DNA of 64,000 bases from Neiella litorisoli (GTDB lineage Bacteria > Pseudomonadota > Gammaproteobacteria > Enterobacterales > Neiellaceae). Location of the stretch: the NCBI RefSeq assembly GCF_014773395.1, contig NZ_JACXAF010000003.1, positions 1 to 64,000 of the forward strand. The letters are read 5' to 3'. Numbering within the stretch: the first letter of the stretch is position 1; each line of letters starts with the position of its first letter. Position numbers and translations under genes: made by a program. Of the stretch, positions 1 through 64,000 are shown in pieces. Below the pieces are notes generated by a model. The model worked only from the letters and a program-made list of their open reading frames with translations. It searched no databases and was not told the origin of the DNA.

Positions 1-1117
1 TCAGTGCGCCAATCTGCAGAACGATCATTGATGGAGGCATCAAATAATGCGCTGAGGTGCTTCAGCCGACATGGATGTCGGGTGTAGAGCGATCCATGGA
101 TGGACTCGAGCGTCACCGAAGGGCATTGTTTGCTGCCGACTTAGGACTTATTGTTTTGGCTGCGGGTCTAGCTGCATCAAGTGTCCAATATCAAAGACGC
201 CGAGAAATCGTCCCTGATGACTCAACTGCAGCCACTTCAACTTACAGCGGATGTTGTCGCAGCTTGCGAGTTGTCTAGTAGAGACGCCGTAAATACTTCC
301 ATGTAGGCTCTGCTGCCGCATCCCTGCGGCAGAAGCTCGACAATCCAACTCCCAAGCGGCTCTCAAACCGTCAGCATGCCAAATCAGCCCAGAGCGATAG
401 TAAACCTCGCAACTTGCTGCTTCAGGCGGCATGGATGCCGCATGCAGAGCGACACAAGGATGTGCTTGAGCGTCAGCATGGGGTGAGGTTTGCTCTCGCT
501 GTTGTTCGCGAATGCTGCTTGTTCCTCGTGAGAAATCTTCGCCGTTTGCAAGCTGTCTCGTCGAGACGCCGTAAATACTTTGCTGGCGGGCTCCTGCCCT
601 CTGCAAAGCCCCGCTCCGGCGTCCTGCCTGCGCGACAACTTAATAAAGTTGTCCCATATAGGCTCTGCTGCCTCATCCCTGCGGCAGAAGCTCGACAATC
701 CAACTCCCAAGCGGCTCTCAAACCGTCCGTGCGCCAATCTATCCAGAGCGATAGTAAACCTCGCAACTTGCTGCTTCAGGCGGCATGGATGCCGCATGCA
801 GAGCGACACAAGGATGTGCTTGAGCGCCAGCATGGGGTGAGGTTTGCTCTCGCAGTTGTTCGCGAATGTCGATTCTGTTCTCAAGAGTCGGCTTCGCCGC
901 TTGCGAGCTGTCTTGACGAGACGCCGTGAAATCATCCCTGATGGCTCTACAGACGCTTCCCTGCGGCAGAAGCTCGACGATCCAACTCCCAAGCGACTCT
1001 CAAACCGTCAGTGCGATCTCCTTCGCAGCCAATACCCACAGGGAGTGTGTGATCATTGTCGTGCAAGCCTCTGTTACACTGAATGGATGGCAATGGGCCA
1101 GTAATAGGGATGGGTAT
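1..1117. repeat. Non-coding palindrome-rich repeat block, left copy
   Basis: No convincing gene lies here; the open frames are low-complexity and change with each repeat. A stretch at 306-514 recurs as a direct repeat at 661-868 (offset about 355 bp), and part of it recurs again near 953-1015. The first 200 bases (about 40-195) are nearly identical to the reverse complement of about 15359-15507. Each unit carries a hairpin around CATGGATG: 66-81 (CCGACAT/ATGTCGG), 426-441 and 780-795 (GCGGCAT/ATGCCGC). A second small hairpin follows each one. The stems differ but stay paired. Confidence 0.8.
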
Positions 1118-1525
1118 ATGTTCGACCGACACAACGTAGCAACAAAAACTCTGGTGACTTTGCTGACACTCAGCAGTCTGCTGGGATTTCTTTTGTTTGG
1201 TTATATGGTGTTGCCAGAGGTCGCCGGCGATGACTCAGGTTTGTACCTGTATCAAGCCTTACTCACAGGATTATTGGCTTGGATGATCTCCAGAAAGAGC
1301 ATCATGGCATTGCGCATCACAGGCGTTTTGAGCCTCGTTCAGATCATTGAAATTGAAGCTCAAAGCTGGTCTTTAGGCGTTGGCGCGCCACTCAAAATCT
1401 TGCTGTCGTGGCAGGCCAACGGTATCGAATATGGGGTTAACCTCTATGCCTTGTTTATTATGCTACTGATTTGGCTGGCCTATCGAAAATTTCGCCAACA
1501 AGATGCAGCCGAAGTCAGTCACTAA
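1118..1525 (+). CDS. Small membrane protein of unknown function
   Basis: A 135-residue protein that I do not recognise. The start is ATG 1118, chosen because AGGGA at 1106-1110 sits 7 bases upstream; the frame is open further upstream but only through repeat sequence. It shows about four hydrophobic segments (roughly residues 10-30, 44-60, 65-80 and 105-123) and a short basic/polar C-terminus, so an inner-membrane protein is likely. Its stop overlaps the stop of the convergent AEC transporter gene by four bases. It adjoins the left repeat block, and its promoter must lie in or beside that block. No catalytic motif is visible. Confidence 0.6.
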   Translation: MFDRHNVATKTLVTLLTLSSLLGFLLFGYMVLPEVAGDDSGLYLYQALLTGLLAWMISRKSIMALRITGVLSLVQIIEIEAQSWSLGVGAPLKILLSWQANGIEYGVNLYALFIMLLIWLAYRKFRQQDAAEVSH

Positions 1526-2463
1526 ATGAGCGCTAGCGAACGCAGCGCCAGCAAACCCAAGGTTGTGGTTAGCACCGCAAATACGGTGGTCACCGCAATA
1601 ATATCGGCCGCTAAATCCGCGTCTCCCGCCATTTGCTTGGCCATCACAAAGCTGGCCGTAGCCGATGGCGTTGCCATCATCAAATACAAAATACCCAAGT
1701 TAACGTCTCTGAAGCCCAGCATCGCACCGCAGAGCACCGCGAATGCAGGCATCAACACTAGCTTCACCACCGAAGCTTGCACAATCAGGCTACGATTTCC
1801 TTTCAACCGCTCAAGACTGAGCGAACCGCCAACACAAAGTAGTGCCAGTGGTAGCGTCATATTGGCAAGGTAGCGGCCACTGGTCATTAACCATTCCGGT
1901 AAGCTGATGCGAGCCAGCGCTAACAACAAACCTGCGGCAATGGCTAAAAATAAAGGGTTGGTCAGCATCGAGCCAATGGTTTGCTTGAGTAAGTTTTGTT
2001 CGGAACGACTTTGTGCTGCGCTGAGCACAACAATGGCCGTCAGGTTGTAGACAATGGCGATAATGGCAAGATAGATCCCTGCCGGCGCTAACGCATCGTT
2101 GCCAAAGGCATTGACGATGGTCGCTAAGCCGATGATGCCCATGTTGCCGCGAAAACAGCCTTGCACAAACACGCCGCGCTGGGCAGCCGCCATGTTGCGA
2201 CCGTACCACCACAATAGCGCTGCTGAACCCAAGGTTATCGCCGTTGCTGTTGCCAGCAATTTGGGTTGAATCAGCGCCGCGACATCTGCGCTAGCGACAT
2301 TAAGGAATAATAAGCAAGGCAAGGTGACATTGAACACCAGACTGGAGCCACTTTGAATAAAGTCGGCTGAAATCATGCCTCGACGACGAAACACATAACC
2401 CAGTACCATCATCAACAAAATTGGCGTGGTAACCGATAACGAAAAGCCAAAGGCTTGCAACAT
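1522..2463 (-). CDS. AEC-family transporter (auxin efflux carrier-like permease)
   Basis: A 313-residue integral membrane protein starting at ATG 2463. It has about ten hydrophobic segments in two halves separated by a more polar centre, the usual AEC/PF03547 plan. Family-like features are the N-terminal 'PILLMMVLGYVFRRRG' stretch and the C-terminal 'PSATASFVMAKQMAGD' stretch with conserved Pro and Asn/Ser positions. AEC members in bacteria export or import small organic anions such as malate or malonate, so the substrate here cannot be named. It is divergent from the acetyltransferase gene at 2638 across about 170 bases and is probably monocistronic. Confidence 0.8.
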   Translation of the reverse strand: MLQAFGFSLSVTTPILLMMVLGYVFRRRGMISADFIQSGSSLVFNVTLPCLLFLNVASADVAALIQPKLLATATAITLGSAALLWWYGRNMAAAQRGVFVQGCFRGNMGIIGLATIVNAFGNDALAPAGIYLAIIAIVYNLTAIVVLSAAQSRSEQNLLKQTIGSMLTNPLFLAIAAGLLLALARISLPEWLMTSGRYLANMTLPLALLCVGGSLSLERLKGNRSLIVQASVVKLVLMPAFAVLCGAMLGFRDVNLGILYLMMATPSATASFVMAKQMAGDADLAADIIAVTTVFAVLTTTLGLLALRSLALI

Positions 2464-2637
2464 AGGTAAAGTCTTCCTGTATGACCAATGTTTTTGAAGT
2501 GGTAAGTTGGATGGTGGGTAATGTATCGTAAATTGGCAGATAAAGCTTGTTGACCTTGGTCGATGGCAGACATTTTTGCCGGACCAACTATCTTTGCCAA
2601 TTCAATGACTGACTTGTTTCACTGATATGGAGCCACA

Positions 2638-3195
2638 ATGCCATCGGAATTCGAAAAAATGCTGAGCGGTCAGCACTATAACCCCTTCGACGCGGAGCTC
2701 ATGGCATTGCGCAAAAATGCCCGACAACTGACTGAACAGCTTAATCAGATCAGTATGAGTGAGATCCCCAAACGGACCCGACTGATCAAATCACTCTTCG
2801 GCTCAACCGGCAAACATATTTACATTGAATCAAATTTTCGCTGCGACTATGGCGTCAACATTCATGTCGGCGAGAACTTTTACGCCAATTTTGATTGTGT
2901 GATCTTGGATGTCGCTGAAGTTCGAATTGGTGACAATTGCCTAATGGCACCGCAAGTTGGCATTTACACCCCTGGTCATCCGCTCGACCGCAAAGAGCGG
3001 GTCAGTGGTCTGGAATTTGGTTTGCCGGTGACGATTGGTGATGACTGTTGGATTGGCGGCCATGCGGTGATTAATCCGGGAGTCACCCTAGGTGACAATG
3101 TGGTTGTTGCGTCCGGAGCGGTGGTGACCAAAAGCTTTGGTGATAATGTCGTGATTGGCGGCAATCCGGCGCGTGTGATGAAACAAATTAGCTAA
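2638..3195 (+). CDS. Sugar O-acetyltransferase (LacA/Maa/NodL-type hexapeptide)
   Basis: A 185-residue acetyl-CoA-dependent O-acetyltransferase. Residues 1-60 form the helical maltose-acetyltransferase N-terminal domain ('EFEKMLSGQHYNPFDAEL'). From about residue 60 there are left-handed beta-helix repeats, including 'IGDDCWIGGHAVINPGVTLG' and 'NVVIGGNPARV'. The likely catalytic His is in 'YTPGHPLD'. The family acetylates free sugars or galactosides in the cytoplasm; the exact acceptor is not readable. The start is ATG 2638 with GGAG upstream. Its stop overlaps that of the convergent transporter gene by four bases. Confidence 0.9.
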   Translation: MPSEFEKMLSGQHYNPFDAELMALRKNARQLTEQLNQISMSEIPKRTRLIKSLFGSTGKHIYIESNFRCDYGVNIHVGENFYANFDCVILDVAEVRIGDNCLMAPQVGIYTPGHPLDRKERVSGLEFGLPVTIGDDCWIGGHAVINPGVTLGDNVVVASGAVVTKSFGDNVVIGGNPARVMKQIS

Positions 3196-4514
3196 TCAGG
3201 TCGGTGTAACTGCCGGTAGCGATTGCCAATATTCAGCGCAAGGGCAATGACCACGATGGCGACAACGACAATAAAATACAGAAAACTCTTGGGGTGAAGA
3301 GCTAGCACGTTGAGGCCAACGAACACAGTGAGCCCTTGCAGCATATCGCCACCGCGAACGCACAGTGTTTCGATCAGCGCTCTGGCTTCATAACGCTCCT
3401 GTCGTGATGTTGGAATGTAGAGCATTTGTTTAACCGTGTTCATGAGCGAGTAATCGAGGCTGTTTTCAACAATCTTGATGATTTTGAACAGCAGTAAAGC
3501 ACCAACAAAGAGCACCAGGGCATAGCCGATAAAAATAAATAGAGGCACCAAAACTAGCGATAGTTTGACGCCAAAAGCGTTGATAAATCGTGAAACGACA
3601 AAGAATTGCAATAGTGCGCTGCCGATATTCACGGCCAGAAAATAGTTGCTGTAGAACTGCTTGATGTAGGCGTTTTTCGATAACTCCACCGACCCCGACT
3701 CAAGTGCCATATCATAGTTGTGCTCGACCAGCAGACTAACCAAATATTCGCCCAATGAATTGGTCCAACTAAACAACAGCACAAACAGGGCGATGAGCAT
3801 CAGGTATCGATTTGCTCGGATCAGCGCAAAAGCATTGAACAGCTTGGTTGGTTGTTTCGGCCGATCAAGATTGAGTTTGACCTGGCTCGACTTAGCAAAT
3901 AGCACCGGCAACTGCGACAGCATTAAGGTGATGGCGCCTGCAGCCAGAATAATTCGGCTATCTAATTCTAGCGGTAATGCCTTGGCCGCCATGGCTCCTA
4001 TCATTGCCCCCATCGACGCGCCAAATGCAATCAGACCAAACAAGCGCTTGCCGCTGTCTTCATCAAGTCGGTCACTGGCATAGGCCCAAAATTGACTGAT
4101 GGTTAATACCCCAAATGCGCCCAGCCAGATGTAAAACAAAAGACCAATAGCCAGTCCGGCGAGGCTCGCCAGTAAAAACAACACAAACGACAAAATGAAG
4201 AAGGACATCACCGCCATCATAAAGCGGCGGCTGCTGAAGCGTCGTGAAAATGCGCCATAAGCGGGTAGCAAAAACAGCAGTAATAGCGCCTGAAAAGCGG
4301 TGGCATAGCTCTTTAGCTCAGAACCTTGCTCCACCAGAATTAGCTCCTCGCGAACGGGCTTGAGGATATAGGCGGTGAACATCAACATGAACAGAATGAA
4401 AAACAGCGATAGAACTTTTAGCCCTTCGCCAGGCTGAACGTCGCCGCCCAACCTGAGCACTCGCTCAAGCACGGAGTACTCAGGTTGCGATCGGTAATGA
4501 GCCGAAAACGTCAT
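3192..4514 (-). CDS. MFS / NTP-NDP exchanger-like membrane transporter
   Basis: A 440-residue polytopic protein with about 12 hydrophobic segments. The N-terminus contains 'YILKPVREELIL', like the 'LRPVRD' signature in bacterial MFS proteins related to ATP:ADP (NTP/NDP) antiporters; a later 'RYEARALIETLCVRGGD' segment also fits that group. Free-living bacteria carry such proteins with unknown substrates, so nucleotide transport is only a possibility. Its ATG overlaps the TAA of the upstream phosphatase gene by one base (TAATG at 4512-4516), so the two are almost certainly translationally coupled. That coupling suggests transport of something produced or regulated by the secreted phosphatase/kinase protein. 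Confidence 0.75.
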   Translation of the reverse strand: MTFSAHYRSQPEYSVLERVLRLGGDVQPGEGLKVLSLFFILFMLMFTAYILKPVREELILVEQGSELKSYATAFQALLLLFLLPAYGAFSRRFSSRRFMMAVMSFFILSFVLFLLASLAGLAIGLLFYIWLGAFGVLTISQFWAYASDRLDEDSGKRLFGLIAFGASMGAMIGAMAAKALPLELDSRIILAAGAITLMLSQLPVLFAKSSQVKLNLDRPKQPTKLFNAFALIRANRYLMLIALFVLLFSWTNSLGEYLVSLLVEHNYDMALESGSVELSKNAYIKQFYSNYFLAVNIGSALLQFFVVSRFINAFGVKLSLVLVPLFIFIGYALVLFVGALLLFKIIKIVENSLDYSLMNTVKQMLYIPTSRQERYEARALIETLCVRGGDMLQGLTVFVGLNVLALHPKSFLYFIVVVAIVVIALALNIGNRYRQLHRPD

Positions 4515-6334
4515 TATTTTGCTTTTCTCAAAATGTAGTCACGACGCTTAACGATGGCATTAATCTGGCTATTGCTCAGGTAATCTGACAAGGCTTCTTT
4601 GAGTTTTTCTTGAGTGAGACCACGCAGCCGTTTTTCATAGAGATTCGATAGCCGGAAGGTTGAGCGGCGATACATTTTCGGTTTGCCGACTGTATCGCCA
4701 AAGGCTTGCGAGTGATCGATGAACATGCCGAAGAACTCTTCATCCCAAAGAATATTGCCGTTGTTACGGTCAATGTTGAACGTCAAGGTATCGAAGTTGA
4801 GCATTAATCGGGTCCAACCTAGTTCCTCACAAATGCCTGCGTATTCGATTCTATGGTCTTTCCTGTGGTTATCATCAATCAGGTTTTCGACCCATAGTTG
4901 CACTGCACCTTCCTTGCCATTAATGGTCCGCAACACCGTCGGCGGCACTAGGTTTTGGCCAAGCAGACGGTCAAGCTTATAAGCGGCAACTTCAAACACG
5001 TAGCGATCGCCGCTCTTATTGAAGGTTTTAAACGAGGCGCGGAGCTGGGTCTCACCTTGCTTTAAGGTGAGTACTCGTGAGCGGGTCACGCCTTTGCCGA
5101 TGGCACTGTTGTCGATGATTTCTGCTGTTTTCAGAAACTGCTCGACATCCTCGTCTTTCATCCCCGGCGGGTTGTGACGAAAACGCTCGGTTTCCGCAAC
5201 GATGTTGCTGCCAAATTGATTATTGAGGTGATGACCTGTCGGTTGATCGTGCGACAGTAATAGGGCCGACGGGGTTCCGCCGTAGTAATTGGTTAACATT
5301 CCGGTGTCAGCTAAAATCACGGCGCCGTCAACTCGGCTGACGAGACGACGATATCTGACCGAGTGGCCGACGACGATGTGGTCGATCTGATATTTCTTCT
5401 GGGCTTTTTCGACCGTGTAGGATTCGAGTAGCTCAGGGCAGAATGCGTTGCCGCGATACCAAAATGGCCCGGTCTGAGAAAACAACAAACTGTCTTGGGC
5501 TTCGACAAACTGTTTGGCGGCTTTGTACCAAGGTTGGCGTTTTGCGTTGCGACTATCTAGAAAGGCTAAGGCAGCGGATTCACCCGAGTAGTTGAGCAAG
5601 GTGAAGGGCAAAATACCGAATTCAAGCAGGTCATCAAACGGTTTTTGGTAGTCATTTAAAGCTTGCGTTGTGACTTCGTTGAGCTGATCAATGGACAGCT
5701 CGAGGGAATCGAGTGATAAACCACCATGAACGAACACCTGATTATTGACTTTGACTGCCGCTCGACCATGTTTGCGCAGCCACTTGCCGATGTCGCCTTG
5801 GGGCGAAAAGGCCTGCATCAAGCCGGTAAATCCCTCTGGAAAGTTGCCTTCAAAATCGCTGGTAATGTCCTTTTCGTTTGGAAACAACTTACTGTATTTT
5901 TTGAATAAATCATCGCGCAATGATTTCGATGACAAGTCTTTGTAACTGGCAAATTCAATATCGCTGACGTAGCGGTAGTCGCCGGTCATGAGCATGATTT
6001 CATGATTACCTAAGAGTTGACTGTAGCCGCCGCCAGCCGCTTCCGCTTGCTGTTGCAACTTCATCATCAATTCAACAACCTGACGAGAGCCTGAACCGCG
6101 GTCGACCAGATCACCAAGGCTGACTAGATGGCGATTGCCGCCAATCCAATTGAGCTGTGCATCAACCACCTTGAGCTCTTGTAGTAGCGAGGTGAGCTCA
6201 TCAAATGCGCCATGAATATCGCCGATAACCACTACTTCTGCATCCGTTGTAATGGTTTCAGCTTGTGACTGCAACGGCTGGGCAAGCAGCATCAACAACA
6301 GTGCTGTGAGGAGCATTGATATCCGTGGTGTCAT
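4514..6334 (-). CDS. Secreted metallophosphatase fused to a kinase-like domain
   Basis: A 606-residue protein with a signal peptide (residues 1-25). Residues 33-350 are a calcineurin/PP2A-type metallophosphatase: GDIHG 38-42, GDLVDRG 74-80, GNHE 109-112 and GHS 323-325 supply the metal ligands. Residues 415-606 look like a separate protein/lipid-kinase-like fold. Lys436 lies in 'ASFKTF', a Glu-containing helix follows at 445-455, a catalytic-loop-like 'DRNNGN' is at 522-527, and a metal-binding 'IDHSQAF' is at 539-545. The arrangement resembles HipA, FAM20 and PI3/4-kinase-related families, but this is motif reading only. Start ATG 6334 has AAGGA nine bases upstream. It is coupled to the transporter gene downstream. 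The signal peptide places it outside the cytoplasm, which is unusual for a kinase fold. Confidence 0.8.
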   Translation of the reverse strand: MTPRISMLLTALLLMLLAQPLQSQAETITTDAEVVVIGDIHGAFDELTSLLQELKVVDAQLNWIGGNRHLVSLGDLVDRGSGSRQVVELMMKLQQQAEAAGGGYSQLLGNHEIMLMTGDYRYVSDIEFASYKDLSSKSLRDDLFKKYSKLFPNEKDITSDFEGNFPEGFTGLMQAFSPQGDIGKWLRKHGRAAVKVNNQVFVHGGLSLDSLELSIDQLNEVTTQALNDYQKPFDDLLEFGILPFTLLNYSGESAALAFLDSRNAKRQPWYKAAKQFVEAQDSLLFSQTGPFWYRGNAFCPELLESYTVEKAQKKYQIDHIVVGHSVRYRRLVSRVDGAVILADTGMLTNYYGGTPSALLLSHDQPTGHHLNNQFGSNIVAETERFRHNPPGMKDEDVEQFLKTAEIIDNSAIGKGVTRSRVLTLKQGETQLRASFKTFNKSGDRYVFEVAAYKLDRLLGQNLVPPTVLRTINGKEGAVQLWVENLIDDNHRKDHRIEYAGICEELGWTRLMLNFDTLTFNIDRNNGNILWDEEFFGMFIDHSQAFGDTVGKPKMYRRSTFRLSNLYEKRLRGLTQEKLKEALSDYLSNSQINAIVKRRDYILRKAK

Positions 6335-6572
6335 TGATAAATTCCTTATTAGCGTCAGTTGGTTAAAAGCTAGTTGGCGATATGAAGGTGTGCAAGATTT
6401 AATCGGTTTTTAATGCGTCGAATCAGATTTTGCGTAATGCCGCAGAATTGACCCAATTAGGCAAATTGTTAAGCCTTCGCATGTCACTTGTTGCACAGGG
6501 TATGCTAGGGTGTTGGGGTCTTATCTAGTGTTGAGGGCTTTTTATCTGTTTGCCCCGTTTAAGGATGATGTA

Positions 6573-7589
6573 ATGACTTGTTCCGCTAAGCTTTTGGCTG
6601 CTGTATTGCTGTGCAGCATGAGTGTTGCTCATAGCCAAGAACTGACTTCTCCGGCAGAGCCATCATTGGACACGCCCGCCACAACTGGCAACAAAACTCA
6701 GACTGTTTCAACATCGGCAGATAACCCGGTGGCGAATATTGATGACAAACCGGCAAAGCCAACTAAGCCGGCGAAAAGCAAGCCGGAACCTTTGGTGCTG
6801 CCGGAGCCTGAGGTCCAGCAAGGTGCGTTGTTGGCAAATACCTTTACCCTTGGCGATGTATCAATTCACTATCGAACCGTTGGCACTGGCGCGCCATTGT
6901 TGCTGGTTCATGGTTTTCTTGATTCTGGCGAGCTATGGCAACCTTATCTTGATCGTCTGTCGAACCACTTTCAGGTGATTGTCCCTGATCTTCGCGGCCA
7001 TGGTTTATCCACTAATCCATCGGAAATGTTTTCTTATCGTGAGGCAGCAGCCGATTTATCGGCATTAATGGCTCATTTGAATATCGCCAAATTTGATGCG
7101 GTCGGTTACGGTGAAGGGGCGTTGACACTCACTCGAATGGCCATTGAGCAACCCAAGCGAATTGGCAAGTTGGTCCTAATTGGCTCGGGCTCTTACCTTG
7201 CCGAGTCGGCTCGCGAACAGCAGCGCAAAGCAAAGGGCTTTAACCACTTTTCTAAGGCGTTTCAAAGTAAGTTAGTGGCGCTTCACCCTGGCGGTCAGCC
7301 GCAAGTTGACGCATTGCTCGCTCAATATCGAGCATTGGCTGCTGACTATCAGCAACCTAACTTCTCGCCGCCGCAGTTGCAGAAAATTATTGCCGATACA
7401 TTGATGATTAATGGCCAGCACGATAAGTATTTCCCATTGGAGCCAGTGCTGGATCAACACCGCCACTTGAAGCAATCAAGCCTGTGGTTAATACCTGATC
7501 GTAACCATGATCTGGTGTTCTATGGCGCGCCGCCATCGCTGGAAAATGAGTTCATGCGGATCTTGTTGGCGCATTTAAAAAAAGAATAG
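6573..7589 (+). CDS. Exported alpha/beta-hydrolase-fold protein lacking nucleophile Ser
   Basis: A 338-residue protein: signal peptide (1-23), Pro/Lys/Thr-rich linker to about residue 85, then an alpha/beta-hydrolase domain. An oxyanion-type 'LLVHGFLDSGELW' and 'VPDLRGHGLS' are present, as are an acidic position in 'GQHDKYF' and a His in 'DRNHDLVF'. The nucleophile elbow, normally G-x-S-x-G, reads G-Y-G-E-G, with Gly180 (GGT at 7110-7112) in the Ser place. It may therefore be non-catalytic or use another residue. Start ATG 6573 is chosen because AAGGA at 6561 is well spaced and the signal peptide begins there. An intrinsic terminator follows. Confidence 0.75.
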   Translation: MTCSAKLLAAVLLCSMSVAHSQELTSPAEPSLDTPATTGNKTQTVSTSADNPVANIDDKPAKPTKPAKSKPEPLVLPEPEVQQGALLANTFTLGDVSIHYRTVGTGAPLLLVHGFLDSGELWQPYLDRLSNHFQVIVPDLRGHGLSTNPSEMFSYREAAADLSALMAHLNIAKFDAVGYGEGALTLTRMAIEQPKRIGKLVLIGSGSYLAESAREQQRKAKGFNHFSKAFQSKLVALHPGGQPQVDALLAQYRALAADYQQPNFSPPQLQKIIADTLMINGQHDKYFPLEPVLDQHRHLKQSSLWLIPDRNHDLVFYGAPPSLENEFMRILLAHLKKE

Positions 7590-7618
7590 ATGAACTAACG
7601 GTTGTCGTTATTCTGTTC

Positions 7619-7646
7619 AAGCGAGCCTCAATGGCTCGCTTTTTTT
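7619..7646 (+). terminator. Intrinsic terminator after the hydrolase gene
   Basis: A nine-base-pair stem (AAGCGAGCC/GGCTCGCTT) with a TCAAT loop is followed by a run of T. It isolates the hydrolase gene from the nif operon. Confidence 0.9.
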
Positions 7647-7675
7647 GTCTCTAACAGGCCCATGCTGGCACCCTT

Positions 7676-7691
7676 TGTCGTAAACCTTACA
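7676..7691 (+). promoter_or_regulatory. Candidate NifA upstream activator site
   Basis: The bases read TGT-N10-ACA exactly (TGT 7676-7678, ACA 7689-7691), the known NifA enhancer pattern. It lies about 110 bases before the candidate -24 element, a normal enhancer distance. The motif is short and can occur by chance; the support is its position ahead of nifE. Confidence 0.5.
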
Positions 7692-7785
7692 ATAATTAAA
7701 TCAATTAAATCATTATGTTAATGGAGGTCCGAAGTTTGCACTGGTTCCTATGAAGACTGTTTTAGCAAGAACGGACAATGGTTGC

Positions 7786-7802
7786 TTGGCACTAGTGCCG
7801 TT
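7786..7802 (+). promoter_or_regulatory. Candidate sigma54 promoter of nifE
   Basis: TTGGCAC with GG at 7788-7789 is a full -24 element. Ten bases further on the -12 position reads GT rather than the usual GC, so the match is imperfect. The predicted start point near 7813 would leave a leader of about 20 bases containing AGGAGG at 7822-7827. GGCACTAGTGCC here is also a perfect palindrome and could instead be an operator. Confidence 0.35.
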
Positions 7803-7833
7803 GAGCCGGTCTTTGCTTCTCAGGAGGAGCCCA

Positions 7834-9273
7834 ATGAAACGTAGTGAAATCGCCGAATTATTAGATGAACCCGCTTGTGAGCACAACAAAGGTGACAAAA
7901 GCGGTTGTAGTCGGCCAACCCCAGGTAATACCGCCGGAGGCTGCAGCTTCGATGGCGCACAAATCAGTTTGCTGCCGATTGCCGATGTTGCCCATATCAT
8001 TCACGGACCCATTGCCTGTGCCGGTAATAGTTGGAACAACCGTGGCACCCGAGCCAATGGCCGAAACCTGTTTCGTTTGGGCTTTACCACCGATCTAAAT
8101 GAGCAAGATGTCATTATGGGCCGTGCTGAAAAGCGCTTGCTCCACGCCATCAAAGAGGTCATTGAGCGTCACGATCCGCCAGCAGTATTTGTCTACATGA
8201 CCTGTGTCCCTGCGCTTGAAGGCAACGATGTCGATGCCATTTGCGATTTAGCACAGCAACGTTGGAAGCGCCCAGTGATTGCTGTTGATGCCGCAGGCTT
8301 CTATGGCAATAAAAACTTGGGCAACCGCATCGCTGGCGATGTCATGGTGCGCAAAGTCATTGGTACCGCTGAGCCGCCACCTAAACCCGTGATGCGCCAC
8401 GATGCGACCCGCAAAGTGCATGACATTGTGTTGATCGGCGAATACAACATTGCTGGTGAGTTTTGGCACATTTCACCGTTACTCGAACAACTTGGTTATC
8501 GAGTGCTGAGCTGCATGGCCGGTGACACTCGTTTTCATGAAATTCAAACCATGCATCGAGCCGATGCCGCCATGGTGGTTTGCTCGCGAGCACAAATCAA
8601 TGTTGCCCGGATGCTGGAGCAGCGTTGGGGGATCCCGTGGTTTGAAGGGAGCTTTTATGGCCTTGAGGACACTTCAGAGTCGCTTCGACAATTTGCCCGT
8701 CTGATTGGTGATCCAAAACTGATTGCTGAAACTGAACAACTGATTGCCTTTAAGGAAATGGAAACCAAAGCGCTGTTGGCTCCTTATCGTGATCGGCTGC
8801 AAGGCAAACGGGCATTGGTTTATACCGGCGGGGTGAAATCTTGGTCAGTGGTCGCTGCACTTCAGCAACTCGACATTGAAGTGGTTGCGACTGGCACGAA
8901 GAAATCAACCGAGCACGACAAAGCGCGTATTCGCGAGATTATGGGCCCAGATGCGTTAATGCTTGATGAGGGTGGGGCGCGCAATTTATTGGATGTGGCT
9001 GCCGAACACAACGCCGATCTAATGATTGCTGGTGGCCGCAACATGTACACCGCGCTCAAGGCGAAAATGCCATTTCTCGACATTAACCAAGAGCGCGAGC
9101 ATGCTTATGCGGGCTATGCCGGTCTGGTTAATTTGGCCAAGGAATTATGCCGAACCTTGGAAAGCCCAATTTGGCAAAAAGTTCGCAGTACCGCGCCATG
9201 GCTTGAGCCATCGGAGTTGATCCATTTAAGTGTGGTCCGTCATCAAGGCCGAAACATTGCGCGGGAGCACTAA
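7834..9273 (+). CDS. nifE: Nitrogenase FeMo-cofactor scaffold subunit NifE
   Basis: A 479-residue NifE. With NifN it forms the cytoplasmic alpha2-beta2 scaffold on which the NifB-derived cluster matures to FeMo-cofactor before transfer to NifDK. The N-terminus '[20 protein letters not shown]' is diagnostic, and P-cluster-type cysteines occur in '[10 protein letters not shown]' and '[10 protein letters not shown]'. The start is ATG 7834, since the family begins at '[11 protein letters not shown]' and AGGAGG lies seven bases upstream; in-frame codons back to 7750 are probably untranslated leader. nifN starts two bases after the stop. A candidate NifA/sigma54 promoter lies upstream. Confidence 0.95.
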
Positions 9274-9275
9274 TC

Positions 9276-10676
9276 ATGGTGATTCGTAAAGTGAACAAGC
9301 GTGCTTTGGTCGAACGACCACTAAAAACCAGTCAACCGACCGGCGCGACGCTGGCGATGCTGGGCTTGGCCAACAGCATTCCATTGATGCACGGCTCTCA
9401 GGGCTGTGCAGCCTTTGCCAAAGTGTATTTGATCCAGCATTTTCGTGAGCCGGTACCGCTGCAAAACACCGCGATTGATCAAGTTGCCGCCGTCATGGGC
9501 GGCGATGACAATCTGCTCAGTGCCATTGCTCTGTTGTGTGACAAACACCATCCGGATCTGATCGCAGTCATGACCACTGGCCTGACTGAAATGCAAGGGG
9601 CCGATATCGAACGCATCGCCAAGCAGTTTCGGCAGCAATATCCGCAGCATGCAGCCACTCGTGTGGTGACCATTAACACGCCTGATTTTACCGGCTCGAT
9701 GCAGACCGGGTACGCTGCCGCGGTTGATGCCCTTGTTCGGCAGATAACACGGCAAACCACACCACCAGCCGTGAGTCAGCCAACGCGGGCATATCACAAT
9801 CACAGTTTGCAGCTCAATGTGTTAGCAAGCAGCGCGTTAACGCCTGCTGATGTTGATTTGTTGCAGCGTTATCTTGATGCCTTTGACATCGATGCCATCA
9901 TGGTGCCGGACTTATCACAATCGCTTGATGGCCACCTTGATGGTGATGATTTTTCTGCCACCAGTGCAGGAGGCACCGCCATTGAAGATATCGAGCGGAT
10001 GGCAACCAGTGCGGCAACAATCGTGATTGGCGAGTCACTGCAAGCGACCGGTAAATGGTTGCAGCAGCATCATCAGGTGCCTTGCCATTTTGTCGGCAAT
10101 GTCATGGGATTAGCGGAAACTGATGGCTTAGTGCAGTTGCTGACGCAGTTAACTGGCAAGCCGGTGCCGAATTGGATTAACCGCAGCCGGCAACGGCTGC
10201 AAGACGCGATGCTCGATTGCCACTTTGTACTGAGCCAGGCTGCTGTCGCGATTGCTGCAGAAACCGATTTGGCGGCAGGCTACCAAACTCTGCTGGCAGA
10301 GCAGGGCATGGCGATCAAACGAATTGTTACTGCCACAGGCAGTGCCGGCGCAGAACATTGGCAAACCGATGATTGGGTTGTCGGTGATCTATCTGACATT
10401 GAACAGGTACTGGCTGAAGTTGAAGTGGTAGTTGGCAACAGTCATTGCGCCGCCCTTTGTGAGCCGCAAGTTCCGGTGCTTCGAGCGGGTTATCCATGCC
10501 ATGACAAATACGGCAGTAGCGATACCTTGCAACTTGGTTACGAAGGCAGTCGCGCCGTTTTGTTTGCGCTGGCCAATTGCTTGTACAAACATCACCACGA
10601 TGAGGTGACCCCGCACTACTCCAAGTATCGATTTGAAGCTGCAGACACATTGTCGACAGTAGCGCGAGGTAGTTAA
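9276..10676 (+). CDS. nifN: Nitrogenase FeMo-cofactor scaffold subunit NifN
   Basis: A 466-residue partner of NifE. Family marks are 'NPLK'-like 'RPLKTSQPTGATLAMLGL', 'PLMHGSQGCAAFAKV' with the conserved Cys, and 'TTGLTEMQGADI'. Start ATG 9276 has GGGAG eight to ten bases upstream, inside the end of nifE, so the pair is translationally close. NifEN is structurally like NifDK but holds a cofactor precursor rather than reducing N2. The C-terminal half is more divergent than the N-terminal half, as is usual for NifN. Confidence 0.93.
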   Translation: MVIRKVNKRALVERPLKTSQPTGATLAMLGLANSIPLMHGSQGCAAFAKVYLIQHFREPVPLQNTAIDQVAAVMGGDDNLLSAIALLCDKHHPDLIAVMTTGLTEMQGADIERIAKQFRQQYPQHAATRVVTINTPDFTGSMQTGYAAAVDALVRQITRQTTPPAVSQPTRAYHNHSLQLNVLASSALTPADVDLLQRYLDAFDIDAIMVPDLSQSLDGHLDGDDFSATSAGGTAIEDIERMATSAATIVIGESLQATGKWLQQHHQVPCHFVGNVMGLAETDGLVQLLTQLTGKPVPNWINRSRQRLQDAMLDCHFVLSQAAVAIAAETDLAAGYQTLLAEQGMAIKRIVTATGSAGAEHWQTDDWVVGDLSDIEQVLAEVEVVVGNSHCAALCEPQVPVLRAGYPCHDKYGSSDTLQLGYEGSRAVLFALANCLYKHHHDEVTPHYSKYRFEAADTLSTVARGS

Positions 10677-10678
10677 CG

Positions 10679-11161
10679 ATGAATAACGTTAATCCTCAGC
10701 GTAAGCTTCAGCTTGTGTCCGATCCGTCACAGCATTTCGAGTTGTTTGTGGCGTTTGCCACCGATGATCAAGAGCATATCAATCAGCATTTTGGCACCTG
10801 CAAATCGCTATCTATTTACGGCGTTGATCGACATCAGGCGGGCGTTGCTGAAATCATCCAATTTAACCAAATGGTCAGCGGCCATGATCAGGGCAAATTA
10901 CAAGCCAGATACGACGCCTTGCACCGCTGCGCCGCGGTGTATTGCAATGCCATTGGCCCATCGGCCATTGCTCATCTTGTCAGCCAAGGGGTACAACCGG
11001 TCAAAGTCGCTCCTGAACAGCTCATTCATCAGGCCATTATTGAACTTCAGACACAGTTAGTTGATGGCCCCAAGGGCTGGCTCGGTAAGGCATTACGCCG
11101 CAGCAGTAATCAGAACAATCAGAGTAAGGCACTCACTGATTTGCTGGATGAGAGTTGGTAA
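10679..11161 (+). CDS. nifX: FeMo-cofactor carrier protein NifX
   Basis: A 160-residue protein of the NifX/NifY/dinitrogenase cofactor family. The core (residues 15-125) contains the family's 'VAFATDDQEHINQHFGTC' stretch and 'AVYCNAIGPSAIAHLV'. NifX binds NifB-cofactor and VK-cluster and passes them to NifEN. The last 30 residues are a polar, Asn/Ser-rich tail. It starts two bases after nifN stops, so the three genes form one operon. Confidence 0.92.
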   Translation: MNNVNPQRKLQLVSDPSQHFELFVAFATDDQEHINQHFGTCKSLSIYGVDRHQAGVAEIIQFNQMVSGHDQGKLQARYDALHRCAAVYCNAIGPSAIAHLVSQGVQPVKVAPEQLIHQAIIELQTQLVDGPKGWLGKALRRSSNQNNQSKALTDLLDESW

Positions 11162-11209
11162 CACAGAATTCACTTAGGAACCTTTGTTTTAGAAAAAACG
11201 GAGAAAAAC

Positions 11210-11512
11210 ATGTCAGCCGAGTTTATGGGGAAAACCCGCAGTGGCGAAAGCTGGGAGCCACAGTTTGTCACTGATATTGACCAATCAACCTGCATTGGCT
11301 GCGGCCGTTGCTACAAGGTCTGCCCACGGGACGTTTTCGATTTGGTGGAGCGAGAAATCGATGAAGATGACGACGCTTACGATGGCTACGAAGACGATGT
11401 GATGATGGTAATGGAGCTCAAAGATGCCGGCGATTGCATCGGCTGCAGCTCCTGCGCTCGCGTTTGTCCAAAGGCCTGTCATACCCACACGCCCGCATCT
11501 GCATTTGCGTAA
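11210..11512 (+). CDS. fdxB: Nif-associated 2[4Fe-4S] ferredoxin (ferredoxin III)
   Basis: A 100-residue ferredoxin with two cluster motifs, CIGCGRCYKVCP (about 27-38) and CIGCSSCARVCP (about 76-87). Between them is a long very acidic segment rich in Asp and Glu. This arrangement and the place after nifENX match the nif-specific ferredoxin III family, thought to supply electrons for cofactor synthesis or nitrogenase. Start ATG 11210 has CGGAG upstream, 48 bases after nifX. The ribosome-binding site of the next gene overlaps its stop. Confidence 0.9.
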   Translation: MSAEFMGKTRSGESWEPQFVTDIDQSTCIGCGRCYKVCPRDVFDLVEREIDEDDDAYDGYEDDVMMVMELKDAGDCIGCSSCARVCPKACHTHTPASAFA

Positions 11513-11521
11513 GGAGACGTG

Positions 11522-12034
11522 ATGACTGGGCCAACCGGATCGCCAATAAACCATGATCAGCGAGTGGCTCAGTCGATTGTTACCGAGCAATCGAGTGCTG
11601 AAATAGATGATGTCACTGCCAGCCTGCAGGTGGTGTCGGTGACTGATGATTACATTGTTGCAAGAGGCCAACGTCTGGGGGGCTGCAGCAAGTGTCAGCA
11701 ACGACAGAGTTGCCCGTCCGGCGCGTTCGCCAAAGAAGGTGAGTTTACTATTCAGCTGCCCATCAATGAGCAACTACAGGTTGGCGATCAGGTTCAACTG
11801 CAATGCTCAGGAGGTCAATTGTTCGGTGCATTTGCTGTGCTGTTTGGTGTGCCGGTGATCGGCATGGTGGCGGTACCGCTGGCGCTGGAATACTGGACCC
11901 AGGCAATTGCTGAACAACTGCCGCTGATCACATCGCTCGAAGTGCTCGTCGGATTTGCTCTTGGTTTGAGTTTGGCCAAGGTGCTCGCCGCCAAAGTGAA
12001 GTGGCAGCCGAGAATTTCTCATCACTCTCATTAA
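11522..12034 (+). CDS. rseC: RseC/MucC-family membrane protein in the nif operon
   Basis: A 170-residue protein of the RseC family (positive regulator of sigmaE, SoxR-reducing system). The cysteine cluster 'GCSKCQQRQSCPSGAFAKE' lies at about 56-74, followed by two membrane helices at about 108-130 and 140-160, as in RseC. Start ATG 11522 is five bases from AAGGAG, which overlaps the fdxB stop; GTG 11519 is the alternative. RseC homologues are often found beside rnf electron-transport genes. Its tight linkage to fdxB suggests a redox role for nitrogen fixation, but that is inference. It is the last gene of the run; a convergent gene ends eight bases on. Confidence 0.8.
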   Translation: MTGPTGSPINHDQRVAQSIVTEQSSAEIDDVTASLQVVSVTDDYIVARGQRLGGCSKCQQRQSCPSGAFAKEGEFTIQLPINEQLQVGDQVQLQCSGGQLFGAFAVLFGVPVIGMVAVPLALEYWTQAIAEQLPLITSLEVLVGFALGLSLAKVLAAKVKWQPRISHHSH

Positions 12035-12042
12035 TCGTCTAA

Positions 12043-13101
12043 TTAACCGAGCACTTCTTGTGGCTCTTCGGTCATGATTTGGTGAAGCGCAGCCATGTCG
12101 TGTTCGAGATTGATCATGTCGCGCTGCAACTTACCAATGGTGACGTCACATTGGTTATCGGTGACATCAAATTGGTAGTCCGCTAACTGGTGCAAAAAGT
12201 GCACTTCAGCCATGGCAACAAAACATTGTCGTTCGGCATCATTGAGCGGCTCGGCAACTTGTTCGTAGTTTTCCAGAATTACCTGAAGACTATCCTGCCA
12301 GCACTGGACGCGGGAGTTGGTCATTGGTGTCAGAGAGAAGTGACTGTTTACACACAAAAAGGCCAGTTGGTATAGATCGTAAATCCGCAGATCGCGACGG
12401 GCATCATCAAAGTCAATGCAAGACACTAAGTTCTGCTCGTCATCGAATAGGAAATTGGAGGCTTGAATATCGCTATGAATGATATTTTGTTGGCATTGCG
12501 CGAGTAGCTGCTCCGGCAAGATCCGAGACAATCCCATGGCTTTTGGCATGGCGGTGTAGATCAACGACAGCATCGCTGCTGCACATGGGTGGCTTTGTTC
12601 GAGCGTATGTAATTCGCAGCGATAGGTCATTAAACGGTTGGTCAGGCCCTGCACGTCGTGGCTGCAAATGTGAGTCGGCAGTAGCTGCAACTCTTCATCT
12701 TTGCCGGCATTGTGAAAGTTGGCGAGTAACTTGGCGACTTGAGCGACGTGTTTTTCGGTCAGTTGGTTGTCAGTCGGCAGAGGCTTACCTGCGACGAATT
12801 CACTGACCACAAACAATTCCGAATTTTGATATTCGGTAATGGGCTGCGACATCGAGTTACTGAGCACTCGAGCCGTGGGTACGCCATGTTGAGATAGCTT
12901 AACCGACAGCGCAATTTCTTGGCGCAGACGTTCCAAGCTGTTGTTTTGAATATGATGCTTTAATGCCAGCCGGCCGCGCTGAGTATCAACAAAGAACACT
13001 TCATTGACGCTTGATGAGGCGCAAATCTCAATATTCGACAACGGCTGAATGCCGTAATAAGAGAGTACTTCCTGTAGACGCTTTTGTATCGGCAAGCTCA
13101 T
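12043..13101 (-). CDS. Aminoglycoside phosphotransferase / homoserine-kinase-like protein
   Basis: A 352-residue cytoplasmic kinase-fold protein of the APH/choline kinase group. The catalytic loop 'IIHSDIQASNFLF' (Asp and Asn) and the metal motif 'SCIDFDDARRD' are intact, and an N-lobe Lys occurs in 'RLALKHHI'. The group includes homoserine kinase II, SrkA/YihE stress kinase and small-molecule kinases; the substrate cannot be told. The start is ATG 13101 because GAGG lies six bases upstream; a TTG at 13119 would add six residues. It is convergent with the nif operon and upstream-isolated from cmoB, so it is likely a single-gene unit. Confidence 0.8.
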   Translation of the reverse strand: MSLPIQKRLQEVLSYYGIQPLSNIEICASSSVNEVFFVDTQRGRLALKHHIQNNSLERLRQEIALSVKLSQHGVPTARVLSNSMSQPITEYQNSELFVVSEFVAGKPLPTDNQLTEKHVAQVAKLLANFHNAGKDEELQLLPTHICSHDVQGLTNRLMTYRCELHTLEQSHPCAAAMLSLIYTAMPKAMGLSRILPEQLLAQCQQNIIHSDIQASNFLFDDEQNLVSCIDFDDARRDLRIYDLYQLAFLCVNSHFSLTPMTNSRVQCWQDSLQVILENYEQVAEPLNDAERQCFVAMAEVHFLHQLADYQFDVTDNQCDVTIGKLQRDMINLEHDMAALHQIMTEEPQEVLG

Positions 13102-13227
13102 CGCAATCCTCAGTTCCAAACCTATTGGGTTAGACCTAAGTATTAGTCGCCGGTAATAATTTTGATAGCTTGATTAATGTGAGCCAGACTCAAAATTATT
13201 CATTGAATCTGGCTTGTTTGACTCAGA

Positions 13228-14202
13228 TCACAATGGTCGTTGAGCGGTGATGACTGCTCGCAGTGGTGCAGGGTAACCCTCGACGGTTTTGCTCTTATCA
13301 GCTGGATCGAGAAAGTCGGCCAGACTTTCATTGGTCATCCAGTCAGTGCGTCGCTGTTCATCGGTACTGGTTTGGTCTAAATCAACCAACTTAATGTGCT
13401 GAAAGCCAATGCGTGACAGCCACAGTTGCAAGGCTTCGGCACTCGGCAGGAACCAAACATTTCGCATCTTGGCATAACGATCGGTCGGCACTAGGACTTG
13501 ATTGACATCACCTTCAATCACTAATGTTTCAAGTACCAATTGACCGCCCGGATGCAGTAAGTCGTGCAATTGCTGCAAGTGATCAATCGGCGATTTGCGG
13601 TGATATAGCACGCCCATTGAAAACACCGTATCAAAGGCCGCAAGCGGCGGCATCTGCTCAATGCCAAGCGGCAGCAAATGAATTCCCGCCGGATTGCCAG
13701 CGAGCCGCTTGATCGCCAAAAACTGCATTAAAAACAGCTCAGAAGGATCAATTCCGACCACCATATTGGCGCCTTCGCCTTTCATCCGCCACATGTGATA
13801 ACCATTGCCGCAACCGACATCGAGGATGGTTTTGCCGGCCAGTGGTGCTAAGTGAGGCTTTACACGATCCCATTTCCAGTCCGAGCGCCATTCGGTATCG
13901 ATGTGCAAACCATGAACGTGATACGGGCCTTTGCGCCAAGGGTGGAATTGGGTCAGCAGTCCTTCAAGTTTGGCCTGCATGCCAGAGTCAATACTGTGTT
14001 CGGTACCAATTCGGACTTGCTCGCTAAAATCAACGTCTTGGCTAGCCAGCTCTGGCAGTTTGTTCAACACCCGCTGCCAGCCAGCAAACTTGGAATTGCG
14101 CAACTCGCGGTGCCACCTTGCCAGTTGGCTTGGCACGGTTTCAAGCCAATGACTGAGCTTGGTGTAGGGGAGTTCGCGGTATAAGTCGTCAAAATGAATC
14201 AC
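13228..14202 (-). CDS. cmoB: tRNA U34 carboxymethyltransferase CmoB
   Basis: A 324-residue enzyme that uses carboxy-S-adenosylmethionine to turn ho5U34 of certain tRNAs into cmo5U34. 'MPWRKGP'-like '[20 protein letters not shown]' is strongly conserved, followed by the SAM-binding '[15 protein letters not shown]' and '[12 protein letters not shown]'. The C-terminus '[20 protein letters not shown]' also matches. The start codon is GTG 14202 giving 'MIHFDDLY', aligned with the E. coli start. It follows cmoA by 36 bases on the same strand, so the pair is one operon. Confidence 0.95.
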
Positions 14203-14238
14203 GGTGAACCTATTACATTTGGAGCAAGTTGATTGCCG

Positions 14239-14973
14239 TTACTTGAGGGCAATGATCGAACAGAAATTGTAGCTCTGATACCAAACCGAGGCGTGAGCAA
14301 AGCCCGCTTGCTGTAAACGCTGCAGATTGGTTTCCACGCTTTCGGTTTTCATGACGTTCTCTAGAGCGGTGCGCTTTTGCGATATTTCCAGCTCAGAATA
14401 GCCATTGGCGCGTTTGAACTCATGGTGCAAGTCGATCAGTACGTCGTTCATGACTGGATCAGCATGTTGAATCTTTTCCGATAGTAACAGCATGCCGCCT
14501 TGGTTCATTCCCGCAGCAATCTGGCTCAATACATCTAACCGTTGCTCCGGCTCAATAAACTGCAGGGTAAAGTTCAGCACCACCATGGATGCATTGGTAA
14601 TTTCTGTGTCTTGCAGGTTTTGGCAGCGCAGATCGATCGGCGTGTCGCCTCGGTAGCTATGAATATGCTGCTCGGCTCGCTCAAGCATGGCTTTGGAGTT
14701 ATCAACCGACACAATCTGACAACCGGGTTGTTTGTTGTGACGCCGCATCATCAAGGTTGCAGCGCCTAACGAGCAGCCGAGATCATAGAGGTTCGAGTTG
14801 GCCTGAGCGTAGCGTTCGGTCAATAAACCTAGGGTGTGCAAAATGGTTTGGTAGCCTGGCACTGAGCGCTGAATCATGTCGGGGAAGACATCGGCAACGC
14901 GCTGATCGAAGTTGAAGTCAGCTACTTGTTGCTCAGAGGCGTATATGTTGTCGGTTAATCGAGTCACGGACAA
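14239..14973 (-). CDS. cmoA: Carboxy-S-adenosyl-L-methionine synthase CmoA
   Basis: A 244-residue enzyme that makes carboxy-SAM from SAM and prephenate for CmoB. 'FDQRVADVFPDMIQRSVPGY' and 'LYDLGCSLGAATLMMRRH' are family hallmarks. There is no ATG near the N-terminus: the start is TTG 14973 or GTG 14967, both without a strong ribosome-binding site. Upstream is the right repeat block, so its promoter must lie in the roughly 100 bases at 14974-15070 or within the repeats. Confidence 0.93.
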   Translation of the reverse strand: MSVTRLTDNIYASEQQVADFNFDQRVADVFPDMIQRSVPGYQTILHTLGLLTERYAQANSNLYDLGCSLGAATLMMRRHNKQPGCQIVSVDNSKAMLERAEQHIHSYRGDTPIDLRCQNLQDTEITNASMVVLNFTLQFIEPEQRLDVLSQIAAGMNQGGMLLLSEKIQHADPVMNDVLIDLHHEFKRANGYSELEISQKRTALENVMKTESVETNLQRLQQAGFAHASVWYQSYNFCSIIALK

Positions 14974-16249
14974 AATGGCAAATTCAAATAATCCGCTAGT
15001 CTAACCGAAGCAGGGGGTAGAGCTGAACCTCTTGAGCAGAAAATGCTTCTACGGCCCATTACTCGCTTTGATCAAAAGTGGCATATGGCGATAACAAACC
15101 TCACCTCTTGCTGACGCTCAAGCACATCCATGTATCGCTCTGCATGCGGCATCCATGCCGCCTGAAGCAGCAAGTGGCGAGGTTTGCTATCACTCAAGGG
15201 AATGCCTGCACATCCGGTTCGAACGCTAGTTGGAATTGGGGGCTAGGTGACAAAATGCGCGGAACTGTCTAGAGCGGAATCAAGTGTCCAATATCAAAGC
15301 CTCTGCAGCAGGGAAGCTGCAGTGGAGCCATCAAGGATGATTCCTCGGCGTCTTTGATATTGGATACTTGATGCAGCTAGGCCCGCAGCCAAATCAATCA
15401 GCCCTAAGTCGGCAGCAAACAATGCCCTTCGGTGACGCTCGAGTCCATCCATGGATCGCTCTACACCCGACATCCATGTCGGCTGAAGCACCTCAGTGCA
15501 TTATTTGCTCCCTCTTGTGTCATCGCGGACCACCTATAACACAGCGCTCATACGGTTCGGGAGTAGTTTGGAAGTTGGACCTAGGTGACAGAATGCGCGG
15601 AACTGTCTAGAGCGGAATCAAGTGTCTATATCAAAGCCTCTGCAGCAGGGAAGCTGCAGTGGAGCCATCAGGGATGATTCCTCGGCGTCTTTGATATTGG
15701 ATACTTGATGCAGCTTGTGCCCGCTGCCAAATCAATCAGCGCTAAGTCGGCAGCAAACAATGCCCTTCGGTGACGCTCGAGTCCATCCATGGATCGCTCT
15801 ACACCCGACATCCTTGTCGGCTGAAGCACCTCTGTGCATTATTTGCTGCCTCTTTGTGTCATCGCGGATCACCTACAACACTGCGCTCATACGGCTCGGG
15901 AGCAGCTTGGAAGTTGGGCCTAGGCGAAAAAAATGCGCGGAACTGTCTAGGGCGGAATCAAGTATCCAATATCAAAGCCTCTGCAGCAGGGAAGCTGCAG
16001 TGGAGCCATCAGGGATGATTCCTCGGTGTCTTTGATATTGGATACTTGATGCAGCTGTTGTCAGCAGCTGATACAACCGTTGCTCAAAGCACATTTGCCA
16101 ATCACCGCCACAATCACCAAATTCACCGCTCATGCGCCTAGCACAGCGTAAGTGCTTTCAGTATAATTGCCCGCCGTTATTGATACCGTCGACAAATTAG
16201 TTGCCAATCAGGCCAAACCGATTGGCTTTAAAGCTGAGAAAGACACGTT
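14974..16249. repeat. Non-coding repeat block, right copy, with about 339-bp tandem units
   Basis: No supported gene. At about 15085-15200 lies a reverse-complement-like copy of the left-block unit near 391-490. From 15261 a unit of 338-340 bases repeats: starts at 15261, 15599 and 15939, the last truncated at about 16055. Each unit contains an inverted-repeat element: AAGTGTCCAATATCAAAG on the left arm and CTTTGATATTGGATACTT on the right, about 70 bases apart. CATCCATG-type hairpins occur at 15146-15161, 15467-15482 and 15805-15820. Bases 16060-16249 form the leader of fmdB-aspS, with TATAAT at 16162-16167. Confidence 0.85.
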
Positions 16250-16483
16250 ATGCCGATTTACGAGTACCGTTGTGACGATTGTGGTCACGAGTTAGAAAAG
16301 TTGCAGAAAATGAGCGATGCACCGTTAACCGAGTGCCCAGCTTGCAACAACAGTAGCTTAAAAAAACTGATTTCAGCTGCCGGCTTTCGCTTATCCGGCT
16401 CCGGCTGGTATGAGACCGACTTTAAAAGTGGCAACAAGAAAAACTTGTCCGGTGACAAAAAATCAGACGCCAAGAGCGCCTGA
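16250..16483 (+). CDS. FmdB-family zinc-ribbon protein
   Basis: A 77-residue protein starting 'MPIYEYRCDDCGHELEKLQK'. Two CxxC pairs (CDDC about 8-11, CPAC about 29-32) form a zinc ribbon; the tail is Lys/Ser/Gly-rich and probably disordered. The family is widespread and named after a putative regulator of formamidase genes, but its function is not settled. Its place just before aspS is typical of gammaproteobacteria, and the two are probably co-transcribed from the TATAAT near 16162. Confidence 0.9.
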   Translation: MPIYEYRCDDCGHELEKLQKMSDAPLTECPACNNSSLKKLISAAGFRLSGSGWYETDFKSGNKKNLSGDKKSDAKSA

Positions 16484-16588
16484 TTGCTATCGAATTTAGA
16501 TTTTGTGTGATGGCCCTTAAGGCCTTTACACAGAGCAAACATCACAGCATGAAACATCATGCTAAGTAACAAAATATAAGGGATACAG

Positions 16589-18355
16589 ATGCGCACAGTT
16601 TATTGCGGTCAGGTTAATCTTGAACATGTTGAGCAATCCGTCACTTTGTGTGGCTGGGTAAACAAACGCCGCGACTTAGGTGGCCTGATCTTCGTTGACT
16701 TGCGCGATCGTGAAGGCATTGTTCAGGTCGTATTTGACCCTGACAACAAAGACGTGTTCGAAGTCGCCAACTCTCTGCGCAACGAATACTGTGTCCAGCT
16801 CACCGGTCAAGTGCGTGCTCGTCCAGAAAGCCAAATCAATAAACAAATGGCAACCGGTGAAGTTGAGCTGATTGCTACTGAACTGACGATTTTGAATGCC
16901 AGCGCGCCGCTAGCGCTTGATTCCAACCAAGAAAACTCAGAAGAGCAGCGCCTCAAGTATCGCTACTTAGACTTGCGTCGCCCAGTTATGAGCGATCGCA
17001 TCAAGTTCCGCTCTAAAGTCACTAGCGCCGTTCGCCGCTTCTTGGATGACAATGGCTTTCTCGATATTGAAACCCCAATCCTAACCGCTGCAACACCTGA
17101 AGGTGCCCGCGACTACTTGGTGCCAAGCCGCACTCACAAAGGCAAGTTCTTTGCCTTGCCGCAATCACCTCAGTTGTTCAAACAGCTACTGATGATGTCG
17201 GGTTTCGACCGTTATTACCAAATCGTTAAGTGCTTCCGTGATGAAGACTTGCGTGCCGATCGCCAGCCTGAATTTACTCAGATTGATATCGAAACCTCGT
17301 TCATGACGTCGGCCGAAGTGATGGCCAAAACTGAAGAAATGATCCGCGATTTGTTCAAACAATTGCTGGACGTCGATTTGGGTGAGTTCCCATCGATGCC
17401 ATACTCCGAAGCGATGCGCCGCTTTGGCTCGGACAAGCCAGATTTGCGTAACCCGCTGGAGCTGGTCGACGTTGCGGACTTGCTCAAAGAGGTTGAATTC
17501 AAAGTATTCTCTGGCCCTGCCAACGATCCTGAAGGTCGCGTCGCGGTGATTCGCGTGCCTGGCGGTGCAAGCTTGTCGCGCAAGCAAATTGACGAATACG
17601 GCAAGTACGTTGGCATTTATGGTGCCAAAGGTCTGGCGTGGATGAAGATTAACGGCGCCGCTGCCGGTGATGTGCAGTCGCCAATTGCCAAGTTCCTCAA
17701 CGAAGACATCATTGCGCAATTGATTGCTCGCACTGAAGCGGCTGACGGTGACATCCTGTTGTTCGGTGCTGATAACGAAACCGTCGTGGCGGAAGCCATG
17801 GGCGCGTTGCGTTTGAAGTTAGGCGAAGATTTTGAACTGGTAGAAGATTGCTGGAAGCCGCTTTGGGTGGTTGATTTCCCAATGTTCGAAAAGCACGACG
17901 GCGGTTTAGCTGCCATTCACCATCCATTTACTGCTCCAGTTGGGGTAACGCCAGAGCAGCTAGAAGCTGACCCTGCTAATGCGCTATCGGATGCCTATGA
18001 TATGGTGTTGAATGGTGTTGAGTTAGGCGGTGGTTCGGTTCGTATTCACGACCAAGCGATGCAAGCTGCGGCCTTCCGCGTATTAGGCATTAGCGATGAA
18101 GAAGCTCGTGAGAAGTTTGGCTTCTTGCTCGACGCGCTGCAGTTCGGTGCGCCACCACATGCCGGCTTAGCTTTTGGTCTTGACCGCTTGATCATGCTAA
18201 TGACAGGCGCCACTTCGATTCGTGACGTAATGGCATTCCCGAAAACCACCACTGCTGCTTGCCCGTTGACGGATGCGCCAAGTGTCGCCAACCCTGCGGC
18301 ATTAGCCGAACTGGGCATTACTACCCAAGTTGAAGCAAAAGAAGACGACGCATAA
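16589..18355 (+). CDS. aspS: Aspartate--tRNA ligase
   Basis: A 588-residue class II synthetase that charges tRNA-Asp. Residues 1-105 are the OB-fold anticodon-binding domain ('[20 protein letters not shown]'), followed by the catalytic core with motif 2 '[16 protein letters not shown]'. A bacterial GAD insertion is at about 285-415. Motif 3 '[13 protein letters not shown]' and '[20 protein letters not shown]' lie near the C-terminus. Length matches the bacterial family. Start ATG 16589 has AAGGG upstream. Confidence 0.97.
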
Positions 18356-18403
18356 TTGTCGCCAGATATAGCGAAGCAAAAGGCTATAGCGAGTTAGGTC
18401 GCA

Positions 18404-18850
18404 ATGACTATCGCTAAACGACCGGTGTCAGTGTTGGTGGTGATCACCAGCCAAACCGGTCACGCCCTAGTGATGCAACGGGCGGATGACGCTAACTTCT
18501 GGCAGTCAGTGACGGGCAGTTTGGAGTGGCATGAACTGCCTGAGCCCGCAGCAATTCGTGAGCTTGCCGAAGAAACAGGGCTGACTCCACAAATGGGAGT
18601 TTGGTCCAACATGAATCGGCAAGTTTGCTATACCATTCGTCCTCAATGGCGTCATCGCTATGCCGATGGCTGCACTACTAACACCGAGCACTGGTTTAGT
18701 TTAACGCTGCCATCTCCGACACCGATTCAATTGGCTCCTGAAGAACACCTGAAGTTTGACTGGCTGCCATGGCGTCAGGCGTTAACCCGTTTGAGCTCAC
18801 CCAGTAATCAGCAAGCATTGCGATTGTTGATGACAGGGGCCGAGCAGTAG
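18404..18850 (+). CDS. nudB: Dihydroneopterin triphosphate diphosphatase (Nudix) NudB
   Basis: A 148-residue Nudix hydrolase. The Nudix box spans about residues 41-63 (GSLEWHE...REL.EETG) with the REL and EE residues intact. NudB removes pyrophosphate from dihydroneopterin triphosphate in folate synthesis. The assignment rests on the standard order aspS-nudB-yebC-ruvC and overall resemblance. It starts 48 bases after aspS and is followed by yebC 52 bases on, so it probably lies within the same operon. Confidence 0.9.
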   Translation: MTIAKRPVSVLVVITSQTGHALVMQRADDANFWQSVTGSLEWHELPEPAAIRELAEETGLTPQMGVWSNMNRQVCYTIRPQWRHRYADGCTTNTEHWFSLTLPSPTPIQLAPEEHLKFDWLPWRQALTRLSSPSNQQALRLLMTGAEQ

Positions 18851-18902
18851 CAGTCTGAAAAAAACACAGTGCCATTGAGTAACAGCATGCAAGGAGTAAC
18901 AA

Positions 18903-19649
18903 ATGGCTGGTCACAGTAAATGGTCCAACATCAAACATCGTAAAGCGGCGCAGGATGCCAAGCGCGGCAAGCTTTTCACTAAATTGATTCGTGAGCTCAC
19001 GGTATCTGCGCGAGAAGGCGGCTCCGACCCAGATTCAAATCCTCGCTTACGAGCGGCAATCGACAAAGCGTTATCGAACAACATGACTCGCGATACCGTT
19101 GATCGTGCGGTTAAACGTGGCGCAGGCGAGCTTGATGGTGTCGAACTAGAAACCGTGGTTTACGAAGGCTATGGCCCCGGCGGCACGGCGGTTATGGTTG
19201 AAACCATGACCGATAACCGTAATCGAACCGTCAGCTCGGTGCGCTCTGCCTTTACTAAGTCAGGTGGCAACCTTGGCACCGATGGCTCAGTTGCTTACTT
19301 ATTCAGTAAACAAGGTGTTATTAGCTACGGCAAGTCAGAAGATGAAGATGCGCTGATGGATGCCGCTTTGGAAGGTGGCGCGGAAGACGTGCTGACCAAT
19401 GACGATGGTAGCTTTGAAGTAGTTACCACACCGGAAGAGTTTGGTGATGTTAAAGATGCCCTTGATGCTGCAGGCTTCGAAGCGCTGAATGCTGAAGTGA
19501 CTCAAGTACCATCGACAAAAGCTGAACTGGACCTCGATACGGCGAAGAAGTTTCTCCGTTTGATCGATACCTTGGAAGATGATGACGATGTCCAAGAGGT
19601 GTATCACAATGGCGATATCTCCGATGACGTCATGGCTGAGTTAGATTGA
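18903..19649 (+). CDS. yebC: YebC/PmpR-family translation or transcription factor
   Basis: A 248-residue protein starting '[20 protein letters not shown]', the diagnostic YebC N-terminus. The conserved '[19 protein letters not shown]' and the acidic C-terminal helix region are present. YebC proteins are DNA-binding regulators in some species, and recent work links the family to relief of ribosome stalling. Start ATG 18903 has AAGGAG upstream. It precedes ruvC, as usual in proteobacteria. Confidence 0.95.
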
Positions 19650-19740
19650 TACTAATCGGCGCATTAAACTCGATTGGCTCAGGGGGCATCAGTGTCCTGA
19701 AGAATGCAGGAAGCTAATGCAATTTAAGACGCGCCGTAAA

Positions 19741-19778
19741 TCCATCCGTGGAGGCTTAGCGACCGCATCCATGCGGTC
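19741..19778. repeat. Hairpin repeat between yebC and ruvC
   Basis: TCCATCCGTGGA (19741-19752) and GACCGCATCCATGCGGTC (19761-19778) are two adjacent palindromes. The second has the same CATCCATG core as the hairpins in the two repeat blocks but a different stem, so it seems to be a solitary member of that family. Confidence 0.65.
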
Positions 19779-19861
19779 GATAGTCTGAAATCGCATCAGT
19801 CATCCTCCATTCAGACCGGCGCAATCAATTGAGCTGGCAGTTTTTATAAGAAGGCAGATTT

Positions 19862-20383
19862 TTGGCAGTCATTCTTGGTATCGATCCTGGTTCTCGTATC
19901 ACCGGCTATGGTGTGATCCGCGCGCAGGGTCGCAAACTCGACTATCTCGGCAGTGGTTGTATTCGCACCTCGGAAGGCGAGTTAGCTGAAAAATTACGGC
20001 AAATTCACGATGGCGTGCGCGAATTGATTGTTCAGTTTCAGCCCGAACAGTTTGCGATTGAACGCGTGTTTATGGCGCGTAATGCCGACTCGGCACTGAA
20101 GCTAGGGCAAGCCAGGGGCGCGGCAATTGTCGCTGCGGCATGCCAAGGTTTGCCTGTGGCCGAATACGCCGCGCGTGAAATTAAACAAGCCGTGGTTGGC
20201 ACCGGCGCGGCCGATAAACCCCAAGTGCAGGCCATGGTTTCGCATATGTTAAAGCTACCCGCAGCGCCGCAAGCCGACGCAGCTGATGCCCTTGGTGTGG
20301 CCATTTGTCATGCGCACACGCAGCAGAGTTTAATTGCCATGGCAGGGACGACCACGGGTACCCGCCGCGGCCGTTGGCGCTGA
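19862..20383 (+). CDS. ruvC: Holliday junction resolvase RuvC
   Basis: A 173-residue endonuclease that cuts Holliday junctions as part of RuvABC. Catalytic acidic residues are in 'GIDPGS' (Asp near residue 7), 'AIERVF' (Glu near 66) and '[16 protein letters not shown]' (two Asp near 138-141). The start codon is TTG 19862 with AAGG seven bases upstream; no ATG is available near the family start. Unlike most relatives it is not followed directly by ruvA: hcp on the other strand intervenes. Confidence 0.95.
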
Positions 20384-20416
20384 CGTTTCCTGAGGGAAAA
20401 AATCACTGTCCTGAGA

Positions 20417-21994
20417 TCATCGTCCCAGCATCATCGCTTCGACATCTTGTTCAGGGCTGCCAATGCCTTTCAGTTCAAAGCCATTGAGCAAGATATCGGC
20501 AACTTTACCGGTGACAAACGCCGGTAAGTTGGGGCCAAGGCGAATCCCTTTAACGCCCAAATGCAGTAAAGCCAGTAACACCGCCACCGCTTTTTGCTCA
20601 TACCAAGCGACATCAAATGACAACGGCAAATCATTGAGCGAATCAACCGCAAATGCCTCTTGTAACTTCAGTGCGATGACCGCAAGCGAGTAGCAATCGT
20701 TGCACTGACCCGCATCAAGCACCCGAGGAATACCATTAATCGTGCCTAAATCCAGCTTGTTATAGCGAAACTTTGCACAACCAGCGGTTAGGATGACGGC
20801 ATCTTGCGGCAATTGCTCGGCAACTTGGGTGTAGTATTGGCGCTCATCTGAGCGTCCATCGCAACCCGCCATCACCACAAATCGCTTGATGGCCCCCGCT
20901 TGCACCGCTTCAACCACTTGATCGGCCAATGCCATCACTTGGTCATGGCCAAAGCCTCCGACAATATGGCCTGTTTCCAATGGCTCTGGAGCAGGGCATT
21001 GATGAGCCAAATCAATCAGTGCGGAAAAATCTTTGTCGCCAGCAGGATTCGTCTCGATATGAGTCAGGCCAGAATGGCGCACTGGGCCGGTGGTAAACAA
21101 TCTGTCTTCATAACTCTCTTGTGGTGGTACCAAGCAATTGGTCGTCATCAAAATAGGCCCGTTAAAGGCGCTAAAATCCTGCTCTTGTTGCCACCATGCG
21201 CCGCCGTAGTTGCCCTTGAGGTGGGAGTATTGTTTGAAGTAGGGGTAATAGTGGGCCGGTAACATTTCACCATGAGTGTAGATATCGATACCCGAATCCT
21301 TGGTCTGTTCAAGTAATTGGGCCAAATCCTTCAAGTCGTGACCGGAAATTAAAATACCCGGAACAGAGCCAGCTTCGAGGCTTACTTCGGAAATTTCCGG
21401 TGAGCCATAACATTCCCTGTGGGCCTTATCGAGCAGTGCCATGGTAGCGACCGATACCTCGCCGGCTTTAACGATCCAATCCATCAAATCACTAAACCGC
21501 AACGGAGTGGTTAAAGCCGCCATCACCTGGCGAATAAACTGATCTACCGAAGGATCGCGATAACCCAACTGAGCGGCGTGTTCGGCATAGGCGGCAATCC
21601 CCTTGACGCCATAAATCAGCAATTCTTTGGCCGAGCGGCGATCTGGGTTGTGCATGGTCAACACCCCTGCTGACTTGAGAATGTCGGTGCGGATCACACT
21701 CGGGATTGCATCTGGCGTGTAGCGTTCAATTTCATTGGTCATGCAAGTGAACAATTGACGCAAACTTTGATTGTCAAAGTTGACGTTGGTGATGGTGGCA
21801 AACAGAGCGGTACGGATCAGATCGTCAACCTTCGGGCAGTCGCCGATTTCCAGCGTCGCGTAGGCCAGTTGCGATGCGGCTTCGATAAGCTGATCTTGCA
21901 GCTTGGCAGTACTGACGGATTTGCCGCACAAACCTTTGGTGGTGCAAGCCTCGCCATTGTTGGTTTCCTCACATTGGTAGCAGTGCATTGTCAT
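20417..21994 (-). CDS. hcp: Hybrid-cluster protein (hydroxylamine / NO-related reductase)
   Basis: A 525-residue hybrid-cluster protein. The N-terminal cysteine motif 'MHCYQCEETNNGEACTTKGL' binds the simple Fe-S cluster. Cys, Glu and His ligands of the hybrid cluster occur later, for example in 'AGCAKFRYNK' and 'DAGQCNDCYS'. The family reduces hydroxylamine in vitro and is linked to nitric oxide detoxification and protein S-nitrosylation during anaerobic nitrate or nitrite metabolism. Start ATG 21994 has AAGGAA seven bases upstream. It stands alone, convergent with ruvC; no hcr reductase partner is adjacent. Confidence 0.95.
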   Translation of the reverse strand: MTMHCYQCEETNNGEACTTKGLCGKSVSTAKLQDQLIEAASQLAYATLEIGDCPKVDDLIRTALFATITNVNFDNQSLRQLFTCMTNEIERYTPDAIPSVIRTDILKSAGVLTMHNPDRRSAKELLIYGVKGIAAYAEHAAQLGYRDPSVDQFIRQVMAALTTPLRFSDLMDWIVKAGEVSVATMALLDKAHRECYGSPEISEVSLEAGSVPGILISGHDLKDLAQLLEQTKDSGIDIYTHGEMLPAHYYPYFKQYSHLKGNYGGAWWQQEQDFSAFNGPILMTTNCLVPPQESYEDRLFTTGPVRHSGLTHIETNPAGDKDFSALIDLAHQCPAPEPLETGHIVGGFGHDQVMALADQVVEAVQAGAIKRFVVMAGCDGRSDERQYYTQVAEQLPQDAVILTAGCAKFRYNKLDLGTINGIPRVLDAGQCNDCYSLAVIALKLQEAFAVDSLNDLPLSFDVAWYEQKAVAVLLALLHLGVKGIRLGPNLPAFVTGKVADILLNGFELKGIGSPEQDVEAMMLGR

Positions 21995-22202
21995 AACTGG
22001 TTCCTTTTTTACTCTTGCTTGAGACTATTTGATTGCAGCTAACTCACTGATAAAAATGATTTATGTTGTCTTAAGTAGTAACGGCTATGTGTTAGCTGGG
22101 ATGATTAGTGATGACTCATTGCAGATGCTAGGCCATTGTTGTCAGTGGAATGCAATTTATAATTTGCTATTGCGGACATGATGTTCAATAACCCAAATGC
22201 AC

Positions 22203-22222
22203 CACTGTATTTTTTTACAGTG
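22203..22222 (+). promoter_or_regulatory. LexA (SOS) box of ruvAB
   Basis: CACTGTA-T6-TACAGTG is a perfect LexA operator (CTGT-N8-ACAG at 22205-22220) about 70 bases before the ruvA start. It implies SOS induction of ruvAB, as in E. coli. Being between divergent genes it could also touch hcp, though it is about 210 bases from that start. Confidence 0.85.
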
Positions 22223-22290
22223 AAATCTACTCAAGACAACCAATCTTTGTTAACCTCGGGCTCATCAAAGCTATTGATGGAATCAAACAC

Positions 22291-22905
22291 GTGATTGGAC
22301 GTTTACGGGGCGAAATCGCCGACAAACAACCGCCAGAAGTTTTATTGGATGTCGGTGGCGTCGGTTATGAAGTACAAATGCCGATGAGCAGCTTCTTTAA
22401 TCTGCCTGAAATTGGCCAAGCCGCCACTATCTATACCCACTTGGTGGTGCGAGAGGACGCTCAATTGCTGTTTGGCTTTGGTTCTAAATCAGAGCGCGCA
22501 TTATTTCGAGAGCTCATTAAGACCAACGGTGTTGGACCTAAACTGGGTTTAGCAATCCTCAGTGGCATGACGGCAGAACAGTTTGTTCGGTGCGTCAATT
22601 TAGACGATGTCACAGCATTGACCAAGTTGCCGGGGATTGGCAAGAAAACAGCCGAACGGTTACTGATTGAGATGCGTGACAAACTCAAAGACTGGCACGG
22701 TGGTGAAACTGAGGTTTTGGCAATGCCGACGGTGGAGCCAAGTGCAGCAGTTGCAATGCCGGTTGATGCTAAAGCCGATGCCATTAGTGCTTTGGAAGCA
22801 TTGGGTTACAAACACAATCAAGCCAAGCAAGCGGTGACTAAAATAGCCAAAGACGGCATGAGTTCAGAAGATCTGATCCGTGACGCGTTAAAGTCCATGA
22901 TGTAA
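22291..22905 (+). CDS. ruvA: Holliday junction branch-migration protein RuvA
   Basis: A 204-residue DNA-binding subunit that loads RuvB on Holliday junctions. The N-terminal OB fold (1-62, 'GVGYEVQMP'), two helix-hairpin-helix motifs ('[16 protein letters not shown]', '[16 protein letters not shown]') and the RuvB-binding C-terminal helices ('[14 protein letters not shown]') are all present. The start is GTG 22291. A LexA box upstream indicates SOS control. ruvB begins 12 bases after its stop. Confidence 0.95.
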
Positions 22906-22917
22906 GGATCGTGAGCC

Positions 22918-23931
22918 ATGATTGAAGCGGATCGACTGATTCAAGCCGAAGCGACCCGAGAAGACGATGCCATCGAGCGGGCAATACGGCCTAAAACATT
23001 GGCTGAGTATGAGGGCCAACCTCATGTTCGCGAGCAAATGGACATCTTTATCGAAGCGGCGCGCAAGCGCCAAGATGCGCTCGATCACTTACTGATCTTT
23101 GGCCCACCCGGTTTAGGTAAAACCACACTAGCCCATATTGTTGCCAATGAAATGGGCGTCAACATGCGACAAACTTCTGGACCTGTGTTGGAAAAAGCAG
23201 GCGATTTAGCTGCCATGCTGACTAACCTTGAAGCCAATGATGTGCTGTTTATTGATGAGATCCATCGCTTAAACCCAGCTGTTGAGGAAGTGTTGTATCC
23301 GGCCATGGAAGATTATCAGCTGGATATTATGATCGGCGAAGGGCCGGCGGCTCGCTCGATCAAACTGGATTTACCCCCTTTTACTCTGATTGGCGCCACC
23401 ACTCGTGCGGGATCATTGACTTCGCCACTGCGTGATCGCTTTGGCATTGTGCAGCGCTTGGAGTTTTACAATACCGCCGATTTAACCAATATCGTTGAGC
23501 GCTCAGCTGGCTATCTCAGCATGAATTTGTCATTAACCGGCGCCGAAGAAATTGCCAAACGTTCGCGCGGCACACCAAGGATCGCTAATCGCTTGCTTCG
23601 TCGGGTGCGAGATTTTGCTGATGTCCGGCACGATGGCCAGGCTGACCAAGACGTGGCAAACAAAGCGCTGGACTTACTTGATGTTGATCCGCGTGGCTTT
23701 GATTTCATGGACCGTAAATTGTTACTGGCGATTATCGATAAATTCAGTGGTGGGCCGGTTGGCTTGGACAACTTGGCAGCAGCTATTGGTGAAGAGCGCG
23801 ATACCATTGAAGATGTGCTTGAACCTTATCTGATTCAGCAAGGCTTTATTCAGCGTACGCCTCGTGGCCGTATCGCGACCGAGCGGGCCTATCAACACTT
23901 CTCACGTATCCATCCGTCTCTCGATCAGTAA
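22918..23931 (+). CDS. ruvB: Holliday junction helicase RuvB
   Basis: A 337-residue AAA+ motor for branch migration. Walker A '[12 protein letters not shown]' (about 62-73), Walker B '[10 protein letters not shown]' (about 107-116), sensor '[10 protein letters not shown]' and the C-terminal winged helix ('[18 protein letters not shown]') are complete. Start ATG 22918 follows AAGGAT at the ruvA stop. It is the last gene of the ruvAB operon. Confidence 0.96.
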
Positions 23932-23940
23932 AATCAAGGC

Positions 23941-23967
23941 AAAAAAAAGCCCGCGAAATTCGCGGGC
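23941..23967 (-). terminator. Hairpin with T-run on the minus strand after ruvB
   Basis: A perfect 9-bp stem (GCCCGCGAA/TTCGCGGGC, 23949-23967) has eight A on its left, i.e. a T-run when read on the minus strand. On the plus strand it is followed only by AGCATTTATG. It may act as an inefficient ruvB terminator, but its best orientation serves a minus-strand transcript for which no gene is visible. Confidence 0.6.
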
Positions 23968-24426
23968 AGCATTTATGCTTCAGGAAAGAAAATAAATCAG
24001 GGAACTATCCGTAGTAACCACCAAGTCCGTACTAAAAACTTAATGGTCATAAAACGCTTACTCGAACACAGCGCTAACTGTTGCTTCGATGGGGAGCATA
24101 TTATTGTTAGATCGGTTTTATCTCAAACGAGATAATTTGAGACTCATCATTAATAAAACTAATGTCACTTCTATTTTTTCAGTTTTTATTTTTATTTGTG
24201 AATATTTTGTTAAACCTCGCTGGCGCGGGATTTGTTGATTTATTCGCGTTTCTTGAATGAATATTCGGTTTTTACTCAAGGTTAACCATAGTAATGCAAT
24301 TCAAGGGCGCATTTGTAGAATTGTTGGCAGCTATTGGCGAAAGTTAAATTTGCTGGAAACTTTCTGTATAGTGAGGCACTCAAACTCTTGTGCGCTAAAT
24401 AAACTGGATGCTCTGGCAGGTAAGCC
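23968..24426. other. Intergenic region between ruvB and ybgC
   Basis: About 460 AT-rich bases without a supported gene. Around 24119-24144 two overlapping hairpins are possible (TTATCTC/GAGATAA and TCTCAAA/TTTGAGA), which could be an operator or switch. The tol-pal promoter is probably near TATAGT at about 24367, but no clear -35 was found. Confidence 0.5.
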
Positions 24427-24840
24427 GTGACAACAGAATCATTTAACTGGCCTGTACGCGTTTACTACGAAGATACGGATGCCGGTGGTGTGGTCTACTA
24501 CGCCAACTATCTCAAATTTATGGAACGAGCCAGAACCGAATGGCTCCGTCATTTGGGTATTGAACAAGATAGCTATCTCGATGAAGGGATTGCCTTTGTT
24601 GTGCGCCATGTTGATATCAATTACCTTGCCTCTGCACGCTTCAATGCATCGCTCAATGTTAGCTGTGAGCTGACTAATCTGCGCAAAGCTAGCTTAACCA
24701 TTGCACAAACGGTTTGCAGTTCTGATCAAAATCAACAGTTTGTCTCTGGTCAAGTGACCCTAGCCTGTGTAGATTTGACCCGCAATAAACCCGTTGCCAT
24801 ACCAAAACCCATTATGGAGGTGCTGACACGTGTCGGCTGA
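24427..24840 (+). CDS. ybgC: Tol-Pal-associated acyl-CoA thioesterase YbgC
   Basis: A 137-residue hotdog-fold thioesterase. The active-site region '[20 protein letters not shown]' carries the conserved Asp. It hydrolyses short acyl-CoA or acyl-ACP and is linked to phospholipid synthesis near the Tol-Pal complex. The start is GTG 24427. Its last 11 bases overlap the start of tolQ, so translation is coupled. Confidence 0.95.
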
Positions 24841-25519
24841 AATTTCTCTCATCGGTCTGTTTTTAGAAGCAAGCTTACTGGTCAAGCTGGTCATGCTTAC
24901 GCTGTTGCTGCTCTCCGTAGTGTCTTGGGCGATGATTTTTCAACGCAGCAAAATGCTCAATAATGCTCAAAAGCGCTTAGGCCAATTTGAAGATAAGTTC
25001 TGGTCTGGGCTGGATCTGAATCGGCTATATCAAGAAGTCAGTGTGCGCTCAGATACTTTTGGTCTGGAAAAAATATTCCATTCAGGGTTTAAAGAATTCA
25101 TTCGCTTGCGCCGCAATGGCAACCGTGACTCGGCACAATCACTTGAAGGCACGCGCCGCGCCATGCGGGTGGCCTTGTCACGTGAAGTCGATAACCTCGA
25201 AACACACTTGCCGTTTTTGGCAACTGTCGGCTCGACTAGCCCATATATTGGCTTGTTCGGCACCGTCTGGGGGATCATGAACGCCTTTATCGCGCTCGGT
25301 GCGGTTAAACAAGCAACGCTGCAAATGGTTGCCCCAGGTATTGCTGAAGCACTGATCGCAACGGCCATGGGCTTGTTTGCGGCAATTCCAGCGGTGATTG
25401 CCTACAACCGTTTTTCTACTCGGGTTGAAAAACTGGAAAATGCTTACATCAACTTTGCTGATGAGTTTCTTTCCATTTTGCAACGCCAGACTGTCTCTGA
25501 AGAGCAAAAAGAGTCCTAA
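24830..25519 (+). CDS. tolQ: Tol-Pal motor protein TolQ
   Basis: A 229-residue MotA/ExbB-family inner-membrane protein with three membrane helices (about 15-37, 135-158, 170-192). '[20 protein letters not shown]' is the family signature. With TolR it uses the proton gradient to drive TolA during outer-membrane constriction at division. The start is GTG 24830, nine bases after GGAGG, inside the end of ybgC. Confidence 0.96.
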
Positions 25520-25521
25520 CC

Positions 25522-25947
25522 ATGTCATTTGAGCGTAAGCGCCGTCGTAAAGTCGCTGACATTAATGTGGTTCCCTACATTGATGTCATGCTGGTGCTGC
25601 TGATTATTTTCATGGTCACGGCGCCTTTGATCACCCAAGGGGTGAAAGTTGACTTGCCGCAGGGCGAGGCCGAACCGTTGTCGACGGATACTAATCCGCC
25701 TTTGGTTGCGTCAGTGGACGCTGATGGTAACTACTATGTGTCCATTGGTGATGACGATGACAACACGCCGCGAGAGCTGGATGAGTTAGCGGAAATCGTA
25801 GCCGCGCAATTAGTGATTGCGCCTGATACGCCGGTGGTGGTCAAAGGGGATCGTCGAGTGCCGTATGAGGTGGTGATTAATCTGATGGTGACACTGCAAA
25901 ATCACGGTGTGCCGGCTGTCGGTCTGATGACCGAAGATACCGAGTAG
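25522..25947 (+). CDS. tolR: Tol-Pal motor protein TolR
   Basis: A 141-residue ExbD/TolR protein: one N-terminal membrane helix (about 17-37) containing the proton-pathway Asp in 'VPYIDVMLVLLIIFMV', then a periplasmic domain. It starts two bases after tolQ stops. Length and order match the family. Confidence 0.95.
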   Translation: MSFERKRRRKVADINVVPYIDVMLVLLIIFMVTAPLITQGVKVDLPQGEAEPLSTDTNPPLVASVDADGNYYVSIGDDDDNTPRELDELAEIVAAQLVIAPDTPVVVKGDRRVPYEVVINLMVTLQNHGVPAVGLMTEDTE

Positions 25948-25959
25948 CAGGGTAGTTCC

Positions 25960-26868
25960 GTGAAATTAGGCCCATTCAGTATATACATTGGCATCTCGAT
26001 AGTGGTTCACATCGCTTTGGTAGTGTTGCTGTCGATCTCGATGAGCACTACACCGAAGCCAAAGATCCAGCCCAAACCGCAAGGTCAGCCGATTCAAGCC
26101 GTCACCGTTGATCAAAGCAAAATTGATGAGCAGGTTAAGCGCATCAAAGCCGATAAAGAAAGGAAGCGGTTGGCCGAGAAAAAGCGCATCGAGGAGCTTG
26201 AGCGCAAACTCAAAGAAGTTGAGAACAAACGCAAGGCCGAACAAAATCGCCTGAAAAAGCTCGAAACCGAACGCAAGCGTAAAGAACAAGAGAAAAAAGC
26301 GGCTGATAAAGCTGCTGCCGAAGCGAAGAAAAAGCAAAAGCTAGAGGCTGAAAAAGCACGCAAGGCCGAAGCCGAGCGGAAGCGCAAAGAAGCTGAACGC
26401 AAGGCCGCGGAAAAAGCCGCTGCCGAAGCGAAGAAAAAGCGCGAGAAAGAAGAAGCGGAGCGTCGTCGTAAGGAAGAAGAACGCAAACGCAAAGAGCGTG
26501 AGGCGCGAGAGCAAGCCGAGTTAGAGCGACTGATGCAACAAGAGCTGGAGGCTGAAAACCAGCAAATTGGCCAGCAACGGCAAGCGCAAATCCTATCGGA
26601 AATTGATAAGTTCACTGCCTTGATTCGCGCCACTATCCAGCGTAATTGGCTAGTTGATAGCAGCATGGCCGGTAAACAATGTCAGCTTACTATTCGACTA
26701 GCGCGCGATGGCTTTGTGACCTCTGTTGATAATGGTGTTGGTGATCCTGTGGTGTGCTCTTCTGCCCGCAATGCGGTGCTGAAAGCGGGCACATTACCGA
26801 TGTCTGCTGACCCGGAAGTAAACCAAAAAATGCGAGAAATTCGACTGACTGTGGAGCCGAATCTTTAA
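25960..26868 (+). CDS. tolA: Tol-Pal protein TolA
   Basis: A 302-residue envelope-spanning protein: one N-terminal membrane helix (about 8-28), a long Lys/Glu/Ala-rich helical domain II (about 50-205), and a compact C-terminal domain III (about 210-302, with Cys pair in 'GKQCQLTIR' and 'PVVCSSARN'). It links TolQR to TolB and Pal. The start is GTG 25960. The stop overlaps the tolB ATG by one base (TAATG). The apparent long frame opposite domain II is a by-product of its composition. Confidence 0.95.
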
Positions 26869-28232
26869 TGAGTACTCTGTTCAAACGCTTACTTAAGAGC
26901 TTGACTTGTGTGGTGGTTCTGATCGCAGCTGCGCCATCGCAAGCTGCCTTAGAAATTGTCATTACTGAGGGCATTGATAATGCCCGCCCTATTGCAATTG
27001 TGCCATTCAGTTATCAGGGCCAGCCCAATTTGCCACACGATGTTGCCACCATTGTCTCTTCCGACTTACGTCGCAGCGGTAAATTCAACCCGTTGGCTGT
27101 GCAGGCGATGCCAGAGCGGCCAAGTCAGTCATCACAAGTGAACTTTGATAAATGGGCGAACTTGGGCGTCGAAGCTGTAGTAACCGGCTCTATTACCTTT
27201 ATTGGTGATGATCGTTATCAAGTGAGCTTTGAGTTACTGGATGTGCTGCAAGGACAAATGTCGAAAGGCGATGTCGCGGTCGCTGCCGACGGCTCCATTA
27301 TCTCTAGCCAGTCATTCATTCTCGATGGTCGCCGCAGTGTCGTGAAAGGCGCCCAATTGCGTCAGTATGCTCACCGCATCAGTGACATTATTTACGAACG
27401 CTTAACCGGTGAACGTGGCGCCTTTTTGACTCGTATTGCCTACGTCGTGGTTGATAACGATGACAGTCACCCATACAAGTTAATGGTGGCCGACTATGAT
27501 GGTTATAACGAGCTCAACTTATTGCGCTCGACTAAACCCTTGATGTCGCCCGCCTGGTCGCCAGATGGTCGGCAGTTGGCTTATGTGTCATTCGAAAAGC
27601 ACAAAGCGCAGCTTTACATTCAAGATCTATACACTGGCCAGCGCCGATTACTTACCGATTTCCCCGGCATTAATGGCGCCCCGCGGTTCTCGCCAGACGG
27701 TAAACGGATGGCAATGGTATTGTCAAAAGATGGCAATCCAGACATTTATGTGATGGATATCGCTAGTGGCCAATTGAAACGGGTTACCCGCAGTCGTAGC
27801 ATTGACACCGAGCCTTATTGGGTGCCGGATGGCGGCAGTTTGGTATTCACCTCTGAGCGGGGTGGTAATGCGCAACTTTATCGCGTAGAGTTAGCGTCGG
27901 GCAAAATAAAAAGGCTTACTTTTGAGGGCGATATGAACCTTGGTGGTGCAGTCTCTCCCGACGGTAAGCAAATGGTTTTGGTAAACCGGAACCGCGGCAA
28001 TTACCACATTGCCAGACAAGATTTGCAAACAGGATTACTACAAGTATTAACCAGTACCCGGTTGGATGAATCGCCCAGTATTGCTCCCAATGGGGGAATG
28101 ATTATTTACAGTACCGTGCATGGCAACAAACAAGCGCTTGCTTTGGTTTCCATGGACGGTCGCTTTAAAGCACGACTCCCTGCTGTGAACGGACAGGTCA
28201 AAGCTCCGGCTTGGTCACCGTTCCTGCAGTAA
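26868..28232 (+). CDS. tolB: Tol-Pal periplasmic beta-propeller TolB
   Basis: A 454-residue periplasmic protein: signal peptide (1-26), an N-terminal alpha/beta domain, and a C-terminal beta-propeller with repeated 'SPDGrq' blades such as '[14 protein letters not shown]', '[13 protein letters not shown]' and '[14 protein letters not shown]'. TolB cycles between Pal and TolA and OmpF-like partners. It is translationally coupled to tolA. Confidence 0.96.
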
Positions 28233-28270
28233 TAAGTATTTGAAAATATCGATTGAAAAGGAAAGTGGCA

Positions 28271-28786
28271 ATGCAATTGAAACCGTTGACTAAAGGCCTA
28301 GTGATGGCGCTGCCGATGATGTTCTTGGCAGCTTGTAGCACTACTGATGACGCCGCTAGCGGCTCTGCTGGCACTGGTGCAGAAGATTCTGCGATCAGCT
28401 CAGCTGTTGCTCCAGTGTTGACGCCTGAAGAAGAACGTATGCAGAAGTATGCTGAGTTGCGTAAAGAGCACATCATCTACTTCGACTTCGACCGTTCTGA
28501 TGTTCGCGGCGAGTTTGCCGAATTGTTGGCTGCACACGCTGACTACTTGGTTAAGAACCCGAACGTTGCAGTACGCGTTGAAGGTCATGCTGATGAGCGT
28601 GGTACCCCAGAGTACAACATCGCTTTGGGCGAGCGTCGTGCCAAAGCAGTATCTAAGTACCTGATGAGCCTCGGCGTAATGGCCAGCCAAATCAGCACTG
28701 TATCGTACGGCGAAGAAATGCCACTGGTTTCTGGTCACTCAGAAGAAGCCTGGGCGAAAAACCGCCGCGCTGTTTTAGTTTACTAA
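28271..28786 (+). CDS. pal: Peptidoglycan-associated lipoprotein Pal
   Basis: A 171-residue outer-membrane lipoprotein. The signal peptide ends in the lipobox LAAC (Cys near 20). A short Ala/Ser/Gly linker leads to the OmpA-like domain with 'IYFDFDRSDVRGEF' and the peptidoglycan-binding 'VEGHADERGTPEYN...GERRA'. The start is ATG 28271, eight bases after AAGGA; an upstream TTG in frame would spoil the signal peptide. It anchors the outer membrane to the wall. Confidence 0.96.
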   Translation: MQLKPLTKGLVMALPMMFLAACSTTDDAASGSAGTGAEDSAISSAVAPVLTPEEERMQKYAELRKEHIIYFDFDRSDVRGEFAELLAAHADYLVKNPNVAVRVEGHADERGTPEYNIALGERRAKAVSKYLMSLGVMASQISTVSYGEEMPLVSGHSEEAWAKNRRAVLVY

Positions 28787-28797
28787 TCAGTTAAGCC

Positions 28798-29517
28798 ATG
28801 AAACGACATATTGTTGTGTTAGCCGCTACCCTCACGGGAGCGGCTTTTGCTGCTGCACCAGTTCGCGAAGCCAGTGGCAATTCGATAGAAGAGCGTGTTG
28901 ATCGTCTTGAGCGCATGCTTGAATCTCGCAATCAGGTCCAGGTTGAAATGCAACAGCAATTGTCTGATCTGGAATACGAGGTAGGGCAGCTGCGTGGCTC
29001 TATTGAGCTTCACGGCCATCAGCTTGAGCAGATCCTTGCTCGCCAACGTGATTTATACCAAGACATTGAACGCCGTTTGGGCGGAGCTAGTCAGGCTCCG
29101 GAACCGACTGCGCCGACCACAGTTGCGCCAGTGACGCCACAGTCAACCGCAGAGGTGACGGCAAATGTTGCCTATGAGGCGGCGTTTGGGCTGCTCAAGG
29201 GTAAGCGTTTCGACGAGGCAGCTACCGCTTTTTCGGACTTTATCCGCGATTATCCAACGTCCAATTACGTTGCAAATGCCTATTACTGGCAAGCGCAGCT
29301 GAAGTATCGTGATTCCAATTTAGTGGATGCTAAGCAATCGTTTTTGACTGTGGTGAATAAGTATCCGAAGTCATCAAAGCGGGCTGAATCGATCTTTAAA
29401 CTCGGTTTAATTGCCGATAAGCAAGGCGATGCAGCAGAAGCCAAAAAACGCTATCAGCAAGTGATCAATGAGTATCCAAGCTCAAACGTAGCGCAGCTCG
29501 CCAAAGGCAAGCTTTAA
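28798..29517 (+). CDS. cpoB: Cell division coordinator CpoB (YbgF)
   Basis: A 239-residue periplasmic protein: signal peptide (1-19), trimerising coiled coil (about 28-95), Pro/Thr linker, and a C-terminal TPR domain (about 120-235, 'AYEAAFGLLKGKRFDEA', 'PTSNYVANAYYWQAQ'). CpoB ties Tol-Pal activity to PBP1b during septation. It starts 12 bases after pal and ends the operon; a terminator follows. Confidence 0.95.
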   Translation: MKRHIVVLAATLTGAAFAAAPVREASGNSIEERVDRLERMLESRNQVQVEMQQQLSDLEYEVGQLRGSIELHGHQLEQILARQRDLYQDIERRLGGASQAPEPTAPTTVAPVTPQSTAEVTANVAYEAAFGLLKGKRFDEAATAFSDFIRDYPTSNYVANAYYWQAQLKYRDSNLVDAKQSFLTVVNKYPKSSKRAESIFKLGLIADKQGDAAEAKKRYQQVINEYPSSNVAQLAKGKL

Positions 29518-29534
29518 TCGCTAGTTGAACCAGT

Positions 29535-29564
29535 AGCCGTCGACAGAAAGTCGGCGGCTTTTTT
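29535..29564 (+). terminator. Terminator of the tol-pal operon
   Basis: A 10-bp stem (AGCCGTCGAC/GTCGGCGGCT with one G-T pair), AGAAA loop and a T-run, 18 bases after the cpoB stop. Confidence 0.9.
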
Positions 29565-29650
29565 ATGCTTGTAGCTGGTTTCTTTCTGGAATAAAAATTG
29601 ACCAAGCTGGCTGAGGATTGGCCGACCGGCGAAAAGATTGCATTTTTCTG

Positions 29651-29690
29651 TTGCAACTGCCCGTCTTTTAAGTATTATATGCGCCGCGCC
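29651..29690 (+). promoter_or_regulatory. Stable-RNA promoter of the tRNA-Lys cluster
   Basis: TTGCAA (29651-29656), a 16-base spacer and TATTAT (29673-29678), followed by a GC-rich discriminator (GCGCCGCGCC). The GC-rich discriminator is typical of stringently controlled tRNA and rRNA promoters. Confidence 0.7.
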
Positions 29691-29741
29691 GGAGGATAGG
29701 GTCTACTCTTTATCAACGCAGGCCGGTGCGCAAGTTCAGAT

Positions 29742-29817
29742 GGGTTGTTAGCTCAGTTGGTAGAGCAGTTGACTTTTAATCAATTGGTCGCAGGTTCGAA
29801 TCCTGCACAACCCACCA
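29742..29817 (+). tRNA. tRNA-Lys (UUU), copy 1
   Basis: A 76-base cloverleaf with acceptor GGGTTGT/ACAACCC, anticodon loop CTTTTAA (anticodon TTT) and encoded CCA. First of three identical copies; the cluster lies between cpoB and nadA as in E. coli. Confidence 0.98.
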
Positions 29818-29878
29818 CTTACTTCATCTCACCTGCAAACTATCAAGTTGTTCTTGCAACTTGATGACAGCGAAATAC

Positions 29879-29954
29879 GGGTTGTTAGCTCAGTTGGTAG
29901 AGCAGTTGACTTTTAATCAATTGGTCGCAGGTTCGAATCCTGCACAACCCACCA
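29879..29954 (+). tRNA. tRNA-Lys (UUU), copy 2
   Basis: Identical to the first copy, 61 bases downstream, CCA encoded. Open reading frames drawn across copies 2 and 3 are artefacts of this duplication. Confidence 0.98.
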
Positions 29955-29971
29955 CTTTCGCAACTCAATAC

Positions 29972-30047
29972 GGGTTGTTAGCTCAGTTGGTAGAGCAGTT
30001 GACTTTTAATCAATTGGTCGCAGGTTCGAATCCTGCACAACCCACCA
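29972..30047 (+). tRNA. tRNA-Lys (UUU), copy 3
   Basis: Identical to the other two, only 17 bases after copy 2, CCA encoded. No clear intrinsic terminator follows before the moaA leader. Confidence 0.98.
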
Positions 30048-30149
30048 CTTTTACTTCCTCGTTTCTTCGCGCTAAACTCAAGCAACAATTAGTTCACTCC
30101 GAAGCTTCGTGACCTAAGCCATTTAATGCCAATGATATGGTTTGCAAAT

Positions 30150-30229
30150 GACATGGTGACGTAGCCGAGACCGAGAGTCTCCGGGTTGTGCTTGAAAAGG
30201 CTCAGCCTCCCGTGCTTGGAAAGGGGTAA
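30150..30229 (+). promoter_or_regulatory. Candidate molybdenum cofactor (Moco) riboswitch before moaA
   Basis: The leader has a GAGAC/GTCTC hairpin (30167-30171, 30177-30181), a longer AGCC/GGCT pairing (30163-30166 with 30199-30202), CCGGGTT, and a 3' GCCTCCC...TTGGAAAGG segment. These blocks resemble the conserved parts of the Moco RNA motif as I recall it. The ribosome-binding AAGGGG (30221-30226) lies inside the last block, so translation control by ligand is plausible. Identified by eye, not by covariance search. Confidence 0.65.
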
Positions 30230-30230
30230 G

Positions 30231-31208
30231 ATGTCACTATCCGATGCTTTTGGTCGGCAGTTCCACTATGTGCGGCTGTCGATAACCGATGTATGCAACT
30301 TCAGTTGCAACTATTGCCTGCCTGATGGTTATCAGTGCGATGGCGATCGTAACTTTCTCAACCTCGATGAAATTCGCCGCGTGGTTCGTGCTTTTGCCGA
30401 GCTGGGGGTGGAAAAGATCCGCGTCACCGGTGGCGAGCCGACACTGAGAAAAGACCTGCCACAAATCATTGAGCAGTGCGCCAACACGCCGGGCATCCGG
30501 AAAGTCGCACTGACCACCAATGGTCATAAGATGGCGCGCCACTTGGCCAACTGGCAATCGGCCGGCCTCAACGCCATTAACGTCAGCGTCGATAGCCTCA
30601 ATCCACACGTCTTTCACCAAATCACGGGCCACAACTCATTAACCGATATTCTCGATGCCGTTGATCAGGCCCAACGAATGGACTTCGACTCGATTAAGCT
30701 CAATGCCGTGCGGATGAAGGGCATTAATGCCCATGAACTTGAAAGTTATATCGATTGGTTAAAAGACAAAGACATTTGTTTGCGCTTCATTGAATTGATG
30801 GAAACTGGCGATAATCGTGAATTTTTCCGCAATCATCACAGCTCTGGTCAGGAAATTGTTGATGCCCTTATTCGCCAAGGGTGGCAACGGATAGAACGGA
30901 GCATTTCTGCTGGTCCTGCGCAAGAGTACGGCCATCCAGACTGGCAAGGACGGGTTGGCGTGATCATGCCGTATAGCAAAGATTTCTGCGCCAGCTGCAA
31001 TCGTTTGAGAATGTCTTCGCGCGGCGACTTACATTTGTGCTTATTTACCGAAAGCGGCCTGAGTGTGCGCCACCTGATGCAATCGGATGCGGATCTGCCG
31101 CTACTGAAAAATCGTTTGCAAGAATTACTGGTAGAAAAGCACGCCAGCCATTATTTACCTGAGCACCAGGTTGGCTCGACAAGGCATTTGGCCTCGATTG
31201 GCGGTTAG
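30231..31208 (+). CDS. moaA: GTP 3',8-cyclase MoaA
   Basis: A 325-residue radical-SAM enzyme for the first step of molybdopterin synthesis. The N-terminal cluster motif is CNFSCNYC (about 23-30), with 'VTGGEPTLRKDL' for SAM binding. The C-terminal cluster cysteines are in 'CASCNRLRMS' and 'LHLCLF'. The usual C-terminal GG is present ('SIGG'). The start is ATG 30231, which yields 'MSLSDAFGRQFHYVRLSIT'; an upstream GTG would run through the leader RNA. napF starts two bases after the stop. Confidence 0.93.
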   Translation: MSLSDAFGRQFHYVRLSITDVCNFSCNYCLPDGYQCDGDRNFLNLDEIRRVVRAFAELGVEKIRVTGGEPTLRKDLPQIIEQCANTPGIRKVALTTNGHKMARHLANWQSAGLNAINVSVDSLNPHVFHQITGHNSLTDILDAVDQAQRMDFDSIKLNAVRMKGINAHELESYIDWLKDKDICLRFIELMETGDNREFFRNHHSSGQEIVDALIRQGWQRIERSISAGPAQEYGHPDWQGRVGVIMPYSKDFCASCNRLRMSSRGDLHLCLFTESGLSVRHLMQSDADLPLLKNRLQELLVEKHASHYLPEHQVGSTRHLASIGG

Positions 31209-31210
31209 TT

Positions 31211-31705
31211 TTGGCCACTGATAGAGCCAAGCGGGCTCTGTTTCGCGGTAAAGCTAACGCGCCATTGGTGGTGCGGCCACCTCATGCGCTGGCAGAAAGC
31301 CAATTCACCGAAACATGCACCCGCTGTGAAAAGTGCATTGCTGTCTGCCCCACCAATATTATCGTCAAAGGTTCTGGCGGCTTCCCTGAAATTGATTTTG
31401 GCGCAGGCGCCAAAGAATGCGAGCTTTGCAACAAATGTGTCGAAGCTTGCCAAGATGATGCGCTGAACGCCGCCAACGAGCCGGTGTGGCGTTGGCAGCT
31501 GACATTAAATGAGCAGGCCTGCTTGCCTTTCCAAGGGGTAGCATGTCGCAGTTGTGGCGAATATTGTGCGGATAGTGCGATTCGCTTTCAGCCAAAAATT
31601 GGCGGCCAATTTACTCCCGAGCTTATCCTTGAAGCGTGCACCGGTTGCGGAGCCTGCATTCATCCGTGCCCGACCAATGCGCTACAAATTCAACCAGCCG
31701 ACTGA
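31211..31705 (+). CDS. napF: Ferredoxin-type protein NapF
   Basis: A 164-residue cytoplasmic iron-sulfur protein. Cluster motifs are CTRCEKCIAVCP, CELCNKCVEACQ, a spaced CRSCGEYC segment, and CTGCGACIHPCP, as in NapF, which helps mature the periplasmic nitrate reductase NapA. The start is TTG 31211, two bases after moaA, with no obvious ribosome-binding site, so it probably depends on moaA translation. No other nap gene is in the window. Confidence 0.88.
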   Translation: MATDRAKRALFRGKANAPLVVRPPHALAESQFTETCTRCEKCIAVCPTNIIVKGSGGFPEIDFGAGAKECELCNKCVEACQDDALNAANEPVWRWQLTLNEQACLPFQGVACRSCGEYCADSAIRFQPKIGGQFTPELILEACTGCGACIHPCPTNALQIQPAD

Positions 31706-31764
31706 AGCCTAGAAGCAATCTATGTCTGGCTAGATTGGCATTATTTATTTCGTCATTTTTCGCG

Positions 31765-31770
31765 TATAAT
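31765..31770 (+). promoter_or_regulatory. -10 element of the nadA promoter
   Basis: A consensus TATAAT 51 bases before the nadA ATG; the -35 region (TTATTT) is weak. Confidence 0.45.
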
Positions 31771-31821
31771 CCCTGCGCTTAAAATTATTCCAACCACTGT
31801 CCGTTGTTGCCGGAGTTCGCC

Positions 31822-32856
31822 ATGAGTGACGTGTTAGACGTGTTGTCGCCAACTTTTCCATTCCCGCCAAAGCCGAAGCGTTTGGCTGAGGACGAGCGTG
31901 AAGCCGCCATTGAGCGCATTAAAAAATTGCTCGTTGAGAAAGATGCGGTGTTGGTCGCTCACTACTACACCGACGATGATATTCAGGCGCTGGCAGAGGC
32001 GACTGGTGGCTGCGTTGCCGACTCGCTCGAAATGGCACGTTTTGGTAATCAGCATCCAGCATCAACGTTGCTGGTAGCTGGTGTCCGCTTCATGGGTGAA
32101 ACGGCAAAGATCTTAACGCCAGAGAAGAAAGTCATCATGCCGACGCTTGAGGCGACTTGTTCATTAGATCTTGGTTGTGACGCTGAAGAGTTCAGTAAGT
32201 TTTGCGATCAGCACCCAGACCGGACTGTAGTGGTTTATGCCAATACATCGGCTGCAGTGAAAGCCCGAGCTGATTGGGTAGTGACGTCGAGTATTGCACT
32301 GGACGTTGTCGATCATCTTGATGCCGAAGGCGAGAAGATCCTATGGGCGCCAGACAAGCACTTGGGTGGTTATGTTGCCAAACAAACTGGCGCTGACATG
32401 TTGTTATGGCAAGGCGCTTGTATCGTCCATGACGAATTCAAATCGAATGCGTTACGGCAGTTGAAAATTGAACACCCTGAGGCTGCAATTCTGGTCCACC
32501 CAGAGTCGCCAGAGAGTGTTGTCGATATGGCCGATGCTGTTGGTTCAACGAGCCAATTGATTAAAGCCAGCCAAGAGTTGGATAACGACACCTTTATTGT
32601 TGCTACAGACCGCGGCATTTTCTACAAGATGCAGCAGCTGTCACCTGAAAAGAACTTTATTGAAGCACCAACCGGCGGTCAGGGCGCAACATGTCGCAGC
32701 TGCGCTCATTGCCCATGGATGGCAATGAATGGCTTGGTTGCGATCGAAGAAGCCTTGCTTGATGGTACCGGCAGAGAAGTGTTTGTTGATGAAGACATTC
32801 GTCAAAAAGCGCTTGTGCCGCTGAATCGAATGCTGAACTTTCAGGTAAATCGCTAA
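31822..32856 (+). CDS. nadA: Quinolinate synthase NadA
   Basis: A 344-residue [4Fe-4S] enzyme that condenses iminoaspartate and dihydroxyacetone phosphate to quinolinate in NAD synthesis. '[20 protein letters not shown]', '[12 protein letters not shown]' and the C-terminal '[16 protein letters not shown]' supply substrate and cluster residues. The start is ATG 31822, seven bases after GGAG; an in-frame TTG upstream is unlikely. Its place after the tRNA-Lys cluster matches E. coli, except for moaA-napF between. Confidence 0.96.
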
Positions 32857-32913
32857 CTTTGAGTGGATTTTGCTCGAACAGCGCATTTAGACAAATTTCT
32901 TAGGGCTAAATCA

Positions 32914-32950
32914 TTGACCTGATCAGGGCTTTTTCTTAATATACGCCGGC
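32914..32950 (+). promoter_or_regulatory. Promoter upstream of the tRNA-Ser repeat array
   Basis: TTGACC (32914-32919), a 17-base spacer and TAATAT (32937-32942), then a GC-rich ACGCCGGCC discriminator typical of stable-RNA promoters. It lies before the repeat array, so the repeats should be transcribed together with the tRNA-Ser gene. Confidence 0.7.
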
Positions 32951-32969
32951 CTTGAGGGATTGCCCTTGC

Positions 32970-33391
32970 ATGAGCTACATGGATAAAAAAGCAGACAATT
33001 CGATTTCAATGGTGAGGTGTCCGAGTGGCTGCTAAGCAGCGCAGCGAAAGGATAGTCACGCAAAGCGTGCTCCCAGCCACCATTGAGTAGTTAGACATGA
33101 GCTACATGGATAAAAAAGCAGACAATTCGGTTTCAATGGTGAGGTGTCCGAGTGGCTGCTAAGTCGCGCAGCGAAAGGATAGTCACGCAGAGCGTGCTCC
33201 CAGCCACCATTGAGTAGTCAGCCATGAGCTACATGGATAAAAAAGCAGACAATTCGATTTCAATGGTGAGGTGTCCGAGTGGCTGCTAAGCAGCGCAGCG
33301 AAAGGATAGTCACGCAAAGCGTGCTCCCAGCCACCATTGAGTAGTTAGACATGAGCTACATGGATAAAAAAGCAGACAATTCGATTTCAAT
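32970..33391 (+). repeat. Three 127-bp tandem repeats carrying tRNA-Ser 5' fragments
   Basis: Units begin at 32970, 33097 and 33224 (ATGAGCTACATGG), and a fourth, partial unit at 33351 runs into the real tRNA-Ser gene. Each full unit holds the first 21 bases of that tRNA (GGTGAGG...GTGGCTG), then a different insert instead of the rest. The insert closes with CAGCCACC, which pairs with GTGGCTG; CACGC/GCGTG forms an inner hairpin. Copies differ by only a few bases. The region is non-coding. It looks like duplication of the tRNA leader together with a palindromic insert. Confidence 0.9.
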
Positions 33392-33479
33392 GGTGAGGTG
33401 TCCGAGTGGCTGAAGGAGCACGCCTGGAAAGTGTGTATACGGCAACGTATCGAGGGTTCGAATCCCTCCCTCACCGCCA
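33392..33479 (+). tRNA. tRNA-Ser (GGA)
   Basis: An 88-base tRNA with acceptor GGTGAGG/CCTCACC, long variable arm (TATACG...CGTATC), anticodon loop CTGGAAA (anticodon GGA) and encoded CCA. It is the only complete tRNA of the array and is followed by a terminator. Confidence 0.97.
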
Positions 33480-33489
33480 TTATTTAGAA

Positions 33490-33514
33490 AGCCCGCGTGT
33501 TAACGCGGGCTTTT
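33490..33514 (+). terminator. Terminator after tRNA-Ser
   Basis: An 8-bp stem (AGCCCGCG/CGCGGGCT) with a TGTTAA loop and a short T-run, 10 bases after the tRNA. Confidence 0.85.
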
Positions 33515-33539
33515 GTCGTTTAAGCGCAGTTAAATGTTG

Positions 33540-33705
33540 AGTTGAAAGCTCCTCAATGCAGCTTGGGAGGGTGAGAAGCCTCGTGGGTTCGAGTCGAGCG
33601 CGCAGCGCGAGACAACATCGCCAATGGCGATGGCCCGAAGGGAAGGAGCGAAGCGACGCATCATCCCTCCCTATGTTTAGCTACTTTGCCGCCATTATTC
33701 AAAAG
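33540..33705 (+). repeat. Degenerate tRNA-Ser-like 3' copy with palindromic inserts
   Basis: After the terminator come GGGTTCGAGTC, then several short palindromes (GCGCGCAGCGCG; CATCGCCAATGGCGATG), then ATCCCTCCCT and GCCGCCATTATT. These pieces match the T-arm and 3' flank of the real tRNA-Ser, interrupted by the inserts. It cannot fold as a normal tRNA. It seems to be a decayed 3' half, the mirror of the 5' fragments upstream. Confidence 0.5.
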
Positions 33706-33818
33706 CTCGCATAACCTAGCCTTTAATCGCTTGAAATCAGCTTGTTATGACGCAATCGTGAATTCATAAAAAACTGCAATCTAGATACAGATCGCGGTTT
33801 TCTTTCTCTTGTTGAATT

Positions 33819-33830
33819 ATTGTTAACAAT
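33819..33830. promoter_or_regulatory. ATTGTTAACAAT palindrome upstream of the agarase gene
   Basis: A perfect 12-bp palindrome about 130 bases before the GH86 start. The same core occurs before the response regulator gene (38948) and before the large TonB receptor gene (45218). Confidence 0.55.
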
Positions 33831-33961
33831 TAAATGTATGGGATTGGTGGGTTTTCTTCATTAACTGATCAACATAACAAGTAGCGCTAATTACAAAGAA
33901 CGATGCGTTATTCACACGTTAACAAGAGGCTTTTCTTACGCCTCAGGAAGAGAGCGGTAAC

Positions 33962-36091
33962 ATGTCAAAAATAAACAACATCCTTCTATCCTTAATTATT
34001 GCAATGGCTCTTGGGATTAGTGGTTGCGGTGGAGGTGGTGGGTCGTCAGATTCATCTGCGCCAACACCCGCGCCGACTCCAACTCCAGATCCTGATCCAG
34101 CCCCTGAGCCAGATCCTGAACCCGAGCCGATGGGAACTCAGATTGATATTAACCTCGATATGAAGCATGTGGTTGGTGGTGTTGAGACCTTTGATCGCCG
34201 TAAGTTCATTGGTATCCATGCGTCACCGTTGGAAAACGAGTGGTTGTGGGAAAACCAATATGGGCCAAATGAATCCGATGATCTGATCACCGATTTTTTG
34301 GACGGCTATGATGTCTACCTTGGCCGGAACACCGGCGGCATTTCTTGGGAGTTACGTAATGTTGCCCAAGATCCGGCAAAGCCCGGTTTTGTCAGTGAAG
34401 CGTCGACAACGAGCCGCTCGGCCTGGGTGAAAAATCAGTTTGTCACCAACACTACTGAAAAGTACGTCAAAGGCCGCCAGCATGAACAGCGCGCGACCGA
34501 CATGATTATCGGTGCTCAGCAGCATCCATTCTATCCAGATGGCACCTTGATTAATTCGCTCGATGGCAATCAATGGGCTTTTTCTCAAGCGGATAGCCAA
34601 GCAGAACCATTTGGAACGGCTACAGGCCATTACATGGGGCAGTACCTCAGTAAGTACTTTGGCGTGTCATCAACTGATGCGAATGCTGGTCAACCTAAAC
34701 CTAAGTTTATTGAAGTGATGAATGAGCCGCTTTATGACCTAGTAACGGTTAAGAGTGAGCTGACTGAACAGCAAAAGTTAGATAAAACTCACCAAATTTT
34801 TGAATTTCACAATGCCGTTGCCAATGAGATCCGCAAAACAAATCCTGGCGCATTGATTGGTGGATACACAGTGGCATTTCCTAATTTCGAGGAAGACAAC
34901 TTCAACCGATGGGAGCAGCGCGATAAAGCATTTATCGACATTGCCGGTGACAACATGGACTTCTTGTCGCTGCATTTATACGACTTTCCCGCCTTCCAAG
35001 GAAAACAGCGCTATCGCCGCGGTGGTAATCTCGAAGCGACTTTCGATATGTTAGAGCAGTACACCGACATGCAGTTTGGTGCGCCAACACCAATGATTGT
35101 GTCTGAGTACGGTGCACAGGTTCATAGCCACATCAAGAAACCTTGGTCGCCTTACACCGACTGGGAAAATGTTGCGTCCTTTAATGCCATGATGATGAGT
35201 TTCATGGAACGTCCTGACTTAATTTGGAAGACGTTGCCGTTTATCGTGGTGAAAGGAGAGTGGGGGCGCACCGGGCCTAACCAACCTTATCAGTCACGCT
35301 TAATGCGTCGTCAGGATGAGCCCAATAGCGACACCGGCAACTGGGTTTACACCAACATGATTCACTTTTTCGAATTGTGGAAAGACGTGAAAGGAACGCG
35401 AGTCGATAGCTGGTCATCGGAAGTGGATATCCAAGTCGATGCCTATGTTGAGGGCACGAATGCCTACGTCATTCTGAATAACCTTGAGTTTAGCGATCAA
35501 GAGCTCACTTTCAACGCGCTTGGCCTGAATGGCAACACCATCGATAGCGTCAAGATAAAGCACTTTTTTCAGCAAGGTGAGGGAGGTGTGATTGAGCAGT
35601 CAACGGTTAGCACACTGGCCGAAACCATTACCTTAAAGGCGAGTGCCACTATGGTGCTCGAGCTGACCTTTGCCAACGATCTGAGCCTCAGTGAAGTTAA
35701 TCATGAAACCAAGTATTACGCTGAAAGCTACAAGCAAGCCATTGCGGCTAACCAAGCGATTAGCTTCAACATTAATGACGTTGAGCTTGGTAGTGAAGGG
35801 GAAGCGGTGCTGCGGATGGGCGTTGGCCGCGATTTTAATCTGTCGCTGCTACCGACGATTACGCTCAACGGCAAGGCCATCAGCGTGCCTGAAGATTACC
35901 GCGGTGATGACCAATACCTTAATGGCGATGGCCGTGAAAGTTTCTTTGGTTTGATTGAAATCCCTGTATCGCTGGCCGATTTGCAAGCCAACAATACGGT
36001 GGAGGTGACCTTTGCGGATGGCGGAGGTTATGTCTTATCAATGACTCTGCAGGTATTTGACACCACTCGCGCATTAACTCGGACCAAATAA
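33962..36091 (+). CDS. GH86-like beta-agarase / porphyranase lipoprotein
   Basis: A 709-residue secreted lipoprotein. The signal peptide ends in a lipobox before Cys22 ('GISGCGGGGG'), followed by a Pro/Asp/Glu-rich linker to about residue 57. The catalytic TIM barrel (about 60-450) contains 'FDRRKFIGIHASPLENEW' and 'GYDVYLGRNTGGISWEL', which resemble GH86 enzymes. Likely acid/base Glu255 lies in 'EVMNEP' and nucleophile Glu382 in 'VSEYG'. Beta-sandwich domains fill the C-terminus. GH86 enzymes cut agarose or porphyran internally. The lipid anchor suggests surface display. Porphyran versus agar cannot be decided. Confidence 0.82.
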   Translation: MSKINNILLSLIIAMALGISGCGGGGGSSDSSAPTPAPTPTPDPDPAPEPDPEPEPMGTQIDINLDMKHVVGGVETFDRRKFIGIHASPLENEWLWENQYGPNESDDLITDFLDGYDVYLGRNTGGISWELRNVAQDPAKPGFVSEASTTSRSAWVKNQFVTNTTEKYVKGRQHEQRATDMIIGAQQHPFYPDGTLINSLDGNQWAFSQADSQAEPFGTATGHYMGQYLSKYFGVSSTDANAGQPKPKFIEVMNEPLYDLVTVKSELTEQQKLDKTHQIFEFHNAVANEIRKTNPGALIGGYTVAFPNFEEDNFNRWEQRDKAFIDIAGDNMDFLSLHLYDFPAFQGKQRYRRGGNLEATFDMLEQYTDMQFGAPTPMIVSEYGAQVHSHIKKPWSPYTDWENVASFNAMMMSFMERPDLIWKTLPFIVVKGEWGRTGPNQPYQSRLMRRQDEPNSDTGNWVYTNMIHFFELWKDVKGTRVDSWSSEVDIQVDAYVEGTNAYVILNNLEFSDQELTFNALGLNGNTIDSVKIKHFFQQGEGGVIEQSTVSTLAETITLKASATMVLELTFANDLSLSEVNHETKYYAESYKQAIAANQAISFNINDVELGSEGEAVLRMGVGRDFNLSLLPTITLNGKAISVPEDYRGDDQYLNGDGRESFFGLIEIPVSLADLQANNTVEVTFADGGGYVLSMTLQVFDTTRALTRTK

Positions 36092-36117
36092 CTCGACATT
36101 TTGAGCGCACAACACCG

Positions 36118-36139
36118 GCCGCAGTAATTCTACTGCGGC
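36118..36139 (+). terminator. Hairpin after the agarase gene
   Basis: A perfect 9-bp stem (GCCGCAGTA/TACTGCGGC) with an ATTC loop, followed by TATTTGGTTTG rather than a pure T-run; a weak or partial terminator. Confidence 0.5.
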
Positions 36140-36217
36140 TATTTGGTTTGCAGCTAGGCGAACTGTTTATCCATTCAATTGATGATGAAAGCGCCTGATA
36201 CTCGTAGAGATCCCTTA

Positions 36218-38068
36218 ATGACAAACGCTAACCTTCTCCATTGCATACTTTTCGTTACCCTACTTGGCTACAGCAGTCTGTGCTCAGCTTCGGTGCCGGT
36301 AGCGCTAAATGGCGAACTCCGCCAGTGGCATACCATTGAACTGGCTTTCGCTGGGCCAGAGGTTTCGGAGCAAGACCCATACAACCCATTTCTCAATTAC
36401 CGCTTGAACGTTGAGTTCCGCCACCCAACAACGGGCAAAAGTTATGTCGTCCCGGGCTTTTTTGCCGCGGATGGCAATGCGGCGAATACTGCTGCCAGTC
36501 GCGGCAATCAATGGCAAGTTCGATTTAGTCCCGACGAGGTCGGGCTGTGGAGCTGGCAGGCACAGTTTCGTAAAGGGCCGTATGTCGCTATTTCTGAAGC
36601 CAAGCACTCCGGTCGTTCAGGGGCATACATGGATGGCCAAGGCGGTCAATTTGACGTTCAGGCATCAAACAAACAAGCGCCAGATTTTCGCGCCTTAGGT
36701 CGCTTGCAATGGGTGAATGAACGTTACTTGCGATTTACAGGAAGTGGCGATTACTTCATTAAAGCTGGACCCGATTCGCCGGAGAACCTGCTGGCTTACA
36801 CTGATTTTGATGGCTCTCAGCATCAAGATGGTTTTGGCGATGAACTGATGAAAACCTGGGCACCGCACCGAGCTGATTGGCAAAAGGGCGACCCCACTTG
36901 GGCCGATGACAAAGGTAAAAACCTGATTGGTGCATTGAATTACATTGCCTCTAAAGGAATGAACTCAATCAGCTTTTTAACCTTGAACATTAAAGGCGAT
37001 GACAAGAACGTGTTCCCTTATGTCGATTACCACACCTACGATCGCTTTGATGTGAGTAAGCTGGAGCAGTGGAATATTGTCTTTAGCCATGCCCAATCGC
37101 TCGGTTTGTTTTTACATTTCAAAACTCAGGAAGTGGAAAACCAAGGATTGCTCGATGGCGGCGGATTGGGCGCTGAGCGCAAACTGTATTACCGAGAGCT
37201 TATCGCCCGCTTTGGTCATCATCTGGCGCTGAACTGGAATATGGGCGAAGAGAATGGCGACTGGGTGCCGGAAAATACCACTGCGCCGCAAGGGACGTTA
37301 CAGCGCCTTGCCATGGCAGCCTACTTTAAGCAGGTTGACCCTTACCAACATCATCGAGTGATCCACAATGGCTGGTATTTTAACGATCTCAGAGGGGCGG
37401 ATAGCTGGTACACCGGCGCATCAGTGCAAACGTCGTCGCCTGATTTCAGCAATGTTCACAAGCAAGCCAAAGAAATTCTTAGCTGGCCCAATGCCAATGG
37501 CCGCCAATGGGCGGTAGCGGTGGATGAGCCAGGGGATGCTGAGCATGCTTTGAAACCCGATGCCATTAACCCTGAGCATCGAGATGCGCGGCAAAATGGT
37601 TTGTGGGGTGCCTATATGGCCGGCGCGTGGGGCACTGAGTGGTACTTTGGTTACAAGCATGCCCACAGTGATCTGACCGCTCAGGATTGGCGCTCACGAG
37701 ATAAGTTTTGGCAGCAAGCCAAGATTGCCATCGACTTTTTCTCAACGGTCGACGTTCCTCTGCACAAAGCTAAGAATCATGATGATCTGGCCGAAGGCGC
37801 ATGGGTGCTGGCCGAGTTGGGGGAATTTTACATCGTTTATGTCAAACGTATGCCTGAAAAGTTGATGCTGAAAATGTTGCCTCAGAACGCCCGTTACAGC
37901 GTCCAGTGGTACGATCCACTGCGCGGTGGCGGGTTACAGTTCGGCTCGGTAAAACAACTTCAGATCGAAGATGAGGGCAAGTATTCCTGGCTCAGAGTGG
38001 CGAGCGATTTAGGACAACCACCGACTCACCCAAACCAAGAGTGGGCCATTCTCGTTAAAAAGCTCTAG
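36218..38068 (+). CDS. DUF5060-domain glycoside-hydrolase-like protein
   Basis: A 616-residue exported protein: signal peptide (1-24), an N-terminal immunoglobulin-like DUF5060 domain (about 25-150), a TIM-barrel-like central domain (about 165-520) and a C-terminal beta-sandwich. Candidate catalytic acids are in 'NWNMGEENGDW' and 'VAVDEPGD'. Such proteins accompany agar-, carrageenan- and other polysaccharide-utilisation genes; the specificity is unknown. The start is ATG 36218 because it gives a clean signal peptide; an in-frame start near 36182 is possible. It follows the agarase gene and probably acts on the same substrate. Confidence 0.78.
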   Translation: MTNANLLHCILFVTLLGYSSLCSASVPVALNGELRQWHTIELAFAGPEVSEQDPYNPFLNYRLNVEFRHPTTGKSYVVPGFFAADGNAANTAASRGNQWQVRFSPDEVGLWSWQAQFRKGPYVAISEAKHSGRSGAYMDGQGGQFDVQASNKQAPDFRALGRLQWVNERYLRFTGSGDYFIKAGPDSPENLLAYTDFDGSQHQDGFGDELMKTWAPHRADWQKGDPTWADDKGKNLIGALNYIASKGMNSISFLTLNIKGDDKNVFPYVDYHTYDRFDVSKLEQWNIVFSHAQSLGLFLHFKTQEVENQGLLDGGGLGAERKLYYRELIARFGHHLALNWNMGEENGDWVPENTTAPQGTLQRLAMAAYFKQVDPYQHHRVIHNGWYFNDLRGADSWYTGASVQTSSPDFSNVHKQAKEILSWPNANGRQWAVAVDEPGDAEHALKPDAINPEHRDARQNGLWGAYMAGAWGTEWYFGYKHAHSDLTAQDWRSRDKFWQQAKIAIDFFSTVDVPLHKAKNHDDLAEGAWVLAELGEFYIVYVKRMPEKLMLKMLPQNARYSVQWYDPLRGGGLQFGSVKQLQIEDEGKYSWLRVASDLGQPPTHPNQEWAILVKKL

Positions 38069-38093
38069 TAGGGCATGGTTACCGATAACATTT

Positions 38094-38846
38094 TCAACCA
38101 GCCTTGAGCTGAGGTGTGATGATTTCGTCAAGCTCATTATGCTGCGATACTTCGGCAACAAAGACATAGCCAGATCCCCGAATCGTTTTAATGAGGCGGG
38201 GGTTTTTCGCACAATCGCCGAGTCGCTGTCGCAGCCGGCTCATCAGCACGTCAAGCCCTCTCTCTGTTGGCAAGGCCTGACGCCCACGCATGTAATCGGA
38301 AATATCATCTCGAGATAGCACCCGAGAAGGGTTGTCGATAAATATTCGTAGCAGTGTGTATTCATTGCTCGATATCGGCTCTGACTCGCCAGACGAGATT
38401 TTTTGTAAGCGTCTCATTTGGGTATCGACTAGCCAGTCAAGAAATAAGTAGTAGCGCTGGTTGGTTGGGGTTTGGCGGCTGCTGCGACGAAATTGAGCTC
38501 GGATGCGGGCGAGCAACTCTCTTTTGCCGTAAGGTTTATCGAGGTAATCATCAGCACCGGCATCCAAGCCCATGACTTTATCCATTTCATCGGAATCAGC
38601 GGCTAGCAAAATAATCGGCACCGACAGAAAGCTTCGCACGTCACGACAGGCTTGAAAGCCATCTTCACCGGGTAACATAACATCTAAAATAATTAAATCT
38701 GGCGCGGAGTGGCGCGACAGCTCTTGCATCTGTTGGCCACTATGCGCCGATAAAACGCGATAGCCGTTGTTTTCCAACATTAATTGCAGGGCTCGATTGT
38801 GTTCATGATCAGCATCGACAACGAGTATTGTTTTTTTGTCGCACAT
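38094..38846 (-). CDS. OmpR/PhoB-family response regulator with atypical receiver
   Basis: A 250-residue regulator: receiver domain (1-120) and winged-helix DNA-binding domain (about 135-235, 'TERGLDVLMSRLRQRLGD', 'IKTIRGSGYVF'). Phospho-acceptor Asp55 ('ILDVMLPGEDG') and Lys104 are present. The usual second acidic pocket residue is Ala12 ('VVDADHE'), and the switch Thr/Ser is Ala82 ('PIILLAAD'), so phosphorylation may be altered. The start is ATG 38846, preceded by GGAG; ATG 38858 is the alternative. No histidine kinase is adjacent. A TTGTTACATTGTTAAC stretch lies in its promoter. Confidence 0.88.
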   Translation of the reverse strand: MCDKKTILVVDADHEHNRALQLMLENNGYRVLSAHSGQQMQELSRHSAPDLIILDVMLPGEDGFQACRDVRSFLSVPIILLAADSDEMDKVMGLDAGADDYLDKPYGKRELLARIRAQFRRSSRQTPTNQRYYLFLDWLVDTQMRRLQKISSGESEPISSNEYTLLRIFIDNPSRVLSRDDISDYMRGRQALPTERGLDVLMSRLRQRLGDCAKNPRLIKTIRGSGYVFVAEVSQHNELDEIITPQLKAG

Positions 38847-38947
38847 CGCAAACTCCATTCCGAATCGTTACATACGAGTTGTATGGCACCGCGGCAAACA
38901 AGCTCGGCACTCAATTCTTCCGATAGTTATCGTTACCATATTGTTAC

Positions 38948-38959
38948 ATTGTTAACAAT
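38948..38959. promoter_or_regulatory. ATTGTTAACAAT palindrome upstream of the response regulator
   Basis: The same perfect 12-mer as at 33819, about 100 bases before the regulator's start. It is preceded by TTGTTACA, giving two TTGTTA half-sites eight bases apart, so self-regulation is possible. Confidence 0.55.
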
Positions 38960-39052
38960 TTTCTTTCTAGAGGGAAGGATCACCAATTTTCCGATTCAAT
39001 CATTCGAATGCCAGTAGTGTGCTTGAGATCACTTGGGTTGAGATAAGGCCAG

Positions 39053-39078
39053 AAAAAAGCCCCGCGACCTTGCGGGGC
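39053..39078 (-). terminator. Terminator of the TonB receptor-lipoprotein unit
   Basis: A GCCCCGC/GCGGGGC stem (39059-39078) followed on the minus strand by six T, about 50 bases after the lipoprotein gene stop. Confidence 0.9.
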
Positions 39079-39126
39079 AATAACGTAGCCTTGGGGGAGG
39101 CATATTGTTGTAATTAGCGATATGGA

Positions 39127-41328
39127 CTAAGGAATCTCAATGACGCGGACATTGTCGATGTTGTACTGGGCGTTGGCCTCGGTGAAGCTCAGCTCCAAGG
39201 TGACCGTCTCATTTTCCCAATCAATACCTGCGCTGGAGGCTTGCGTGGCTTCATTCAACAACACGGTTGGCGCCATGGTGTAACCTCCATAGGTTTGCGC
39301 CACAGTGCTAATGGTGTCGCCAGAAGCGGTGGCTAATGCCACGCCAACAGGCGTTGATACATCATTGCCATAGTTGTCGCTGAAATTGGTGTAGGTCACG
39401 GACATCGATACCGCAAAGCGTGCGCCTGGTTTCACCGCTCCCATCGATACTGGCAAGCTGACAACTACTGGTCCTGCAGCGCCTGTGGTATCAACGGCTA
39501 AACCACCAGTGGTGCCGTTCGCGGCAGCATCTGCTGAGATTGTCGCGCTGCCACCATCAACGGCAACAGCAGCAGTCAGGTCCTCAAAGGTACCGGCGTC
39601 ATCTGCCACAATGTCATGTATGGCTGAGTCGATGTGACCAAACTCCACCATGCGGTAATCATCCATTGCCAATGGTGGAATGTCGTCATTACCGGAACCA
39701 TTGAACAAGAACATACTGATGTTCTCGGCGCCATAGGTATTGATCATCGCGTGGAGTTGATAGTTACCGAATTCGCCAGTATCGAGATATAGGATGGCTT
39801 CATCCCATTCGCCCGCGTTGTTGTAGGCAGGGCGAGGGCTAAACCAGAACTTGTAACCAATATCCGGTAGGTTACCAGCAATGGTTGATAGTGCCGTCAT
39901 CGGCGCGGCGCCACCAGTTTTCAGGTTGTACGCCAAGTAGTACTTGGTATCAGCCTTCATATCAGGTAGGTTGTCGTTCGGCAAACGCAGCAGCGTACTC
40001 CCTTCAAACAACATGCTGCCATTGCCGTTCGCAGCATCACCCTCAGTTTGGTAAGGTGCTGCGCCGCAACCCCATGGACAGTGAATTGGCAGTGCCAGTG
40101 GCTTCTCGAAGTTGTAGTTATCAAAGGTCTCAACAAACAAGTTAGACTCGGCTCCGACAACGGTGACATTAACGGTGCGGAAACCATCGGTCTCGATGTC
40201 GTTGCTGTCTTTCAGTCGGTACGTCATTGATACGGTTTGCTGCTCGCCCACTGCTAAGGTGTAGAATGCATGTGGGTCAACGACTAGCTCATTGCCTTCA
40301 AAACTAAAGCCATATTTGTAGGCTTGCTCCGCAGCAAAGTCACCATCAAATGCGGTGATGGCATCGCCTTCTGCATCGCTTACGCCTTCAAGCAAGTCAA
40401 TACGGGTGAGGGCGTCAGTTGACTGTATTGTCTTGTTGAGAACGTACTCGGTAACATCTGGTGCGCCGGGAATGTCTTCGACACCAAACACATTAATGAC
40501 CACCTGACGAGGCACTTTTCTTAGGCCATCAAAGACGTTGTAGTTGTAAACCAAGGGCGTTGATACACCAAACGGGATACTGTCTTTGACAGACGACAAG
40601 TCCAGTATGAGGTTGCCACCGTCAACACTGTGAACATCGGCATCTTTAAACAAGTTGTCATCGGCAGGGCTCAAGTCGACCGCAGATAAATCATCGCCAT
40701 CGCCATCTGTCGCGCCCTCAAGCAAGTCAAATGATTGCGGTGCATTGGCGGCGTCTTTGGTTATGGTGTGCTCGACATTTCCGTGGAACTCGGGTGGTAC
40801 ATCTGCACCTTGGATCACCACAGTCATGACGCGCTCTGCAGCCAGTTCACCATCGGAAACATCGTAGGTGATCTCAAGCGTTTTAGTGGTCTCGTTGACC
40901 AGTTCGTCCATGTAAACACGTGGTTGAACCATCACTCGAAAATGCGAGCTCGCTAATTCAAATGCACCGTCATCGATAATCAAATTCGGCATGCCGTCGC
41001 CACCATCATGCTCAATGGTTTCGCCATCAAGGGTGATCCGAACGTTTTTGATTTGTAATGGGTCGCCATTGGCGTCCAGAGCGCCGTTGGCGCCGTTATT
41101 GCCAGCTTTGCTGCCGTCTACTTGCCCGGTCAGGTAGTAGTAGTATCGAGAGTCATCGCTAATGCCTTTTTCTGATAACGCAATAGCAATATCACCAGGA
41201 TGCTGTGGCGCGACATTTTCTGTTGGCACACTATCCGGAAGTTGTGGGTCAGAACTGCCACTGCCGCCACAGCCGACTAGGGATGCGGCTATCATTGCCG
41301 CTAACAATGTTTTGTTCGTATTTATCAT
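39127..41328 (-). CDS. Large surface lipoprotein with cadherin-like and carbohydrate-binding-like domains
   Basis: A 733-residue lipoprotein: lipobox before Cys near residue 20 ('SLVGCGGSGS'), a low-complexity linker, then repeated beta-sandwich modules (about 95-400) rich in Asp with 'DLLEGATDGDGDDLSAV' and 'DLLEGVSDAEGDAITAF', like cadherin-type calcium-binding repeats. Two jelly-roll-like domains follow (about 400-570 and 590-733). No catalytic signature is seen. The start is ATG 41328, which begins the signal peptide; upstream in-frame codons run through the intergenic gap. It follows the big TonB receptor by 58 bases and may play the glycan-capturing part that SusD plays in Bacteroidetes; that is inference. 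Confidence 0.7.
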   Translation of the reverse strand: MINTNKTLLAAMIAASLVGCGGSGSSDPQLPDSVPTENVAPQHPGDIAIALSEKGISDDSRYYYYLTGQVDGSKAGNNGANGALDANGDPLQIKNVRITLDGETIEHDGGDGMPNLIIDDGAFELASSHFRVMVQPRVYMDELVNETTKTLEITYDVSDGELAAERVMTVVIQGADVPPEFHGNVEHTITKDAANAPQSFDLLEGATDGDGDDLSAVDLSPADDNLFKDADVHSVDGGNLILDLSSVKDSIPFGVSTPLVYNYNVFDGLRKVPRQVVINVFGVEDIPGAPDVTEYVLNKTIQSTDALTRIDLLEGVSDAEGDAITAFDGDFAAEQAYKYGFSFEGNELVVDPHAFYTLAVGEQQTVSMTYRLKDSNDIETDGFRTVNVTVVGAESNLFVETFDNYNFEKPLALPIHCPWGCGAAPYQTEGDAANGNGSMLFEGSTLLRLPNDNLPDMKADTKYYLAYNLKTGGAAPMTALSTIAGNLPDIGYKFWFSPRPAYNNAGEWDEAILYLDTGEFGNYQLHAMINTYGAENISMFLFNGSGNDDIPPLAMDDYRMVEFGHIDSAIHDIVADDAGTFEDLTAAVAVDGGSATISADAAANGTTGGLAVDTTGAAGPVVVSLPVSMGAVKPGARFAVSMSVTYTNFSDNYGNDVSTPVGVALATASGDTISTVAQTYGGYTMAPTVLLNEATQASSAGIDWENETVTLELSFTEANAQYNIDNVRVIEIP

Positions 41329-41386
41329 CTTTAAACACCAAAGTTTGGTAGGTGGCGCGATTGCTCGTCCACCTACTGAATCCAAG

Positions 41387-44300
41387 TTAGAAGGTTGCGC
41401 GCAATGCTAGGCGGTAGGTGGTACCCACTTTGTAGCGGGTAATCGTCCGCGACTTGGTGGCGCCATCCATTGGTGTTGATTCCAATAATGCGGCATAGCT
41501 ATAACCATCACCTGCTTCATTGAGGACCGGTACCACTTCTAATTCGCGGCTGGTCCAGAACGTGCGGTGTTCTGAGTCGGTTAAGTTGATTGCTTGGAAC
41601 GACAGACTCATCCAGTCGTTGGCTTGCCATGTGGCAGATAGGTCGAGCGAGTTACGCCCTTCACGCCACAACGAGCCTTGCTGATAAGTCCGGCCGCGAA
41701 GGCCAGTGTTCCAATCTTTACCAACCAACGAGTCATCTTGACCTTGGAAACTTAAGCGGATTTGGTGGCCATCTTGCTCCCAGAAACCTGTCACGTTGTA
41801 GGCATGCTCTGGGGTGTCGGCTACTGGATAACTTGGCATTGATTTGCCAGTTACATCAGAGATCTGCTTATCGTACTCACTATCCTGATAGGTGTAGTTG
41901 GCGGATAAGCCTAAACCGCTGAGGAAGTAGCCCGGCAAGAAGTCATACATTTGCTGGTAGCCCACTTCGATCCCTTTAACAGTGGCTGAATCACCGTTAA
42001 ATAAGCGGTTGACGTTGAACTCGTGACAAACATCAGACCACGCATCGGAAACAACTAATGGATCGTTTTTGTTGAAGGCGATGTCGGTCGTAGTACGCAG
42101 TGGCATACAGCCTGATAGACCTTCATCCTCTAAGCTTGGATCATGCGAGAGCAAAATGTCGTTCGGATCAATCGAGTCAACGTCTCTCACGTCTTTGATG
42201 TAGGTGCGGAATGATTCGGTATCGGTGAAGTTAGACATGTCTTTGTAGAAGAATGCCACGCTTAACATCGATACGTCGTTGAAGTACCACTCCAAGGACA
42301 CATCGAGGTTTTTCGACTCCAATGGATCCAACTTGGTGTTGTACATGTTGATGGTGCCCGGATTAATCCGTTCACGCCCGCCACCCCAATAGGTCGCCCA
42401 CATTTCATTGAGGCTTAAACCGGCACGCAACTCATCAATTTCTGGCCGTGTCATGGTCTTAGAGGCAGCAAAACGACCAATAAAATCATCACTAAAGGCA
42501 TAGTTCAGGTTCAAACTAGGCAGATAGTTGGTGTAGCTATGGCTGCCTTTACTTGGATACGACGCGATGGTTTTATCAACTTCGCCAAGCTGGTAGAACT
42601 CAGGGCCAACGTCGGTTGTGCCGTTGCCTGTGTAGCCGTAGTGTGGTGTGGTCGCAGCTGGATCGCCCCAACCATGGTCGCGACTGGTGCTGACATCAGC
42701 ATAACGCCACATGGTGTACCAGTTGATTGTTGGTGGTGTGTAACCTGCTGGGTAATTGCCTTGATTGCCACCGAAGTGATAATCGGCCCACTCCGCATAA
42801 GCAGGATCGTGACATGCGCCTTGATCGGCGATTCGTGTCCAAGTGCTTGGATCTGGATTGCTCACCTCAACCATCTGGCCCAAGCCATTGTCGACCATTT
42901 GCGTTGTGCGCCAACCAAGACCGTCTACCCGTTGGAACTTCTGCTCGTAGTAGGTAGTTTCACCCGGATCACCGAAGAATGGTTGCGAACAAGCCGGCAA
43001 GTTGGTGTTGCGCAAATCACGCAGGGTCAGCCAGTCAAACTCTGATTCGTTACCATTTTGTGGGAAGTCATAAAATGTGGCACCGGAATAACCTCTGGCA
43101 TCAACGTCGGTTTTGACCATGCGCATACCAACGTTACCGGTCAGCGCGCCATCGAGATAATCAAAGTTCGCCTTGATGTAAAACGCTTTGGTATCAATGT
43201 CCGTTTCGCGAGTGTTGGTTGAGTTGATGGTTTCAGACAGCTCAGGGTCACCGACGACTAGGTTGTAAGCTTCGACCAAATCAATGGTGGTCCAGTTCTG
43301 CGTTGCGTTGGAGCGAGGTATACCAAGCGAGCCCATGACGTTGTCGTAGCGCATGCCGCTCTCGTCCAAGATCATCGGCGCTAAAATATTGGTCAGTGGA
43401 CCGGAAGGCGGTACCAGCGGATCGCCGTTTTCGTCTTCTACAGCTTCAGTCTTGGTGTTGGCATTGTAGGTAAACTGCTGATGATCAACATACTTTTCAC
43501 GTTTTGAAATTTTGGTGCCAAACTCGATTTGAGTCACGCCAAAGGCGTCAACATCCCAGTCAAAATCTAACTTAAAGGTTTTGATTTCATCTTCGATGTG
43601 GCTTTGGTTACGACTAATCGAACCAAGGTGGAAAGTGTTGGCGTCTGCTGGATTAAATGCAGTATTGACCTCATTATCGCGCCACGGCAACTCACCATCA
43701 GGGGTATCGGCTGCGGTAATGTTTTCACCCAAATCAGCGAAGCTCTCGCCAACCTGTAAGCGGCACTTGCCGGTGGTGCAATCGTAGCCGACCAATTCAG
43801 TGATTAAGCCTTGCTGGCCTTTGTCGAACAATAGTTCAGAGCTGACTTGGCTGTAGTTCTGCATGTTGGTGTACAGAGCCAGTGGCACCGTGTCAGATTC
43901 ACTTTTCGACATGCTGATTGCGGCATCCATATACAAGGTGTCGGTCAGCTCTTGGTTCCACCGTAAGCTTGCGGTGTAGTTTTCATCATCCGTACCGCCT
44001 TGGGAGCGCGAGATGTCGCCTTTGGTGAAGCGATCAAGACGTTTGACCAAGGTATAAGTATCTGGGTTGTAGACGTACCAATCTTCCTGCGGATCGGTAA
44101 ATAGCGAGGGTTCGCGGTTCGCCAACGTGGTTTCGCCTTCAATCATGTTCGGCGAAGTTGAACGATTGACGCTAATACCGTCATATTCACGGCGATTTTT
44201 CTTCTTGCTGTATGTGACATCAAACATCACGTTAGTGGCGTCAGATGGCGCATATTGCAAACCGATGGTGCCACCCCAACGGTCGTCTTCATTAAAGTGA

Positions 44301-45121
44301 GCCTCGTAGTGCGAGTTGTTTGGCTCAATAGCGCGAACGTTATTAATCAAGTTACCGTCAGTGTCTCTGGCAATGCTGATTTCAGGCGATGCTTCGTAGC
44401 GGCCGACACGGAATTGATCTTTGCGATAGCTATTGGTTTCGTCATAGAAGGTAAAAGCGATACCAAACGACTCATCCAAGAATTTCTTCACGCCAGAGAC
44501 TTGGAATTTGTGATCGTATTCTTCAGCAAAATCGTTGTAGCGACCCTGTGCAACAACGTTAATACGCTCGTTTTGAACATCCAAAGGACGCACTGTTGTT
44601 AGGTTAATGGTCGCGCCTAAAGAGCCTTCATCGTGATCGGCACTTGGTGTTTTTACCACTTCAAGTTTTGACAGAATGTCGGCGGAATAGAGGCTGAGAT
44701 CGACGGCTTGGCTGTCGCCTGTTGAGGTCAGTACTTGGCCATTCAGTGTGATTTGGTTTTGGTTCGACGACGCGCCTCGAACGGTGACTTGGGAACCTTC
44801 GTTACCGCCGTTCGTCACCACTGAAACGCCAGTAATACGACCGAGTGCGTCGGCAATATTTTGGTCGGTGGTTTTACCAACGTCCTCGGCGTTAATCGAG
44901 TCGCTGACGTTAGAGTTGAAGCGTTTGTTGTTCATTGACTTGAGTAAGCCGCCACGAAGGCCTTTTACTTCAATGACTTCAACTGCTTCCGATTGATCTT
45001 CAGCGGCAACCGCGGTTGTACTGTCTTGGTTTTGCTCCGCTGCCACCGCATTCAGTGACATGGCGGATACAACAGCTAAAGCCAAGGCACTTAATTTGAA
45101 ATTAGTATCAGTACCAGCCAT
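41387..45121 (-). CDS. Large TonB-dependent receptor, polysaccharide type
   Basis: A 1244-residue outer-membrane receptor: signal peptide (1-29), plug domain with 'IADALGRITGVSVVTNGGNEG' features (shortened: DALGRITGV), 'VTVRGASSNQNQITLNG', and a 22-strand barrel ending in 'YRLALRATF' with terminal Phe. Its size and the insertion-rich loops are typical of receptors for oligosaccharides in marine Alteromonadales. The start is ATG 45121, nine bases after GGAG. It is transcribed with the lipoprotein gene downstream. Location beside a GH86 enzyme suggests agar or porphyran oligosaccharides as substrate. Its promoter region holds TTGTTAACAA and TTGTTACATTG. Confidence 0.93.
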   Translation of the reverse strand: MAGTDTNFKLSALALAVVSAMSLNAVAAEQNQDSTTAVAAEDQSEAVEVIEVKGLRGGLLKSMNNKRFNSNVSDSINAEDVGKTTDQNIADALGRITGVSVVTNGGNEGSQVTVRGASSNQNQITLNGQVLTSTGDSQAVDLSLYSADILSKLEVVKTPSADHDEGSLGATINLTTVRPLDVQNERINVVAQGRYNDFAEEYDHKFQVSGVKKFLDESFGIAFTFYDETNSYRKDQFRVGRYEASPEISIARDTDGNLINNVRAIEPNNSHYEAHFNEDDRWGGTIGLQYAPSDATNVMFDVTYSKKKNRREYDGISVNRSTSPNMIEGETTLANREPSLFTDPQEDWYVYNPDTYTLVKRLDRFTKGDISRSQGGTDDENYTASLRWNQELTDTLYMDAAISMSKSESDTVPLALYTNMQNYSQVSSELLFDKGQQGLITELVGYDCTTGKCRLQVGESFADLGENITAADTPDGELPWRDNEVNTAFNPADANTFHLGSISRNQSHIEDEIKTFKLDFDWDVDAFGVTQIEFGTKISKREKYVDHQQFTYNANTKTEAVEDENGDPLVPPSGPLTNILAPMILDESGMRYDNVMGSLGIPRSNATQNWTTIDLVEAYNLVVGDPELSETINSTNTRETDIDTKAFYIKANFDYLDGALTGNVGMRMVKTDVDARGYSGATFYDFPQNGNESEFDWLTLRDLRNTNLPACSQPFFGDPGETTYYEQKFQRVDGLGWRTTQMVDNGLGQMVEVSNPDPSTWTRIADQGACHDPAYAEWADYHFGGNQGNYPAGYTPPTINWYTMWRYADVSTSRDHGWGDPAATTPHYGYTGNGTTDVGPEFYQLGEVDKTIASYPSKGSHSYTNYLPSLNLNYAFSDDFIGRFAASKTMTRPEIDELRAGLSLNEMWATYWGGGRERINPGTINMYNTKLDPLESKNLDVSLEWYFNDVSMLSVAFFYKDMSNFTDTESFRTYIKDVRDVDSIDPNDILLSHDPSLEDEGLSGCMPLRTTTDIAFNKNDPLVVSDAWSDVCHEFNVNRLFNGDSATVKGIEVGYQQMYDFLPGYFLSGLGLSANYTYQDSEYDKQISDVTGKSMPSYPVADTPEHAYNVTGFWEQDGHQIRLSFQGQDDSLVGKDWNTGLRGRTYQQGSLWREGRNSLDLSATWQANDWMSLSFQAINLTDSEHRTFWTSRELEVVPVLNEAGDGYSYAALLESTPMDGATKSRTITRYKVGTTYRLALRATF

Positions 45122-45217
45122 TAACGTATTCTCCAATTTGAGTTTTTCATCTTTTCCCCCTATTTTGCTCCGGTGGCCCTCAGTGGGTTGAAAGCAAAAT
45201 GTTAATTTATGGATATT

Positions 45218-45227
45218 TTGTTAACAA
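45218..45227. promoter_or_regulatory. TTGTTAACAA palindrome upstream of the TonB receptor
   Basis: The core shared with 33819 and 38948, about 97 bases before the receptor start. A related TTGTTACATTG lies at about 45328, matching the half-site arrangement before the response regulator gene. Confidence 0.55.
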
Positions 45228-45405
45228 TTAAACGATAACCATAAACCAAAAAGGGATCTGCTGATTAAAACTCACGGTTACAGTCGGAGATGGTTTGTAA
45301 CTTGAGAGAGGGCTTTGTTGCAAAGTTGTTACATTGGTTAGATCTGAACCTGCGGTAACGTTGGATTGGTATTAGGTGGGAGGCGCCAGCCCTTGGCAAA
45401 TCTTG

Positions 45406-46515
45406 TCATTTGCCGTTGCTAATTGCCGGCTGGTAGGGCAGAGCAAGGCCAAGATATTGCGGGCCGAAAGCGGCTAAACCCTTTTCTGTGGTGAATTCTT
45501 TGGGTGCTGGCAATATCACCACTGCAACATTGGCATCGATTGTGACATTCGGGTTGGTAATGGGCTCTCCGCTATCAAGCTCGATACAGCAAATCAGATC
45601 CGGAATCGTCACGTCCACTTTACCGTTAAGGCGTGACATCAGGTTTTCGTTTTTAACATCAATTTGATAACTGTCTCCGCTAAATTCACCCGAACCAATA
45701 AGATCAATGCGACCGAGAGTAAAGCCATCTTGAGTGACGAACTCACAGTTTGACACCCGGCCGCGAAAAGCGACATAACCACCACCATGGTTGGCGATTT
45801 CATTGGCGACATCGAGCCCTTGCTCGCGGGCGATACGGTAGGCTTGCCCTAACCCCAACGCCATCGATATGGATCCTTTTATCACGGCATCTTTCACTTG
45901 CTCTATCGGCATGGCGTGATCGATAGCCGCAATGTCGTTGCGACTGACCATAGAGAGGGCGCGGACAACGTCTTCAGCTCGCCTGTCATCGATGATGTTT
46001 TCCAGTACAAAACACTCACCAAACTCATTGGCGGTGACAACAGGAGCTGCTGGTAATCCGTTGAAGTAATAGGTGGAGTGAGTAATTTCAGGCACCGCTC
46101 TACCGGCTGGATCAGCATCGATAATGTAACCATCGGCCATGGCGGCGACATAGAAAGAAATTGCCGTATTAGAGCCGCCAAGCTCGCAACAGATAGTGCC
46201 GTAAAAGGTCTCGCCAGTGTATTCAACCAAGCGTTTGTACGCTGTCATGATGGCCGGCTCGCCACTTTGCGGTAAGCCTTGGTAAACCTGCTCCAGCTCG
46301 GTTGTTAATGGCGACAAGGCGCCCAGCATATAGGGCGTACAAATCATGCTTCCAGCTGGTACTTCATCGACTGATACCAGCTTAAATTCCTTGCCAGCGG
46401 CTAGTGCTTTGTTGATGTAATCAAACCCTTCATCAAGCTCGCCGCCGCCGCCAGTGCCAAGAATGGCGCAGCCGTAAAGAATATCGGTCAGATCGTCTCG
46501 GCTCAGAGATCGCAT
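45406..46515 (-). CDS. DUF917-family protein (hydantoinase-related)
   Basis: A 369-residue protein of the DUF917 family. The N-terminal 'YGCAILGTGGGGELDEG' and central 'DADPAGRAVPEITHST' are family hallmarks. Members are often found beside hydantoinase/acetone-carboxylase-like genes and nucleobase permeases; the biochemical role is unsettled. Start ATG 46515 has GAGG seven bases upstream. It lies seven bases after the NCS1 permease gene, at the end of a probable three-gene unit TonB receptor-permease-DUF917. Confidence 0.85.
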   Translation of the reverse strand: MRSLSRDDLTDILYGCAILGTGGGGELDEGFDYINKALAAGKEFKLVSVDEVPAGSMICTPYMLGALSPLTTELEQVYQGLPQSGEPAIMTAYKRLVEYTGETFYGTICCELGGSNTAISFYVAAMADGYIIDADPAGRAVPEITHSTYYFNGLPAAPVVTANEFGECFVLENIIDDRRAEDVVRALSMVSRNDIAAIDHAMPIEQVKDAVIKGSISMALGLGQAYRIAREQGLDVANEIANHGGGYVAFRGRVSNCEFVTQDGFTLGRIDLIGSGEFSGDSYQIDVKNENLMSRLNGKVDVTIPDLICCIELDSGEPITNPNVTIDANVAVVILPAPKEFTTEKGLAAFGPQYLGLALPYQPAISNGK

Positions 46516-46522
46516 AGTTACC

Positions 46523-47827
46523 TCACTGAAATGATTGAGCAGGTTTGAAAAGATAAGCGCGCAACAGCCAATAGGCCGGCACAGTCACTAATAGCGCATC
46601 ACAGGCTTCAATGCCGGTAACGCTGATGTAACCGTGATTGGATAGCAACGCAGCCGTGATGCCCATGACCCAGGCAAATAGAGCGGCCAAGTTGATGGCA
46701 CTGGTTTCGGATAGCTCTGCGAGTTGATAGTGACGTTTGCGGCGGATCAGGAAGAAATCCACCACGTAGATGGCTGCAACAGGTGTAAATACCACCGATA
46801 AGCCAAACAAGAAGTCAGTAAATCGATCGAGTAAGTTGAAAGAAGCGAAGATAGTTCCGAACACGCCTGCAACAGCGATAATTTTCCACTCTTTCCAGCG
46901 GGTAAACATGGCATTTAAGCCCAGTGCAGCACTGTATAAATTGACCACATTGGTTACCCAGCTCGACACGATCAGTAAGAAAAATGCGATGCCGCCAAGG
47001 CCCAGCATCAACATGACCTGCAATACATCGTCGTCATGCACCACCAAGCCAGCGAATGCCGAGACGATGTAAACAAAGCTACTCAAGCCTAAAAACGGCA
47101 GAAATGACGAGATTGCGGTATCACTAGAAGTGCGAGCAAAACGAGTGAAGTCGGGCATCAATACGACACTGACGATAAAGCTGCCAACCACCACAGATAC
47201 CGCTTCGCCAAATCCTATGCTCGCTGTTGCAACCGTGGGATCGGTAGTTGTCGATTGGTAGTCAAAGCTCTGCATCAGCAGATACACCAAGATCAGAGCC
47301 AGCAGCGGTACGAACAAAGTTGATACCCGCTCGATCAGCTTAAATCCCCAGATCGTGGTCAAGGTGATGATGATGCCAAGGGCAATTTCCAACGCCAGAA
47401 TCGAAGGCGCGCTACCAAACAACTTAAAACTAAGTTGCTGAGCCACGTCGCTGAATAAATCAATATTGACGCCATACCAACCCAGCAACGCCACGACAAA
47501 CAGCAGGCTGATCAAGTTGGCGCCGAAGCGGCCGAACACAAACTTCATGGTCATACAGGAAGCAAAGCGATTGTGCATGCCCACCAGTCCCGTCACTGTG
47601 CCGAGTACTGATAAGATCAATCCGCCCAGAAGAAAAGCATACAAACTCTGTTCAAAGCCAAGTGCTGTGCCCAGTTCTAGTCCGGTAATTAGTCCAGGCA
47701 CCGCAAATGCTAAGCCACCATTGATCATGCCGATACCGACACCACCGACCGTTTTATTTTGCGGCACGGGGGTGGTGGCGTAATCCTCAAACATCTGATC
47801 CAGCGCTTTGTTATCTTGGCTTTTCAA
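46523..47827 (-). CDS. NCS1-family permease (cytosine permease-like)
   Basis: A 434-residue, about 12-helix permease of the purine-cytosine/NCS1 family. 'IGMINGGLAFAVPGLITGLE' in helix 1 and 'MPDFTRFARTSSDT' in the middle are characteristic. NCS1 members import cytosine, purines, allantoin or hydantoins by sodium or proton symport. The start is TTG 47827 with AGG about ten bases upstream; an internal ATG twelve codons on is possible. It lies between a TonB receptor and a DUF917 gene, suggesting a nitrogen heterocycle moves from outer membrane to cytoplasm. Confidence 0.88.
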   Translation of the reverse strand: MKSQDNKALDQMFEDYATTPVPQNKTVGGVGIGMINGGLAFAVPGLITGLELGTALGFEQSLYAFLLGGLILSVLGTVTGLVGMHNRFASCMTMKFVFGRFGANLISLLFVVALLGWYGVNIDLFSDVAQQLSFKLFGSAPSILALEIALGIIITLTTIWGFKLIERVSTLFVPLLALILVYLLMQSFDYQSTTTDPTVATASIGFGEAVSVVVGSFIVSVVLMPDFTRFARTSSDTAISSFLPFLGLSSFVYIVSAFAGLVVHDDDVLQVMLMLGLGGIAFFLLIVSSWVTNVVNLYSAALGLNAMFTRWKEWKIIAVAGVFGTIFASFNLLDRFTDFLFGLSVVFTPVAAIYVVDFFLIRRKRHYQLAELSETSAINLAALFAWVMGITAALLSNHGYISVTGIEACDALLVTVPAYWLLRAYLFKPAQSFQ

Positions 47828-47883
47828 TGGTTACAACCTGTCAGTGATTCGTCGTTTGGCGTTGGCTGATAGTCTCGAAGTTA

Positions 47884-50040
47884 TTAGAAGCGGTAACTCA
47901 CTTCAACGCCATAGCTGCGCGGTTTATTGGGTTGCCGGGCAAGTTCAGTGACGCCATCAGCAAACAAGAAGATATCTTCAATACCACGTTCGTCGGTCAG
48001 GTTATCGACAAACACCTGCACTAGCCAATCGTCTGAACGGACGCCAAAACCAGCATTGACAAAGGTGTAGGTCGACGACTCCACGTCGGGCATCTCGATG
48101 TCGTAGTATTTAGGGCCTTCCACTTGGACATCTGCGCGCGAGATCAATGACCACTCAGCAGTCAGTTCATACTCATGGTTGGCAGAAATGGCGTAGTTGT
48201 ACTCTGGAACCCAAACCTGCGATTTACCTTCTAACTCCGGTCGCTCATCGAATACTTTGATTTCTGAATCAACGATACCGGCAGAAAAACGCAAATCAAG
48301 ATTGTCAGTTGCTTGCAAAGCAACCTCTAATTCCAAGCCTCGAGTTTCTACATCGTCGATAGCAAGGTTCTCAAGGGTGAAGGTATCGACATTAAACTGA
48401 GTAATTTGGGCATCGGTCTGATCAATCGCAAATACCGCGCCATTGACTACTAGACGGTTATCCAACCAAGTCGATTTAAATCCGGCCTCATAGCTATCGG
48501 AAACTTCCTTATCAAACACTCGGCTAATACCTTCGGCAGGCTCGTTGAAACCACCGCTGCGGAAACCTTTGGAGTATCCGGTGTATAGCAAGAGGTCATC
48601 ATTGTATTGATAGGCTACCGACACTTTCGGTTGCCACTGACTAAAATCTTTGTCAGCGAAGGTATCGTCCTTAAAGTTCGGATCATAAGACTCTCGGGCA
48701 TCATGGTCGTAACGCAATGCCGCAGTCAGCTCCAATTGGTCCGTCAGGTCATAGTTTAGTTGTCCCGCCACAGCCCAAGCTTCGGAACTGTTTTTATCGG
48801 CGATGGTGAGGTAGATCAGCTCATCAGTGAAATCATCACGTTTCAGCGGCACGTCACCTAATAGGTCATCAAAGAAGTTGATGGTATTGTCGCGCTCCTT
48901 GTCCTGATAAAAAGCCGACACCGCCCAGCGCAGGGCGCCATCGTTGAATGATGTAAAGCGCGCTTCAAGGGTTGTTGCTTCAACATCGAACAGGCCTTCG
49001 GTGCCAAAAGGAGCTCGCAGAATATAACCATCATCGTCTTCTTCATAAGTCGGATCAGCAGAGTAATCGCCATCGTAGAAATGCTCATTTTCCGACTTAC
49101 TATAAGCGGCAATCAGATCAAGGGTGCCTAACTCATAATCTTGGCTGATCTTGGCGCTCAGTTCATAAACATCACGCTCGTCGAGGTTGCGAATGTTCTG
49201 AGAGGTGTCGATATCAAAGTCTTCTTTACTCGCTTCGGTGACGCCCTGATAGTAAGCAAAGCCTGCTTCGCTGGTGGTGTAGCGGCCACGCAATGCCAAA
49301 CTGGTATCTTCAAACAAATCGAATTGCAGTTGCGCGAATGCCGATTGTTCATCCAAGTGGTCGGCTTCTTCATCAAGGAACTCATTGTCGATAAGGCCGT
49401 CGGAGTTTTTGGTGTAACCGCCAATGCGGAAAAAAGCGGTATCGGCTTGGTTAAGCGAGCCGGAAATGACGCCGTTTAATTCATAGCTGCTGCCATTGCC
49501 AATCGCACCTTTTAGCTTACCTTCGAGCTCTTCTGTGGGGTGCTGAGTGGTCACAATCACCGCGCCACCAACGGCGCCGCGACCATAAAGCGCTCCTTGA
49601 GCGCCGCGCATCACTTCAATGCGGTCAATATCAACGAGATCCTGATTAATGAACTCTAGATCGGGTGCGGTTACGCCATCGACAACAAAAGCGAGCGGCG
49701 GATCGCCGACCTGAGGAGTAATCAAGCCACGGACAGTGACGCGAGCTAACCCTGGCCGGAAATTGTCTAGGGCGCTTAAGTTGGGCGTCAAATTGGCAAA
49801 ATCACGGAAGTTATTGATGCGGGAACTTTCGATAAAGTCGGCATCAAAGACAGTGACGGAATCTGGCACACTTTGTAGCGTTTCAGTGCGCCCCCTAGCC
49901 GACACCGTAATCCGCTCGACTTCGACATCAGCGCCCGAAAGGGGCGCCTGTTGTTCGGCCAGAGCAGGCAATGACAAGGACACACACACGGCTAATGCAA
50001 TGCTTGATTGAGCAAAATAGCTAGAAAAATTGGTCTTCAT
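47884..50040 (-). CDS. TonB-dependent receptor of the heterocycle-uptake locus
   Basis: A 718-residue outer-membrane receptor: signal peptide (1-28), a candidate TonB box 'VERITVSARG', plug domain ('RIEVMRGAQGALYGRGAVGG'), 22-strand barrel and terminal 'VEVSYRF'. Start ATG 50040 follows GGGAG. The permease gene begins 56 bases after its stop, so co-transcription is likely. It is divergent from an Lrp-family regulator gene. The ligand is inferred, not read: probably the substrate of the NCS1 permease. Confidence 0.93.
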   Translation of the reverse strand: MKTNFSSYFAQSSIALAVCVSLSLPALAEQQAPLSGADVEVERITVSARGRTETLQSVPDSVTVFDADFIESSRINNFRDFANLTPNLSALDNFRPGLARVTVRGLITPQVGDPPLAFVVDGVTAPDLEFINQDLVDIDRIEVMRGAQGALYGRGAVGGAVIVTTQHPTEELEGKLKGAIGNGSSYELNGVISGSLNQADTAFFRIGGYTKNSDGLIDNEFLDEEADHLDEQSAFAQLQFDLFEDTSLALRGRYTTSEAGFAYYQGVTEASKEDFDIDTSQNIRNLDERDVYELSAKISQDYELGTLDLIAAYSKSENEHFYDGDYSADPTYEEDDDGYILRAPFGTEGLFDVEATTLEARFTSFNDGALRWAVSAFYQDKERDNTINFFDDLLGDVPLKRDDFTDELIYLTIADKNSSEAWAVAGQLNYDLTDQLELTAALRYDHDARESYDPNFKDDTFADKDFSQWQPKVSVAYQYNDDLLLYTGYSKGFRSGGFNEPAEGISRVFDKEVSDSYEAGFKSTWLDNRLVVNGAVFAIDQTDAQITQFNVDTFTLENLAIDDVETRGLELEVALQATDNLDLRFSAGIVDSEIKVFDERPELEGKSQVWVPEYNYAISANHEYELTAEWSLISRADVQVEGPKYYDIEMPDVESSTYTFVNAGFGVRSDDWLVQVFVDNLTDERGIEDIFLFADGVTELARQPNKPRSYGVEVSYRF

Positions 50041-50236
50041 TCCCTACTCCCTGTCGGATAAAGTGGCGGATAAGGTGATGTTCAACTCGATCAATGAGTT
50101 GCAGTTTGGTTATCCTCATTGTGGATTTATGCCACAAAAAAATATTCTTAAATTCACAACGCAGGGAAAAGAAAATTGGTGCCTTTAGCACCAGCTCGAC
50201 AAAATTTTCTTTCAGTCCGGCTAGCGAAAACAAACC

Positions 50237-50752
50237 ATGAAGAAAAACATCAAGCTCGACGCCTATAACAAGAAGATCCTCGCAACATTGCATTTGCAGG
50301 CCGATTTGACCAACAACGAGCTGGCAGAAAAGGTCAACTTATCGCCCAGCGCCTGTTTTCAACGCGTAAAGGCGCTGAAAGAAGCCGGCTATTTCAGAAC
50401 CTTTCACGCTGACATTAATTTGGAGCAGATATGTGAGCATGTGTTGGCCTATCTTGAGTTCACCCTCGATCGCAACACTGCTCAGGTTTGTCGTGATTTT
50501 GCTGCCGCCGTGGGCGAAATACCGGAAATAATGGATTGCATGCAAGTCAGTGGTGACGTCGATTTTATCTCGCTAAGTTGCTTTTCCAGCGTTAAAAAAC
50601 TCAATGAGACCTGTGATGCTCTGAGTGAGAATCCTGCTCTGCACATCAAACACATTCGTACCCGATTAGTCATGGACCGCGCTAAATGGTTCTTGGGCTA
50701 CCCGTTGGCCAACTTGAAATGGTTAGATGACCCAGATTGCAGTGATGATTAA
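50237..50752 (+). CDS. Lrp/AsnC-family transcriptional regulator
   Basis: A 171-residue regulator: N-terminal winged helix ('LTNNELAEKVNLSPSACFQR', about 21-40) and C-terminal ligand-binding RAM domain (about 65-155). The family forms octamers that sense amino acids or related compounds. It is divergent from the TonB receptor-permease-DUF917 unit across 196 bases and is the obvious candidate to control it. Confidence 0.92.
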   Translation: MKKNIKLDAYNKKILATLHLQADLTNNELAEKVNLSPSACFQRVKALKEAGYFRTFHADINLEQICEHVLAYLEFTLDRNTAQVCRDFAAAVGEIPEIMDCMQVSGDVDFISLSCFSSVKKLNETCDALSENPALHIKHIRTRLVMDRAKWFLGYPLANLKWLDDPDCSDD

Positions 50753-51100
50753 TAGGCCGCCGGTTTAGGCTGACCATCGGCAAGTCATTGACTTGGTTAG
50801 AACATAGTGATCACTGTCACATTTACTTAACAGTCAAGCGGCTGCGCAAGCTTGCATCAATATTGCTACAAGCCTCTCTCCACTTATATATTCGCCGTGA
50901 AAAATTAATCGATTCGTAACATCGAAGCGAATGGTTTAAGTTTGACCATGCTAATGAATTACCTGGAACGGATTAGCGAAAGGTTTTTTGCTCGATTAAC
51001 AAAAACAACAAAGGGTTCTCGAAAACCCTGGCGACATTGGAGCGTTGCTGACAGTGCAGCCCTCCTAACGACACAACTACCAATGAGAGAACTACTCCAA
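50753..51100. other. Leader region before the nucleoside-locus TonB receptor
   Basis: About 350 bases with no clear gene; the open frame from 50942 upstream of the receptor's signal peptide is Arg/Ser-rich and unlikely to be its true N-terminus. It holds a CRP-like box (50806) and possible TTGCTA/TATATA promoter elements around 50861-50890. Confidence 0.5.
50806..50821 (+). promoter_or_regulatory. Candidate CRP box
   Basis: AGTGA-TCACTG-TCACA fits the TGTGA-N6-TCACA consensus except the first base. It precedes the TonB receptor of the nucleoside locus; CRP control of nucleoside uptake is well known in enterics. Confidence 0.55.
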
Positions 51101-53410
51101 ATGTTTACTAACCATAGTGCGATAGCCATTGCCGTTCAGCTAGCTTTTGCCGCCACAACTTCTACCGTTGCTTTTCAAGCCAGTGCTGAAGAGCAACAAC
51201 AGCAAGAAGCGGACAAAAACAAACTCGAAGTCATTCAGGTGACGGCTCGTAAACGCGTTGAAAATGCTCAGGAAGTACCGGTAGCGATCACGGCCCTGCA
51301 AGGTGAAGCGTTGGAAACACTAAGCTCTGCGGCGATGGATATTCGCTTTTTGAATGCCCGTACCCCAAGCTTGACCGTTGAATCGTCATTCGGTCGAACC
51401 TTCCCACGGTTCTACATGCGTGGTTTGGGTAATTCAGATTTCGACTTGAATGCATCACAGCCAGTGTCTCTAGTTGTTGACGATATCGTCCAAGAAAACC
51501 CAATTCTTAAAGGCTTTCCTGTGTTTGATGTCGAGCGGGTGGAAACTTTGCGTGGCCCACAGGGCACCTTGTTTGGTCGTAACACCCCTGCTGGCTTGGT
51601 CAAATTTGATTCAGTGAAGCCATCACAGGCATTTGATGCATTCGCGTCTGCATCATACGGTAGCCACAACACCAGCGACATTCGCGCTGCAGTGGGCGGC
51701 GGCTTGACAGACTCATTGTCGGCTCGTGTTTCGGTATTGCATCAAGACCGCGACGATTACATCGATACCATTGCCCCAGGTTTTGAAAAGAAAGACGTCC
51801 TCGGTGGTTACACCGACAAAGCCATCCGCTTGCAGTTGTTATGGGAAGCGGATGATTTCTCAGCGCTGCTTAACTACCACAAGCGCGATCTTGACGGCAA
51901 ACCGGTGGCTTTCTACGGCAACGGTATCAAGAAAGGCAGTAATAAACTCGGTGGCGAAGGCTGGCAAGGGCGCGACAAGGTGTTCCATGATTCTGCTGAC
52001 CGCGCGACCCAAGAGGTAGAGATCGAAGGCTATAACCTCAAGCTTGAGTGGGACTTGGGTGATTACACCGTGACGTCGATCAGCGGTGTTGAAAAAGCCG
52101 AGTTGTTCTCACGTGCCGATGTCGATGGCGGTTATGGTGCCAATTGGGCGGCAGATTGTTGCGGTGTTCCTACTGGACCTGGTTCCATCGCTTTTGACTC
52201 TGAAACCTCAGATGCAATCCCAGATCATGACCAATTTACTCAAGAATTGCGTTTGTCGAGCAACTTCAATGGCCCGCTAAATTACCAAGTAGGCGTGTTC
52301 TATTTCGATGAAGATTTGGAAATCGAAAGCATCGCTTACGATCCAATTTTCTCTGCTGGTGATGTCACTGGTCGTGTCAAACAGTGGCAAGAGACAACGG
52401 CATGGGCTGTGTTTGGTTCGGTCGATTATGACTTCACTGAGCGTTTGTCGGTCACTGCGGGCTTACGTTACTCCGATGATGACAAAGACTATCGCAATGA
52501 ACGTTTCAAAAGCCCGCTTGCTGGCTTTGGTGCGCCTGATCAAGTTAAAGGTGAAGTGAACCCCAGTGATACTCACGTCAGCTGGGATCTGAGCGCCACC
52601 TATAAATACAACGACGATGTGAATTTCTATGGTCGCATCGCCGATAGCTTCCGTGCGCCAAGTATTCAAGGCCGTAACTTGTTTGCCTTTGATGATGGTA
52701 TTTCGGTTGCAGACTCTGAAACCATTTTGTCGTTTGAAGCCGGTACCAAAGCAAACATTCTTGATGGCCAAGGTCGTTTGAATGCGGCGGTGTTCTACTT
52801 CACCATGGATGACCAGCAATTGACTTCCGTCGGTGGAGACAGCAATACCGCTCGCTTACTGAATGCCGATGAGACCCAAGGTTATGGTTTTGAAGTCGAT
52901 GCTGAATTCATCGTCACCGACAACTTGTTCGTTACCTTGGGCACTAGCTACAACAACACCGAATTGAAAGATAGCAGCTTGTCGGTGCCAGTTTGTGCTA
53001 ACTGTGCCGTTACTGATCCAGTTGTTGTTGACCCTGATGGAAGCCGTCGCGCCTTGATCGATGGCAACAGCCTGCCACACGCACCAGAGTGGATTCACAC
53101 CTTCACCGCACGTTGGTCACAAGAGCTTGGTGATGGCGAAGTGTTCTTGTACACCGATTGGTCTTATCGCAGTGAAATCAACTTCTTCTTGTATGAAGCA
53201 AAAGAGTTCGAAGGTGAATCACTGCTCGAAGGTGGAGCCCGTGGTGGTTACGCGTGGGAAGACGATGGCCGCGAGTATGAAGCCGCTCTATTCGTTCGTA
53301 ACATGACCGATGAACAGCAAGCAATTGGTGCTGTTGACTTCACCAATAATGCTGCAATTGTCAATGAAGAGCGCTTCATCGGCGCCGAATTCAAAGTCAA
53401 TTTCTTCTAA
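51101..53410 (+). CDS. TonB-dependent receptor linked to nucleoside catabolism
   Basis: A 769-residue outer-membrane receptor: signal peptide (about 1-28, ending 'AFQASAEE'), TonB box-like 'LEVIQVTARKR', plug domain ('VERVETLRGPQGTLFGRNTP') and barrel ending in 'FIGAEFKVNFF'. ATG 51101 is chosen because it begins the signal peptide; ATG 51083 would add six residues and a start near 50942 would add an implausible 53-residue basic leader. The next gene is a nucleoside transporter, then deo genes, so uptake of nucleosides or nucleic acid fragments is inferred. A strong terminator follows the gene. Confidence 0.9.
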   Translation: MFTNHSAIAIAVQLAFAATTSTVAFQASAEEQQQQEADKNKLEVIQVTARKRVENAQEVPVAITALQGEALETLSSAAMDIRFLNARTPSLTVESSFGRTFPRFYMRGLGNSDFDLNASQPVSLVVDDIVQENPILKGFPVFDVERVETLRGPQGTLFGRNTPAGLVKFDSVKPSQAFDAFASASYGSHNTSDIRAAVGGGLTDSLSARVSVLHQDRDDYIDTIAPGFEKKDVLGGYTDKAIRLQLLWEADDFSALLNYHKRDLDGKPVAFYGNGIKKGSNKLGGEGWQGRDKVFHDSADRATQEVEIEGYNLKLEWDLGDYTVTSISGVEKAELFSRADVDGGYGANWAADCCGVPTGPGSIAFDSETSDAIPDHDQFTQELRLSSNFNGPLNYQVGVFYFDEDLEIESIAYDPIFSAGDVTGRVKQWQETTAWAVFGSVDYDFTERLSVTAGLRYSDDDKDYRNERFKSPLAGFGAPDQVKGEVNPSDTHVSWDLSATYKYNDDVNFYGRIADSFRAPSIQGRNLFAFDDGISVADSETILSFEAGTKANILDGQGRLNAAVFYFTMDDQQLTSVGGDSNTARLLNADETQGYGFEVDAEFIVTDNLFVTLGTSYNNTELKDSSLSVPVCANCAVTDPVVVDPDGSRRALIDGNSLPHAPEWIHTFTARWSQELGDGEVFLYTDWSYRSEINFFLYEAKEFEGESLLEGGARGGYAWEDDGREYEAALFVRNMTDEQQAIGAVDFTNNAAIVNEERFIGAEFKVNFF

Positions 53411-53432
53411 GATTTGACCGAATTCACCAAGT

Positions 53433-53470
53433 AACTCCAGAGCTGTTCAAACAGCTCTGGAGTTTTGTTG
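53433..53470 (+). terminator. Terminator after the TonB receptor
   Basis: A long perfect stem (AACTCCAGAGCTGTT/AACAGCTCTGGAGTT) followed by TTTTGTTGT. It sits between the receptor and nupC, so the latter needs read-through or its own promoter. Confidence 0.9.
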
Positions 53471-53524
53471 TGTTATCACTTAATTGATTGCGCATTGGCG
53501 TCATCAAAAGGAAACCAGAGCACT

Positions 53525-54763
53525 ATGGGAATTGTTATCAGTTTGGCAGGGATCGTCTGTTTACTTGCGATTGCCTTTGCTTGCTCAACCAATCGAAGCG
53601 CCATTAACTGGCGTACCGTCGGGGGCGCATTGGCCATTCAAGCAAGCTTAGGCGCGTTTGTACTTTACGTTCCGTTTGGCCAACTGGTGCTAGCGACCAT
53701 AAGCGGCGGTGTTCAAGCCGTCATCGACAGTGCTCAGGCTGGTATTTCCTTTATGTTTGGCGGCCTCACCAGCGACACCATGTACGAGCTGTTTGGTGGC
53801 GGAGGCTTTGTTTTCGCCTTGCGTGCATTGCCGATTATTGTGTTTTTCTCGTCGCTTATCGCGGTGCTTTATTATCTCGGGATCATGCAATGGGTGATTC
53901 GAGTCATTGGTGGCGGTTTGCAAAAGGTGCTGAAAACCAGTCGACCCGAATCGATGTCAGCCACCGCCAATATTTTCATTGGCCAAGCTGAAGCTCCTTT
54001 GGTGGTAAAACCATTTATCCCAACCATGACTCAGTCTGAGTTGTTCGCCATTATGGTTGGCGGTTTAGCGTCGGTGGCGGGCACCGTATTGGGTGGTTAC
54101 GCCAGTTTGGGCGTTGAGTTGAAATATCTGATTGCGGCCAGCTTTATGGCGGCTCCGGGTGGCTTATTGATGGCCAAAATCATGATGCCGGAGACTGAAA
54201 AGCCAGTGGACTCGATGGCGCTGACAGAAACAGCAACCAAAGAGCACGTTAATGTCATTGATGCTGCGGCATCCGGCGCATCCTCTGGTCTAAAGCTGGC
54301 GCTGAATGTCGGTGCTATGCTGATGGCGTTTATTGCCCTCATCGCGCTGATTAATACCTTGTTCGGCTTTGTTGGCGGGTACTTTGGTATGCCTGATTTG
54401 ACCATGGAGCTAATCCTTGGCTATTTGTTTGCGCCGCTGGCGTTTTTAATCGGCGTACCTTGGGACGAAGCCTTTATGGCAGGCTCCTTTATTGGCCAAA
54501 AATTAATTGTTAATGAGTTCGTTGCTTACATCGATTTCATTGGCGTTAAAGCGCAGTTGTCAGAGCAAAGCCAAGCCATTATTACTTTTGCCCTCTGTGG
54601 CTTTGCTAATCTTTCTTCAATTGCTATTTTGATCGGCGGTTTGGGCGCGATGGCGCCATCACGCCGTCATGATATTGCTCGCTTAGGAATGCGAGCGGTA
54701 TTGGCCGGCTCACTGTCTAATTTGATGAGTGCAGCCTTGGCTGGTTTGTTCTTGGCGCTTTAG
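53525..54763 (+). CDS. nupC: Concentrative nucleoside transporter (NupC family)
   Basis: A 412-residue CNT-family symporter with 8-10 hydrophobic segments. Family signatures are 'FVFALRALPIIVFFSSLIAV', 'NIFIGQAEAPLVVKPF' and 'CGFANLSSIAILIGGLG'. It imports nucleosides with sodium or protons across the inner membrane. The start is ATG 53525; the longer in-frame extension from 53465 includes the terminator region. deoC-deoB-deoD follow, making a coherent nucleoside catabolic set. Confidence 0.92.
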   Translation: MGIVISLAGIVCLLAIAFACSTNRSAINWRTVGGALAIQASLGAFVLYVPFGQLVLATISGGVQAVIDSAQAGISFMFGGLTSDTMYELFGGGGFVFALRALPIIVFFSSLIAVLYYLGIMQWVIRVIGGGLQKVLKTSRPESMSATANIFIGQAEAPLVVKPFIPTMTQSELFAIMVGGLASVAGTVLGGYASLGVELKYLIAASFMAAPGGLLMAKIMMPETEKPVDSMALTETATKEHVNVIDAAASGASSGLKLALNVGAMLMAFIALIALINTLFGFVGGYFGMPDLTMELILGYLFAPLAFLIGVPWDEAFMAGSFIGQKLIVNEFVAYIDFIGVKAQLSEQSQAIITFALCGFANLSSIAILIGGLGAMAPSRRHDIARLGMRAVLAGSLSNLMSAALAGLFLAL

Positions 54764-54992
54764 CCAATTTTTCGGGGGAACCTTGGCTATAAGCTGGGCT
54801 TCCCTAAAGTATGCGGTTACACGGATGTTTGCCTAGACGCTGTTGCTGATTGAATCAGTTGTTAGCTGCAGCGCTCTACCTTTTGTCTCTTCACGGAACC
54901 AAGTCCGCCACGTCAAGCTGTCTTGCTCACTCGTTGGTTCGAGATCGATTGAGCATTGATGAGCTAGGCTGCTGATTTGACGTGTTCATTTA

Positions 54993-55013
54993 AAAAAGGT
55001 GATACACCTTTTT
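54993..55013. promoter_or_regulatory. AAAAAGGTG/CACCTTTTT palindrome before deoC
   Basis: A perfect inverted repeat with 9-base arms around ATA, 16 bases before the deoC ATG. It may be an operator or, with its T-run, a leader terminator/attenuator for deoCBD. Confidence 0.5.
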
Positions 55014-55028
55014 ATTGAGAGATAACTC

Positions 55029-55808
55029 ATGACTGATTTGCAACAGATTGCTCGGCACGCCATCTCGATGATGGATTTAACCACCTTAAATGACGACGAC
55101 ACGGACGCCAAAGTCATTGCCCTTTGCCAACAAGCGCACAGTCCTGCCGGTAATACAGCGGCAGTGTGTATCTACAAGCAGTTCATTCCTGCGGCCAAAA
55201 AAGCGCTGCAACAACAAGGTTGCGACGATATCAAAATTGCTACCGTGACCAATTTTCCGCACGGCAATGATGATGTCGCTGCGGCCGTCGCCGAAACTAG
55301 AGAAGCCGTTGCGTTAGGGGCTGATGAAGTGGATGTGGTGTTCCCTTACCGTGCCTTGATTGACGGTAACGCGACGGTAGGGGCAGAGCTGGTGGCGCAA
55401 TGCAAGCAAGCTTGTGGTGACAAAGTGACCTTGAAGGTCATTGTTGAAACTGGCGAGCTGAAAACTGAAGCGTTGATTGCCAAAGCGAGCCAGATTGCAA
55501 TTGATTCCGGTGCTGACTTTATCAAAACATCAACCGGTAAGGTGCCGATCAACGCTACCTTGGAATCCTGCCGCATCATGCTTGAAGCGATCAAAGCCAG
55601 TGGCAAGCCAATCAAATTCAAGCCCGCAGGCGGGGTCCGAACCGTAGAAGATGCACAAGCATTTATCGGCTTAGCAAGCGATTTGATGGGGGACGATTGG
55701 GTTAATAAAGACAATTTCCGCTTTGGTGCTTCCAGCCTGTTAAACAACTTGTTGGATACACTGGGGCAGGGAGCAGAGCAACAAAACCGCGCGACAAGTG
55801 CCTACTAG
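55029..55808 (+). CDS. deoC: Deoxyribose-phosphate aldolase
   Basis: A 259-residue class I aldolase that splits deoxyribose 5-phosphate to acetaldehyde and glyceraldehyde 3-phosphate. The Schiff-base Lys is in 'DFIKTSTGK', the second catalytic Lys in 'IKFKPAGGV', and Asp in 'EVDVVFPY'. Start ATG 55029 has GAGAG upstream. deoB begins eight bases after its stop. No thymidine phosphorylase gene (deoA) lies between them, unlike in E. coli. Confidence 0.96.
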
Positions 55809-55816
55809 GAGGCGAT

Positions 55817-57028
55817 ATGAAACGAGCAATCATATTAGTACTCGATTCCTTTGGCGTTGGCGCTACGCCAGATGCTGATAAGTTTGGTGATGCCGGTTCC
55901 GATACCTTTGGCCACATCGCTGAGCAATGCGCTAATGGAAGCTTGGGACGTGGCCCCATTCACTTGCCTAATCTTGCCGCAATGGGTCTCTATCACGCTC
56001 ATCGAGACAGCACCGGTGCGTTCGCTGTTGGTGTCGATAGCAGTATTGAACCGCTTAGCGCCTATGGTTATGCCAAAGAGCTGTCGTCAGGTAAAGATAC
56101 CCCAAGTGGTCACTGGGAAATGGCCGGAGTACCGGTGTTGTTTGACTGGGGTTACTTTCACGATAAAACCAATAGCTTTCCGCAAGACTTGATTGATGCC
56201 TTTGTTGAGCGTGCTGGCGTTGAAACCATTTTGGGCAATTGTCATAGCTCAGGTACGGTGATCTTAGATCAGCTGGGTGAGGAGCATATGCGCAGCGGTC
56301 AGCCGATTGTTTACACCTCTGCGGACAGTGTGTTTCAAATCGCTTGCCATGAACAAACCTTTGGCTTGCAACGCCTCTATGAGCTGTGCGAAATCGCTCG
56401 CGAATTATTGGACGACTACAACATCGGCCGCGTGATTGCCCGACCATTTGTTGGCGACAAAACCGGCGCCTTTGAGCGCACCGCCAACCGTCGCGATTAT
56501 TCGGTACTACCGCCAGCCCCAACGTTGCTAGACAAGCTCACTGAAGATGGTGGTGAAGTGGTGTCGGTAGGCAAAATTGCCGATATTTTTGCCCATCAAG
56601 GGATCACTAAGAAAGTCAAAGCATCAGGTATTGACGGCTTGTTTGATGCGACATTGGAGGCGCTGGCAAACGCTTCTGATCGGTCGTTGATCTTCAGCAA
56701 TTTCGTTGATTTTGATTCCAGCTACGGCCATCGTCGCGATGTCCGCGGCTATGCCGATGCCCTTGAGCAATTTGACCAACGTTTGCCAGAGCTGCTGACG
56801 CAATTGAGTGACGATGACGTGGTCATTATCACCGCTGATCATGGCTGTGATCCGACTTGGGCTGGCACCGACCATACCAGAGAGCATGTGCCAGTGTTAG
56901 TGCATGGCGGCAAGGTCAACGCAGGAGCGTTGGGCCAACGTCAATCTTTTGCTGATATTGGTCAGTCGCTCGCCGATTACTTTGGTTTGGCGCCAATGGC
57001 ATACGGTACTAGCTTTTTAAACAATTAA
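55817..57028 (+). CDS. deoB: Phosphopentomutase
   Basis: A 403-residue alkaline-phosphatase-superfamily enzyme that converts (deoxy)ribose 1-phosphate to 5-phosphate. Metal ligands lie in '[17 protein letters not shown]', '[17 protein letters not shown]' and the phospho-Thr region '[13 protein letters not shown]'. Start ATG 55817 follows AGGAGG. Length matches the proteobacterial family. Confidence 0.96.
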
Positions 57029-57088
57029 CTTATTACCAATACCTGTCAGCCGAGTCGCGGCGGGATGAAAAGAATAGAGGAACAATCA

Positions 57089-57793
57089 ATGGCAACTCCA
57101 CACATTAATGCCAAGCCGGGTGATTTTGCAGAAACAGTGCTGTTTCCTGGCGATCCACTGCGAGCAAAATTCATTGCTGAAACATTTCTTGATGATGCTC
57201 GTTTGGTCACTGATGTTAGAAACATGTTTGGTTACACCGGCACTTACAAAGGTAAAGCTGTGTCGGTGATGGGCTCTGGTATGGGCATTCCGTCCTGTTC
57301 AATTTATGCCAAAGAGCTGATCACTGAATACGGCGTTAAAAATCTGATTCGGGTCGGCAGTGCCGGAGCTGTCAGCACCGATGTAAAAGTGCGTGATGTG
57401 GTGGTGGCGATGGGCGCTTGTACCGACTCTGGCGTCAATCGCACTCGTTTCAAGGGCAACGACTTTGCTGCGATTGCTGATTACGGCTTACTGAAAAATG
57501 TTGTTGATTCGGCAGCTAAACTGAATTTACCGGTCAAAGTGGGTAACTGCTTCTCGGCGGATTTGTTTTACACCCCAGATGTTGAGATGTTCGATGTCAT
57601 GGAGAAAATGGGCGTGTTGGCGGTTGAGATGGAAGCTGCCGGTCTTTACGGCGTTGCCGCTGAATTCGGGGCCAATGCTCTTGCCGTGCTGACGATTTCC
57701 GATCACATTCGCACTGGCGAAGCGACCACTTCCGATGAGCGTCAAACCAGCTTCCGCGACATGATGGAAATCACCCTTGAGTCGCTACGCTAG
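57089..57793 (+). CDS. deoD: Purine nucleoside phosphorylase DeoD-type
   Basis: A 234-residue hexameric-type enzyme that phosphorolyses purine (deoxy)nucleosides. '[15 protein letters not shown]', '[17 protein letters not shown]', '[12 protein letters not shown]' and 'TISDHI' (catalytic Asp) are present. ATG 57089 is chosen because AGAGGAA lies just upstream and the family starts 'MATPHI'; the in-frame start at 57065 is unlikely. It closes the deo unit, feeding ribose and deoxyribose phosphates to DeoB and DeoC. Confidence 0.96.
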
Positions 57794-58108
57794 GCGAATT
57801 CCTTGCCAAGTCGCTCCGGTATTGCGTGATCGTTTAAGCATCACAATGCCGGAGTGGCCAATGAGTGGTGGCTGTTGATGAGCCAAGGAATGCAGAGCGT
57901 GCCTTGAAACCCGCTGCCGTTGGCACAGACTCCATTGACGATGAGGTGCACCGGCTAAGGCGGTGTTATTCCTGATAAGTTGTGGTTCGAATCAAGTTTT
58001 TGACAAAAACCGAACTGGATAATTGAAACAGTGGTTCATAAAAGATAATCTCGCATTTTGTTATGCCAATAGCAGATCTGAGAAATCATATGGAGCGCCG
58101 TTCAAATC
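57794..58108. other. Intergenic region between deoD and the KDG locus
   Basis: No gene. A long imperfect hairpin (57814-57854, CTCCGG...CCGGAG with GTGAT/ATCAC) follows deoD without a T-run. The 3' part carries a KdgR-like operator at 58024-58038 and the promoter region of the esterase-kdgK-eda unit. Confidence 0.6.
58024..58038. promoter_or_regulatory. KdgR-like operator before the esterase-kdgK-eda unit
   Basis: TGAAAC-AGT-GGTTCA matches a TGAAAC-N3-GTTTCA type palindrome with one mismatch, about 70 bases before the esterase start. Related sites occur at 60781 and 61252. Confidence 0.5.
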
Positions 58109-59041
58109 ATGCTTAAGATACTGTTATTGCTCACCTTTGGGTTGATATCAAATCATCTGATGGCAGCAGACTACAGCGTAGAAGAGCTTGAGCTTTGGCA
58201 AGACCGGGAAGTGCCGTTCAACAAGCCCAATATTGAACTGGCTGAAACGCTTGATGAAGAAGGCAAGCGCTTCACTGAAATTTCCAAACCGACTATCTAT
58301 CTGTATCGAAATAGTCGCATTGAAACACCTGGGCCCGCTCTGCTTTATGTTCCCGGAGGAGGGTACGCTAGAGTCGCGGTGGGCAAGCGGCGAAGTGCCG
58401 AGTGGGCCGAGTTGTTTTTTGATATGGGCTTCGCTGCCGTAGCGGTGCTTAAGTACCGACTCCCCGATGGACGCATTGTTGATAACCCGCACCAAGTGCC
58501 GCTGATCGATGCACAGCAAGCCCTCGCGATGCTGCATCGCAATGCCACATCATGGCATATCGATCGCAATAAAATTGGCGTGAAAGGCGTCTCTGCTGGT
58601 GGTCACCTTGTTGCTAGTTTGAACAACTTCACTTCGGATATTGTGGCGCCAGACGTACAAGCCCATGAGCTAAAACAAGCCTTCTCTATTTTGAGAGTTC
58701 CCGTCATTACCTTCAAAGCACCATTGCGACATAGCGGCTCCTACCAGCGTTTGCTGGGCGGATTGTCCGAACCACAGCGTTTGATCGATTATTTTTCGAT
58801 GGAAAACCAGGTGTCAGCAACTACGCCGCCAACCTTCTTGGTGTATGCCACCGATGACCAATCGGTGTCTTATCAAAATAGTGAGATCTATGCTGCGGCG
58901 CTCAGTCGTCAACGCATCCCATATAAAGCGGTGGCGCTTCAACGTGGCGGCCATGGTTTTGGTTTGGATCGCAGTCTAGTGGACAAAGACTGGATTCCAG
59001 AAATGACCGACTGGGTGTTCGCTGTGCTAGCCGACCAATAG
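58109..59041 (+). CDS. Exported alpha/beta-hydrolase (carbohydrate esterase-like)
   Basis: A 310-residue protein with a signal peptide (1-19). The hydrolase fold has the oxyanion 'YVPGGGYARVAVGKRR', nucleophile Ser in 'GVSAGGHL', Asp in 'ATDDQSVS' and His in 'RGGHGFGL'. It resembles BD-FAE and xylanase-associated esterases that remove acyl groups from polysaccharides or oligosaccharides. It is the first gene before kdgK and eda, 31 bases apart from kdgK, so it is probably in one operon. Confidence 0.82.
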   Translation: MLKILLLLTFGLISNHLMAADYSVEELELWQDREVPFNKPNIELAETLDEEGKRFTEISKPTIYLYRNSRIETPGPALLYVPGGGYARVAVGKRRSAEWAELFFDMGFAAVAVLKYRLPDGRIVDNPHQVPLIDAQQALAMLHRNATSWHIDRNKIGVKGVSAGGHLVASLNNFTSDIVAPDVQAHELKQAFSILRVPVITFKAPLRHSGSYQRLLGGLSEPQRLIDYFSMENQVSATTPPTFLVYATDDQSVSYQNSEIYAAALSRQRIPYKAVALQRGGHGFGLDRSLVDKDWIPEMTDWVFAVLADQ

Positions 59042-59072
59042 TCATTATGTAGTCTCAATTTAATGGAATGAT

Positions 59073-60047
59073 ATGAAGAAAATATTTTTGTTGGGCGAAT
59101 CCATGGTCGAGTTGTCGCGCCGAGAGGATGGGGCATTCAATCAATCGTTTGCCGGTGATGTTTACAATACCGCTGTTTACCTGAAACGCGCATTTGACGA
59201 TGTCAGTGTCAGCTTTGTGACCGCGCTAGGTTGCGATGCGCTGAGTGCCGATATGCTAGCGGCATTTGAAAGCGAGCGGATTGACACCGATTTCGTCCAG
59301 CGCTCTAGTGACAAACTACCTGGGCTTTACACCATTTCGCTCGACGAGTCGGGTGAGCGGAGCTTTGCATATTGGCGTTCAGATTCTGCAGCCCGACAAG
59401 TGATGCAATATGTCAGTTCTGATCTGGTTGATTCGCTTTGTACGGGCGATATGTTCTTCTTTTCAGGTATTTCTCTGGCCGTCATTCAGCCAAATGATCG
59501 AGATGCATTTTGGCAACTGCTGCGTAAATTAAGGGATTCCGGGGTACAAATTGCCTTTGATCCAAACTATCGAGCCCGAATGTGGAGCAGCGGCGCTGAA
59601 GCAAAACAGCAATTTGAGTTGGCATTTGGTTTGGCTGATTTGGTGTTACCCGGAGTTGATGATTTTAATGAGCTTTACGGCATGAACAACGTGAGCGACA
59701 TTCGCAACTTCTGTCGCTCGTTTGCGATTGATGAACTGGTTCTGAAAAGTGGCTCTGGAAGTGTCTATTGTTTTACTGATAGCGACAGCTTGGAAGTGAA
59801 AATCACCCCCGTTGAGCATGTTGTTGATACGACTTCCGCAGGTGATTCATTCAACGGTGTGTATCTCGGAGCGCGATTGCAAGGGATCTCGATTGAGCAG
59901 TCGGTAAAACTAGCATCAGCTGCGGCGGCTGAGGTGATTCAGCACCGCGGAGCAATTATCCCCAAAGCGCGTTTTGTCAATCGTATTCACCCGCTCATAA
60001 AGCAAGCCGACCCATCACCTACATCGAACAAGACAACGATTGAATAG
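59073..60047 (+). CDS. kdgK: 2-dehydro-3-deoxygluconokinase (PfkB family)
   Basis: A 324-residue PfkB-family sugar kinase. The C-terminal signature 'DTTSAGDSFNGVYLGARL' contains the catalytic Asp; N-terminal 'GESMVELSR' and 'FAGDVYNTAVYLKR' match KdgK. It phosphorylates 2-keto-3-deoxygluconate from uronate, alginate or agar-derived 3,6-anhydrogalactose pathways. It lies directly before the KDPG aldolase gene (15-base gap), which supports this substrate. Confidence 0.9.
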   Translation: MKKIFLLGESMVELSRREDGAFNQSFAGDVYNTAVYLKRAFDDVSVSFVTALGCDALSADMLAAFESERIDTDFVQRSSDKLPGLYTISLDESGERSFAYWRSDSAARQVMQYVSSDLVDSLCTGDMFFFSGISLAVIQPNDRDAFWQLLRKLRDSGVQIAFDPNYRARMWSSGAEAKQQFELAFGLADLVLPGVDDFNELYGMNNVSDIRNFCRSFAIDELVLKSGSGSVYCFTDSDSLEVKITPVEHVVDTTSAGDSFNGVYLGARLQGISIEQSVKLASAAAAEVIQHRGAIIPKARFVNRIHPLIKQADPSPTSNKTTIE

Positions 60048-60062
60048 AGGAACCGTAATTAC

Positions 60063-60680
60063 ATGAAACAGTTTTCTGAGCTGATGGCAGGGCAAACACT
60101 ATTGCCAATTATTCAAGCGGATACAGTGAATGAAGGAGTGGCAATAGCAGGAGCAATGGCGAAAGCTGGCTTGCATGTTGTGGAAGTGGTGTTGCGATCA
60201 GACGCTTCGCTAGAAGCCTTAACAGCAATTAAAAACGCGCACCCAAGCCTAACCGTGGGGGCGGGCACCGTATTGGATGCTGAGATTTTATCGCAAGCGG
60301 TTGGCGCAGGGGCTGATTACATTGTGACGCCTTGTGTGACGCCGGCTTTACTCGAGGCGTTAAAAGAATGTGGGGTGCCAGCCATTCCTGGGGTATCTAA
60401 TTGCGCTGATATTGCCTTGGCCCGAGATGCAGGCTTTCATGAAGTGAAGCTATTTCCTGCCGCTCTCGCTGGAGGGACGGCATTTTTGCGAGCCGTCGCT
60501 AGCGTGTTCCGTGATGTTAAGTTTTGTCCGACTGGCGGCATAAACCAGGACAACAAAGACGAATTTCTATCGCTGGCAAATGTGGTAGCTGTTGGTGGTA
60601 CCTGGGTTGTTCAGAAAAACTGGGTTCAAAATCAAGATTGGGATGCCATTACAAACGCATGCCAGCTTGCTAATAAATAG
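60063..60680 (+). CDS. eda: 2-dehydro-3-deoxy-phosphogluconate aldolase (KDPG aldolase)
   Basis: A 205-residue class I aldolase that cleaves KDPG to pyruvate and glyceraldehyde 3-phosphate. The Schiff-base Lys is in 'HEVKLFPA', with the conserved 'VEVVLRSDAS', 'VGAGTVLDAE' and 'PGVSNCADI'. A role on the galacto-epimer (KDPGal) cannot be excluded from sequence. Start ATG 60063 has GAGGAA upstream. It ends the esterase-kdgK-eda unit. Confidence 0.92.
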   Translation: MKQFSELMAGQTLLPIIQADTVNEGVAIAGAMAKAGLHVVEVVLRSDASLEALTAIKNAHPSLTVGAGTVLDAEILSQAVGAGADYIVTPCVTPALLEALKECGVPAIPGVSNCADIALARDAGFHEVKLFPAALAGGTAFLRAVASVFRDVKFCPTGGINQDNKDEFLSLANVVAVGGTWVVQKNWVQNQDWDAITNACQLANK

Positions 60681-60698
60681 CTGGTGTTAACGAAATGA

Positions 60699-60714
60699 TG
60701 TGACGAAAATCACG
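60699..60714 (+). promoter_or_regulatory. Candidate CRP box after eda
   Basis: TGTGA-CGAAAA-TCACG fits TGTGA-N6-TCACA with one mismatch. Confidence 0.45.
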
Positions 60715-60780
60715 CTTAAAAAATGGAGTGTAAAGTTTTCGTCACGTTATTTCTTTGTTATATTTAATTTTAAATATAAA

Positions 60781-60800
60781 AATAAAACATCGTTTCAAAA
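60781..60800. promoter_or_regulatory. KdgR-like operator upstream of the candidate sRNA
   Basis: Its reverse complement contains TGAAACGATGTTTTA, close to the palindrome at 61252. It lies immediately before the TTGTTA element at 60805. Confidence 0.5.
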
Positions 60801-60840
60801 AGTTTTGTTATTTATATTTTTGCAGTGTTAGTATCAATTT

Positions 60841-60987
60841 GTGGGTATTGCTGTGCCTTTGTGTGATTTGGGTATAGCAACACTATTCAGTCCCAATTTT
60901 TGCTGAGTTGCTTGGTGGCGATGCTCAGCAAATCCTCCCCCTTGCGGACTTGGCAGCGCAATCAGTTTGCGCTGCCTTTTCTTTTTT
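60841..60987 (+). ncRNA. Candidate small RNA between eda and the TonB receptor
   Basis: TTGTTA (60805-60810), an 18-base spacer and TAGTAT (60829-60834) suggest a start near 60841. The segment can fold TTGCT/AGCAA and TGCTGAG/CTCAGCA hairpins (60901-60930), then has a single-stranded C-rich CCTCCCCCTTG stretch complementary to Shine-Dalgarno sequence. It ends in a 10-bp GGCAGCGCAA/TTGCGCTGCC terminator with a long T-run. This is the layout of a trans-acting sRNA. It could instead be the trailer of eda. Confidence 0.45.
60952..60987 (+). terminator. Strong intrinsic terminator after eda
   Basis: A 10-bp stem with a TCAGT loop followed by TTTTCTTTTTT, 271 bases after the eda stop. Confidence 0.92.
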
Positions 60988-61251
60988 AGTCGTGTCAATA
61001 GCAAACAAATTATCAATGTGCTTGTCATTAGTTTATTGATTTGTATCATTTTTATTTTGTTTTTCTGTTGGTGGGAACCTGTCGGTTTTATCAACTTAGA
61101 GGCGACCAATCTTGTGTGTCACCGGCGCTTTTGTTCGCCAATCTGATGAGCGAGCTGGCCAGAATTTGTTGTTGAATGTTGCTGCAATCAAGCGCGATTA
61201 GATTAAAGTAAATCGCTATATCTGCAAAAATTGTGATCTCTAAAAATAAAA

Positions 61252-61268
61252 ACGAAACAATGTTTCAC
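61252..61268. promoter_or_regulatory. KdgR-like operator before the terminal TonB receptor
   Basis: GAAACA-A-TGTTTC (61254-61266) is a perfect palindrome within CGAAACAATGTTTCA, about 150 bases before the receptor start. Confidence 0.55.
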
Positions 61269-61414
61269 AAAATAGGTTTTAGATCACAACTGTTGAGTTG
61301 TTAGCTTTTTGTTGATGTTTTGTTTTGCTACTTTCAAATGCGAATTTTAGTAAGGCTATGGGAATTTCCGTGGTGGGATAAACCATAAAAATTCTAATTC
61401 AAGGAGTTCAAATT

Positions 61415-64000
61415 TTGGCCACTCAACAAACACATTTATTACCCAGCTTTAAAAAAACACTACTCAGCACCATGATTGGCCTAGCCAGCATCGGTGCGTA
61501 CGCAGCTGATAACGAACCAGAAATCACCGAAGAAACAGAAGTCATCTCGATTTCTGGAATGAGGGCTTCATCGCTTAGCTCAATCAATACCAAGCGCTCT
61601 GAGGCAAACCTAGTTGATGCCGTGTCGTTAAAGGACATTGGTGCGCTGCCAGATAACTCAATTGCGGAAACACTTGAGCGGATCACTGGTGTGACTGCTG
61701 ATCGCTTTAAAGGCGGTGCTAGCGAAATCTCAATTCGTGGTTTGGGACCTTTTCTTGGTATGTCCACCATCAACGGACGCGCTATCTCATCAGGTAGTGG
61801 TAACCGTAGCGTTGCGTTTAGCCAGTTCCCTTCTGAATTGGTAAATGGCGTCAAGGTTTACAAATCTCAGTCCGCTGAATTACTCGAAGGTGGCGTATCA
61901 GGTACGGTCGAATTGGGCACGATTCGTCCGATTGATTACGGTAAAGAGCGTCTTCAGGCGGAAGCGAAAGCGAGCTACGCAGATTATCAAGCAAAGCAAA
62001 AAGGCGACGATGGCTTTGGTCATCGTCTTTCGTTCAGCTACGTCAATAGTTTTGAGATTGCCGGCGACCAACAGTTTGGTTTTGCCGTGGGCTATGCCGG
62101 AGGTAAAAGTCCACGTCCGGAAGATACCTTTGTTGGTAGCTCAACGTTGCGTCCTTGTAATTCTGACTACGCCGTTGATGGCGGCAGTAACTGTAGCTTT
62201 AAAGACAGTAATGAAGCGGCCAATGGCGGTGCTCCTGAAAATGGCGACTACTACTTCATTTCCAACATGCAAAGCTATCGGCAGATGGAGTCGGTTGAAG
62301 ATCTTGATGCTGTTATTGGTGCCATTCAGTGGCAGCCCAATAGCGACGTAGATGTCAATGTCGATGCCCAATGGTCAAAGCGTTTTTACTATGAAGATCG
62401 CCATGATCTGAGCTTTGATGATGGCCGCAGAAAAATTCACGACTGGACTGTCGATAAGAACAACGTGCTGCAAAGCTACAGCGGCGAAACTCGTATCGGC
62501 AATACCAATGAATATCGTGAGCGAGACGAAAAATACAAAGGCTTTGGTGTCAACGTAAACTGGCAAGTGACCGATGATCTGAGCTTGATTGCCGATGCCG
62601 CCTATTCGGGAACGGAGCGCTATCAGGACCGAACTTACGTTCGTTTCCGCAGCAAGCGCAAATACTTTGACTGGGAAAAAGGCACTAACGGCGACTTCCC
62701 TAATATCACCGTCCTCGATGGTTTTGGGGGCGCGCCACTTGAATCATTTTCTGAAGATATCAAATCGCTGTCTTTCTACAACGATGACAGCGAAGCGAGG
62801 AAGTACCGGTTAGACGTTGAAGATGAAATCAAGAGCTTCAAGCTCGATGCAAACTATTTCCTTGATGGAGCCATCTTCAAAACAATCCGCTCGGGCATTG
62901 CTTACTCAACGCGCGACCATCAAAACTACCAAGAAGCTCGCGTTTCAGCCAAGCCCGCTGACAAAGCTCAGGCGCTGGTTGATACCGAAGAGCAGTGCTC
63001 CATTTCTTGGCCGCAAAAAGACTACGGCGATGACTCCAAAGCACCGTTCACTGAATGGGCAGCCATTAATACTCGCTGTGGCTACAACATCGTTATCGGT
63101 GATCAAGAGTTGATGCCTGATGCCAAATCGCCATCCGATGGCGATGTGGATCTGACTGAAGACATTACTGCTTTCTATTTGATGTCTGACTTTGAGACTG
63201 ATCTTGGTGACTACTACCTCACTGGTAATGTGGGCGCCCGTTATGTGAAAACTGACATCACTTCAACAGGTGTGTCGCAAGCTTACACCTCAGAAGTGAA
63301 CGACGAAGGCTTTTATATCTTGACGCCGGTAGACGGCTTTGAGCGACAGCGCTATGACAACGACTTCAGCAACCTGCTGCCAAGTTTGAATATGACCTTG
63401 GAAGTTCACGAAGATGTGGCATTGCGGTTTGCCGCTTACAAGGCGGTTTCTCGTCCAGATATGTGGTTCTACGGTGCTGGACGCGATGTCAACATCGACG
63501 CTTCTGATGAGGGCTACGAGTCTGTTGAAGATGCACTTGATGATGTCACTTCAAAAGGTAACCCAAATCTTGAGTTGCTGGAATCGGACAACGCTGAATT
63601 CGGTGTGAACTGGTACTTTGGCGATGAAAGTATGTTGTCCGTTGCCTTGTACAAGAAGTGGTTTGAAGCACGAATTGGCGCCTCAACGGTGATGGATACG
63701 GTCACGGTAGACGGCCAAGATTACGACGCTGAAATTAAGAACACGCCGACCATCTTTAGCGATGAATCGGATATCAAAGGCTTTGAAGTGTCCTTAGTGC
63801 ACCAATTCGTTGAATTACCTGCGCCGTTTGATGGGCTTGGTTTCTCTGGTAGTTATAACTACGCAGATTCAGACTATGAAACGCCTGAAGCTGGTTCAAG
63901 CATTCCAGAAGAAGTCCAAGCTCAAGTGAAACCGGGCAACTTGCCGGGCTTGTCTGAGCATGTTGCGAACGCTCAATTGTACTGGGAAGGTGAATCGGTT
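61415..64000 (+). CDS. TonB-dependent receptor, cut by window end
   Basis: The first 862 residues of an outer-membrane receptor; the frame is open to the end of the window. The start is TTG 61415, eight bases after AAGGAG; no ATG precedes the signal peptide (about 1-31, ending 'GLASIGAYAAD'). 'VISISGMRASSLSSINTKRS', 'IAETLERITGV' and 'ISIRGLGPFLG' mark the plug; long barrel loops follow. It belongs to the large receptor type used for oligosaccharides. A KdgR-like box upstream ties it to kdgK-eda, suggesting an uptake role for uronate or anhydrosugar-containing oligosaccharides. Confidence 0.92.
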   Translation, partial: MATQQTHLLPSFKKTLLSTMIGLASIGAYAADNEPEITEETEVISISGMRASSLSSINTKRSEANLVDAVSLKDIGALPDNSIAETLERITGVTADRFKGGASEISIRGLGPFLGMSTINGRAISSGSGNRSVAFSQFPSELVNGVKVYKSQSAELLEGGVSGTVELGTIRPIDYGKERLQAEAKASYADYQAKQKGDDGFGHRLSFSYVNSFEIAGDQQFGFAVGYAGGKSPRPEDTFVGSSTLRPCNSDYAVDGGSNCSFKDSNEAANGGAPENGDYYFISNMQSYRQMESVEDLDAVIGAIQWQPNSDVDVNVDAQWSKRFYYEDRHDLSFDDGRRKIHDWTVDKNNVLQSYSGETRIGNTNEYRERDEKYKGFGVNVNWQVTDDLSLIADAAYSGTERYQDRTYVRFRSKRKYFDWEKGTNGDFPNITVLDGFGGAPLESFSEDIKSLSFYNDDSEARKYRLDVEDEIKSFKLDANYFLDGAIFKTIRSGIAYSTRDHQNYQEARVSAKPADKAQALVDTEEQCSISWPQKDYGDDSKAPFTEWAAINTRCGYNIVIGDQELMPDAKSPSDGDVDLTEDITAFYLMSDFETDLGDYYLTGNVGARYVKTDITSTGVSQAYTSEVNDEGFYILTPVDGFERQRYDNDFSNLLPSLNMTLEVHEDVALRFAAYKAVSRPDMWFYGAGRDVNIDASDEGYESVEDALDDVTSKGNPNLELLESDNAEFGVNWYFGDESMLSVALYKKWFEARIGASTVMDTVTVDGQDYDAEIKNTPTIFSDESDIKGFEVSLVHQFVELPAPFDGLGFSGSYNYADSDYETPEAGSSIPEEVQAQVKPGNLPGLSEHVANAQLYWEGESV

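Follow-up and report, generated by a model that had tools for sequence, protein, structure and literature searches.

The locus analysed here raises the question of why a tRNA gene should be preceded by several copies of its own 5' end. In the window, which is the whole 64,000-nucleotide stretch of Neiella litorisoli DNA that was analysed, three 127-bp direct-repeat units stand between a promoter-like site and the gene for tRNA-Ser(GGA).

Organisation of the array

Each unit is composed of a 42-base leader copy, the first 21 bases of the tRNA and a 64-base insert (Table 1). Bases 1-21 of tRNA-Ser(GGA) recur exactly in all three units and are followed each time by C, a CACGC-nnn-GCGTG hairpin and CAGCCACC, which ends the structured part of the insert. 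An earlier reading made from the sequence alone, here called the sequence-only reading, had described three such 127-bp units with 21-base tRNA copies and a palindromic insert, and both elements are present. The two other copies are 96% and 99% identical to the reference copy, and Tandem Repeats Finder (TRF) reports 3.5 copies of period 127 with 96% matches over 32969-33412. Recent or ongoing amplification had been proposed on account of this near identity. The near-identical copies agree with it, but the unit design itself is older, as it recurs in other genera with diverged inserts.

Only one tRNA-Ser(GGA) gene was found in the genome carrying the window. A search with the unit yielded four matches in the 4.32-Mb genome at E-values up to 0.001, all of them inside the array. 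Among the 56 tRNA genes examined in this genome, 5' copies of at least 14 bases within 700 bases were seen for Ser(GGA) only. Elsewhere in it (L202, G000:C2:118200-120000), a copy of bases 44-77 of tRNA-Met lies behind the two tRNA-Met genes.

Table 1. Features of the tRNA-Ser(GGA) locus, in positions of the window
Feature	Position	Strand	Basis
Sigma-70-like promoter TTGACC-17-TAATAT, then ACGCCGGC; 5' of the entire array	32914-32942	+	pattern scan
Leader copy 1 (CATGAGCTACATGG...TTTCAAT)	32969-33010	+	repeat analysis
Unit 1, copy of tRNA-Ser(GGA) bases 1-21	33011-33031	+	tRNA-copy search
Unit 1, insert	33032-33095	+	sequence, pattern scan, antisense scoring
Unit 1, hairpin CACGC-AAA-GCGTG	33057-33069	+	inside unit 1 insert
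Unit 1, antisense half GCGTGCTCC-CAGCCACC	33065-33081	+	inside unit 1 insert
Leader copy 2	33096-33137	+	repeat analysis
Unit 2, copy of tRNA bases 1-21	33138-33158	+	tRNA-copy search
Unit 2, insert (most diverged copy)	33159-33222	+	repeat comparison
Leader copy 3	33223-33264	+	repeat analysis
Unit 3, copy of tRNA bases 1-21	33265-33285	+	tRNA-copy search
Unit 3, insert	33286-33349	+	own-genome DNA search
Leader of the real tRNA (leader copy 4)	33350-33391	+	repeat analysis
tRNA-Ser(GGA); targets of the antisense half are bases 15-21 and 24-32	33392-33479	+	tRNA search
Terminator-like hairpin AGCCCGCG...CGCGGGCTTTT behind the tRNA	33489-33513	+	read from sequence; present in folds
RtT RNA (RF00391) behind tRNA-Ser	33551-33680	+	76.3 bits, gathering 45

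The hairpin behind the tRNA is missing from the list of terminator-like sites returned by the pattern scan. Three of the four sites on that list are the unit hairpins themselves (33057-33069, 33184-33196 and 33311-33323), read on the minus strand with a T-rich tail. The RtT RNA behind the tRNA had been overlooked by the sequence-only reading; it is followed at 33689 by a decayed copy of the 3' flank of the tRNA (CCGCCATTATT). Further tandem repeats occur in the window, namely a 338-bp repeat at 15243-16056 (2.4 copies, 94% matches) and a 93-bp repeat with 100% matches that contains the last two of three tRNA-Lys(TTT) genes at 29742-30047. A Moco riboswitch (RF01055, 71.6 bits) lies at 30085-30242 at the start of an ORF. 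By its translation, we take this ORF to be MoaA-like, followed by presumably ferredoxin-like and quinolinate-synthase-like ORFs.

Occurrence in other genomes

A DNA search of 59 genomes, comprising the window's own and 58 relatives, detected the array in the same genus (G001, G002) and in the same family (G004). Neiella holothuriorum carries the same units as G001 (NCBI assigns Neiella-like bacteria to the family Echinimonadaceae), and another member of the family (G005) has the tRNA and the promoter and no unit. The first pattern scan of named genomes required the tail CARCCA and returned at least 119 stretches, most of them without tRNA-Ser nearby. Among the matches listed, units beside tRNA-Ser(GGA) were found in Ferrimonas, Thalassotalea, Aeromonas and other Aeromonadaceae, so that Ferrimonas, Thalassotalea, Aeromonas and Neiella are the named hosts. 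Including the window and three relatives, this first collection contains at least 32 units in at least 20 records. Since the tail was part of the pattern, these units were left out of the claim on tail conservation. They overlap with the second set described below (for example, L118 with G001, L115 with L228, L120 with L238).

The second scan covered the order and left the tail free; it required the fragment with bases 7-21 fixed, followed by any base but A. It gave 23 matches in 13 of 394 genomes, all 23 with C as the next base and all 23 being units, while a reversed-pattern control matched in three of the 394 genomes. A GGYYG variant of the Ser pattern returned the same 23 matches and nothing new. 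For 19 of the 23 units, a tRNA-Ser(GGA) gene lies within 1.2 kb downstream. Three others (L233, L237, L239) belong to one tandem run that reaches the contig end. The last (L234, on contig C6 of genome G390) is an orphan. It is preceded by a pair of tRNA-Ser genes and by a terminator-like hairpin, and the 1.2 kb downstream of it contain no tRNA. A chance origin of the units was rejected by this order-wide scan and by the shuffle tests given below.

Among 25 tRNA-Ser(GGA) loci (26 tRNAs) of other genomes, a diverged 5' copy was seen at one, L033, in a genome of another family (G046). Here the diverged unit lies 114 bases before the tRNA, the tRNA has GGCCG where the unit has GGACG, and the tail, judged by eye, has lost its complementarity to the D-loop. 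In phages, no match extended past the 21 tRNA bases. A plasmid search matched 117 records, and the best 10 of these 117 match only over the tRNA part and what follows. At two loci (L051, L093), reading frames begin shortly 3' of the tRNA-Ser(GGA) end. By eye we take these frames to be integrase-like, in which case integration may also take place at this end of the tRNA. Among the literature titles and abstract openings listed, mostly from outside subscription journals, none described 5' half-tRNA repeats.

The antisense tail

With AA bulged out, GCGTGCTCC-CAGCCAC (33065-33080) of unit 1 is the reverse complement of bases 15-21 and 24-32 of the tRNA. Judged by base complementarity, the tail is thus an imperfect antisense to the D-arm and anticodon 5' strand of the unit's own tRNA. 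Complementarity of the tail to GTGGCTG of the tRNA had been noted before; it is confirmed, yet the antisense covers more of the tRNA than this motif alone.

The antisense score of 20 of the 21 distinct inserts of the second scan was reached by only 0-4 of 300 shuffles, and for each of these 20 inserts tRNA-Ser(GGA) scored above 31 other kinds of tRNA from the genome carrying the window; as the inserts are related, the 20 passes do not represent 20 independent events. The sole failure among the 21 is L234, the orphan not followed by a tRNA. Of the 32 units of the first collection (among the matches listed), 26 contain the anticodon-stem strand CACGC. A hairpin at the position of CACGC/GCGTG is retained, as is the tail, whereas the bases that separate fragment and hairpin diverge. 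Covariation in the stem was counted with a simple script over 52 related and partly duplicate rows with some register shift, and this count is not relied on.

The unit follows the local tRNA

In 35 of 38 units, representing five acceptor types, the tRNA fragment begins with the same seven bases as the next tRNA. The searches had left the first six bases free, bases 7-21 being fixed or nearly fixed. Over the 20 bases just 5' of the fragment, ungapped agreement is 64%. In F. kyonanensis, F. sediminum and F. sediminicola, a tRNA beginning with GGTGAG and one beginning with GGTTAG are each accompanied by a unit of their own type. One tRNA-Ser(GGA) of F. futtsuensis (L120, 4916-5003, with the same sequence in L238) has GGTGAGG at its 5' end and CCTAACC at its 3' end, which leaves a mismatch in the acceptor stem. 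Going by these two strands, it is likely the product of an exchange between neighbouring tRNA-Ser genes of two types. Other tRNA-Ser(GGA) copies (L229) are present in G390, the genome of L238.

Units at tRNA-Tyr

In Ferrimonas aestuarii, 34 of 97 tRNAs examined (of 101 found by the tRNA model) have a nearby copy of at least 14 of their own bases. In the family member G004, the corresponding number is 2 of 57 tRNAs examined; its Ser(GGA) gene is preceded by two units and followed by three repeats of 208 bp that contain RtT. The tRNA-Tyr cluster of F. aestuarii (L351, G373:C63:88400-90500) consists of three genes, with three 5' half-tRNA units that are specific to Tyr and have similar leaders. 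These units are built from bases 1-20 of the tRNA, with changes in the second and third unit, an ATCAGAC-TG-GTCTGAT hairpin on the anticodon stem and TTGGCCAC. All three are antisense to tRNA-Tyr, with scores of 14.5-15.5 (0 of 300 shuffles each) versus 8.0-8.5 against Ser. The 5' copies at Asn, Gly and Pro genes of F. aestuarii showed no significant antisense in the shuffle test. The Tyr-unit pattern matched in none of 355 genomes sampled over the order, a sample that did not include F. aestuarii.

The tail had also been considered as a remnant of the tRNA 3' end, with CTCAGCCACC resembling CTCACCGCCA. This explanation is not needed, as the Tyr units have a Tyr-specific antisense tail.

Transcription and predicted folding

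Taken alone, the promoter-like site of the window does not exceed chance expectation (1 found, 1.2 expected). Nevertheless, the promoter named by the sequence-only reading has counterparts elsewhere, since in 17 of 26 loci with units the first unit is preceded by a TTGAC-like promoter with a GC-rich start region. In the interval from the last unit to the tRNA, a site with 8-9 of 12 bases matching the promoter consensus was found in 5 of 26. From this arrangement, the units probably belong to the tRNA transcript.

Folding was predicted for 26 unit-tRNA pairs. With the leader only, the tRNA's own acceptor pairs had a mean probability above 0.5 in 21 of 26. With one unit upstream, the 5' strand of the unit was predicted to take the 3' acceptor strand of the tRNA at above 0.5 in 20 of 26, and native pairing averaged 0.04. 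When the inserts were shuffled, unit-tRNA pairing was 0.56 versus the observed 0.73 and native pairing 0.26 versus the observed 0.04. Shuffled inserts are thus still predicted to displace much of the native pairing, and the fragment alone accounts for much of the predicted exchange. Above their own shuffle mean were 19 of the 26 pairs, but only 7 of 26 had at most 2 of 40 shuffles as high. If pairs more than 100 bases apart were forbidden, native pairing exceeded 0.5 in 18 of 26. For the pair of L149, native pairing remains at 0.88. The two Tyr pairs tested gave unit-tRNA acceptor pairings of 0.988 and 0.839.

For the window, a chimeric cloverleaf is predicted in which unit bases 1-7 pair with tRNA bases 84-78, the unit's CACGC with tRNA bases 44-40 and the antisense half with the tRNA's own bases 13-32. 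In a fold of the entire array, unit 2 takes the acceptor strand at 0.675 and native pairing falls to 0. Strand exchange is therefore a possible end state of the precursor in these models. The folding of single units, which had been put forward as a check, gave no stability above shuffles for the two window units (z -1.06 and -0.69). A self-folding mini-tRNA of the form GGUG...CACC appeared when RNA of the window was folded; as CACC is absent from this place in several other species, it was dropped as a general rule.

Regarding the tRNA-like decoys suggested earlier, such a role is possible in that the models predict a unit able to displace the tRNA's own 5' half. A decoy for RNase P is not supported by the make-up of the unit, which has no T arm and no acceptor 3' strand. 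ARAGORN and the tRNA covariance model recognised only the real tRNA at this locus and no unit.

Origin, action and rival explanations

The anatomy of the units, their taxonomic spread, their tracking of the local tRNA and their position before it can be read directly from the DNA. The unit represents the 5' half of tRNA-Ser(GGA), with the acceptor 5' strand, the D-arm 5' strand, the D-loop and mostly the anticodon-stem CACGC, and its second part is an imperfect reverse complement of the same half. It may have originated by foldback copying in a duplicated tRNA copy, with a template switch at the anticodon loop; the junction CACGCCTG|GCGTGCT of Thalassotalea would be an example. Unequal exchange could then have copied and homogenised the leader together with the unit. 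As for its action, units would be transcribed with the tRNA, and each would fold on itself while the RNA is young. As long as a unit is still attached, strand exchange could follow, in which the 5' half of the unit pairs with the 3' acceptor and anticodon strands of the tRNA while the antisense half occupies the 5' half of the tRNA itself. Maturation of tRNA-Ser would then be delayed or limited unless processing removes the array beforehand. That the array is such a cis-acting folding trap is our tentative choice of mechanism, suggested by the folding models and given a little less than an even chance.

Alternatively, the arrays may be a neutral by-product, which is almost as probable. Foldback errors in tandem tRNA copies would produce half-tRNA palindromes that are multiplied and homogenised by unequal exchange and are retained because they are nearly harmless; the match to the tRNA would be maintained by gene conversion and palindrome-templated mutation instead of selection. 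The patchy presence in 13 of 394 genomes, the many self-copies near the tRNAs of F. aestuarii and the F. futtsuensis tRNA that resembles an exchange product fit this explanation, as does the variation in rtT copy number between Salmonella isolates reported in PMC2658671. However, the agreement with the local tRNA drops at its mature 5' end (35 of 38 units versus 64%), which simple duplication would not give, and in an otherwise diverging insert the hairpin and the tail are retained. A further point against neutrality, from one case, is L234, where no tRNA follows although the contig continues and where the complementarity is absent.

If the units are cut from the precursor, they could also act in trans as small RNAs, a role that has been proposed for RtT and for the spacer RNAs found in tRNA precursors. 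Their position between promoter and tRNA is compatible with this, and according to PMC4986893 RT-PCR has detected RtT-family RNAs, for which a link to amino-acid limitation and the stringent response is reported. The conserved part, however, mainly matches the unit's own tRNA and the stretch from fragment to hairpin diverges, and a role in trans appears improbable. A tRNA-targeting element, one of the possibilities named by the sequence-only reading, would insert at the D-loop of tRNA-Ser and restore the gene by a duplicated 5' part. Direct repeats do flank each insert, with the junction after base 21 in Ser units (the search fixed bases 7-21). Yet no ORF of at least 60 codons lies over the array, neither a second copy in the genome nor a phage match past the tRNA bases was found in the searches above, and the Tyr units carry a Tyr-specific insert, which indicates that the insert is made from the tRNA. 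A mobile element is thus very improbable. An assembly artefact might be suspected because one contig of G002 ends inside the array; the array of the window is enclosed in a contig of 386,752 bp and its copies can be told apart, and the same design occurs in many independent assemblies, which refutes an artefact as the source of the design and leaves it next to no probability.

Should the folding trap be real, the arrays would constitute a built-in, tRNA-specific folding control of tRNA maturation. Otherwise, they would document, in a clear natural example, how foldback mutation and exchange have shaped tRNA loci.

Comparison with known systems

The RtT repeats are the closest known system. In E. 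coli, rtT repeats stand behind tyrT. At E-values up to 0.001, RtT was found in 84 of the 394 genomes, 64 of them above the family cut-off. Where a copy of the last 18-19 bases (14 in one repeat) was seen among the best 28 RtT loci, these loci lie behind tRNA-Tyr, tRNA-Pro and tRNA-Lys. In family f1, five of eight RtT loci have a tRNA, in all five cases tRNA-Ser, and the other three have none. A limitation of RtT to tRNAs with a long variable arm, suggested by this family, was rejected because RtT also occurs behind tRNA-Pro and tRNA-Lys. The 5' part of RtT was scored as antisense to the 3' half of its own tRNA in 25 loci, which are the 24 of the 28 with a usable 3' copy and the window. At 16 of these, at most 2 of 200 shuffles reached the score; all 14 Tyr loci, the Ser locus of the window and one of nine Pro loci passed, and eight Pro loci and one Lys locus failed. 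At Tyr and at the Ser gene of the window, RtT can therefore be read from its sequence as antisense followed by sense of the tRNA 3' half.

RtT repeats and units are alike in being tandem repeats beside a tRNA gene that join one tRNA end to an imperfect antisense with internal hairpins, and in having their own version at several tRNAs (Tyr, Pro, Lys, Ser). They differ in orientation. In the loci checked, RtT stands behind the tRNA, copies the 3' end and runs from antisense to sense, whereas the units stand before it, copy the 5' end (21 bases, 20 in Tyr) and run from sense to antisense. Tandem repeats beside a tRNA were found in the window and its relatives, and so was the tRNA end joined to antisense, a feature of RtT that is described here and is not one of Rfam's. 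The units do not reach the gathering threshold of RF00391 (45 bits) and contain no 3'-end copy behind the tRNA; the model gave no match to them at E-values up to 5, the downstream element being its sole match. By these sequence measures, the units are not members of RtT. According to PMC4986893, two RtT-family RNAs of Actinobacillus lie upstream of tRNA genes, so that position is no sharp divider; the use of the 5' or the 3' tRNA end is.

Functional spacers of tRNA precursors exist, such as 3'ETS-leuZ. Like them, the units would be a non-tRNA part of a tRNA transcript with a possible role of their own; unlike in such spacers, the complementarity found in the units is to the tRNA itself. Pseudogenes and truncated copies of tRNAs likewise derive from a tRNA gene copy with its leader. 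The units differ from them in replacing everything past base 21 by hairpin and antisense and in having, in 35 of 38 units, first seven bases that are those of the local tRNA.

It is also conceivable, though rather unlikely, that several gammaproteobacterial families possess tRNA-specific 'anti-tRNA' switches on the 5' side (units) and on the 3' side (RtT), which swap strands with their own tRNA and refold the unprocessed precursor into an inert chimeric cloverleaf. This would add a cis-acting layer of control over the supply of a single tRNA species. Whatever their action, one rule is common to RtT, at least at tRNA-Tyr and at the tRNA-Ser of the window, and the 5' units, in which the antisense follows the identity of the local tRNA (Ser, Tyr). 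In their sequence design, the units are a real, recurrent and tRNA-specific foldback element that mirrors RtT at the 5' end, and in our reading they are its 5'-side counterpart, with both held in the window around a single tRNA-Ser(GGA) gene.
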